From Chthonomonadales bacterium (lineage in GTDB: Bacteria; Armatimonadota; Chthonomonadetes; Chthonomonadales; CAJBBX01): 39,794 nucleotides of DNA. Below, piece after piece: positions 1 through 39,794 of this stretch. A model generated the notes under the pieces. It did no database searches. It saw only the letters and a list, made by a program, of their open reading frames with translations, and was not told where the DNA came from. Each line of letters begins with the position of its first letter. Position 1 is the first letter of the stretch. The stretch lies in NCBI GenBank assembly GCA_012517255.1, contig JAAYVH010000135.1, forward strand, positions 1-39,794. The letters are read 5' to 3'. Both the position numbers and the translations under genes were made by a program.

Positions 1-2
1 GA

Positions 3-767
3 TGCCCGAACCTGGGCGAATGCTGGTCGCGTCGTACCGCAACCTTCATGATACTCGGAGATATCTGCACGCGCAACTGCGGCTTCTGCGCGATCAAGGT
101 CGGACGTGCCGGGCCTCTCGATCCCGACGAACCGCGCCGTGTGGCGGTTGCGGCTCGCGAGATGGGTCTGAAGCACGTGGTGGTGACATCCGTGACACGC
201 GACGATCTGCCCGACGGCGGCGCAGGGCACTTCGCAGCCACGATCCGTATGATCCGCACGCTGGTCCCCCGAGCATCGGTAGAGGTGCTGACACCCGATT
301 TCCAGGGGAAGGAGCGGCTGATTGGCACGGTTGTACAAGAAAGGCCCGAAATCTTTAACCATAACCTGGAGACGGTCGAGCGCCTCTCGCCCTCGGTACG
401 GCCTCAGGCCAGATACCGCCGAAGCCTCGAAGTCCTTGGTATGGTGAAGAAGCTAGACCCGTCCATGCTAACCAAGTCCGGCATCATGGTCGGCCTGGGG
501 GAGACCCCGGACGAGGTCGTGCAGGCCATGCGCGATCTGCGCGAGGCCGGCGTTGACGTGCTCACGATCGGCCAGTATCTGCGACCCACGATGAAGCACC
601 TGCCCGTCGTCGAGTACGTGCGCCCCGAGATGTTTGACGAGTGGCAGCAAGCCGGTATGGCCATGGGCTTTCGCTATGTGGCGTCGTCGCCTTTCACCAG
701 AAGCAGCTACAACGCCGCGGCGGTTCTAGATCGGCGCGCCGAGGGCGATGATGCGGAGGATGGCTGA
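3..767 (+). CDS. lipA: Lipoyl synthase LipA, 5'-truncated by the window edge
   Basis: Radical SAM enzyme that inserts two sulfur atoms into protein-bound octanoyl groups to make lipoyl cofactors in the cytoplasm. The frame is open from base 3, so the true start lies upstream; 254 residues are visible, and the family is usually about 290-320, so some 40-60 are missing. Visible residues 1-7 read CPNLGEC, the last two cysteines of the CX4CX5C auxiliary [4Fe-4S] cluster. Residues 22, 26 and 29 (CTRNCGFC) are the CX3CX2C radical SAM cluster. The C-terminal RSSYNA motif carries the serine that ligates the auxiliary cluster. The first auxiliary cysteine is outside the window. The stop lies 8 bp before the next gene, which has no functional link to lipoylation. 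Confidence 0.96.
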
Positions 768-775
768 GGCGGGCG

Positions 776-3700
776 GTGCGAGTGGCATGGGCTGCGGCGC
801 ATAGAAGGCGACGACCGCGCGGGGTTCGCCTTGTCTGCGAGGCAGTCGCCGCGTGCGTTTCGATCGTTCCGCTCGCCGTTGTCTGCTTGCTCGCCGGCGG
901 AGCCTTCGCTGCCCTGTGGCGCGTTTGGTCGCCTCGACTGGGTGATGCGGTAGCGGAGGAGGCGTCGCGCATTGTAGGTGCGCCCGTCTCCGTCGGGCGC
1001 CTGGATGTATCTCCATTCGCTATCGAGGTAAGAGACCTCACGCTCGGCGATCCCTCGGATCCGCGGGGGGCTCCCATGCTCCGCGTGGATCGGGCATCTG
1101 CCAGAATCCCCCGCGATGTGGTGTCCCGGCTGCAGTCAGGCTCTGTTCCACTTCTCGATCAGGTTGAGCTGGAGGGGGGCGGGGCGGTCATCGCCAGGGA
1201 TCGGTCCGGACGCTGGAACTTCGCGGCTTTGATCCGACCGGGCGCAGCCGCTCCCTCGCGTCCGTGGATTGGTACGCTTCGCGTGATGGGCATGCGCGCC
1301 AGGTATGTGGACGAGGCTATGCCGCGCAATGCGGATCGCCGCGACGCAACCGTAACCGTCAGCGGGTTGATTCGGGAGGGACGGGTTCTGCTGGATGATC
1401 CGACATCGGTGGCATGGTCGGGCGACGTGCTGCTGGCGGGCGCCTCTGAAGGAAGCGTCATCACCGCAGGAAGGTACGACTCGGGCCGGCGCAGCGTGAT
1501 CCTGTCGGTCTCCAGCCCCATGCTGCACTATCCCGAGTGGTGTGACCGGTTCCTCCCTCGCGGCTACGCTGTCCATCGCGCTTCGGTCGGCGGTCGGTTC
1601 GCCCTCGCATGGTCGCCTTCAGCGCGGGATCCGCTGGACTGGCAAGGTGAAGTTGACGTGTCCGAGGCATCCGTCACTACGCCCTGGCTGCGGGGAAGCG
1701 CGCTTGTGCGCAACGGCTCCGTAGCATTCGGAGACGCGTACGTCCAAGGTCGATGCGAGGTTGTCGTCGGCGGCACGTCAGCCGTCCTCACGGGCGGCCT
1801 GAGTGACTTCGCTCGTCCGCGCTATTCAGTGCGGCTCTCCACGCCAAACGCCCGGCTCGAGACCGTCCTCCGCGAGGTGGTCCCGGCGCAGTCGTACCGC
1901 AGCGCTCTGGACGGGCTGAGGGCGAGCGGACCGATGCAGGTGCGGCTGGATGGCTCGGGCACGCGAGCCGTCGTTACGGCAGAAACCAGGCTACAAGTCT
2001 CAGGCACGATGGCAGGCGGAGCCGTCGCGATATCGCCTGCCAGGGCGAGCATCTCGGTGGCGGGGCCATGGAATGATCTTCAGGTTCGCGCCGATACGCG
2101 CGGTTCGCGCCTCGCCGTGCACGGCGTGGATCTGCGCAACCTGCGCCTGGTCGGCCGTGTCGCCAAGGGACGCCTGCACGTGGCCGGCATGGGGGGCTTG
2201 GCGGATGGCAGGTGGAGCCTCAGAGGATCGGTTGGCGTCCAGGAACCCTACGGCTATCAGGGCTCACTGTCGATCCGGGGAGCGAACCTGGCAACCATCA
2301 TGGGACAGGCAGATCGTCTTGTGGAGGCCACAAGACGATCGAGCGACAACCGGGCTGGCCTGGACAGAGTGCGCGCATCGGGGTCCATCTCGGCTGATTT
2401 ACAGCTATATGGCAGCCAGCGAGAACCGGTGGCTCGGGGCAGCGGGATTGTACAGGTTTTAGCGCCAAAACTAGACAATATCGATCTCGACGAGATCGTT
2501 GCGGTTGGCCGATTCGGCGCTGGGACGCTGACTATGGACGCGTTGAGGGTATGCCGCGGCGGCGCGACTGCCAGGGCGCGCGGCGACGTCCACATTCCAG
2601 ACTGGACCGGCTCCATCGAAGCCGAGGCAAGCGACTGGCCCATTCCGGTAATGCTGGACTGGGCCGGTGCGCACCCGACTGTACCGGTCGGCGGAACTGT
2701 CTCGCTCCAGGATGTTAGGCTCGACGGTGATCTGAGGAGGCCGCACCTGCGCGGCACCGCGTTCGCTCGCGGTCTTCAGGTGGACAATCGGGACGTGGAC
2801 TACGCCGTCATGGCGCTGGAGGGTACGCCCGATGCCATCACGATGGACGGGGAGGCCATTCGCGTGCCGTCGGTACTCACGCTGAATGGGATGGTGAGGC
2901 GCCCGTTCACGGGAGCGCCGTGGATCTCGCTGATGGCTCATGCTCGCGACGTGGATCTCGCGGATGTGAGCGATGTAAGCGGCCTGAGGCAGCCGCTGTC
3001 GGGCCTTGCGGAAGCCGATGCCCTGCTCCACTCGCCTGTGACTGAGATCGGCAGCGGGCAGTTCTCGCTTGTCGCCGATCGTGTCTGGGCGGGCGAAATC
3101 ACCGTGGACAGCGTGCGGGCCTCGGGATCCATTCGTCGCAGCGACAGCGCTCTGGCCATGCGTGTCGACCAGGCGACTGCCAGAGTGGGCGGCGGGACGC
3201 TCACGGGCAGCGCCTTCGTCGAGGGGTCCGGCGCGTTCGAGGCCGACATCAGGGCCGATGCCGTTCCGTTCGATGCTGTCAGCAGCCTGACGAGCGGCTA
3301 TGCCGATCTGACAGGTTCGGCGGATTTCCGCGCTCACCTCTATGGCCATCGCGACGGCGAGAACCGCCTGCAAGCCTCCGGTGATCTGGCGCTTGCCACG
3401 CACCAGCTCACGGTCAACGAAGAGGATTTCGGGGACCTGACCGCCAGGCTGGCGCTGAACGGGGGCGTCCTCACGGGAGAGCGCTCCGCAAGCCCGCATC
3501 CCGCGCTGCGCTGGGGCGACGAAGGGAGCTACGTTTCGCTCGAGAAGCTGGAATACGATCTCGACACCCAACGCTTCAGCGCGCTTGTGCAGGCCGAAGG
3601 GGTTCCCGTAGCGGCGTTGCGGCGGGCCGTTGAACGAAGCCCGGCGGTTGTATCCGGAGGTCAGCAGCAAGCCGTGGCGAGAGCCCTGGCCGCCCTGACT

Positions 3701-5884
3701 CCCCTCGAGGGGCGGATGGCGTTCAGGGGACCGGTAAACGGTACTCCCGATGCGTGGCAGGCTGACATCGCGTTCGACGGCTCTGGCATGAGTGCCGGCG
3801 CGTTTCGTGCGGACCGCTTCGTCGGCAGTGTCGTTGCCACCAACGAGCGCGTGAGCCTGAGCAGCGCTGAACTCCAGACAGGCGATGCCGCCGTAACTGC
3901 TGAGGGTGAGTGGGTGTTCGGTGACCGCGTGCGGGCTAGCCTATCGGCCCAGGGCATTGATCTGGCAACGCTGGAGCAGTGGCTGCCGGCTGAGAGCCCG
4001 CTGCGAGGGATCACAGGCCAGGTGGACACGGTGTCTGCCGACATCACCGGTTCGCCGGACTTCCCGGAGATTGCTCTGTTCCTGGCGGCGCGCGACGTCG
4101 GCATCGGGTCTGCCAGCGGCAAGGATGGCCAGGCGTCTGCGCTCATGGCTCCGGCGGTCCGACTGTCGGGCGTCTCTGTGCGTGAGGGGCTGCTGGGCTT
4201 CGATGATCTGGCGGTGGTCATCCGGCGCGGAGCCGTGCCCGGAGCGGATGATGGGCCGCGGCCTCTGGAACTGCACGCCTCCGGGCGGATTCCGTTTGCA
4301 TGGAGCGATCCGTTCATTCAGCCGGATGCCGTGGGCGAGCTTACGGTGCGACTGCCCGAGACCGATCTGCGATCGTTGCTCAGCCTCTTCCCTTCCTCAG
4401 CGCTCGATACGGCTGGGGCGGCCGGCGGCGAGCTAAGGGTGCGGGCCTCGCGAGCTGATCTGGAACGACTCGCCTCGGGAGAGGCCCAGGGGCCGTTACC
4501 TGTTGACATGGAAGGCGAGCTCTGGCTCAAGGCGGATCGCCTGCGCGTTCTCCAGATGCGGACGGCGCTGGCGGATATTGGTGTGCGCGTCCGTGTGGCC
4601 GAGAACAAACTGAGCATCGGGCCGACAGCAGAAGGGGAACCTGCAGCACGCATCGTGACATTCGGTCCGCACTCCGAGGTTCCGGCCGAAACGGGCGCCG
4701 TGATCGTGAGCGGAACGCTGCCGATAACCGAGAGCCGCGGAGGCAGCGATCGCATCACGCTCACGATCCCGCGTCTCGCTTTCGACGAAGCCCCGTTTCC
4801 TGGCTTCAGTACCGGTCGTTTCGCCGGCGAGATAACCGGGGCGCCCTCGGGCATGGGACACCAGAGCTACGAGAGCGCCGGCGCGGTCATCACCGTGAGC
4901 GGAACGGTCATGCAGCCTCATGTGGCAGGCGAGGCGGCTCTCAGAAACGCGAGCATCAGGTTGCCCGTCACGGAGGACACTGTCAGAGCCAAGCGCCCCG
5001 TGCCCGCGATCAATCCGACGTTCGATCTCCGCCTTGTCGTGCAGGACGGCGCCAAGGTGCGCTCCAATCAGCTCAGCGCAACGCTGGGTACGCCTGCGGG
5101 TCAGCCCATCGCGCTGACCGGCAGTCTCGCCGAGCCGCGGCTCAACGGCACGCTGGCGATCTCATCTGGTACTCTCACATTTCCGACGGCGCGATTCACC
5201 ATCAACCGTGGCGGCACGGTGGCGATGCGCTATCCGGCCCCGAGTTCACTGGGCTCCGACGAGCCCAGCCTCGATGTCTCCGTGGACCTAACGGCGCAGG
5301 CGAGACTGTCGGCAGAGTCGGTTACGGGGAGACTCCGGCGCTATCTCGTCACGGTGGAGGCACGGGGACCCCTCATGGAACCGCCTCCAACGACGGCAGG
5401 GCCTGGCGAGGGACGCCTCAAGCTGACCTATCGCGCGGATCCGCCGGATCTCGCTCTGAGCAATGAGGGACTCTCGAGGCGCATCACAGCGCTGCTGGGC
5501 GGCCAGGATGCGCTCGATGCGGTCTTTGGAAACCAGCGAGGCGCCGGCGGAGTCCTGATGGGCAAGGTGGTGGATTACCTCGGAGGCGCGCTGATGCCGG
5601 ATCTGGTGGATCAGACAGGTGTCGGTCGCGCTCTCGGACTGAGCGAGTTCAGTGTGGACTACAGTCGAGCAGGCGCGTTTGTCCTTCGTTTGTCGAGGGA
5701 CTTGCCCGGGCCGTTTGAGATCGGCTATTGGAAGCACATCTCCGGCGAGCGCATGGCGCTGTCGGATGTTGGCGACTGGGAGCTGCGGCTGGGAGCTCGG
5801 TTACAGAAGCGCGTCAGGCTGACCTGGACCGTCAACGATCAACGGACGAACGTATATCGCCTGGAAGGAGTCTATAGTTTCTGA
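776..5884 (+). CDS. tamB: TamB-like (AsmA superfamily, DUF490) envelope protein
   Basis: Very large protein (1702 residues) with an N-terminal membrane anchor at about residues 25-47, after an Arg-rich cytoplasmic start. A long run of weakly repeated beta-strand segments follows, and a TamB_C/DUF490-type region covers roughly the last 320 residues, ending in an aromatic residue (RLEGVYSF). Known family role: a periplasm-spanning beta-groove tethered to the inner membrane, linked to outer-membrane protein insertion and phospholipid transport together with an Omp85 partner. The likely start is GTG at 776, 8 bp after lipA; an ATG at 760 is in another frame and closes quickly. The only Omp85 gene nearby is bamA, one gene downstream. 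Family membership is firm from C-terminal architecture and size. Whether the function is protein assembly or lipid transport cannot be told from sequence. Confidence 0.85.
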   Translation: MRVAWAAAHRRRRPRGVRLVCEAVAACVSIVPLAVVCLLAGGAFAALWRVWSPRLGDAVAEEASRIVGAPVSVGRLDVSPFAIEVRDLTLGDPSDPRGAPMLRVDRASARIPRDVVSRLQSGSVPLLDQVELEGGGAVIARDRSGRWNFAALIRPGAAAPSRPWIGTLRVMGMRARYVDEAMPRNADRRDATVTVSGLIREGRVLLDDPTSVAWSGDVLLAGASEGSVITAGRYDSGRRSVILSVSSPMLHYPEWCDRFLPRGYAVHRASVGGRFALAWSPSARDPLDWQGEVDVSEASVTTPWLRGSALVRNGSVAFGDAYVQGRCEVVVGGTSAVLTGGLSDFARPRYSVRLSTPNARLETVLREVVPAQSYRSALDGLRASGPMQVRLDGSGTRAVVTAETRLQVSGTMAGGAVAISPARASISVAGPWNDLQVRADTRGSRLAVHGVDLRNLRLVGRVAKGRLHVAGMGGLADGRWSLRGSVGVQEPYGYQGSLSIRGANLATIMGQADRLVEATRRSSDNRAGLDRVRASGSISADLQLYGSQREPVARGSGIVQVLAPKLDNIDLDEIVAVGRFGAGTLTMDALRVCRGGATARARGDVHIPDWTGSIEAEASDWPIPVMLDWAGAHPTVPVGGTVSLQDVRLDGDLRRPHLRGTAFARGLQVDNRDVDYAVMALEGTPDAITMDGEAIRVPSVLTLNGMVRRPFTGAPWISLMAHARDVDLADVSDVSGLRQPLSGLAEADALLHSPVTEIGSGQFSLVADRVWAGEITVDSVRASGSIRRSDSALAMRVDQATARVGGGTLTGSAFVEGSGAFEADIRADAVPFDAVSSLTSGYADLTGSADFRAHLYGHRDGENRLQASGDLALATHQLTVNEEDFGDLTARLALNGGVLTGERSASPHPALRWGDEGSYVSLEKLEYDLDTQRFSALVQAEGVPVAALRRAVERSPAVVSGGQQQAVARALAALTPLEGRMAFRGPVNGTPDAWQADIAFDGSGMSAGAFRADRFVGSVVATNERVSLSSAELQTGDAAVTAEGEWVFGDRVRASLSAQGIDLATLEQWLPAESPLRGITGQVDTVSADITGSPDFPEIALFLAARDVGIGSASGKDGQASALMAPAVRLSGVSVREGLLGFDDLAVVIRRGAVPGADDGPRPLELHASGRIPFAWSDPFIQPDAVGELTVRLPETDLRSLLSLFPSSALDTAGAAGGELRVRASRADLERLASGEAQGPLPVDMEGELWLKADRLRVLQMRTALADIGVRVRVAENKLSIGPTAEGEPAARIVTFGPHSEVPAETGAVIVSGTLPITESRGGSDRITLTIPRLAFDEAPFPGFSTGRFAGEITGAPSGMGHQSYESAGAVITVSGTVMQPHVAGEAALRNASIRLPVTEDTVRAKRPVPAINPTFDLRLVVQDGAKVRSNQLSATLGTPAGQPIALTGSLAEPRLNGTLAISSGTLTFPTARFTINRGGTVAMRYPAPSSLGSDEPSLDVSVDLTAQARLSAESVTGRLRRYLVTVEARGPLMEPPPTTAGPGEGRLKLTYRADPPDLALSNEGLSRRITALLGGQDALDAVFGNQRGAGGVLMGKVVDYLGGALMPDLVDQTGVGRALGLSEFSVDYSRAGAFVLRLSRDLPGPFEIGYWKHISGERMALSDVGDWELRLGARLQKRVRLTWTVNDQRTNVYRLEGVYSF

Positions 5885-5994
5885 ATGGAACAACGCCGCC
5901 GGGCGGGGATATCCGGTCGCACGGAAAGGACATACCGAACTGACGCGAGAGGCCGGTTGCGCGGCCGGACCGATTTCGTCGTAGGTGCCTGTGG

Positions 5995-6570
5995 ATGCGT
6001 GACAACCCTGAAGCCGAGCGAGCCGGCGCCGCCGATTTCAACGAGCTTGTCGCGCGCTACGAGAAGCCGATCTTCAATGTTATCTATCGGATTCTCGGCG
6101 ACTACGATGAGGCGGCCGATGTGACTCAAGAGACGTTCATCAGCGCCTATCGCGGCTTCAGCAGGTTCCGCGGCGACGCCTCCGTATACACGTGGCTCTA
6201 CCAGATAGCAGTTAACCATTCCCGCAACAGGTTAAGGCGGCGGAAGCGTCCCGACATTGCTGGGGTAGAGTCTCTCGATGCGCCGCGATCCGCGGAGGGC
6301 GAGGAGGTCGGACCGCGCGAGATTCCGGATTCCTCGAGCGCACCGCATGTCGCTCTCGAGCAGAAGGAGATGCGCGAGAAGATAGCGGCTGCAATTGAGG
6401 CTCTGCCCCCGGAGTACCGTGAAGTTGTGGTGCTGCGGGAGATGCACGGAATGTCCTACGCTGAGATCGTGTCCGTGACGGGTCTCAGCATGGACAACGT
6501 TAAGACGAGGCTATCCCGAGCGAGAGCCATGCTCCGCCGCCGGTTGGAGCATTACTATTCGCCGGAATGA
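5995..6570 (+). CDS. ECF RNA polymerase sigma factor (RpoE/SigW-like)
   Basis: A 191-residue sigma-70 family protein of the extracytoplasmic function class. Region 2 covers about residues 15-85, with the -10 recognition and melting part around DEAADVTQETFISAYRGF and the WLYQIAVNHSRNRLRRRKR segment. Region 4 covers about residues 127-185, with a helix-turn-helix around YAEIVSVTGLSMDNVKTRLS. The two are joined by an acidic linker, and there is no region 1.1 or 3. It starts at ATG 5995, 110 bp after tamB. No anti-sigma gene follows; the next gene is bamA. Its position between tamB and bamA-skp-lpxD suggests it controls envelope assembly in the way E. coli sigma-E controls bamA, skp and lpxD, but that is inference from context. 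Confidence 0.93.
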   Translation: MRDNPEAERAGAADFNELVARYEKPIFNVIYRILGDYDEAADVTQETFISAYRGFSRFRGDASVYTWLYQIAVNHSRNRLRRRKRPDIAGVESLDAPRSAEGEEVGPREIPDSSSAPHVALEQKEMREKIAAAIEALPPEYREVVVLREMHGMSYAEIVSVTGLSMDNVKTRLSRARAMLRRRLEHYYSPE

Positions 6571-6698
6571 CAGTCGGCAAGATCGGCGGCTTCGTGCTGA
6601 CATGCTGCCGAACAAACGTAGACCGATGGGGTTCACATGCGCACATTATGGAAGGCTATCATGCATGCAGGAAGGGGAAGGGGCACTTGGGACAAGCG

Positions 6699-8528
6699 AT
6701 GATGCGGTATCTGCGCCTCTGTACGGGAGCGTGGGCGGTCGCGTGCCTTGGTATTGCCATGGCTCCCGCGTCTGGTCAGACGAACGACCCGGTGATCGCC
6801 GATATCACCGTTAAGGGCAACAAGAACCTCAACCAGGAGTCGATTGTAACCTCATCGGGGCTGCGTGTCGGCGCGACGATCAACCAGGCAGCGTTGGACG
6901 ATGCCAAACGACGCCTGATTCAGACCAACCTGTTCGGCGCCAATCGTGTTGATGACATTGACAATGCTGTCAGGATCACCGCCACGGTGGATTCGGCTGG
7001 AGCTCACGTTACCATCGAGGTGGAGGAGAACGACGTCGTCAAGGGCATCAACATCACGGGGTCGGGACCGGTGCCTGCCAAGGTCATCCGCGACCTGATG
7101 CAGACCAAGGAAGGCTTCGTGCTGAACCTCGGCACGCTGAGCCGCGACGCCATGGCCATCCAGGAGTACTACTCTTCAAAAGGATACATGGCGATCGTTT
7201 CCAGCGATCTCGCGATGCCCGACGGAATCCTCGAGGTGCCGATCATCGTGGCGAAAGTGGATGAGGTTAAGATCACCGGGCTCCACAAGACCAAGCCGCG
7301 CGTCGTGACGCGCGAGATGCGGCTCAAGAAGGGCGAATACTATAACGCCGAGGTCTTCCGGAAGGATTACTACCGCATCTTCAATACGGACCTCTTCGCC
7401 GATATCTCGCCGGCCATCGTTCCCAAGTCACCCGGTCTCGTGGACATCACGCTGAACGTCGAGGAGAAGCGAAGCGGCAATGTCGCGGTGTTCATCGGCT
7501 ACAGCAGCCGAAACAGCCTGGTTGGCGGCGCCGAGATCGTCGAGAACAACTTGATGGGACGAGGACAGGGGGTGAGCCTCCGCTGGGACACCGGCGGTCT
7601 GGCCAACCGGAACAGCCTGGAAGTGGGTTTCACGGAGCCATGGCTCGACAGCAAGCATACGTCGCTATCGGCGAGTGTGTATGACAAGACGGTCTATCGG
7701 TTCGCCCGGAGCATCTACAGCACCTCGGGTGTCTCGGACGGGACGGGCAACGACTACTACGAAGTGCGCACCGGCGCCCAGGCGACGCTCAGCCGGCCCT
7801 TCGGCGAGGCCTATCGCGGTTCCGTGGGATTGCGGTTCGATGACGTTAAGCTTCCGGCGCTTGAGCTCAACCCCAATGATGCGGCCGCACTGCAGAAAGG
7901 TCCGCTGATGGCGGCGAGCGTGCGGATGACGCACAACACGCGCGATCTCGACCTTGATCCCGCCACCGGCGGGTTCGAGGTCTACAGCCTGGACATAGGC
8001 CGTGCCGATCTCAAGCCCATTCTGGCTTCAGGTTCGCAGGTCGGATTGGTGACCGGAGTCGTGAACTTCCAGAAGCTTCAGGTGGACGCACGGCGCTACA
8101 TAAGCCTTCAAGGGCCGCGCAAAGACGCCAAGGATAGGCGCACGACCGTGGCGCTCCGGCTTGCGGGAGGAACGACGTCGGGCACTGCGCCTTTCTTCGA
8201 GCAGTTCTTCGTCGGCGGCGCCGAAACGTTGCGCGGATACTATGAGGATCGGTTCTGGGGCAAGCATATGATGCTGGCGTCTGCCGAACTGCGAGCGCCT
8301 CTGGCGCCGAGCTTGACCGGGGTGATCTTCGTTGATGCGGCGGACGCGTGGGGCGGCCCCTATTCCGGGGTTCGCTTCTCCGATTTCGTGCAGCACACGG
8401 GCTTCAGTCCCGAGTTCGGTTTCGGCTTCGGCTTGCGCGTCGTCACGCCCATCGGGCCGATTCGGATTGATCAGGGGTTCGGCCGCGAAGGCGCGCGAAC
8501 CCACTTCAGTATAGGGCACGTCTTCTGA
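6699..8528 (+). CDS. bamA: BamA / Omp85 outer-membrane protein assembly factor
   Basis: Outer-membrane insertase that folds beta-barrel proteins into the outer membrane. Starting at ATG 6699 gives 609 residues with a signal peptide (MMRYLRLCTGAWAV..., cut near ASGQ). The frame is open back to 6567, but that extension would bury the signal peptide. Three POTRA-like repeats follow at about residues 25-105, 106-180 and 181-257, fewer than the five of E. coli BamA. The barrel then runs to the C-terminus. It contains the conserved loop-6 LRGY motif (ETLRGYYEDRFWGK) and ends in a terminal Phe (SIGHVF), the usual barrel signal. Its neighbours tamB upstream and two Skp-like chaperones downstream fit an assembly cluster. 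Confidence 0.94.
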   Translation: MMRYLRLCTGAWAVACLGIAMAPASGQTNDPVIADITVKGNKNLNQESIVTSSGLRVGATINQAALDDAKRRLIQTNLFGANRVDDIDNAVRITATVDSAGAHVTIEVEENDVVKGINITGSGPVPAKVIRDLMQTKEGFVLNLGTLSRDAMAIQEYYSSKGYMAIVSSDLAMPDGILEVPIIVAKVDEVKITGLHKTKPRVVTREMRLKKGEYYNAEVFRKDYYRIFNTDLFADISPAIVPKSPGLVDITLNVEEKRSGNVAVFIGYSSRNSLVGGAEIVENNLMGRGQGVSLRWDTGGLANRNSLEVGFTEPWLDSKHTSLSASVYDKTVYRFARSIYSTSGVSDGTGNDYYEVRTGAQATLSRPFGEAYRGSVGLRFDDVKLPALELNPNDAAALQKGPLMAASVRMTHNTRDLDLDPATGGFEVYSLDIGRADLKPILASGSQVGLVTGVVNFQKLQVDARRYISLQGPRKDAKDRRTTVALRLAGGTTSGTAPFFEQFFVGGAETLRGYYEDRFWGKHMMLASAELRAPLAPSLTGVIFVDAADAWGGPYSGVRFSDFVQHTGFSPEFGFGFGLRVVTPIGPIRIDQGFGREGARTHFSIGHVF

Positions 8529-8561
8529 CGGCGGGCGGCTCGGTGAGCCCGGTCGGACCAG

Positions 8562-8570
8562 TGCTATAAT
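8562..8570 (+). promoter_or_regulatory. Extended -10 promoter before the skp-lpx operon
   Basis: TGCTATAAT, a perfect TGn-TATAAT extended -10 box, lies in the gap between bamA and the first Skp-like gene, about 30 bp upstream of its start codon. No -35 hexamer is evident at 16-18 bp spacing, which is normal for extended -10 promoters. It would allow the skp-lpxD-to-kdsB run to be transcribed independently of bamA. Confidence 0.6.
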
Positions 8571-8600
8571 GGCGAGGCTCACACGAGGAAGGAGTATGCA

Positions 8601-9266
8601 ATGACGGGATCTATGGGGTTCTGGCGCCTGTTGGTGCTAGGGTGCGCGGCTATTTGCGGAGTGATCGCTGCCGCGGCGTTCGGCCAGGGAGGGCGTCCCC
8701 CCGCGACGGGCGGGTTCGGCACGGTGGATGTTCAGCGTGTCACCAAAGACTACAAAGCCATGCAGATGGCTCAGCGCGAGCTTGAGGCTCGGCAGATCAG
8801 GGCCAATGCGCGCATCCAGCGCCGCATGAACATGCCGTTCCTGAGCGATGAAGAACACAAGCAGCTAGACGAAATCGAGGCCAAGGATCCCGCCGGCAGG
8901 ACAGCGGCCGAAGTGGCGAAGGCGAAAGAGCTCACCGACAAGGGCACTAAGCTGTCCGGCGAGATCGCCGCGCTTGCTCAGAAGCCCGATGCCGAGCTGA
9001 CCGATGCAGATCGCCAGCGCATGAAGGATGCAGACGCCGCGCGTGGTCGTCTCGAGAGTCAGATCGCCGGGATCCGAGACGAAGAGGACGCGAAGCTTCG
9101 AGAGTTCGGCATGGCCAACCAGGAGAGGCTCACGAAGGAGTTCCGCGCCGCTGTCAAACGTGTTGCCGAGAAGAAGGGCCTGTCCATCGTCTTCGATGTC
9201 CAGGTGGCGGTGTTCGCCGGGACCGACATCACCGATGACGTGGTGAAGGACCTGAACTCCAAATAG
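8601..9266 (+). CDS. skp: Skp/OmpH-family periplasmic chaperone
   Basis: A 221-residue exported protein. A hydrophobic signal segment occupies residues 7-28 (FWRLLVLGCAAICGVIAAAA, then FGQ). The family-typical GFGTVDVQRVTKDYKAMQMA strand-helix start follows. A long charged alpha-helical, coiled-coil-rich body (about 55-170) comes next, and a closing segment, GLSIVFDVQVAVFAGTDIT, matches the Skp C-terminal strand. In the family, trimers hold unfolded outer-membrane proteins in the periplasm for BamA. The ATG at 8601 has a good ribosome site, AAGGAG at 8589-8594. The gene order bamA-skp-lpxD matches the proteobacterial arrangement. The helical arm is longer than in E. coli Skp, which is common outside Proteobacteria. 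Confidence 0.88.
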   Translation: MTGSMGFWRLLVLGCAAICGVIAAAAFGQGGRPPATGGFGTVDVQRVTKDYKAMQMAQRELEARQIRANARIQRRMNMPFLSDEEHKQLDEIEAKDPAGRTAAEVAKAKELTDKGTKLSGEIAALAQKPDAELTDADRQRMKDADAARGRLESQIAGIRDEEDAKLREFGMANQERLTKEFRAAVKRVAEKKGLSIVFDVQVAVFAGTDITDDVVKDLNSK

Positions 9267-9278
9267 GACTGCTTCTCA

Positions 9279-10349
9279 GTGGCGCATTTGCCACGATACG
9301 GCATCGCGATAGGGGTGGCGTTGGGTCTCGTCGGGGCAGGAGGATGCTCATCTGCCAAGAAGCCGCCAAGGACGGTATACGTGTCGCTTGACAGCTTGGT
9401 CGTTCGGCATCCGGCCTATGCTGGACGCGAGCCTGGCGGCGTTCGTCAGTCCGTACGCATGCCCTCGGAGTCGGACCGAGACATGCCGCAACTGCCTGCG
9501 CCGCTGCAGATACGTCCTGGGCCGGGGCGCTCCGATACGGCCGACGATCGGGCGGTGAACGCGGCAAGCAGCCGGCTTGAGGAACTGGAGCGCCGCCTCC
9601 GGGTTCGCGCTGAGGCCGCACGCATGCGCGAGGTGAGGCTGATGTACGCGACGCTCAAGGCCGACCGCCGCGAAGCGCTCCGCGACGCGCAGGCCCGAAT
9701 CGCGGAGGCCCAGAAGACGGCGCAGGATAACGCACGGCCGGCAATGCGCGCGCTCGACCTTCGCATTGTGGCTCTCGCGGCGCAGCGCGGCTCGCCTGCT
9801 GCAGGTCCTCCTGAGGAGGTCGAGGCTGCCTTGAAGGAGGCCCGGGCAGAGCGTAAGGCGCTCGATGCCAAGCTGAGCAGCGATCTGGCAGCGATTCGTA
9901 TGCGCGAGATGACGGCGGTCGGCCAGCACATGGACGTGCGTGAGGCCGATCTGGAACGGGCCCTGGCGATTGCCGACGCCGAGAGACGCCGCGAGGTGGA
10001 CATGGCCATGCGCCGTTACCGCGAGGCATTGTTGGCAGCCCAGCGAGATACTTCGTTCACGGCTGAAGCCCGACTCACGGCCAGCCCCGGGACCCCGGAG
10101 GGTGCGGGCAGGGCTGCGCTGAAGGCGGATACGCCTGAGGTGCGCGCGACGCCGGTTGCACGTCGCTCGTTGCCGATGAGACCGGCGAGCCATCTGGTGA
10201 ACGAGCTCGCGCGCGCTGATTTGCGGTCACATGTGCTGCGCATAGCGAGAGAGCGAGGCTGGACCGTGGTGTTTCGCCGGCAGCCGGGGTGTCCGGACAT
10301 GACTGGCGTCGTTGTGGAGACATTGACGAAGGAGCGCTTCTTGCGATGA
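9279..10349 (+). CDS. Second, diverged Skp/OmpH-like coiled-coil envelope protein
   Basis: A 356-residue protein starting at GTG 9279, 12 bp after skp. Residues 7-24 are hydrophobic and end in GAGGCSS, a poor lipobox, so it may be a lipoprotein anchored by that cysteine or simply a secreted protein. Residues from about 85 to 260 are almost entirely charged helix (ELERRLRVRAEAARMREVRL and similar). The C-terminal ELARADLRSHVLRIARERGW...VVFRRQP segment resembles the last strand of Skp-like proteins. The middle region is longer than in skp and rich in Ala/Arg/Glu. It ends in an ATGA overlap with lpxD, so the two are translationally coupled. I infer a tandem paralogue with a chaperone or spacer role; the exact function is unknown. 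Confidence 0.62.
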   Translation: MAHLPRYGIAIGVALGLVGAGGCSSAKKPPRTVYVSLDSLVVRHPAYAGREPGGVRQSVRMPSESDRDMPQLPAPLQIRPGPGRSDTADDRAVNAASSRLEELERRLRVRAEAARMREVRLMYATLKADRREALRDAQARIAEAQKTAQDNARPAMRALDLRIVALAAQRGSPAAGPPEEVEAALKEARAERKALDAKLSSDLAAIRMREMTAVGQHMDVREADLERALAIADAERRREVDMAMRRYREALLAAQRDTSFTAEARLTASPGTPEGAGRAALKADTPEVRATPVARRSLPMRPASHLVNELARADLRSHVLRIARERGWTVVFRRQPGCPDMTGVVVETLTKERFLR

Positions 10350-11455
10350 GCGGTGGTTCAGCGCTGGCGACGGGCACGAGTGTCGGTGTCGGTCGGACAC
10401 TGACCGTGCAGGAGCTGGCCGAGGAGGTCAAAGGCGCCGTTTCGGGCGACGGGACTGTCGCCATCGGAGGCGTCGCATCCATCACCGATGCACAGACGGG
10501 GGATATCGTCTTCGCGGAGTCGCCGCGGTTCCTGAGTGAGGCCGAGCGATCGCGTGCATCCGCCGTGGTAGCTTTCCTCGACGCGGTGTCGCCCGACAAG
10601 CCGCTGATCAAAGTCGAAAACCCCCGGTTCGCGTTTGCTCGCATTCTGGCCCTGTTCTCGCCTAGACTGGCGCCGCCGATCGGCGTGGACCCGACGGCAG
10701 TCGTCGGCGCCGGCGCTAGCATTTCGGCCACGGCGTCCATCGGGCCCCATGTTGTCATCGGCGAGAACGCAGTGATCGGTGAGCGCGCAATAGTCCTCTC
10801 TGGGTGCCATGTCGGGGAAAACGTGCGCATTGGCGAGGACTGCGTTCTGTATCCGAACGTGGTTATCTATCCCCACTGCAAGCTCGGGGCGCGAGTCATC
10901 ATCCATGCGGGCGCCGTGATAGGTTCAGACGGGTTCGGATTCGTTCGCATCGGCAACCGGGCGCACAAAGTGCCGCACGTCGGCATCGTCGAGATCGAGG
11001 ACGACGTCGAGATAGGCGCCAACGCGACCGTGGATCGAGCCAAGACTGGCGCGACGGTGATCGGAGCGCGGACCAAGATAGACAATCTGGTCCAGATCGC
11101 TCACAACGTCAAGATCGGGCCCGACAGTATCGTGGCGAGTCTGACCGGCATTGCCGGGAGCGCGCGCATCGGTCAAGGCGTCGTGATGGCGGGTCAGGTC
11201 GGTATACGCGACCACGTCAGGATCGGTGACGGCGCGGTTCTGCTGGGCGGCACGGGCGCGTGGGGCGATGTTGAAAGCGGCGCCGTCGTGTCAGGTTCGC
11301 CGGCGAAGCCCCATCGAGTCCGACTGAAGGAGCTCGCCGCTGCGGACCGTGGGCCGGAGACGATCCGCAGAGTGAAGGAACTGGAAGCCCGCGTGGCAGA
11401 GCTCACAGAGCGTCTGGCAGCCGTCGAGCGCGGCACGAATGCGCACGGTGATTGA
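10346..11455 (+). CDS. lpxD: UDP-3-O-acylglucosamine N-acyltransferase LpxD
   Basis: Third step of lipid A synthesis: transfers a 3-hydroxyacyl chain from ACP to the amino group of UDP-3-O-acylglucosamine in the cytoplasm. It has 369 residues: an N-terminal uridine-binding domain (about 15-105), a left-handed beta-helix of hexapeptide repeats (about 110-325) and a C-terminal coiled helix (about 340-365). Catalytic His is H253 in QIAHNV; HAGAVIGSDGFGF at about 187-199 is also conserved. The start at ATG 10346 overlaps the preceding stop (ATGA), with AAGGAG at 10329-10334. The frame is open upstream to 10289, but that would add an unconserved leader. Confidence 0.97.
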   Translation: MSGGSALATGTSVGVGRTLTVQELAEEVKGAVSGDGTVAIGGVASITDAQTGDIVFAESPRFLSEAERSRASAVVAFLDAVSPDKPLIKVENPRFAFARILALFSPRLAPPIGVDPTAVVGAGASISATASIGPHVVIGENAVIGERAIVLSGCHVGENVRIGEDCVLYPNVVIYPHCKLGARVIIHAGAVIGSDGFGFVRIGNRAHKVPHVGIVEIEDDVEIGANATVDRAKTGATVIGARTKIDNLVQIAHNVKIGPDSIVASLTGIAGSARIGQGVVMAGQVGIRDHVRIGDGAVLLGGTGAWGDVESGAVVSGSPAKPHRVRLKELAAADRGPETIRRVKELEARVAELTERLAAVERGTNAHGD

Positions 11456-12318
11456 TAGTGTCCGTGCCGTCTGCCACTCTCCGCACGCTGGATCTGCCGC
11501 AGGTTACCTTGCGGCGACCGGTGCAAGCGGAAGGCACGGGCGTTCACACAGGGCACGCGTGCCGTGTGACGATCGAGCCTGCCGGACCTGATGCAGGGAT
11601 TGTGTTTGGCGACGCCGACGGCAGCTTCCGACTGTCGGCGTCACGATGGATCGCAGCCGCGCGGTGCACGATGGTCGGCGACGGACGTCTGTGCGTTCAG
11701 ACGGTGGAGCACCTTCTGGCGGCGCTGTCGGGCTTGATGATTGACAATGTCAGGATCATGGTGGATGGTCCCGAAGTTCCCATTCTCGACGGCAGCGCGC
11801 AACCGTGGGTGGATCGAATACTGGAAGCGGGTACCGTCGAGCTGGATGCGCCGGCCGTGGCTTATGTGATCCGCGAGCCGGTTGCTGTCGAGTGCGGCGA
11901 GGCCCGGGCAGCGGCGGCGCCTCATGCAGCCCTCGCGTTGAGCGTGACGACGGAGTATCAGCATCCCATGCTGGGCAAACAGACCTACACGGCGGAGCTG
12001 ACCCGGGATGCCTTCATCCGCGATCTTGCGCCGGCGCGCACGTTCGCTCTGGCGGAGGAGGTCGAGCATGTACTGGCGAGGGGACTTGCGCGCGGAGCGG
12101 ATCTGAGCAACACCTTGCTGGTGTATGCGGATCATTATTCAGATGCGCTCAGAGTTGATGATGAGTGTCTCAAGCACAAGGTTCTCGATGTGCTTGGGGA
12201 CCTGTGTGTCTTGGGCAGGCGACTTCATGCCACTATTACCGTGCACAAGCCTGGCCATGCAGTAAACGCTCAGTTGGTGCAGCGGCTCGCGGGATTGGGC
12301 TGCGATCCGCTGATATGA
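11452..12318 (+). CDS. lpxC: UDP-3-O-acyl-N-acetylglucosamine deacetylase LpxC
   Basis: Zinc-dependent deacetylase, the committed step of lipid A synthesis. It has 288 residues from TTG 11452, whose TTGA overlaps the lpxD stop; GTG 11458 is an equally good start, two residues shorter. Zinc ligands are visible: H87 in QTVEHLLAAL (with the general-base Glu at 86), H242 and D246 in KHKVLDVLGDL, and H269 in the GHAVN motif. Length is close to the usual 300. It lies between lpxD and fabZ rather than in the cell-division cluster, where many Proteobacteria have it. It stays separate from fabZ, whereas Bacteroidetes fuse the two. Confidence 0.97.
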   Translation: MIVSVPSATLRTLDLPQVTLRRPVQAEGTGVHTGHACRVTIEPAGPDAGIVFGDADGSFRLSASRWIAAARCTMVGDGRLCVQTVEHLLAALSGLMIDNVRIMVDGPEVPILDGSAQPWVDRILEAGTVELDAPAVAYVIREPVAVECGEARAAAAPHAALALSVTTEYQHPMLGKQTYTAELTRDAFIRDLAPARTFALAEEVEHVLARGLARGADLSNTLLVYADHYSDALRVDDECLKHKVLDVLGDLCVLGRRLHATITVHKPGHAVNAQLVQRLAGLGCDPLI

Positions 12319-12328
12319 GGAGGAGATC

Positions 12329-12802
12329 ATGTTAGATGTCGAGCAAATCCGGGCCTGCCTTCCGCATCGGTTCCCGATGCTGCTGGTGGACAGGATTCTG
12401 GAGATCGAGCCCGGCAAGCGTGCTGTCGGCGTGAAGAACGTCACGATTAACGAAGACTTTTTCAACGGGCACTTCCCCTCGCAGGCCATCATGCCCGGTG
12501 TACTCATCATCGAGGCGATGGCCCAGGTCGGCGGCGTGCTGATGCTCTCGGTTCCCAGTCTTCGCAACACCATACCGGTCATTGCACGCATTGACAATGT
12601 ACGCTTTCGACGGCCCGTGGTGCCGGGAGACGTCCTCGTGACGGAGGTCAACGTGCTCTACTTCCGCAGCCGTGTGGGACGTGTCATGCTGACCGGTCGT
12701 GTCGAGGACGAGATAGTCGCCGAGGCCGAAATGCATTTCAAGCTGGTCGATCCTCGCCCTGCCGAAGTTGTCGAGATCGCTGCGCAACCGGAGGGAGAGT
12801 GA
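12329..12802 (+). CDS. fabZ: 3-hydroxyacyl-ACP dehydratase FabZ
   Basis: Hot-dog-fold dehydratase that converts 3-hydroxyacyl-ACP to trans-2-enoyl-ACP in fatty-acid elongation. It competes with LpxA/LpxD for 3-hydroxyacyl-ACP, which explains its place here. It has 157 residues; catalytic His H48 lies in FFNGHFP and the active-site Glu E62 in PGVLIIEAMAQ. The ATG at 12329 has a strong AGGAGG ribosome site at 12318-12323. The gene follows lpxC by 10 bp and precedes lpxA by 3 bp. Confidence 0.97.
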   Translation: MLDVEQIRACLPHRFPMLLVDRILEIEPGKRAVGVKNVTINEDFFNGHFPSQAIMPGVLIIEAMAQVGGVLMLSVPSLRNTIPVIARIDNVRFRRPVVPGDVLVTEVNVLYFRSRVGRVMLTGRVEDEIVAEAEMHFKLVDPRPAEVVEIAAQPEGE

Positions 12803-12805
12803 CGC

Positions 12806-13600
12806 ATGGTTCGCCGGGTACATCCGTCGGCGATAGTGGATCCAGGCGCCTATCTGGCGGAGACGGTTGTTGTCGGGCCGTTCTGTTACGTTGGAGACGA
12901 CGTTCACATTGGCGAGGGGACCATTCTTCATTCGCATGTGTGCGTCTTTCCGGGTACCCGTATCGGGCGAAAGTGCGCTGTGTGGCCGGGCGCCGTGCTT
13001 GGGGGCGATCCTCAGGACCACAAGTACAAGGGTGAAAAGAGCCTTCTCGTGATCGGCGACAACAACATCATCAGAGAGGGCGTCACCATGCACCGGGCTG
13101 TCGGTGAAGGTATCGCGACGCGCATCGGCAACGACAACATGTTCATGGCGTGCTCGCACGTGGGCCACAACTGCGAGATTGGCGACGGCAACACCATCGC
13201 CAGCTACGTCGGGCTGTCTGGGCACGTCACCGTGGAAGACAACACGGTGTTCGGCGGGATGGTGGGGGTGCACCAGTTCTGCCGCATCGGCAAGCTGGCG
13301 ATGCTCGGGGGCCTGAGCAAGGTCAACCAGGATGTGCCGCCGTTCATGCTGTCGGACGGCGTGCCGGCAAGGGTCATTGACCTGAACAAGATCGGGCTTC
13401 GGCGGTCAGGGGTGCCCCCAGCCTCCCGAACGATCCTGCGGCAGGCCTACAAGTTCCTGTACAGGGCTGATCTGAACCTGTCGCAGGCGCTCGCGCGAAT
13501 CGAGGATGAGCTCGACATGACCGAGGAGCTTGAATACCTCGTGACGTTCATGCGCGGAACGCAGAGCGGCTATGCAGGAAGGGGCAACGAGCGGCGTTGA
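12806..13600 (+). CDS. lpxA: UDP-N-acetylglucosamine O-acyltransferase LpxA
   Basis: First step of lipid A synthesis: moves a 3-hydroxyacyl chain from ACP to the 3-hydroxyl of UDP-GlcNAc. It has 264 residues: a left-handed beta-helix of hexapeptide repeats (about 5-185), then an alpha-helical C-terminal domain. The catalytic base is H121 in CSHVGHNC. GGDPQDHKYKGE at about 66-77 and the QDVPPF turn at about 175-180 are hallmark segments that distinguish it from LpxD. Its order after fabZ and before lpxB is the classical one. Confidence 0.97.
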   Translation: MVRRVHPSAIVDPGAYLAETVVVGPFCYVGDDVHIGEGTILHSHVCVFPGTRIGRKCAVWPGAVLGGDPQDHKYKGEKSLLVIGDNNIIREGVTMHRAVGEGIATRIGNDNMFMACSHVGHNCEIGDGNTIASYVGLSGHVTVEDNTVFGGMVGVHQFCRIGKLAMLGGLSKVNQDVPPFMLSDGVPARVIDLNKIGLRRSGVPPASRTILRQAYKFLYRADLNLSQALARIEDELDMTEELEYLVTFMRGTQSGYAGRGNERR

Positions 13601-13631
13601 GGCACGTCACGCACGCAACGGCCGGGGCTCC

Positions 13632-14879
13632 ATGACTCCCAATATCGCGATACTGGCTGGCGAGAGCTCGGGTGACGGGTTCGGCGCTCGATTGGCAGCG
13701 GAGCTTCATCGCGCCGTGCCGGAGCTGAGACTCTGGGGGCTCGGAGGCGACCGCATGCGGCGGGCTGGCGTGGACGTGATCGAGGACATCCACGGTTGGG
13801 CTGCCATCGGGATCGTGGAGTCGTTGCGCGTCGCGCCGAGGCTTCGCTTCAGGGTCTTGCCCAAACTGCAGCGGGCGATCGGCGAGCGCCGCCCATCGGT
13901 TGTCATTCCCATTGACTTCGGAGCCTTCAACGTCCCTGTTGCCCGCTGGTGCAAATCCAGAGGCCATCGGGTGCTCTATTTCCTGCCTCCCGGGTCATGG
14001 CGCCGCAGCGGTCCGCCGCCATATGGTCTTGCCGCTGCGACCGATGCCATTGCCACGCAGTTTCCATGGTCCGAGGAGCGGCTCCGACAGGCCGGCGCCA
14101 ATGCGACGTTTGTTGGGCATCCGCTGCTCGACATCGTCAGGCCTACCGAGGAGCGCGACCGGTTCATCGAGAGCATCGGCCTCGATCATCACATGCCCAT
14201 CGTAGCGCTGCTGCCGGGAAGTCGCCGCGCTGAGCTGACCCATACATCGCCGGCTCTGGCCGATGCCGCGCGGATGATGACGGCTCGCTTGCCGGGCCTG
14301 CAGTTCGTGACGGCGCTGGCCGGCTCGGGGGCTTCGTCCAACCCTGGCTGGACACCCGAACCGCTGCAGGCATTGGCGGAAGCCGCCGGGCATGGGCATC
14401 CTCGTGTGGCGATTGTCCGGGGGCGCACCCATGACGCTCTGGCCCATGCCGACGCTGCGGTGGTATGCTCGGGCACCGCGACGCTCGAAGCTGCCATCCT
14501 CGGCGTGCCGATGGTGATCATCTATCGCGGTTCGCGCCTCATGCGCATCGAGTATGCGCTGCGCCGGGTCAGCCGCATCGAACACATAGGGCTGCCCAAC
14601 ATCATCGCCAACCGGCGCATCATGCCTGAACTCGTTGCGGACGCTGCAACCCCCGAAGCGATCGCCGAACATACCATGCGGTACCTGCTGGATAAGGAAG
14701 CGGCTGTCGCCGCTCGTCGTGATCTGGAGCATGTGCGGTTGTCCCTTGGCGAACCCGGAGCGTGTCGGCGCGCCGCCGACATGGCGCTGCAGCTCGCGGG
14801 GCTCGCGGGAGCGCCTGTGACACAGGGCCATGCTCAGGCCAACGTCGGATCCGGCGCCGCCGCGGGATCGTTGCTATGA
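13632..14879 (+). CDS. lpxB: Lipid-A-disaccharide synthase LpxB
   Basis: GT19 glycosyltransferase that condenses UDP-diacylglucosamine with lipid X (diacylglucosamine 1-phosphate) to give the lipid A disaccharide at the inner face of the membrane. It has 415 residues from ATG 13632. The mature family start, IAILAGESSGDGFGARL, follows directly, so this start is preferred over ATG 13572, which would overlap lpxA by 29 bp. PIDFGAFN, LPGSRRAEL and CSGTATLEAAILGVPMVIIYR are conserved segments. The substrate-making hydrolase (LpxH, LpxI or LpxG) is not in the window. The stop overlaps the msbA start (ATGA). The short C-terminal tail is Ala/Gly-rich. Confidence 0.95.
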   Translation: MTPNIAILAGESSGDGFGARLAAELHRAVPELRLWGLGGDRMRRAGVDVIEDIHGWAAIGIVESLRVAPRLRFRVLPKLQRAIGERRPSVVIPIDFGAFNVPVARWCKSRGHRVLYFLPPGSWRRSGPPPYGLAAATDAIATQFPWSEERLRQAGANATFVGHPLLDIVRPTEERDRFIESIGLDHHMPIVALLPGSRRAELTHTSPALADAARMMTARLPGLQFVTALAGSGASSNPGWTPEPLQALAEAAGHGHPRVAIVRGRTHDALAHADAAVVCSGTATLEAAILGVPMVIIYRGSRLMRIEYALRRVSRIEHIGLPNIIANRRIMPELVADAATPEAIAEHTMRYLLDKEAAVAARRDLEHVRLSLGEPGACRRAADMALQLAGLAGAPVTQGHAQANVGSGAAAGSLL

Positions 14880-16687
14880 CCACGCCGGCCTCTCACAGCC
14901 AGGCTGAAGACAACGCGCGCGAGCGCGAAACGTTGCGACGCCTGCTGGCCTACCTCAAGCCCCATCGCAAGACCATCGCGGCAGGGTTGGCCTGCGCAGC
15001 GGGAGTCGCGGCGGTCAGCGCTGCGCTCAAAGTCGGCATCAAGCTCGTGATTGACGCCATGGCAGGCGAGGAAGTGGGTCGGCTGAACTTCGTTTGTCTG
15101 GTGGTGGTCGGCGTATTCGTGATCAACGGGCTGTTGGCGTATGGACAGACGTTCTACCTGTCGCTGGTTGCCCAGAGGGTGACGGCGAGGATGCGGGAGG
15201 AGATCTTCTCCCACCTGCACAGTCTGTCGCTGTCGTTCTTCAATCGGCGCAGGACCGGCGCCATCATGTCAACGCTGACCAACGACCTGCCGGTCATCCA
15301 GAACGCGACGATGACCATCCGTGACGTCGTGGCGGCGCCCTTGCACATCATCGGGTGTCTCGCTCTGCTGTTCTACACGAGCTGGCGACTCACTCTCGCG
15401 GCGGTTGTGGTGGTTCCCCTCATGGGGCTCGCCATATCGCGTATCGGCAAGAAGATCCGCAAGATATCGGACCTTGTCCAGATCCGCCTCGCGGACATCA
15501 CGACGATCGCAGAGGAGACGCTGGCCGGCGTGCGGATCATCAAGTCGTTCGCGACGGAGAGCCATGAGATACGGCGGTTCAGCATCGAGAACGAGCGGAC
15601 GTTCAACGCGGTGATCAGCGGGGTGAAGCAGAGCGCCAGACTCCGGCCCGTCATCGAGTTCCTCGGTGCGTTCGGCATTGCGCTGGTGATCTTCCTGGCA
15701 GGCAACGAGGTGGTTCGCAATGCGCGGCTCGAAAGCCAGGGGCTCGAACCGATCAGCAAGATGACGATCGGCGGCCTCGCCATGTTCGTCGTGGCGCTCC
15801 AGACGCTCGCACGGGCTGTGAGCGATCTGGGAGGCATTAACAACACCCGGCAACAGGCAATGGCGGCGGCGCAACGGATCTTCACCGAGGTTCTTGATCA
15901 GCGCAGCGAAGTCGAGGAGCGCCCCGATGCCCTTGAGATGCCTCCCATCCGTGGGCACGTCGAGTTCGAACATGTCAGCTTCGGCTACGGCGACGGGACG
16001 CTAGTACTGCGCGACATATGCATGGAAGTGCGCCCGGGCGAGGTCGTGGCTCTCGTCGGACACAGCGGCGCGGGCAAGAGCACGCTGGTGGATCTGATCC
16101 CGCGTTTCTATGACGTGACATCGGGCAGCATCCGCATAGACGGCATAGACGTACGGGATGTTAAGCTGGAGACGCTGCGCCGGCAGATCGGCATCGTTCC
16201 GCAGGAGACGTGGCTGTTTGCCGGCACGCTGCGCGACAACATTGCCTACGGCAAGCGGGATGCGACCGACGACGACATTCGCCGAGCGGCCTACGCGGCT
16301 AACGCGTTCTTCATCGACTCGATGCCCGACGGGTTCGACACGATCGTTGGCGAAAGGGGAGTCCGGCTGTCTGGCGGCGAGCGGCAGCGCATCGCCATCG
16401 CTCGGGCCATTCTGACGGATCCTCGGCTGCTCATTCTCGACGAGGCCACGAGTTCCCTCGATGCATCGTCGGAAGCGCTGGTTCAGGAAGCGCTCGATCA
16501 ACTCATGCGTGGCCGGACGACCATCGTCATTGCCCACCGCCTGTCCACGGTGCTTGGGGCCGACCGCATCCTTGTGCTGGACCAGGGCCGAATCGTTGAG
16601 AGCGGATCGCACCCCGAGTTGCTTGCCCTCGACGGCCTCTATGCGCAGCTCTACACCAAGCAGTTCCGCACGGAGCTTGCCGGCTAG
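14876..16687 (+). CDS. msbA: MsbA-like ABC transporter (lipid A flippase)
   Basis: Half-size ABC exporter of 603 residues. An N-terminal six-helix transmembrane domain (about 30-350) is fused to a nucleotide-binding domain. Walker A GHSGAGKST is at about 395-403, signature LSGGERQRI at about 497-505 and Walker B LLILDEATSSLD at about 518-529, with the switch IAHRLS after that. In the family, MsbA flips lipid A-core across the inner membrane. The start is ATG 14876, overlapping the lpxB stop; the open frame extends upstream but only as an Arg-rich tail over lpxB. Context inside the lpx operon supports lipid A as cargo, although drug exporters share this architecture. Confidence 0.92.
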   Translation: MTTPASHSQAEDNARERETLRRLLAYLKPHRKTIAAGLACAAGVAAVSAALKVGIKLVIDAMAGEEVGRLNFVCLVVVGVFVINGLLAYGQTFYLSLVAQRVTARMREEIFSHLHSLSLSFFNRRRTGAIMSTLTNDLPVIQNATMTIRDVVAAPLHIIGCLALLFYTSWRLTLAAVVVVPLMGLAISRIGKKIRKISDLVQIRLADITTIAEETLAGVRIIKSFATESHEIRRFSIENERTFNAVISGVKQSARLRPVIEFLGAFGIALVIFLAGNEVVRNARLESQGLEPISKMTIGGLAMFVVALQTLARAVSDLGGINNTRQQAMAAAQRIFTEVLDQRSEVEERPDALEMPPIRGHVEFEHVSFGYGDGTLVLRDICMEVRPGEVVALVGHSGAGKSTLVDLIPRFYDVTSGSIRIDGIDVRDVKLETLRRQIGIVPQETWLFAGTLRDNIAYGKRDATDDDIRRAAYAANAFFIDSMPDGFDTIVGERGVRLSGGERQRIAIARAILTDPRLLILDEATSSLDASSEALVQEALDQLMRGRTTIVIAHRLSTVLGADRILVLDQGRIVESGSHPELLALDGLYAQLYTKQFRTELAG

Positions 16688-16689
16688 AC

Positions 16690-17421
16690 ATGAGCGTCCC
16701 ATCCACACCTGATGGCCGGAGGGGCGCATCAGCAGGAGACCAGAAGGTTCAGACACCGTTCAGGGCACGCTTCCTGGGATTCGTCATGTGGGCTTTGGCC
16801 CGGTTCATCGGGATGACGCTCCGCGTCCGTTTCGAAGGGCAGGATCGCCTCGAGGAGATGCTGGCATCGGGCCAGGGCCTCATCATGATCACCTGGCATG
16901 GCCGCACGCTGATCCCCGCCAATGTTTTCCGACATCGCGGCTACTGGGTGATGATCTCGCTGTCGCGCGACGGCGAGATGCAGAACTGCATCTTTCGTCG
17001 GTTCGGTTTCCAGACGGTCCGAGGCTCGACGAGCCGCGGCGGCATACGCGCCACGCTGGAGCTGGCGCGGAGGCTGAAGGAAGGCGGCGCGCTGGCCTTC
17101 ACGCCGGATGGGCCGCGCGGGCCCACCCACAAGATCCAGATGGGCACGCTGTTGCTCGCCCAGAAGTCGGGCTGCAGGATCGTGCCCGTTGGCATCAGCG
17201 CCCGACCCCGCTGGCTGGTCAGGTCGTGGGACCGCTACATGGTTCCTGCTCCGTTCGCAAGAGCGGTCTGGATAGTGGGCGAGCCGGTCTCGGTCTCGCC
17301 GGATGCAGATGACGAAGAGAAGGCGCGCATCTGCTCCGATCTGGAGCTGGCGCTCAACCGGCTCGAGCAGCGGGCCGAAGAGATGCTCGGGTTTGAGTAC
17401 CCGGCGGAGTTCGCGACGTGA
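16690..17421 (+). CDS. DUF374 acyltransferase, LpxJ-type lipid A late acyltransferase candidate
   Basis: A 243-residue protein of the DUF374 family (lysophospholipid-acyltransferase-like). Motifs: WHGR at 69-72, SRDGE at 92-96, RGSTSRGG at 111-118 and TPDGPRGP at 138-145. A hydrophobic segment at about 27-45 probably holds it to the inner membrane. In epsilon-proteobacteria a DUF374 protein, LpxJ, adds a secondary acyl chain to lipid A in place of LpxM. Its position between msbA and waaA supports that role here, but the acyl chain and the acceptor cannot be read from sequence. It starts 2 bp after msbA and overlaps waaA by GTGA. Confidence 0.85.
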   Translation: MSVPSTPDGRRGASAGDQKVQTPFRARFLGFVMWALARFIGMTLRVRFEGQDRLEEMLASGQGLIMITWHGRTLIPANVFRHRGYWVMISLSRDGEMQNCIFRRFGFQTVRGSTSRGGIRATLELARRLKEGGALAFTPDGPRGPTHKIQMGTLLLAQKSGCRIVPVGISARPRWLVRSWDRYMVPAPFARAVWIVGEPVSVSPDADDEEKARICSDLELALNRLEQRAEEMLGFEYPAEFAT

Positions 17422-18797
17422 TCAAGCGTCCCCGGGAGACACAGCCAACAGCGCGAGAGATCGGCGAAGCGGGGGATCCTGAGCGCAGCGTTCTAGCCTC
17501 GGAGCTGGCTGTCTACAATGCCGGTCTTGCTGCGGCGACGCCGCTCCTTGCGGGCTATCTCGGATGGCGGGTACTGCACGGCAAATCGCGCGAAGGATGG
17601 CGCGAGCGATGGGGCAACTTGCCCCCGGAGATGCGTCTGCAGACGCGGCCGGGTCTATGGGTGCATGCGGCGTCTGTGGGAGAGGTGGGGGTGGCGCGGC
17701 CCATTCTGGCCGCGCTGCGCGAGAGCAGACCCGATCTCGAGGCCGTCATGACGGTGATAACGCCGGGCGGCTATGAGGTGGCGCAGTCGCTGGTTGGCAA
17801 GCTGGTGCGCCACGTAGCCTATCTGCCGTTCGATCTGCTGCCTCTGGTGCGGCGGGCTGTCGAGTGGATACGCCCCGACCTCTTCGTCGGCATCGAAACG
17901 GAGATCTGGCCGAATCTGCTCGACTCGCTGCGCCGATCGGGTGTCCGCGCCGTCCTCGTCAATGCCCGGATCTCGGACCGCAGCTTTCCCCGCTATCGCA
18001 AGGCACGCTGGCTCATGCGGTGGGCGCTCAGGCAGTACGACCGGGTTCTGGCCCAATCCGAGGAGGATGCGCGTCGCTTCGCGGTTCTCGGCGCGGAGGC
18101 CGACCGCCTCGCTACGCTGGGCAATGTGAAGTTCGATGAAGCCGAAGAACCGCTGCCAGAATCCGCTGTCCTGGATCTCAGACGCGAGCTGGGCATACGG
18201 GACGGCGAACAGGTGTGGGTGATCGGCAGTACCCGATCGCTCGCTGAGGAACAGCTCGTGTGGCAGGCCTACCGAGCGTTGTTGCAGCGCCTGCCAGGGG
18301 TCGTGCTGATCCATGCCCCGAGGCATGTGGAGAGGGCTGACGCTGTGGAGAGCGGTCTGCGGCAGATGGGCTTCACGACGGCTCGTCGCTCGTCGGTGAA
18401 GGGCGATCGGGGCGACGCGCAGGTGATCATCCTGGACACGTTCGGCGAGCTCGGTCGCATCTACGCCGTCGGCGATGTGGCGTTCATCGGCAACAGCCTG
18501 ACTCCGCCCGGAGGCGGGCAGAACCTGCTCCAGCCGCTCGCACAGGGAAAGCCTGTGCTGTTCGGGCCGTACATGAACAACTTCCGCGATGCCGTGGACC
18601 TTGCCGCGGCTGCGGGCGTGGGCATACGCGTAGACGGACCTGAGAAGCTCGCGGCCGAGGTATGTCGCTTGCTCCAGGATCGGGAAGCGCGACAGCGTAT
18701 CGCATCAGACGCACTCGATCTCGTCCGTCGACATAGGGGCACGGCAAGGCGCTACGCCGAAGTCCTGCTTGCGGCGTTGCCGCCAGGGGAGCCTTGA
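17418..18797 (+). CDS. waaA: 3-deoxy-D-manno-octulosonic acid (Kdo) transferase WaaA
   Basis: GT30 glycosyltransferase that moves Kdo from CMP-Kdo to lipid IVA at the inner membrane. It has 459 residues from GTG 17418 (GTGA overlap with the previous gene). The N-terminal hydrophobic stretch at about 30-50 is the membrane-binding part. ASVGEVGVARP at about 85-95 contains the catalytic Glu (E89). IETEIWPNL and PPGGGQNLLQPLAQGKPVLFGP are family signatures. The number of Kdo residues added cannot be predicted. kdsB, which makes its donor, is four genes downstream. Confidence 0.96.
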   Translation: MIKRPRETQPTAREIGEAGDPERSVLASELAVYNAGLAAATPLLAGYLGWRVLHGKSREGWRERWGNLPPEMRLQTRPGLWVHAASVGEVGVARPILAALRESRPDLEAVMTVITPGGYEVAQSLVGKLVRHVAYLPFDLLPLVRRAVEWIRPDLFVGIETEIWPNLLDSLRRSGVRAVLVNARISDRSFPRYRKARWLMRWALRQYDRVLAQSEEDARRFAVLGAEADRLATLGNVKFDEAEEPLPESAVLDLRRELGIRDGEQVWVIGSTRSLAEEQLVWQAYRALLQRLPGVVLIHAPRHVERADAVESGLRQMGFTTARRSSVKGDRGDAQVIILDTFGELGRIYAVGDVAFIGNSLTPPGGGQNLLQPLAQGKPVLFGPYMNNFRDAVDLAAAAGVGIRVDGPEKLAAEVCRLLQDREARQRIASDALDLVRRHRGTARRYAEVLLAALPPGEP

Positions 18798-18915
18798 TGG
18801 CATCCGGCTCGGACTTCTCTATGTGTGTACGCCATGCGCGCGGGACGGTAGGCAGCGGCACGTGCTCAGGGGCGGTTGCGCCGCTCGGGTCGACAGCGGA
18901 TCGCCGACACTCGCG

Positions 18916-20070
18916 ATGACGGTTGGCGGCAACCTGATGGATGCGCTCTCGGGGCGACCCTGCAGTCTGCCGAGCCGGGCCATCGTCGCCGCCCTGACAC
19001 CGCTCTCGTGGCTCTACGTCGTAGGCCTTGAGGCATATCTGCTTCCGTACCGGATCGGGTGGCGCCGGCGTCACCGATTGCCGTGCCCGGTCGTGAGTGT
19101 CGGCAACCTGTCGTCGGGGGGCACAGGCAAGACCGGATTGGCGCTGACGCTGGTTCGCGCTCTCCGGTCTGCCGGCGTCGATGTTTGCGTCCTGAGCCGC
19201 GGCTACAAGGGTGCGCACGAAGGCGGCGTCGGCGTCGTGTCGGATCGTGAGCACGTGCTGCTGAGCCCGGCCGAGGCCGGCGATGAAGCCTTTCTGCTGG
19301 CTCGGGCGTTGCCGGGGACGCCGGTGGTGGTGGGCCGTGACCGACGACAGACCGGCGATCAGGCATGGGCGCGGTTTCGGCCCCAGATTGTCGTGCTCGA
19401 CGACGGCATGCAATACTACCAGCTGCATCGGGACCGCGAGATCACGCTCCTTGATGCCAACCTGCCTTTCGGCAACGGCCGCACCCTGCCAGCCGGCATA
19501 CTCCGAGAGCCGCCGGCGCACCTTCGCCGATCCGACTGGGTGGTTCTGTCGGGCATGGAGACGGAGAACGGCTTGCCGAACAGAGAGGTAACCGAGCGCG
19601 TGAAGCGACATCTGGGCCATTCCCGCATATTGCGCGGCTGCTATCGCGGCGTCGGTTTGCGCGATGTGGTCGGAGACGAGCGCTTCGAGCTTGCCATGCT
19701 GGCGGGCCGGAGGGTCGCCACAATCTGCGCGCTGGGCAACCCGGCACAGTTTGAGCGTCAGGTGGCGCACGCGGGCGCCGACGTTGTGCACGCGGTCCGC
19801 TATCCGGACCATTACGCGCCTTCGGAGGGAGAGATCCGAGAAGCCCTGGACGCATGCATGGCTGCCGGGGCGGAGGCTGCGATCGTCTCCGAGAAGGACG
19901 CTGTCAAGCTTGGCTCGTTCCTGCGGGCACGAGGCGATGCCGCGAGCGCGAATCGGGGCCTCCGGTGTCCCGTCTGGGTCTTCGAAGCGGAGTTCGCGCT
20001 GAATGACATGACCGAGCTCATGCAGGACTTGCTTAGCCTGGCGGGATGCGAGCGCCCATGCGGTTGCTGA
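18916..20070 (+). CDS. lpxK: Tetraacyldisaccharide 4'-kinase LpxK
   Basis: Phosphorylates the 4' position of the lipid A disaccharide to give lipid IVA; membrane-associated P-loop kinase. It has 384 residues from ATG 18916. A hydrophobic N-terminal helix with PLSWLY at about 29-34 matches E. coli LpxK. The P-loop GNLSSGGTGKT is at 63-73, followed by LSRGYKG and the DDGMQYYQLHRD motif. The frame is open back to 18769, but the upstream residues are unlike the family, and ATG 18937 is also possible; neither ATG has a good ribosome site. The C-terminus overlaps the next gene by 25 bp. Confidence 0.93.
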   Translation: MTVGGNLMDALSGRPCSLPSRAIVAALTPLSWLYVVGLEAYLLPYRIGWRRRHRLPCPVVSVGNLSSGGTGKTGLALTLVRALRSAGVDVCVLSRGYKGAHEGGVGVVSDREHVLLSPAEAGDEAFLLARALPGTPVVVGRDRRQTGDQAWARFRPQIVVLDDGMQYYQLHRDREITLLDANLPFGNGRTLPAGILREPPAHLRRSDWVVLSGMETENGLPNREVTERVKRHLGHSRILRGCYRGVGLRDVVGDERFELAMLAGRRVATICALGNPAQFERQVAHAGADVVHAVRYPDHYAPSEGEIREALDACMAAGAEAAIVSEKDAVKLGSFLRARGDAASANRGLRCPVWVFEAEFALNDMTELMQDLLSLAGCERPCGC

Positions 20071-20966
20071 AGAACATCGGTCGGCGAGCCGGCTACTGGA
20101 TGTTGCGGGGGTTCTTAGCCCTGATGCCGATCCTGCCTCTCGGGTTGGTACGATGGGTGGGGCGGCGCGTCGGCGACCTCATTCGTGTGGCCTCACGGCG
20201 GCGTCGCCATATAGCAGACCACAACCTGCGCATTGCGTTCGGCAACGAGTTGAGCGACGCCCAGCGGTCTGCCATCCAGCGAGAGTGCTTCAGACAGTTC
20301 GGCATGCTCATCTTCGAGAGCATGAAGCTTGCGTTCGTGTCGGACTCGGAGTTCACCCGGCTCATTCACATGGATGCCGAGAGCGAGAGAATGGCCAGGA
20401 GCGCCCTCGACGAAGGACGGGGAGTCATATTCGTGAGCGCGCATTTCGGCAACTTCGAGATGGCCGCGCGGTGGCTGGCCGTACACGGCTACGAGGTCCT
20501 GGTGGTCATGCGGGCTGCGCGCGATGCGGCAACCACGGAACTGATGACCGAGATGCGGAAGCGCAACGGCATGACGGCGATCCGGCGCGATCTGGCCGGT
20601 CGACCCATGCTGGCTGCATTGCGCAGGGGCGGCTGCGTGGCCATACTGGCCGACCAGAATGCGGACGACGTGGTGGTGCCCTTCTTTGGCAGACCCACCG
20701 GTACCGTGGATGGGCCGGCGCGACTGGCGCTGCATACCGGCGCCCCGATCGTTGTCGGAATGTGCGCGCGCGACGCGACAGGCGGGTTCACCGTGACCGT
20801 CGAGGGCGTCGTTCGGGCCGACGCCTCTGCCGATCGCGATGCGGAGCTGCGCCGCATCGCGGCAGAGACCAATCGTCTGATGGAGGTTGCCATCCGTCGG
20901 CATCCCGAGCAATGGCTCTGGTTTCACAATCGCTGGCGCTCGTCTCCGGGAGGCGGCGCGCCGTGA
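20046..20966 (+). CDS. LpxL/HtrB-type lipid A late acyltransferase
   Basis: A 306-residue member of the LPLAT family that includes LpxL, LpxM and LpxP, enzymes that add secondary acyl chains to Kdo-lipid A. An N-terminal membrane helix lies at about 15-40. The catalytic HX4E motif is HFGNFE at 133-138. NADDVVVPFFGRPTGT and EQWLWFHNRW near the C-terminus are typical of the family. It starts at ATG 20046 inside the end of lpxK; ATG 20058 is an alternative. Which acyl chain it adds is not readable. With the DUF374 gene, the operon has two candidate late acyltransferases. Confidence 0.9.
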   Translation: MRAPMRLLKNIGRRAGYWMLRGFLALMPILPLGLVRWVGRRVGDLIRVASRRRRHIADHNLRIAFGNELSDAQRSAIQRECFRQFGMLIFESMKLAFVSDSEFTRLIHMDAESERMARSALDEGRGVIFVSAHFGNFEMAARWLAVHGYEVLVVMRAARDAATTELMTEMRKRNGMTAIRRDLAGRPMLAALRRGGCVAILADQNADDVVVPFFGRPTGTVDGPARLALHTGAPIVVGMCARDATGGFTVTVEGVVRADASADRDAELRRIAAETNRLMEVAIRRHPEQWLWFHNRWRSSPGGGAP

Positions 20967-22024
20967 GCGCAGGGACGGCGGAGGCCGGTGTGCAGCCACG
21001 GCGGATCGGGATCATCAAGCTGAGCGCCCTCGGTGATGTGGCGAAGACCGTCCAGACCGTTCGGGCGATCAGGCGCGTCCATCCCGCAGCGGCTATCGCC
21101 TGGTGCATCCGACCGGTGTGGTCGGGTCTCATTGAAGGCAATCCTGACGTGGACCGGATCATTCCGGTGCCCCGAAGCTTGCGCGGACTGATACATGGCA
21201 TGCGTGCGCTGCGTGCCTTTCGGCCCGACACCATCCTCGATATGCAGGGCCTGGCGACCAGCGGGCTCCTTGCCGCGGCCTCGGGGGCGCCCAACCGCTA
21301 TACCTGGCAATCTGCGCGCGAGCTGAGCGGCCTGCTGACGGGGAATCCGATCGTCCCCGGGCCCAGAGACATCAACGTGGCCGAATGCAACTTCGGTTTC
21401 GCGCGCATCATGGGAGCCACCGAGTTGCCAACCGATCCGCCTCCCTATCTGACGATCGGCAACCCGGCGGCTGCGGCCATGCGGGACGTGCTCGAGGGGC
21501 TGCCCCGGCCCGTTCTTGCGATGCATATCGGAGCCAGCGAGCCCAACAAACGGTGGCCCGTGGAGAGATGGGCCGAGCTCGCGTCCTACCTGGTCGGGCA
21601 AGGCTACGGCGTCATCGTGTTGGGAGGCGGGTCGGATCGTCAGGCTGCCGAAGTGGTCTGCCGCTGTCAGGGCGCCGGGCCGTCACAGGTCAACCCCCTG
21701 ATGATGGCGGGTCGAACCACGCTGAAGGAGCTGGCCGCCCTTGTCGCGGACTGTGACCTGTTCGTCGGATGCGATTCGGGTGCGACGCATGTTGCGGCTC
21801 TTGTTGGCGCTCGTGTGGTATGTCTCATGGGTGCGACACTGCCGGTGCACAGCGGGCCGTTCGGACCGCAGCATCGGATACTCTACCTGGGTCTGACGTG
21901 CAGCCCGTGTTATCGGCGACCGACATGCGAAGGCAGGTTCGATTGCATGACTGGCATCACGGTCGACTCAGTGATCGCTGCGTGCCGCGAGATGCTCTGC
22001 GCGCGCGGCGCGCCTGGCACATGA
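20963..22024 (+). CDS. GT9 family glycosyltransferase (heptosyltransferase-like)
   Basis: A 353-residue glycosyltransferase of the RfaF/WaaC/WaaF family, which transfers heptose or a related sugar onto the LPS inner core. The N-terminal Rossmann half begins RIGIIKLSALGDVAKTVQTV. The C-terminal donor-binding half has HIGASEPNKRWP and the GCDSGATHVAALVG motif. The Cys-rich segment CSPCYRRPTCEGRFDCM is common in non-proteobacterial GT9 proteins. The start is taken as GTG 20963, which overlaps the previous stop (GTGA). The reading frame is open 810 bp further upstream, but that part overlaps the acyltransferase and has no family similarity. The sugar donor is not known. Confidence 0.88.
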   Translation: MSAGTAEAGVQPRRIGIIKLSALGDVAKTVQTVRAIRRVHPAAAIAWCIRPVWSGLIEGNPDVDRIIPVPRSLRGLIHGMRALRAFRPDTILDMQGLATSGLLAAASGAPNRYTWQSARELSGLLTGNPIVPGPRDINVAECNFGFARIMGATELPTDPPPYLTIGNPAAAAMRDVLEGLPRPVLAMHIGASEPNKRWPVERWAELASYLVGQGYGVIVLGGGSDRQAAEVVCRCQGAGPSQVNPLMMAGRTTLKELAALVADCDLFVGCDSGATHVAALVGARVVCLMGATLPVHSGPFGPQHRILYLGLTCSPCYRRPTCEGRFDCMTGITVDSVIAACREMLCARGAPGT

Positions 22025-22062
22025 GCGGGCGGACGGCCATGATACGGGTTGTCTTGCTTATC

Positions 22063-22071
22063 GGAGAGGAG
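22063..22071 (+). promoter_or_regulatory. Ribosome binding site that fixes the kdsB start
   Basis: GGAGAGGAG lies 7 bp before GTG 22079. This favours that codon over TTG 22049, further upstream, and over ATG 22091. Confidence 0.7.
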
Positions 22072-22078
22072 AAGTCCT

Positions 22079-22813
22079 GTGAGTGACTCGATGCGTGTTG
22101 TCGGCCTGATTCCCGCCAGGATGGCGGCGACCCGGTTGCCGAACAAGCCGCTTCTCGACATCTGCGGCAAGACCATGATACAGCGCGTCTGGGAGCAGGC
22201 GAGCAGAGCACGGCTGCTCGAGGCGGTCATGGTCGCGACGCCGGACGGCGAGATCGCCCGAACGGTCGAAGGGTTCGGCGGCGTGGCGATCATGACATCC
22301 GACCGCCATCGGACGGGCACCGACCGGCTGGCTGAGGCAGCGGGGGGGCTCGACGCTGCCATCATCGTGAATATCCAGGGAGACGAGCCGCTCATAGACC
22401 CTGCCTCCATAGATGCCGCCGTACAGCCTCTGCTCATGGAGCCCGACTTGCAGATGACCTCGCTCATGGTCCGATGTCCAGAGGATCAGTTGGACAACCC
22501 GGCTACGGTGAAAGTCGTCTGCGACTGCCGGGGCAACGCGCTCTACTTCTCTCGCGCGCGCATCCCGTTTGACCGGAGCGACGGATCGGGCCAGGCCGTT
22601 ATGCAGCACATAGGCCTCTATGCCTATCGGCGTGATTTCCTCATCGCTTACGCCGCGATGGAGCCGACGCCGCTCGAGCGAACCGAGATGCTGGAGCAGT
22701 TGCGTGCGCTGGAAAACGGAATCCGCATCCGCATGGTCGAAGTGGACCAGGCCCCCTTGTCCGTGGACACGGTGGAGGATCTCGAGCGGGTTCGGCGCAT
22801 TGTTGGTTCGTAG
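22079..22813 (+). CDS. kdsB: CMP-Kdo synthetase KdsB
   Basis: Activates Kdo with CTP to CMP-Kdo, the donor for WaaA. It has 244 residues from GTG 22079. The nucleotide-binding start IPARMAATRLPNKPL, the INIQGDEPLI-type motif (here VNIQGDEPLIDP) and LERTEMLEQLRALENG near the C-terminus are all family signatures. Length is normal. It is the last gene of the plus-strand run and faces a minus-strand gene 20 bp away. The Kdo-making genes kdsA, kdsC and kdsD are not in the window. Confidence 0.96.
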   Translation: MSDSMRVVGLIPARMAATRLPNKPLLDICGKTMIQRVWEQASRARLLEAVMVATPDGEIARTVEGFGGVAIMTSDRHRTGTDRLAEAAGGLDAAIIVNIQGDEPLIDPASIDAAVQPLLMEPDLQMTSLMVRCPEDQLDNPATVKVVCDCRGNALYFSRARIPFDRSDGSGQAVMQHIGLYAYRRDFLIAYAAMEPTPLERTEMLEQLRALENGIRIRMVEVDQAPLSVDTVEDLERVRRIVGS

Positions 22814-22833
22814 ACCCGGGCCGGAAGGCGATC

Positions 22834-23910
22834 CTACCAGTAGCCGTCGTAGAACCGGACCTTGCTGGTCACGCCTTTGCGCATGCCAGCGGTGTCTTTG
22901 GTGACGTCCCTGCATCCGCGGACAGCCTGTCGGAACTCTTTGTCGCCGTAGTCGCCGCCCGAAGGAGGCACATTCAGACCATAGCGCTTCAGGGCATTGG
23001 CCGCCGCCTCGCGGACCGGGAAGGCGAGCCGCCGCATGCCCGCAGGTGCACCGGGCACGACGACGTACGAGGAATCGCGCACCAGTCGTGTCAGTTTGGA
23101 TCGGGCGTCAGGGCCTCCAACCAGTCCCAGACCCAGCGCTGCCGCTGCGCGGACACGATAGGACCGGTCGCTCGAGGCTCGCAGAAGCACGTCTTCGAAC
23201 ATTCTCCTTTGCGCCGCGCTGATGGGCGACTCACGTACGGGCATCAGCAAGCCGGATGTTGTCGTGCCCGGCGAAGTGGTCCCGGGCGCTGACGGATCGT
23301 ACGCGAGGATGCCGATTGCGGCAATCGCCCGGCTGCGCAGATAGCTGTCTCTGGAATCGACGAGACTGAGCCAGAACTGCGTGTGCCGCGTGTCGGCGCG
23401 CCAGATCAGCGTGTCGGCCGCAGCGTATTGCAGGCTGGCCAGGAAGGGCACCCGTGACGGGGCGGTGATGATGCCGATCAGCACGGTGTCGAAGCTGGCG
23501 CCATACCGCGCCGCGGCCGCGAAGGCGTTGCGCCAGATCGCCGGATCGGGCGCCGGATCGAGCACCAGCGAGAGGGCAAACGCGAACTCCGCACGCGCGT
23601 CGCGCCCACGGGCTGCCGCGCGGAAGCCTTCGATGCGTCCGGCCCAGCCAGTGTATTCAAGGTGTTTCTGGCCCTGGCGGAACAGGGATACGCCGCCCGC
23701 CGATGGCTGCCAGGTCACCCCTGTAGCGACTACGGTCAGCGCCAGACGGTCATCAACCTGGTCGGGCTTCATGCGCAACTGCGCGGCCGCCATCTCCATC
23801 TCGGCCCGATACAGGACCTCGAGATCATCGGCTTCTGCACGTGCGGCGCCTGCGCCTGACCACAGCATGAAGAAGGCCCCAACCATCGGGGCAGCATGAG
23901 CTACACGCAT
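22834..23910 (-). CDS. Exported protein with HEAT-like repeats, function unknown
   Basis: A 358-residue protein with a signal peptide (residues 1-25, cut near ARA/EADD). The body is helical. Repeats of the HEAT type are visible around RSRAIAAIGILA (about 195-206), YRVRAAAALGLGLVG (about 260-274) and VREAAANALKRYG (about 305-317), each an Arg/Ala/Leu helix pair. A Ser/Thr/Pro/Gly linker separates the first two. The start at ATG 23910 has AGGAG at 23917-23921. It is alone on its strand between kdsB and a BON-like gene. HEAT repeats usually mediate protein contacts; no catalytic motif is visible, and no specific function is proposed. Confidence 0.7.
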   Translation of the reverse strand: MRVAHAAPMVGAFFMLWSGAGAARAEADDLEVLYRAEMEMAAAQLRMKPDQVDDRLALTVVATGVTWQPSAGGVSLFRQGQKHLEYTGWAGRIEGFRAAARGRDARAEFAFALSLVLDPAPDPAIWRNAFAAAARYGASFDTVLIGIITAPSRVPFLASLQYAAADTLIWRADTRHTQFWLSLVDSRDSYLRSRAIAAIGILAYDPSAPGTTSPGTTTSGLLMPVRESPISAAQRRMFEDVLLRASSDRSYRVRAAAALGLGLVGGPDARSKLTRLVRDSSYVVVPGAPAGMRRLAFPVREAAANALKRYGLNVPPSGGDYGDKEFRQAVRGCRDVTKDTAGMRKGVTSKVRFYDGYW

Positions 23911-24166
23911 TGCTTGCTCCTATCGAACGGGTGATCCGCCAGTCACTGTACCTGAACAAACCTGCGGGAGGCATCGTTGCCCCCAGGCTCAGCGACGTGT
24001 GTGAAACATCCGGCGGATTCCTGCGTCTATACAAGTGAAGACGCACAGCGCCTTCAGCACGATCGTTTGCCAGGTCTCATCGTCTTGTCTCATGGGCAGG
24101 GTCCCACGCGGGCGCCCTGTCGCCGCGTTCCTCGTGTACGGTTTCGGACATCGGGAGGCAGCAATC

Positions 24167-24409
24167 ATGGGCGTAGGTGATGCCGAAAGCACCAGAATGG
24201 TGCAGCGGGAACTGAATCGTCGCTACATCGATTCGAGTCAGCTGGATGTGAGGGTGATCCACGGCGTGGTCTACATGCGTGGCACCATGGGGCGACTTCG
24301 CACGCATCCAGAAGTCGACCTCGAGCGGGAGTCGGATATCATCCGCAAGATACTCCGACAGAAGCCCGGGATCCGGGAGATCATCTGGGAAGTCAGCACT
24401 CCTCAGTAG
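24167..24409 (+). CDS. Small BON-like domain protein
   Basis: An 80-residue protein. RMVQRELNRRYIDSSQLDVRV, then IHGVVYMRGTMGRL, then DIIRKILRQKPGIREIIWEV gives the alpha-beta-beta-alpha-beta pattern of a BON domain, a small fold usually thought to bind lipids or membranes, or to occur in osmotic-stress proteins such as OsmY. The start is ATG 24167 with GGGAGG at 24153-24158. The frame is open upstream to 24035, but that part is unconserved and contains no better ribosome site. No signal peptide is present, which is unusual for BON proteins. It is not obviously in an operon. Confidence 0.6.
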   Translation: MGVGDAESTRMVQRELNRRYIDSSQLDVRVIHGVVYMRGTMGRLRTHPEVDLERESDIIRKILRQKPGIREIIWEVSTPQ

Positions 24410-24739
24410 GTACTGCAGGGCTCCGGCTGTGAACCCGCTATCGTAGCGCTGCCTTGGGGGCAGCGGGGCTAGCGCGCATCTGCTCCGCGCTCGTCTGTCC
24501 TCGTCTCACCGCAATCCCACCTTCGCTCATCGCACGGCGTCTCTCGAATCCCTCGGCGCGGTCGATGGTTGCGCACAATCTCAGAGCCATCGGGCCGCGT
24601 GCAATCCCTCTCGTCCATCAGCATGATTGGCGCTTGATCATTGGTCCGCAATCCCCGGCGGTCCCGGACCGGACCACATGCGCCGCGCGGGCGCCAGGCA
24701 AGATTCGTCACGGATTCCGGTCTCTGACTCGTCTATAGG
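24410..24739. other. Intergenic stretch with one hairpin, no gene seen
   Basis: 330 bp between the BON-like gene and the next ECF sigma gene. It holds a GC-rich hairpin at 24447-24465 (7-bp stem, 5-base loop, no T-tract) that may end transcription of the BON-like gene. No convincing promoter was found, and open frames here lack codon-level or family support. Confidence 0.4.
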
Positions 24740-25339
24740 ATGATGAGACCTGAAGCCGATGCTCGCTCCGACGATGCTCTCCTGCGATCAGCCATGTCGG
24801 GGGACGCCGCCAGTTTTGGCGCCCTGTGCGAACGGCATCGGGCGTTAGTCTGGAACGTGGCAGCCACCGTTGCCGATGGGGCAGCCGCCGACGACATCGC
24901 TCAAGAGGCCGCGGTGCGGGCATACCGCTCCCTCAGCTCCTACCGAGGGGATGCGCCGTTCCCGGCGTGGTTGTGCCGCATCGCGCTGAACGCGGCGCAC
25001 GATTACCGGCGCAGCGCATGGTTTCGTCGGGTGCTGTGCTTTGGCGAGCTCACGCGCGAATCGCAGGCCCGGACCGATCCGACTGCTGCAGCCCTTGGAC
25101 GAGCGACCCAGCGTGAGTTGCGGCAGGCTGTAGCCGAACTGCCGGACCGTGAGCGGGTTCCGATCTGGCTCCACTACTTCGAAGGCTTCACCATCGCCGA
25201 GATCGCGCGTCTGTACGCGAGCCCGGACGCTACGGTCCGAAGCCGCGTTCGGGCCGGACTGCGACGCCTGCGAAAACGTCTGGGGCACCTTGAGGAGGCC
25301 GATATGACCGGCCTCTGGGAGGCCGAGCAATGCCTGTGA
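24740..25339 (+). CDS. ECF RNA polymerase sigma factor
   Basis: A 199-residue ECF sigma factor. Region 2 is about residues 24-92, with DDIAQEAAVRAYRSLSSYRG and the PFPAWLCRIALNAAHDYRR segment. Region 4 is about 127-182, with ELPDRERVPIWLHYFEGF and a helix-turn-helix IAEIARLYASPDATVRSRVRAGLRRLR split over 152-178. It starts at ATG 24740; the ribosome site is weak (TAGG). It overlaps the following single-TM gene by 10 bp, so the two are co-translated. It is a different subfamily from the other two ECF proteins here: the melting segment carries PAWLCRIALNA rather than TWLFRIAVN. Confidence 0.92.
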   Translation: MMRPEADARSDDALLRSAMSGDAASFGALCERHRALVWNVAATVADGAAADDIAQEAAVRAYRSLSSYRGDAPFPAWLCRIALNAAHDYRRSAWFRRVLCFGELTRESQARTDPTAAALGRATQRELRQAVAELPDRERVPIWLHYFEGFTIAEIARLYASPDATVRSRVRAGLRRLRKRLGHLEEADMTGLWEAEQCL

Positions 25340-26085
25340 AGGGAAGACCGTCCGATCGAGCTTCTCGGAACCGCGAAGACGGACTGGAGACGGCTCTAAT
25401 GTGGGCCGCGCGATGGACTCCTGAACGCCAACTCCGCCCCGGGGTGCTGTCCGATGCAGTCACGCGGAGGGGCCAGAGCCGCGGGCTAGAGTCTGTGCGC
25501 AGACCAAGGGGCCGGCTCGTTGCCGCAGCGTCTGCATTGGCGCTCGTGCTCGCGGTCTCCATGTGGATCACTGCCAACCGCGCAGCCAGGACCGCGCGCA
25601 CGGGGCCGGATATGCAAGCCGCATCGTCCGCAGGGGCGCCGGCGCTTGATGTGACAGCGCCGACGACGCCCCGGGCGGACATCAAGCAGTCCGCGCCGTC
25701 CGGTGCGGTTCGCATGGCCGAGGGATCACCGAACACCGCCGGCGTACAGGCTGACGGCGGATCGTCACACAGACGATCCCGTCAGGTCGCCACCGCATCT
25801 GCCAGGCAAACTGCGCGGTTGCGTACATCGCCGCCCGAATCGAAGCGAAGCCGCGAGGGCGTTCGGTGGCGAAAGTACACCGTTCCGCGATACGTGGCGG
25901 GCGTTTCGACGGGAGGCTGGCTCGCCGGCAGCGCCGGCGACGGCGATGGCCGCGTGATCCCCGTCATGGTGGACGTGCCGCTCGCCGTCGGCTATGGTGA
26001 CCCTGGCGATACCGACCTGACCGAGCTTGACGTAATACCTGTCCAACACATTCTGGAGGAGTACGATGAACCACATTATCCTTAG
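25330..26085 (+). CDS. Single-TM protein, putative anti-sigma partner, otherwise unknown
   Basis: A 251-residue protein. The first 62 residues are Arg-rich and probably cytoplasmic. A single membrane helix lies at about 63-80 (LVAAASALALVLAVSMW). A low-complexity Ala/Ser/Thr/Pro segment (about 83-195) then leads to a more ordered tail with WLAGSAGDGDGR, VMVDVPLAVGYGDPGD and an acidic end. The topology fits a membrane anti-sigma factor, and it overlaps the sigma gene. But there is no ZAS zinc motif and no recognised anti-sigma fold, so this role is inferred from position only. It overlaps the next gene by 20 bp. Confidence 0.6.
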   Translation: MPVKGRPSDRASRNREDGLETALMWAARWTPERQLRPGVLSDAVTRRGQSRGLESVRRPRGRLVAAASALALVLAVSMWITANRAARTARTGPDMQAASSAGAPALDVTAPTTPRADIKQSAPSGAVRMAEGSPNTAGVQADGGSSHRRSRQVATASARQTARLRTSPPESKRSREGVRWRKYTVPRYVAGVSTGGWLAGSAGDGDGRVIPVMVDVPLAVGYGDPGDTDLTELDVIPVQHILEEYDEPHYP

Positions 26086-26785
26086 CCTTGTGGCCGCGGC
26101 CTCGGCCATGGCGGTCGGACTCGACGAGACCCGATCATCGGTTGTCATCGTGGATCAGGATCGGGACCTGCCGGTTACTGTCCGAGCAATGGTGGACGTG
26201 CCGGGCTCTCTGAGCGAGCGCGTAAGCGTGGACGTGCGCGACCAGACCGTACGCGACGCTCTGAAATCCGTGCTTGAGCCCGCGAAGGTTGCCTACGTCG
26301 TGGACGAGGATGTCCCCGATGATGTGAAGGTCACCATTGTCGCCAAAGACGTTCGGTTGCGGTCTGTCGTGGATCTCATTGCCGACGCAGCGGGCATTGG
26401 CTGGCAACGGGAGCTTGGCGCGGGGAAAACCCGTCTTCGGTTCGGCAAGGGTATCCGCACGTGGGTCGGGACGCGCTTAGGCGTCTCGGCCGATCTGCCC
26501 GAGAGGCTCGAAGGCTTGCATCAGATGCTCGTCGAGCCCCTGAAGGAAGGCGTTCTGTGGCGGGCCTACGTCGGCAACGAGGAACGATCCAGCATCACGT
26601 GTCCCCACTGCAAGACGCAGATCACGCGAGTCAGCAAGCCGACCGCCAGCGCATGCCCCAAGTGCGGCGTCGCGTTCAAGCCCGGATGGAAGGTGTGTCC
26701 GTTCGACGGCACGAAGCGGCCTGAAGCGCCCGGCGAGTGGAAGTACTGCCCCGTCTGCGGCAAGGCTCTCGGCAACGCGAAGTAG
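26066..26785 (+). CDS. Exported STN/secretin-like domain protein with C-terminal zinc ribbons
   Basis: A 239-residue protein. Residues 1-18 are a short hydrophobic export signal (MNHIILSLVAAASAMAVG). Residues about 53-125 resemble the STN domain found at the N-terminus of secretins and TonB receptors: VSVDVRDQTVRDALKSVLEPA, then VTIVAKDVRLRSVVDLIADA. The C-terminus has a zinc ribbon with C179, C182, C197 and C200. A second half-ribbon has C211, C228 and C231, and its fourth position is Asp214 (CPFD), not Cys. Zinc ribbons are rarely seen on exported proteins. ATG 26066 has GGAGGAG at 26055-26061. No known family combines these parts as far as I can tell. Confidence 0.7.
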   Translation: MNHIILSLVAAASAMAVGLDETRSSVVIVDQDRDLPVTVRAMVDVPGSLSERVSVDVRDQTVRDALKSVLEPAKVAYVVDEDVPDDVKVTIVAKDVRLRSVVDLIADAAGIGWQRELGAGKTRLRFGKGIRTWVGTRLGVSADLPERLEGLHQMLVEPLKEGVLWRAYVGNEERSSITCPHCKTQITRVSKPTASACPKCGVAFKPGWKVCPFDGTKRPEAPGEWKYCPVCGKALGNAK

Positions 26786-26825
26786 ACGCGTCGCCGGGTC
26801 CCCTCCGCCTTGCCTGACAGACAGA

Positions 26826-26860
26826 ACGACGGGCGGATCCCCCAGGATTCCGCCCGTCGT
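26826..26860. terminator. Hairpin between convergent operons, probable bidirectional terminator
   Basis: A perfect 12-bp inverted repeat (26826-26837 with 26849-26860, arms reading ACGACGGGCGGA and its complement) with an 11-base loop. It lies in the 84-bp gap between the plus-strand STN/zinc-ribbon gene and the minus-strand Spy-like gene. T-tracts on both sides are weak, so termination strength is uncertain. Confidence 0.65.
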
Positions 26861-26869
26861 CGTGTGGCC

Positions 26870-27436
26870 CTATGGCTTGGCGCCGCTCGGCGGCCTCGGC
26901 GGACCCGAACGCCATCGCGCCCGCGCCTCTTCCATGGCTTCCTTGATCATAGCGCGAAGCTTCTCGTGCTGCTCTTTGGTGAGAATGCGTCGAATCTTGG
27001 CCTCGTCTTCCGAGTGTATGCGGAGCAGCCGCCAGTGGATGCTAACGATGTCGCGCAGGATCGCCCGTTCCTGAGCCTTATCAATCTCGTACGCGTCGTA
27101 GAGCACCTGAAGCTGCCGGTGCTTCTCGCCCAGTTCCTGCATCGCCTCACGGCGTTTCTTCTCCGACTCCGCGTACACTGCCTCGATCTGGGCTTGCTGC
27201 TCTTTCGTCATGCCGATGCGGATGCGAGCCTTCTCCTTGTCCTCTTCGGAAGGACCCGGTCGCCGCATGGCTGGACCGCTCCGCTGACTATCGCGCCCGG
27301 GCGGCGGCTGCTGAGCGCACACACTGGGAGCGCTCAGGGCAAGGAATGCCACAGCGACGAGCGCAGCGCTCCACCGTGCAGACCCGTGCGGAGTTGGAGA
27401 ACCTATCCTGCTCATCCCTTCGGCTCCATCGGTCAC
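26870..27436 (-). CDS. Spy/CnrX-like periplasmic protein with two LTxxQ-type motifs
   Basis: A 188-residue protein from GTG 27436 (overlapping the anti-sigma stop); ATG 27415 is the alternative. A signal peptide runs to about residue 41 (PSVCA/QQ). The rest is helical and charged, with MTKEQ at 76-80 and LTKEQ at 152-156, the spaced LTxxQ motifs of Spy/CpxP/ZraP/CnrX-type periplasmic proteins, which act as chaperones or metal sensors. Its place after an ECF sigma gene and a ZAS anti-sigma gene is like cnrH-cnrY-cnrX. It may therefore sense a periplasmic signal. A metal site cannot be asserted: His residues are at 106, 134, 141 and 157, but no defined ligand set is visible. Confidence 0.78.
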   Translation of the reverse strand: MTDGAEGMSRIGSPTPHGSARWSAALVAVAFLALSAPSVCAQQPPPGRDSQRSGPAMRRPGPSEEDKEKARIRIGMTKEQQAQIEAVYAESEKKRREAMQELGEKHRQLQVLYDAYEIDKAQERAILRDIVSIHWRLLRIHSEDEAKIRRILTKEQHEKLRAMIKEAMEEARARWRSGPPRPPSGAKP

Positions 27437-27951
27437 TCGCCGTCGCCTACCAGCAGCACGCGCTGCGTGTCAAACTCGCTGCCGACGATCGTGTCGTCCG
27501 ATGCGACCTCGATATACCGCACCGGTTGGGACGCCGCGATCATCTCGACCAGTCGGCGCTCGTCCTCGGGCCGTACCAGAGCCGTCTGCTGCGGAGCTGG
27601 ACGGCCGATCAAGAAGGCCAGGAGTGCGACAGCGGCGCCGAGAATGGCCCATCGAATAGGCGCGAATACCCCGGCAAACGGTCTGGGGCGGTATACGAGC
27701 GGTCTCGCCGCTGCGGCATCGGCGTTCGACCCGAGCTCATGGAGTCGCTGCTCCAGACGAGGCCACAGATCCGCCGCAGGGGCAGGACTCACCTGTCGCG
27801 CTGCGATGGCGAGGATGCGGCGCTCCTCGGATGCGATACGCGCGCAGTGGGCGCACTGCGACTCATGGGCAGCCATCGCCTGAGCATCGGTTTGGGACAG
27901 TCTGCCCCGAAGCCAGTCTGCGCAATCTCGATCGAAGTTCCGGCATCTCAT
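27433..27951 (-). CDS. ZAS-domain anti-sigma factor
   Basis: A 172-residue membrane protein. The N-terminal zinc-associated anti-sigma domain carries HX3CX2C (H29, C33, C36) with a candidate fourth ligand C10. A single membrane helix is at about 99-115 (RWAILGAAVALLAFLIG), with the C-terminal 55 residues predicted outside the cytoplasm. It would hold the adjacent ECF sigma factor at the membrane until an envelope signal releases it. The start codon overlaps the sigma stop (ATGA), and its own stop overlaps the Spy-like start (GTGA), so all three are co-translated. Confidence 0.88.
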   Translation of the reverse strand: MRCRNFDRDCADWLRGRLSQTDAQAMAAHESQCAHCARIASEERRILAIAARQVSPAPAADLWPRLEQRLHELGSNADAAAARPLVYRPRPFAGVFAPIRWAILGAAVALLAFLIGRPAPQQTALVRPEDERRLVEMIAASQPVRYIEVASDDTIVGSEFDTQRVLLVGDGE

Positions 27952-28577
27952 CGTTCTTTGCCTGCCTGCGCCTTCTCTAGATGGCGGCGCAGCCTCTGTC
28001 GGGCTCGTGCCAGCCTTGTTTTGAGCACGGTGTACGAGAGCCCGGTCATCTCCTGTATCTCGTCGTAGTCACAGTCATTCAGATAGTACAACACGATTAG
28101 CTCGCGGTCGCTGCTGCTCAGCCTGGACAGCGCTTCGTGCAACTCCTTCGATTGCTCCGCACGCTCCAGGACCTCCAGAGCGTCTTGCTCGGCGCTGCCC
28201 GTGGAGATGGCGACCGAAGCGTCTTCATCCTCCGGCCAGGGCTCCTGGGGCCGCGCTTTCTTGCGGCTGTGCAAGTCGCGAGCGATATTCACCGCAATCC
28301 GGAACAGCCATGTGGACACCTTGGACCGATACTGGAAGCGATCGGCATGGAGCCAGGCTCGCAGGAATACCTCGAGCGTGGCTTCCTCCGCGTCCTCGGG
28401 CGAGCCCGTTAGCCGCAACAGGAACCCGTAGATGGGCGCCTGATGCCGACGCGTCAGCTCCTCGAGCCCACGCTGATCCCGACGAGCGCAGAGTGCGAGA
28501 AGTTCCTCGTCGGTCGGCTCTCCGGGCCGGCTGCGCACATCGGTCGAATGTCGGTTGTTCATACAGGCCCGTGTCAC
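27948..28577 (-). CDS. ECF RNA polymerase sigma factor
   Basis: A 209-residue ECF sigma factor paired with the ZAS anti-sigma gene. Region 2 is about residues 38-110, with SPEDAEEATLEVFLRAWLHA and STWLFRIAVNIARDLHSRKK. Region 4 is about 145-200, with LSSSDRELIVLYYLNDCDYD and the helix-turn-helix EIQEMTGLSYTVLKTRLARA. The start is probably GTG 28577, with GGAGGT at 28581-28586 (short spacing); ATG 28562 is possible, five residues later. The segment at 118-136 is acidic and variable. Confidence 0.92.
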   Translation of the reverse strand: MTRACMNNRHSTDVRSRPGEPTDEELLALCARRDQRGLEELTRRHQAPIYGFLLRLTGSPEDAEEATLEVFLRAWLHADRFQYRSKVSTWLFRIAVNIARDLHSRKKARPQEPWPEDEDASVAISTGSAEQDALEVLERAEQSKELHEALSRLSSSDRELIVLYYLNDCDYDEIQEMTGLSYTVLKTRLARARQRLRRHLEKAQAGKER

Positions 28578-28791
28578 CGTACCTCCAGCCGACGTGCATC
28601 GTCCCTTTCACGGAGTGACCCTGAGGCGCACGCTCCGTCTTTCCTTGCACACGATCCATTTGCCTTCATAGACTGCCGCTAACCGTTTCGGCAACAGCCA
28701 TAGGCCATCCTCCCATGGAATCGGCCCCGAAGCGGATTGCAGTGAGGCCGGTGCAGCGCGCGTAGGAACTCCCTTCGGAAGCCAGATGCAA

Positions 28792-28816
28792 AGACCCTCG
28801 GCGATGCCGAGGGTCT
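28792..28816 (-). terminator. Intrinsic terminator of wrbA
   Basis: A perfect 11-bp inverted repeat (28792-28802 with 28806-28816, arms AGACCCTCGGC and complement) with a 3-base loop, 41 bp past the wrbA stop. On the minus strand it is followed by TTGCATCT, a modest T-rich tail. Confidence 0.7.
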
Positions 28817-28856
28817 GTGGGGATCTGCGGGGAATCGAGCGCCCGACCCCGGAGGC

Positions 28857-29471
28857 TCAGCGCTTCAGACGCGAGGCAATCTCCGCCACATGCCTGCCCT
28901 GGAATCGCGCGATGGCGAGCTCATTGTCGCTGGGCAGCCGGGAACCGTCGCCACCGGCGAGCGTGGTGGCGCCGTACGGCGTACCTCCGGTCACCTCTCC
29001 CATTTCCAGCAAGCGTTGCTCGCTGTAGGGTACGCCCACGATGATCATGCCGTGGTGAAGCAGGGTGGTGTGGAAGCTGGTGATCGTGGTTTCTTGACCG
29101 CCGTGCTGCGTGGCGGTGCTGGCGAACACGCTGCCGACCTTGCCTACGAGGGCTCCCTGCATCCACAGGCCGCCTGTTCGGTCCAGGAAGTTGCGCATCT
29201 GCGCCGCCATGTTGCCGAACCGCGTGGGCGTGCCGAAGATGATCGCATCCGCCTCGGCAAGCTGCTCGGGTTCGATCACGGGCACATGGGCGAATGCAGC
29301 CTGTGCGGCTGATGCGCCGGTACGCTCGAGGGCCTCATCCGGCACGAGCTCGGGAACCCGAAAGAGCTTCACCTCGGTATCCGGCACTTCGCGAGCTCCC
29401 GCGGCGATCGCCTCGGCCATGCGGTGGATGTGCCCGTACATGCTGTAGAAGACGACAAATACGCGGGTCAT
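28857..29471 (-). CDS. wrbA: NAD(P)H:quinone oxidoreductase WrbA
   Basis: Flavodoxin-like FMN enzyme that reduces quinones by two electrons, protecting against oxidative stress. It has 204 residues from ATG 29471 with AAGGAG at 29480-29485. The FMN phosphate loop is [14 protein letters not shown] at the N-terminus. Further signatures are [18 protein letters not shown] and [12 protein letters not shown]. The C-terminal [17 protein letters not shown] matches WrbA rather than plain flavodoxin. The frame is open for about 90 residues upstream, but without family similarity. It is a single-gene unit with its own terminator. Confidence 0.95.
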
Positions 29472-30042
29472 GGATTTCTCTCCTTCAATGAGCGTTGCGT
29501 GGTGCGTTCGATCAAGCATTATGGGATACGTCATCGAGGTCGGCATGGTGCCGAGCGACGTCGCGCAGAACGCGGCCCCGGACCCCATTCCGCGCGATGC
29601 GCGACGGAGATCCATGGCGCAGTCTCCGGCCCGATGCCGGTGCACGGCCGATCCGTTTCTGTCCCGGCGGTTGCCGTTCGGCGTGAAGGACCGGTCGTGT
29701 TCAGGCCGGGCCAGCGGCCCGGTCACAGCAAAGACCCCCATAGGGTACGCAGGAATGGCGACGCGTTCAGTTCGAGCCTCTGTGCCGCCCGTTCAGGCGG
29801 CGTCCAACGGCGTCACTCCCGGGATCATCCTGACGGATCCGCTATCACCGGCGGCGCCCCACACTGCATGCCCTGCGTGGCCCTCGCGATGGGGTACGCG
29901 CGGATCGGCGTTCGCATGCAGGCGGATCGTGCGCATCGTTCAGCCTCGGCCCAGCCACGAGCACGACGGGACGCAATCTCAGGTTCATGTCTGAGGCAAC
30001 GAAAACACCGCAGTCTGTTGTGCACTGACCTTACGCGAGCGC
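29472..30042. other. Gene-free stretch between wrbA and the riboswitch promoter
   Basis: About 570 bp. It includes the wrbA leader and, on the minus strand, a weak -10-like CATAAT at 29518-29523 with no clear -35. Open frames up to 174 codons exist on the plus strand, but they look like random GC-rich translation. No RNA gene, repeat or protein family is recognised. It could hold a decayed gene or an unknown RNA. Confidence 0.4.
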
Positions 30043-30072
30043 TTGACACGCCGGGTATCGCTGCGGTAACCT
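30043..30072 (+). promoter_or_regulatory. Promoter of the cobalamin-riboswitch operon
   Basis: TTGACA at 30043-30048 is a perfect -35 hexamer. TAACCT at 30067-30072 is a weak -10 at 18-bp spacing. Transcription would begin just before the riboswitch aptamer. Confidence 0.5.
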
Positions 30073-30079
30073 GACTTTG

Positions 30080-30303
30080 CGCGATACCGATGCGGTGACC
30101 GCCGAGGTCTGGCGGTCATGGGGGAAGTCCGGTGCAAGTCCGGCGCAGTCCCGCTACGGTGTGTGTCTCCTGGAGGCACGAGCCCGAATGCCCAGCCGCA
30201 TCGCATCACGAAAGCCCTTCGCGAGAAAGGGTGTGATGCAGGCGGGCCGTCAGGAATGGCGGCATCCGGCGACCATCACACCATCCGCAAGGATGGTGTT
30301 TTT
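30080..30303 (+). ncRNA. Cobalamin riboswitch with transcription-terminating expression platform
   Basis: The aptamer core reads GGAAGTCCGGTGCAAGTCC followed by GGCGCAGTCCCGC (30122-30152), the conserved cobalamin-riboswitch centre. A B12-box-like GAGCCCGAATGCCCAGCC lies at 30180-30197; it deviates slightly from consensus. A 7-bp hairpin at 30097-30117 precedes the core. A later hairpin (30203-30239, GCATCAC paired with GTGATGC, inner stem CCCTT/AAGGG) fits the kissing-loop stem. The 3' strand of that hairpin overlaps 30230-30238, which can instead pair perfectly with 30274-30282 and so block the terminator. The logic is OFF with cobalamin, ON without. The downstream genes include two BtuF-like proteins, which supports B12 as the ligand. 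Confidence 0.9.
30278..30303 (+). terminator. Intrinsic terminator of the cobalamin riboswitch
   Basis: Nine-base-pair stem (30278-30286 with 30291-30299), GCAA tetraloop, then TTTTT at 30299-30303. Its left arm overlaps the right arm of the antiterminator (30274-30282), so the two cannot form together. Confidence 0.88.
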
Positions 30304-30371
30304 CGTTAGGCCGGTCCGCAAGCGACACTTGCCTCGCGACGGAGCAATAAGCCCAAAAGGAGAAGGTGTCC

Positions 30372-31112
30372 ATGCACACCGGCCGCACCGCCTTTACGCT
30401 CATTGAGCTCCTCGTCGTCATCGCGATCATCGCCATCCTGGCGGCGATCCTGTTCCCCGTCTTTGCCCAGGCGCGCGAGAAAGCGCGGCAGACGTCCTGC
30501 AGCTCCAACCTTAAGCAGCTCGGCCTTGCCACCCTCATGTATGCTCAGGACTACGACGAGACCTATCCGCTCTATCAGTACGATGACTGTCAGGGTTTCA
30601 CGTGCTATCAGTACTGGTTCGGTCTGCGCGTCGGCAACACGTGGGACAAGACGCGCGGTCTGCTCTACCCGTACATGAAGAACCACCAGATCCAGCGCTG
30701 CCCGAGCTTCAGCGCGGTTCCTCGCTTCGGCGACGGCAACGGCTATGGGTACAACTGGGGCTACCTTGGATCGGACTACTACCTTACGTTCAACTGGCCG
30801 CCCAAGAATCCCGCATCAGAGGCCGCCCTATCGGCGCCAGCCGACAAGGCTCTCTTTGCCGACGCAGGCTTCGTGAACGTGCCGTGGTTCGGAGGGTCCG
30901 GCGAGATCATGGAGACGCCGGGCATAGATCCGCCATCCATGTGGTGGGGGAATCCCACGGTGGAATTTCGGCATCTCGACAATGGGAAGATCATTGACAC
31001 GGCCAACTTCACGGTAACCCATAAGGGGCTCGCGAACTTCGTGTTCGCCGACGGCCACGTCAAGGCGCTGCGTCAGGGATCCGTGACCGACGCGATGTTC
31101 ACGAGGAACTGA
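30372..31112 (+). CDS. Prepilin-type protein with C-terminal H-X9-DG motif
   Basis: A 246-residue type IV pilin/pseudopilin-like protein. The N-terminus has the prepilin peptidase site [11 protein letters not shown] (cleavage after A7, Glu at +5), then a hydrophobic helix to about residue 31 and the REKARQ segment. A globular extracellular domain follows, rich in Tyr/Trp/Gly, with [20 protein letters not shown]. The C-terminus has His-X9-Asp-Gly ([12 protein letters not shown]). Such proteins are abundant in Armatimonadota and Planctomycetes and most have no known role. The ATG at 30372 has AAAAGGAG at 30355-30362. It is the first gene after a cobalamin riboswitch and is followed 2 bp later by a BtuF-like gene, which links it by context to B12 uptake. 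Confidence 0.88.
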
Positions 31113-31114
31113 CT

Positions 31115-31945
31115 GTGGTTACTGGTGGCCGCGTCTATTGCGACGCGCTCGGCGCGCCAGTGCACGTGCCCGATCGTCCTGCGCGTGTCGTGAGCTTGGT
31201 CTCGGGCGTTACCGAAGCCATATGCGCCATGGGCTGCGGCCACCGCATAGCCGGAGTCAGCGCGTATTGCCATCGGTATGTGCCCGATCTGCAGGCGCCG
31301 GTAGTCGGCGACTATCTGACGGTGGATCACGAGCGATTGGCCGACCTGAAGCCTGACCTGATGCTGCTGACCACCGGCGTGCAGCGCGCTCTGGCGAGAA
31401 AGCTGAGCGGCGCCGGCTACCCGGTGTACGTGGTGCCGTTGCCTTCCAGCATCCATGGCGTCCTCGAGAACGTGATGCTGGTCGGTGGGCTCCTCGGCGA
31501 GGTGGAGGCCGCCCGAAGGCTGGCGGATGCCTGGACGGAGTCGCTGCGCGCGATCCGATCATCTGCCGGCGACCGGCGCGTGCGTGTCTTTGCGGAGCTC
31601 TGGTTCGGCAAGCATGTTCGCGTTCCGGGTGGTCTGACGTTCATCAATGACATGATCGGCTTCGCCGGAGGCATCAATGTGTTTGGCGAGGCGGCTCAGG
31701 CCTATATGACGCTGGACCCTGTGGATGCTGCCGCGCGCTCTCCTGACGTGTGGCTGCTGTTCTCGGAGCCCGAATACCCGGTCGATGGTCGGGCGCTCAT
31801 GCGGGAGCGCGGCTGGGATCGGGCGATGCCCGGTCTGCGGCTTGTGGAGGCTGGCGTCGAGCCTCATCGGAACATGATCCATGACGGGCCGTCCATGGTG
31901 AGCGCCGTGCAGTGGCTCTCGGAGAGGATCGCCGAATGCGGCTGA
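31115..31945 (+). CDS. BtuF-like substrate-binding protein lacking a signal peptide
   Basis: A 276-residue protein of the periplasmic-binding-protein family that includes BtuF and siderophore-binding proteins. RVVSLVSGVTEAICAMGCGHRIAGVS at the N-terminus, LADLKPDLMLLTTG and the PDVWLLFSEPEYPV segment are recognisable. The start is GTG 31115, 2 bp after the pilin gene. There is no signal peptide: the protein begins directly with the first strand (VTGGRVYCDALG), unlike its downstream paralogue. It could be cytoplasmic, or need another export route. Cobalamin or a corrinoid as ligand is suggested by the riboswitch. Confidence 0.82.
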   Translation: MVTGGRVYCDALGAPVHVPDRPARVVSLVSGVTEAICAMGCGHRIAGVSAYCHRYVPDLQAPVVGDYLTVDHERLADLKPDLMLLTTGVQRALARKLSGAGYPVYVVPLPSSIHGVLENVMLVGGLLGEVEAARRLADAWTESLRAIRSSAGDRRVRVFAELWFGKHVRVPGGLTFINDMIGFAGGINVFGEAAQAYMTLDPVDAAARSPDVWLLFSEPEYPVDGRALMRERGWDRAMPGLRLVEAGVEPHRNMIHDGPSMVSAVQWLSERIAECG

Positions 31946-32826
31946 TAGCGAGTCTGCTCGTCGGCGTGCTGCTCGCGACAGCCCGGCCTGCCGACGGGCA
32001 GCCTCAGGCGCGGTCAAGAGCACCCATCGTTGTCACCGATGTGCGTGGCGTGTCTGTGACGCTTCGGGAGCCTCCGCGGCGCATTGTCTCGTTGGCTCCC
32101 GCCGTCACCGAAATCCTCTTCGCCATCGGCGCGGGTTCAAACGTTGTCGGCGTTACGGCGTTCTGCGATTACCCAAAGGCGGCGCGGAGGCTCCCCAGGG
32201 TGGGCGACCTGAACGTCAGCGCCGAAAAGGTGCTGGGGCTGAAGCCCGACCTTGTGATCGGCGACGTGGAGGCGAACCGCAAGTCCATCGCGCTGCTTGA
32301 GCGTCTTGCCCCTCTGAAAGGTCGTCTGTTCGTGGTCGCCGGCAAGGACTTCCGCGAGATCTTTGCGGCGGTCGAAAGCGTCGGTAGGGTCACGGGCCGC
32401 GCCGCCGAAGCCGCGCGATCGGTGGCGCGCATGAAGCGAACCCTGGCGCAGATCCGTGCCCAGGTGGCCCGCTCCGGGGCTCGTCCACGGACGGTGTTCG
32501 TGGTCCAGACGGAGCCTCTCTGGTTGGCGGGATCGGGCACGTTCATTGACGATCTGATCACGGCGGCCGGCGGCCAGAACCTGGGCCGGATGGCCGGCAG
32601 AGGCTACCGCTCGTTCAGTCTCGAACGTCTCATCGCGCTGAGCCCCGATGTTATCGTCTCGAGCGACGCGAGCCTGCGCAGTCTCCGGGGCAAGGCAGGA
32701 TGGAACGCGCTTGCTGCGGTCCGCGCGGGACGGGTGTACGTGCTCGGATACGATGCGGTGCGACCGGGTCCCCGGCTCGCAGAGGCTGTCGTGCAGCTCC
32801 ATCGCTGGCTTCACCCGCGGCCATAG
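31936..32826 (+). CDS. btuF: BtuF-like cobalamin ABC transporter substrate-binding protein
   Basis: A 296-residue exported binding protein. The signal peptide (residues 1-21, MRLIASLLVGVLLATARPADG) has no lipobox cysteine. Then come PRRIVSLAPAVTEILFAIGAG, VVGVTAFCDYP, VLGLKPDLVIGD and TFIDDLITAAGGQN, all typical of BtuF. ATG 31936 has GGAGAGG at 31921-31927 and overlaps the end of the upstream paralogue by 10 bp. The partner permease and ATPase (BtuC, BtuD) are not in this window. Cobalamin specificity rests on the riboswitch and family resemblance; iron-siderophore binding is the main alternative. Confidence 0.85.
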   Translation: MRLIASLLVGVLLATARPADGQPQARSRAPIVVTDVRGVSVTLREPPRRIVSLAPAVTEILFAIGAGSNVVGVTAFCDYPKAARRLPRVGDLNVSAEKVLGLKPDLVIGDVEANRKSIALLERLAPLKGRLFVVAGKDFREIFAAVESVGRVTGRAAEAARSVARMKRTLAQIRAQVARSGARPRTVFVVQTEPLWLAGSGTFIDDLITAAGGQNLGRMAGRGYRSFSLERLIALSPDVIVSSDASLRSLRGKAGWNALAAVRAGRVYVLGYDAVRPGPRLAEAVVQLHRWLHPRP

Positions 32827-32871
32827 TCGGCAGCCTTCAGGGCGATGCCGCCCGGGCAGGCAGCGGTCCCG

Positions 32872-32880
32872 TGCTACAAT
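32872..32880 (+). promoter_or_regulatory. Extended -10 promoter of the aldolase operon
   Basis: TGCTACAAT, an extended -10 box (TGn-TACAAT), 36 bp before the aldolase start. No -35 hexamer is evident. It is nearly identical to the box at 8562-8570. Confidence 0.55.
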
Positions 32881-32915
32881 GAAGCCGAATCTTCCTCGCA
32901 AGAAGGGCTTTGTGC

Positions 32916-33692
32916 ATGTCTGATCGTTCCGTGATCCTCGATCGCATCGTTGCGCTGTCGCATTGGCTCGGTGACCCGGCCCGGGATCTGGCCATTCTGG
33001 GAGAAGGCAATACCTCGGCGCGCATTGATGCCGAGAGCTTTTTCGTGAAGGAGAGCGGCAAGGGCCTGCTGGAGGCCGATTCGACCAGTTTTGTGCCCGT
33101 CTCGACCGCCGCCATTCTGGCAACGCTCGATGGTCCGGACCTCGATGACGCCAAGATCAGGCAGGTGCTCCTCGATGCGCGCATCGGGTGCACGGGTGAC
33201 CGTCCACGGCCGTCTGTCGAGACGTTCCTGCATGCCTATCTGCTGTCGCTGCCCGACGTGGAGTATGTGGGGCACACGCATCCTACAGCGGTCAACGCCA
33301 TCCTGTGCTCGCGCCATTCGCGTGAAGCCGTGGCCGGCCGGCTGTTCCCCGACGAGATCGTGTGCTGCGGTCCTGCCGTATGCTACGTTGAGTACACCGA
33401 TCCCGGCATACCGCTGGCCAAGCGTCTGCGCGCAGAGGTGGAGGCATTCATCAAGGATCACAACATGGCGCCGCGGGTGATCCTGATGGAAAACCACGGC
33501 CTGATCGCCACGGGGAAGACCCCCCGCGATGTTGAGACGGCCACCGCCATGTATGTCAAGACGGCGCGCGTGATCCTCGGGGCCTATGCTCTGGGCGGAC
33601 CGCGCTTCCTGACCCCCGACAACGTCGCGCGTATTCACACACGACCCGATGAAAGCTACCGACAGAAACTGATCGCGGAACGGGGCAACTGA
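32916..33692 (+). CDS. Class II aldolase/adducin-family protein (fuculose-phosphate aldolase-like)
   Basis: A 258-residue zinc aldolase-fold protein. GEGNTSAR (30-36 region) is the phosphate-binding GN-S loop, E102 in SVETFLHA the catalytic Glu, and H120, H122 (GHTHP) and H194 (MENHG) the likely zinc ligands. Members cleave L-fuculose-1-P, L-rhamnulose-1-P or L-ribulose-type substrates, or act as decarboxylases or epimerases. The substrate cannot be read from sequence. It starts at ATG 32916 with GAAGGG nearby and is first in an operon with two dehydrogenases. Confidence 0.88.
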   Translation: MSDRSVILDRIVALSHWLGDPARDLAILGEGNTSARIDAESFFVKESGKGLLEADSTSFVPVSTAAILATLDGPDLDDAKIRQVLLDARIGCTGDRPRPSVETFLHAYLLSLPDVEYVGHTHPTAVNAILCSRHSREAVAGRLFPDEIVCCGPAVCYVEYTDPGIPLAKRLRAEVEAFIKDHNMAPRVILMENHGLIATGKTPRDVETATAMYVKTARVILGAYALGGPRFLTPDNVARIHTRPDESYRQKLIAERGN

Positions 33693-33709
33693 TCCGCCTG
33701 GAGACACCT

Positions 33710-35419
33710 ATGAACGCTCTTGAACACTACAAATCGGGCAAGGGCCCCATCCCGGAGCGCATGCTCAAGTGGCATCTGTACGGCGAGGGTCTGGACAACC
33801 TGAAGCTGGAAGAAGTGCCGGTACCTGAGATTGGTCCGGATGAGCTCCTCGTGCGGCAGGATGCCAACGGGCTGTGCTTCTCGGATACCAAGGTCATCGC
33901 GCTCGGCAACAATCACCCGCGCATGCAGGGGCGCGACCTCTCAACAGACCCCGCGACGCTTGGGCACGAGGTGGCCATCACAGTGGTCAAGGTGGGCGAG
34001 CAGCGGCGCGGGCAGTTCAATGTCGGCGACCGTTTCATCGTCCAGGCCGACGTCTTCTACAAGGGCGTGTCCATGGCCTACGGCTACGCCATATCGGGCG
34101 GGCTCGCGCCCTACAGCGTGATACCGACGCCGATGATAGACGGCGATGAAGGGTGCTACCTGCTTCCCGTGGACAAGAATACGGGCTACGCTGAGACTGC
34201 GCTTGTCGAACCGTGGGCCTGCGTGGTCGGCGCCTACAACCAGTCCCATCGCACGGGACCGGCGCCCGATGGAACCATGCTCATCCTGGCTGGCGCAGGC
34301 GCCGACGACGTGCAGCTCGACGGCGTCACTGCCAGGTCTGGCACGGTCGTGGTGATGGGACCAGAGGGGCCTGCGGTGGCGCAACGCATCGCGAACGCCC
34401 GGACCGCCGACACCGACGATGTCGCCGCCACGGTCCGCCAGCAGTTCGGTGACGCGAAGCTCGATGACATTCTCGTGCTCGGGCATGTCGCGCCCGAAAT
34501 GGTCGAGTCGGCTGCGGCGCATCTTGCCGACCGAGGCGTTGTCGTGTTCTGCGGCACTGTCGAGATGCCGCGCAAGCTCACGCTCGATATCGGCCGGATC
34601 CATTACAACTGGCATCACTACCTGGGCACAACCGATAACGATCCGCTCAGCGCGTATCGGGAGCCGCGAGGCGCGGATCTCAAACCCGGCGGCATCGCGT
34701 GGTTCATCGGCGCGGGCGGACCCATGGGACAGATGCATGTGCAGCGCGCCGTCATGCATCGCAATCCGCCCAGCGTGGTTGTCGGCACCGACATTGACGG
34801 CGAGCGACTCGGCACGTTGGTTGAGCGTTTCTCGGAAACGGCGAAGCGACGGGGCGTTCAATTGATCGCCATCAACCCGCGCGAGATGAACCCCGAGGCG
34901 TTCGATGCCAGGCTGCGTGAGCTGACCGGCGGACGCGGGTTCGACGACATCGTTTCGCTGGTCCCGGTCCCGGCATTGATCGAGCACGCGACAGGATTCC
35001 TGGCTGACGGCGCCTGGTTCAACGTGTTCGCTGGCGTCGCTCGCGGCACGATGGCGGCGCTCGATGTGAACGACATCCGTCGCAGAGGCGTTCGCTACAT
35101 CGGCAGCAGCGGCTCGTCCATTGCGGACATGAAGCAGACCCTGGCGATGGTCGAGAGCGGCGAGCTGTCCACCAACGCTTCGCTGGCGGCTATCGGCGGC
35201 ATGAGAGCCGCGCGCGAAGGCCTCGCAGGCGTCAGGGATGGGCGCTTCCCCGGCAAGACGCTGGTGTTTCCGCTCATCCAGGACATGCCCCTGATGGCGT
35301 TGCCCGAGCTTCAGAACACATATCCGACGGTGTATGCGAAGCTCGACGGGGGCAAGTTCTGGACGCGAGAGGCCGAAGATGAGCTTCTGCGGCTTACGAT
35401 TGCGAGGGAAGGCGAATGA
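33710..35419 (+). CDS. Long medium-chain (zinc) dehydrogenase, sorbose/sorbitol-phosphate type
   Basis: A 569-residue protein, against about 350-410 for ordinary zinc alcohol dehydrogenases. The N-terminal GroES-like part has the catalytic zinc ligands C56 (GLCFSDT) and H86/E87 (LGHE); the structural-zinc four-cysteine loop is absent. A nucleotide-binding fold with FIGAGGPMGQMH is at about 331-342. Between them lies an extra segment of about 150 residues with a second Rossmann-like start (VVVMGPEGPAVAQRIA). Closest in character to L-sorbose-1-phosphate reductase (SorE)-type enzymes. The stop overlaps the SDR start (ATGA). Confidence 0.8.
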   Translation: MNALEHYKSGKGPIPERMLKWHLYGEGLDNLKLEEVPVPEIGPDELLVRQDANGLCFSDTKVIALGNNHPRMQGRDLSTDPATLGHEVAITVVKVGEQRRGQFNVGDRFIVQADVFYKGVSMAYGYAISGGLAPYSVIPTPMIDGDEGCYLLPVDKNTGYAETALVEPWACVVGAYNQSHRTGPAPDGTMLILAGAGADDVQLDGVTARSGTVVVMGPEGPAVAQRIANARTADTDDVAATVRQQFGDAKLDDILVLGHVAPEMVESAAAHLADRGVVVFCGTVEMPRKLTLDIGRIHYNWHHYLGTTDNDPLSAYREPRGADLKPGGIAWFIGAGGPMGQMHVQRAVMHRNPPSVVVGTDIDGERLGTLVERFSETAKRRGVQLIAINPREMNPEAFDARLRELTGGRGFDDIVSLVPVPALIEHATGFLADGAWFNVFAGVARGTMAALDVNDIRRRGVRYIGSSGSSIADMKQTLAMVESGELSTNASLAAIGGMRAAREGLAGVRDGRFPGKTLVFPLIQDMPLMALPELQNTYPTVYAKLDGGKFWTREAEDELLRLTIAREGE

Positions 35420-36207
35420 AACGTTTGGAAGGCAGGGTAGGCATCGTCACGGGCGCCGCTCAGGGGTTGGGTGAGGCCATCGCCCGGCGCCTGGCTGCCG
35501 AGGGATGCGCTGCCGTCACCGTGGCGGACATGAACTTCGAGAAAGCGCAGGCGACCGCTGAGGCTATCAAGCAGGAGTATGGCTGCGGCACGCTGGCCAC
35601 GCACACCAACGTTACCGATGAGGAACAGGTGGCGGCCATGGTCGGCGCTACGAGGTCTGCATTCGGCTCGGTGGACATCCTCATCGCCAACGCAGGCATT
35701 CTCATCGCGAAGGACGTGACCGAGTTCACGGCCGCGGAGTGGCGCAAGGTGATCGAGGTGAACCTGGTCGGCTACTTCCTCTCTGCGCAGGCCGCTGCTC
35801 GGGTCATGGTCGAACAGAAGAGCGGCGTCATCGTCCAGATTAACTCGAAGTCCGGCAAGAAGGGGAGCTTCCGCAACAGTGCCTATGCATCCTCGAAGTT
35901 CGGGGGCATTGGCCTGACTCAGTCGCTGGCTCTCGACCTTGCACCCTACGGCATTCGCGTGAACGCGGTCTGCCCAGGCAACCTGCTGGACGGCACGCTG
36001 TGGCAGGAGAGCCTCTATGAGCAGTATGCCAGAACCCAGGGGCTGACAGTCGAAGAGGTTCGGCGCAAGTACGAGTCTCAGGTACCTCTCGGGCGCGGCT
36101 GCACCTACGAGGATGTGTGTAACGTGGTGACCTTCCTGTGCTCGGATGAGGCGTCCTACATGACGGGACAGGCGATCAACGTAACCGGCGGCCAGGAGAT
36201 GCGGTAG
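35416..36207 (+). CDS. Sorbitol-6-phosphate 2-dehydrogenase-like SDR
   Basis: A 263-residue short-chain dehydrogenase. NAD-binding TGAAQGLGEA (12-21), NAG at 92-94, and the catalytic Ser (144 or 146), Tyr157 and Lys161 within INSKSGKKGSFRNSAYASSK. The INSKSGK, KFGGIGLTQSLALDLAPYGI, GNLL, VPLGRGC and TGQAINVTGGQ segments match E. coli SrlD very closely. I therefore infer it interconverts a hexitol phosphate and a ketose phosphate. It is coupled by ATGA to the upstream dehydrogenase. Confidence 0.88.
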   Translation: MKRLEGRVGIVTGAAQGLGEAIARRLAAEGCAAVTVADMNFEKAQATAEAIKQEYGCGTLATHTNVTDEEQVAAMVGATRSAFGSVDILIANAGILIAKDVTEFTAAEWRKVIEVNLVGYFLSAQAAARVMVEQKSGVIVQINSKSGKKGSFRNSAYASSKFGGIGLTQSLALDLAPYGIRVNAVCPGNLLDGTLWQESLYEQYARTQGLTVEEVRRKYESQVPLGRGCTYEDVCNVVTFLCSDEASYMTGQAINVTGGQEMR

Positions 36208-36224
36208 GTCCGCGGGCCCCTCGG

Positions 36225-37610
36225 ATGCCAAGGACCCAATCGCGGTTCGTCTGCGGGCAGTGCGGGCATGCATCGCCGCGGTGGCTGGGCCGATGCCCGG
36301 AGTGCGGCGAGTGGGGGACTCTATCGGAGGAGGTCGCTCCGAGGACGTCGGGCAAGAGCCGCGGCTCAGCGCGGTCCCCTGGGTCCGGATCGGCGCCATC
36401 GCCTTTGACCGAAGTGCCTGCCGACGCAGGCGAGCGGCTCTTGACGGGCATCGGCGAGATGGATCGCGTGCTGGGCGGAGGACTGGTGGACGGCTCGGTC
36501 ACGCTGATTGGCGGCGACCCCGGCATCGGCAAGTCCACGATCCTCGCCCAGGTTGCCCACAGCATCACCCGGCGCGACCCGTCGCTATGCGCGCTCTACG
36601 TCACCGGCGAGGAGAGCCCACGGCAGGTACGTCTGCGCTGTGAACGCCTGGGGGCGGTCTCCGAACGGATACTGGTCGTGGGTGAAACGGACGTCGGGGC
36701 CATCGTCGAACACATTACATCAGTGCGGCCGTCGCTGGCGGTCATCGACTCCATCCAGACCACCTACGATCCGAACATCGAGTCGGCCCCCGGCACGGTG
36801 AGCCAGGTACGAGGCGCGGGGGCTGCCCTGGTCAGTCTCGCCAAGAACGGCGGGCCGCCGGTCTTTCTGATTGGGCACGTCACCAAAGAGGGCACGCTAG
36901 CCGGTCCGCGCGTGCTTGAGCACATGGTGGACACGGTGCTCTACTTCGAAGGCGATCGCCACCACGCGTACCGGGCCATCCGTGCGGTCAAGAACCGGTA
37001 TGGACCTACCGATGAGATCGGCCTGTTTGAGATGCGGGAGGATGGTCTGCGGGAGGTGTCCAACCCGTCCGCCGCGTTCCTGTCTGAGCGCCTGTCGGAC
37101 TCATCGGGATCGGCTGTGGCATGCGTCATGGAGGGGGCTCGCCCGTTGCTGGTGGAGGTCCAGGCTCTGGCGACCCGCTCGTACCTGTCCAGTCCGCGGC
37201 GCGTCGTCAACGGGCTCGACTTCAACCGCGCAGGAATGCTGCTGGCGGTGCTGGAAAAGCGCCTGGGGCTTCGGCTGGGGGAGCATGATGTATTCCTCAA
37301 TGCAGCCGGTGGGATCCGGCTGGCGGAGCCGGCCTCCGATCTTGCGGTGGCCATGGCGGCGGTCTCCAGCTACCGAGATGTCCCTCTTCACGCTGACACG
37401 GTGTGGGTGGGCGAGATCGGACTGGGCGGCGAGGTGCGCAGTGTGGGTCAGATGGAGCGCAGACTGCGCGAAGCCGCGCGCATGCAGTTCGCTCGGGCGA
37501 TTGTCCCGCGGCTGGCGCGAGACAGCCGTCCGCGCATCGAGGGTATGGCGCTCGTCGAGGTCCGAACTGTGCTCGATGCCGTGAAAGCCTCGCTTCGCGA
37601 TCAGGGCTAA
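36225..37610 (+). CDS. radA: DNA repair protein RadA
   Basis: RecA-like ATPase that promotes branch migration during recombinational repair. It has 461 residues. The N-terminal zinc finger has C10, C13, C24 and C27. Walker A GGDPGIGKST is at 96-105, the Walker B region is LAVIDSIQT, and the RadA-specific KNRYG motif is present. A Lon-protease-like C-terminal domain starts near residue 290. It starts at ATG 36225, 17 bp after the SDR, with no strong ribosome site. Length is normal. Confidence 0.97.
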   Translation: MPRTQSRFVCGQCGHASPRWLGRCPECGEWGTLSEEVAPRTSGKSRGSARSPGSGSAPSPLTEVPADAGERLLTGIGEMDRVLGGGLVDGSVTLIGGDPGIGKSTILAQVAHSITRRDPSLCALYVTGEESPRQVRLRCERLGAVSERILVVGETDVGAIVEHITSVRPSLAVIDSIQTTYDPNIESAPGTVSQVRGAGAALVSLAKNGGPPVFLIGHVTKEGTLAGPRVLEHMVDTVLYFEGDRHHAYRAIRAVKNRYGPTDEIGLFEMREDGLREVSNPSAAFLSERLSDSSGSAVACVMEGARPLLVEVQALATRSYLSSPRRVVNGLDFNRAGMLLAVLEKRLGLRLGEHDVFLNAAGGIRLAEPASDLAVAMAAVSSYRDVPLHADTVWVGEIGLGGEVRSVGQMERRLREAARMQFARAIVPRLARDSRPRIEGMALVEVRTVLDAVKASLRDQG

Positions 37611-37621
37611 AGGAGATGGCA

Positions 37622-38560
37622 ATGACCGATACCGGAGACGCGGGATGGAGTGGTCTGACACCTCTGATGAGCGGAGGCGGTCTCGGCCCTGAGATCTCGG
37701 CTGCTGTTGTCGAGGGCATGGTGCGCGAGGCGCTGGCCGAGGATGCGCCGTGGGGCGATGTCACCACGACTGCCGTGGTCCCTCCGGACGTCCGCGCACG
37801 CGCGGTCCTTCAGACAGTGTCGGCAGGGGTGCTGGCCGGTTTGCCTTTGGTGGCTGAGGTGTTCCGTCAGACCGATCCCGCGATTCGCGTGTCACCCCTG
37901 TATGCCGAAGGCGCGCGGATGCTGGCTGGCGACGCTGTGGCAATCGTGACAGGGCCCGCCCGGGGCATCCTCACCGGCGAACGGGTCGCCCTCAACTTCG
38001 TGCAGCGTCTCTCTGGAATCGCGACGCTCACCGCACGCTACGTGGAGGCGGTGGCCGGCACGCAAGCGCGCATTGTGGACACGCGCAAGACGACGCCGGG
38101 AATGCGTCTGCTGCAGAAATACGCGGTCCGCATGGGCGGCGGCGCCAATCATCGCATGTCTCTGTCCGATGCCGTCATGATCAAGGACAATCACATTGTG
38201 GCGGCTGGAGGCATCAAAGCCGCCGTCGAGCGGGCGCGCCACAGCATCCCGCACACGATGACGGTCACCGTCGAGTGTGAAACCCTTCAGCAGGTGCGTG
38301 AGGCGCTGGAGGCGAAGGCCGACATCCTGCTGCTCGACAACATGCCGCTGGATACGCTCCGCGAAGCCGTGCTCCTGGTCGCCGGTCGGGCAATCACCGA
38401 AGCGTCAGGAGGGATCACGCTGGCTAACGTCGCCGAGGTAGCCCGAACCGGCGTCGCCTGCATCTCCGTTGGCGCCCTGACCCACTCGGCGCCGTCGCTC
38501 GACATGCGCCTGGAGCTGAGCCTCATGGGCCCGCCGGCCTCGGCATCCGAGGGCTATTGA
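37622..38560 (+). CDS. nadC: Nicotinate-nucleotide pyrophosphorylase (carboxylating) NadC
   Basis: Converts quinolinate and phosphoribosyl pyrophosphate to nicotinate mononucleotide in de novo NAD synthesis. It has 312 residues from ATG 37622, chosen because AAAGGAG at 37609-37615 lies 6 bp before it; the frame stays open upstream inside radA. Key segments: EDAPWGDVTT, NFVQRLSGIATLT, DTRKTTPGMRLLQKYAV, GGGANHRMSLSDAVMIKDNH and ITEASGGITL. nadA and nadB are not in the window. The start is 11 bp after radA. Confidence 0.97.
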   Translation: MTDTGDAGWSGLTPLMSGGGLGPEISAAVVEGMVREALAEDAPWGDVTTTAVVPPDVRARAVLQTVSAGVLAGLPLVAEVFRQTDPAIRVSPLYAEGARMLAGDAVAIVTGPARGILTGERVALNFVQRLSGIATLTARYVEAVAGTQARIVDTRKTTPGMRLLQKYAVRMGGGANHRMSLSDAVMIKDNHIVAAGGIKAAVERARHSIPHTMTVTVECETLQQVREALEAKADILLLDNMPLDTLREAVLLVAGRAITEASGGITLANVAEVARTGVACISVGALTHSAPSLDMRLELSLMGPPASASEGY

Positions 38561-38562
38561 GC

Positions 38563-39336
38563 ATGCAGCCGCCACGCATCCGGGCCTTCGCCGATGGCAA
38601 CTATCTGCTGGAGTTCGATACCCTTGCGTCCACACAGGATGAGGCCAGAGAACGGGTTCTTGCCGGCGAAGAGAGGCTGGTGGGGGTTCGGGCCGACTAC
38701 CAGGAGCAGGGCAGGGGCCGGCGCGGCGCCTCGTGGTACGCTCCGCGCGGCGAATGTCTCCTGATCACCTATCTCCTACCGGTGGCGGATGCCTCGGCGC
38801 GCGTGCAGGCTATGCTCAGCATGGCTGCGGCAGTTGCGGTGGCCGATGGGATCGCAGCGTTGACCAGCGTCGAACCGCGGCTGCGGTGGCCGAACGATGT
38901 CCTCATGGGATCGCGCAAGCTCGCCGGCGTGTTGATCGAGCTCATCCGCGCGCCAAGCGAGCGCCAACCGGACCGCCATGTCGCTGCCGTCGGGATCGGG
39001 CTCAACGTGAATGTCCCTTCATGGTCGGGCCATCTCGCCAACGAGGCGATCTCTCTCCGCCAGGCCACAGGCCGCCGCTGGTCGATCGAGATCGTGGAAG
39101 CGGCCGTCCGCACGGCCCTCATCGACACGCAGCGCCACATCGCGGGCACCGATCGCGAGTGGCTGCACCGGCGCTGGATGTCGCGGGATGCGACCGTCGG
39201 ACTGCGCTACATCGTAGGCACGCCGCGGGGCATCGTATCGGGCATCGCACGGCGGATTACGGTGCATGGAGAGCTCGTGATCGTTACGGACGCCGGCGAC
39301 GAGATCGTGACCGTGTCGGGGCACCACACGCGCTAG
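38563..39336 (+). CDS. birA: Biotin--[acetyl-CoA-carboxylase] ligase BirA (catalytic type, no HTH)
   Basis: Attaches biotin to biotin carboxyl carrier protein. It has 257 residues from ATG 38563. Motifs: STQDEARER near the N-terminus, GRGRRGASWYAP at about 50-61 (biotinyl-AMP loop), RWPNDVLMGSRKLAGVLIEL and GIGLNVNVP. A C-terminal SH3-like domain follows. The N-terminal DNA-binding HTH of E. coli BirA is absent, so it is a ligase without repressor function. The start is 2 bp after nadC; TTG 38557, overlapping the nadC stop, is an alternative. Confidence 0.95.
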   Translation: MQPPRIRAFADGNYLLEFDTLASTQDEARERVLAGEERLVGVRADYQEQGRGRRGASWYAPRGECLLITYLLPVADASARVQAMLSMAAAVAVADGIAALTSVEPRLRWPNDVLMGSRKLAGVLIELIRAPSERQPDRHVAAVGIGLNVNVPSWSGHLANEAISLRQATGRRWSIEIVEAAVRTALIDTQRHIAGTDREWLHRRWMSRDATVGLRYIVGTPRGIVSGIARRITVHGELVIVTDAGDEIVTVSGHHTR

Positions 39337-39794
39337 ATATCCCCAATGCGTTGGGTAAGCGTGAGATGGGAGCGCTTGCCTCCAGTGATGCGCGTGATGC
39401 ACGCTCAACCACCTCGCGGCGCTTGTCTCGACACAGCGCTGCATCTCGATGTACACTCATGACCGAGGGGCTCTCTGGCTGTGCTGTCTGACGACTTTAG
39501 CATAACCAGGGTCAGCCCATCGCTCCGCCGCCTGTCGGTCCAACGCAGCCGGCTTCCAGAGCTATGGTATAGGTGGAGGAGATCAAGAGAACCGTTGAGA
39601 ACTCCTTTCTTGTCGAGAGGGGATGCGCGTTCGTAGGAAAGAGACCGAAGGGTATGACCGCGGACTGTGAAGCTCTGCAACTCATGAAGAGAGTGCGAGC
39701 GATGGTTGCCGTTGCCCGTTGGCGGTCTGAGTGAACGTGGTTATGCGGAAACGTCATTGCGCTGACGCAGACGATGCGTTGAACTGATCGTTCA
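39337..39794. other. Stretch after birA with no recognised gene
   Basis: 458 bp to the window end. A 5-bp hairpin at 39342-39355 may be a weak terminator for birA. Open frames up to 91 codons exist on both strands, but none resembles a family or has a good ribosome site. An AGGTGGAGGAG-like purine run near 39571-39581 is not followed by a convincing start. Confidence 0.4.

Follow-up and report, generated by a model that had tools for sequence, protein, structure and literature searches.

Vitamin B12 is too large for general porins, pseudopilins are normally parts of secretion pili, and competence pili draw DNA through a secretin. In the mutationally tested metE riboswitch of Priestia megaterium a kissing loop stabilises the P13 hairpin, and without ligand the 3' side of P13 pairs with the 5' side of the terminator (PMC10653944). 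One activating corrinoid riboswitch is known as well, in which the 3' side of P13 itself is the 5' side of the terminator (PMC10653944). BtuG, BtuH and DUF4465 of Bacteroides are surface B12-binding proteins, and some proteins of the Bacteroides B12 loci were first described as unknown domains before they were proven to bind B12 (PMC10404256, PMC8941943, PMC13398666).

In the window, as the whole stretch of 39,794 nucleotides analysed here is called, the region 30076-30303 is with high probability a transcription-terminating OFF switch for cobalamin, and the pseudopilin encoded behind it most likely serves the acquisition of cobalamin as a part of the cell envelope. A sequence-only reading had recognized a cobalamin riboswitch from position 30080 onwards. 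By covariance-model search with RF00174 this identity could be confirmed, with the start of the aptamer match moved to 30076: the match at 30076-30214 on the forward strand (46.1 bits, E 1.4e-8) exceeds the gathering score of 31.5 and is the sole one in the 4.77-Mb genome, which like the relatives named below belongs to the Armatimonadota. We therefore regard 30076-30214 as a confirmed, genuine cobalamin riboswitch with predicted ligand binding. The elements of the switch are as follows.

30076-30214, forward strand: cobalamin riboswitch aptamer, short form without large peripheral domain (RF00174)
30149-30153, forward strand: L5, UCCCG, the half of the kissing loop that lies in the aptamer (read from the sequence)
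30203-30239, forward strand: P13 hairpin with L13 at 30220-30226 (exact pairing, covariation)
30230-30282, forward strand: antiterminator, 30230-30238 with 30274-30282, apical hairpin between the arms
30278-30303, forward strand: intrinsic terminator with U-run 30299-30303 (pairing and independent pattern scan)

As elsewhere in the RF00174 family, core and B12 box are found above the gathering score, the 46 bits of the window being low compared to other loci of the phylum, which reach 126. At two loci with a homologous pseudopilin RF01689 (AdoCbl-II) is the best-scoring model. The folding of the whole riboswitch region is 3.0 sd better than that of dinucleotide shuffles. The lower stem of P13 (30203-30209/30233-30239) is an exact helix of 7 bp, as had been read before, but what was then called a kissing-loop stem is the lower part of P13, which continues above a 4-nt bulge in the upper stem 30214-30219/30227-30232. 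The kissing contact itself, left unnamed in that reading, can be recognized by eye between L5 UCCCG (30149-30153), in agreement with the consensus given for L5 (PMC10653944), and L13 CGCGA (30220-30224) with one C-C mismatch; an alternative register pairs UCCCGC with GCGAGA, also with one mismatch. Among 21 sequences 91.9% of the P13 cells are paired, slid registers score worse, and 6 of the 13 pairs exhibit changes on both sides, compared to a mean of 2.8 in shuffled data and with none of 500 shuffles as high.

Antiterminator (30230-30238/30274-30282) and terminator stem (30278-30286/30291-30299) are exact over 9 bp each, so that the three mutually exclusive helices of 7, 9 and 9 bp hold base for base. 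The U-run behind the terminator is present as well and overlaps the stem by one base, with which the stem ends and the run begins. A complementary run of at least 9 nt between the 3' arm of P13 and the next 51 nt occurs in 0.055% of mononucleotide shuffles. Taken alone, the antiterminator hairpin has an energy of −32.0 and P13 of −16.6 kcal/mol. For growing transcripts, calculated with ViennaRNA without ligand and without pseudoknot, the antiterminator is favoured over P13 at end 30283 (−95.9 vs. −94.8) and at end 30295 (−104.0 vs. −99.8), whereas at end 30303 P13 plus terminator (−107.4) beats the antiterminator (−104.2). The transcripts thus pass from the antiterminator, favoured for ends 30283 to about 30295, to P13 with terminator in the order expected for such a switch.

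In the absence of cobalamin, the newly made 3' arm of P13 (30230-30238) would pair with 30274-30282 and block the terminator, so that the operon would be read. With cobalamin bound, the L5-L13 contact would keep P13 closed, 30278-30286 would be free and transcription would end at about 30303; we infer that termination depends on the ligand in this way. The proposed switch shares with metE of P. megaterium the L5-L13 kissing loop, a P13 with internal loop or bulge, the terminator, an antiterminator between the 3' arm of P13 and the 5' arm of the terminator with a structured region in between, and the greater stability of this antiterminator compared to P13. Because the layout is that published for metE and P13 covaries in the relatives, the predicted mechanism of the window switch is an ordinary one. 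Its logic having been proven by mutation in metE, the three-way mechanism of the sequence-only reading appears right and already known. Unlike the metE riboswitch, which controls methionine synthase, the window switch has a short aptamer without large peripheral domain and, as read from the sequence, precedes a pseudopilin operon. What is unusual is the controlled gene rather than the switch, and the identity of this gene is the more interesting point that had been passed over.

30358-30362, forward strand: Shine-Dalgarno sequence AGGAG, 9 nt before ATG (read from the sequence)
30372-31112, forward strand: pseudopilin of 246 aa with a methylation motif at the N-terminus, the start of DUF1559 and a DGH motif close to the C-terminus
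31115-31945, forward strand: BtuF-like substrate-binding protein 1 (PF01497, 80.7 bits)
31930-32826, forward strand: BtuF-like substrate-binding protein 2 (PF01497, 97.8 bits)

In the pseudopilin, the prepilin cleavage motif (PF07963, 26.7 bits), DUF1559 (PF07596, 55.1 bits) and the H-X9-DG motif are all present, with TIGR02532 and TIGR04294 (H-X9-DG) matching above cut-off. The AlphaFold2 model (mean pLDDT 80) exhibits a long N-terminal helix from 10 to 60; in a Foldseek comparison against the PDB only pilin helices were returned, and the C-terminal domain gave no match suggesting B12 binding. Some 50 genes of the genome, about 1%, belong to DUF1559. The gene for BtuF-like protein 1 begins 2 nt past the stop of the pseudopilin. 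As a separate observation, an obvious signal peptide is missing from this protein but not from BtuF-like protein 2, which in turn scores 86.3 bits with the NCBIfam BtuF model, under the cut-off of 234. Candidate parts for ABC-type B12 import are the two PF01497 proteins of the operon and a single FecCD permease encoded at another site of the genome.

The combination of riboswitch and pseudopilin is found across the phylum. Among the window and its relatives, a pseudopilin starts at most 500 nt downstream in 46 of 75 cobalamin riboswitch loci. For a search of 61 genomes the common N-terminal part was removed from the pseudopilin. Of the 42 other genomes that gave a match, 38 had the best one no more than 1 kb behind a cobalamin riboswitch; among the four exceptions, two still have weak matches to the cobalamin riboswitch family upstream. 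In a phylum sample of 151 genomes the linkage was found, among the matches listed, in 69 of 79 judged genomes, a number that leaves out 30 genomes for which a pseudopilin was listed. In the tree, the 46 linked proteins all group in a single clade (SH-aLRT 99), which holds just five of the 67 sequences not known as linked. These five (L111, L112, L116, L136 and L158) all proved to have a cobalamin-family riboswitch upstream, as the tree predicted, compared to none of six control pseudopilins from outside the clade. The clade is marked by the motif G[YF][GA][YF]N, present in 46/46 linked and 2/62 unlinked proteins. In a second tree that included the other pseudopilins of the window genome, its own paralogue L240, for which no known riboswitch was found, lies inside the B12 clade. 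At 13 of the 46 loci, genes for BtuF, BtuC or BtuD or cob genes lie behind the pseudopilin, and many linked pseudopilins stand alone with no transport genes behind.

The expression platform varies. A terminator of the form CCATCC...GGATGGTTTT recurs with much the same spacing in the majority of relatives of the family. Only for the window and for four relatives is the energy of the antiterminator duplex clearly beyond that of dinucleotide shuffles (p about 0.01-0.03); elsewhere the signal is weaker. G001 (locus L101), of the same genus, and G005 (L094) are without terminator and have the Shine-Dalgarno sequence paired instead, so the expression platform changed between close relatives; the terminator has apparently been swapped for Shine-Dalgarno sequestration within one genus. 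Between terminator and Shine-Dalgarno sequence we also noted a conserved CTCGYGA motif, often CTCGTGAAGCC, at 30333-30339 of the window and at the corresponding position in some 12 relatives; it stands upstream of 13/46 linked and 2/36 unlinked pseudopilins.

Further observations concern neighbouring proteins. Ten genomes of the order (L062, L073, L083, L066, L064, L071, L070, L065, L081 and L082) encode a small BFD-like [2Fe-2S] protein, some 75 aa long, right after their B12-linked pseudopilin, and in another B12 riboswitch locus, L099, such a protein comes after a PEP-CTERM surface protein. At L099, L056, L054 and L092 the place behind the cobalamin riboswitch is taken by a large protein of the PEP-CTERM or a related type. 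A resemblance of the PEP-CTERM proteins to DUF4465, seen by eye, was discarded, as Pfam gave the sorting motif only.

TPP riboswitches were intended as a negative control and were searched in 31 genomes of the order, resulting in 30 loci (L192-L221). The next gene is a pseudopilin in 27 of them (26 by pattern, one by eye); in the other three it resembles thiE and thiC by eye. The search thus came out as a second positive, and a pseudopilin precedes the salvage genes for two vitamins. The TPP-linked proteins form a separate second clade (26/26, SH-aLRT 100), each of the two vitamins having its own pseudopilin clade, and thiamin pyrophosphokinase follows the TPP-linked pseudopilin in all nine loci tested. 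The window genome itself contains such a locus (L198: TPP riboswitch at 1501-1609, a pseudopilin gene starting near 1750 and the gene for thiamin pyrophosphokinase at 2499-3107). Among its pseudopilin genes other than the B12-linked one, this TPP-linked one is the only one with a known Rfam cis-regulatory riboswitch upstream.

The window genome (G000) gave no match to the TonB plug domain PF07715, and the same is true for 37 of 69 genomes with a linked pseudopilin, this genome included. A TonB receptor is encoded behind a cobalamin riboswitch in 15 further genomes of the phylum. The window genome gave six matches to secretins and, above cut-off, eight to T2SSE (pilus ATPases). With respect to riboswitch-linked genes, two genomes have both BtuB and pseudopilin, 13 BtuB only, 72 pseudopilin only and 22 neither (Fisher p 4e-6, uncorrected for relatedness). 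We set this mutual exclusion aside as strong evidence, since it is partly trivial given that most genomes carry one riboswitch, and keep it as a hint.

With regard to the switch, two other modes of control were considered. Cobalamin could turn the operon on, as in the one activating corrinoid riboswitch described (PMC10653944). In the window, however, the layout is a repressing one because the 3' side of P13 pairs with the 5' arm of the terminator and is not that arm itself, which makes activation highly improbable. Control that is mainly translational, with the terminator as a secondary element, finds a precedent in the paired Shine-Dalgarno sequences of G001 and G005; in the window the terminator is strong but the pairing round AGGAG weak, and we judge this mode very unlikely, if a little less so than activation. 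Repression by transcription termination thus remains our preferred mode.

For the pseudopilin, an ordinary cobalamin riboswitch could lie beside such a gene by chance, considering the roughly 50 DUF1559 genes of the genome. This is next to inconceivable: genes that make up about 1% of the total stand close behind 46 of 75 riboswitches, the linked proteins are one clade with a blind test of 5/5 against 0/6, and the phylum-wide linkage refutes it. A role outside the uptake route, in which the pseudopilin would help a type II secretion or pilus system with the export or assembly of a different surface protein that captures cobalamin, would fit the usual service of pseudopilins in secretion pili and the PEP-CTERM proteins at some linked loci. 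Most loci, however, have no exported candidate after the pseudopilin, and a separate clade for each vitamin would be needless for a general export role; we consider it unlikely, though worth keeping in mind. Our results rather suggest that the vitamin-specific pseudopilins may help to capture or import vitamins, and that the riboswitch-linked ones point to an undescribed vitamin uptake route. More specifically, the cobalamin and thiamin pseudopilins might bind the vitamin and a pilus-secretin machine carry it across the outer membrane, replacing TonB receptors such as BtuB. Such a route is consistent with the absence of TonB receptors; we put it forward tentatively, giving it somewhat less than an even chance.

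In the literature searched, which is mostly free of subscription papers, a cobalamin riboswitch and a pseudopilin occur together in no paper, one unrelated match aside; no paper joins riboswitches with DUF1559 and none joins cobalamin riboswitches with Armatimonadetes. Vitamin uptake is described for no pseudopilin in the papers searched. With two vitamin riboswitch classes tied to two pseudopilin clades, the very large DUF1559/H-X9-DG family gains a specific, testable candidate function. If true, this would explain the supply of B12 in outer-membraned bacteria without TonB receptors. The linkage is also present in a genome bin of Chthonomonas calidirosea (L158), a species with named strains, and is therefore testable in culture.

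Compared to the known systems, the window protein resembles BtuG, BtuH and DUF4465 of Bacteroides as an envelope protein encoded in a B12 transport locus. Those proteins are partners of the TonB-dependent BtuB, whereas here a pseudopilin is encoded and no TonB plug domain was detected in the genome. With the pseudopilins of competence and type II secretion it shares the N-terminal methylation motif and the long helix; unlike them, it is of the DUF1559/H-X9-DG type, which has no known cargo.
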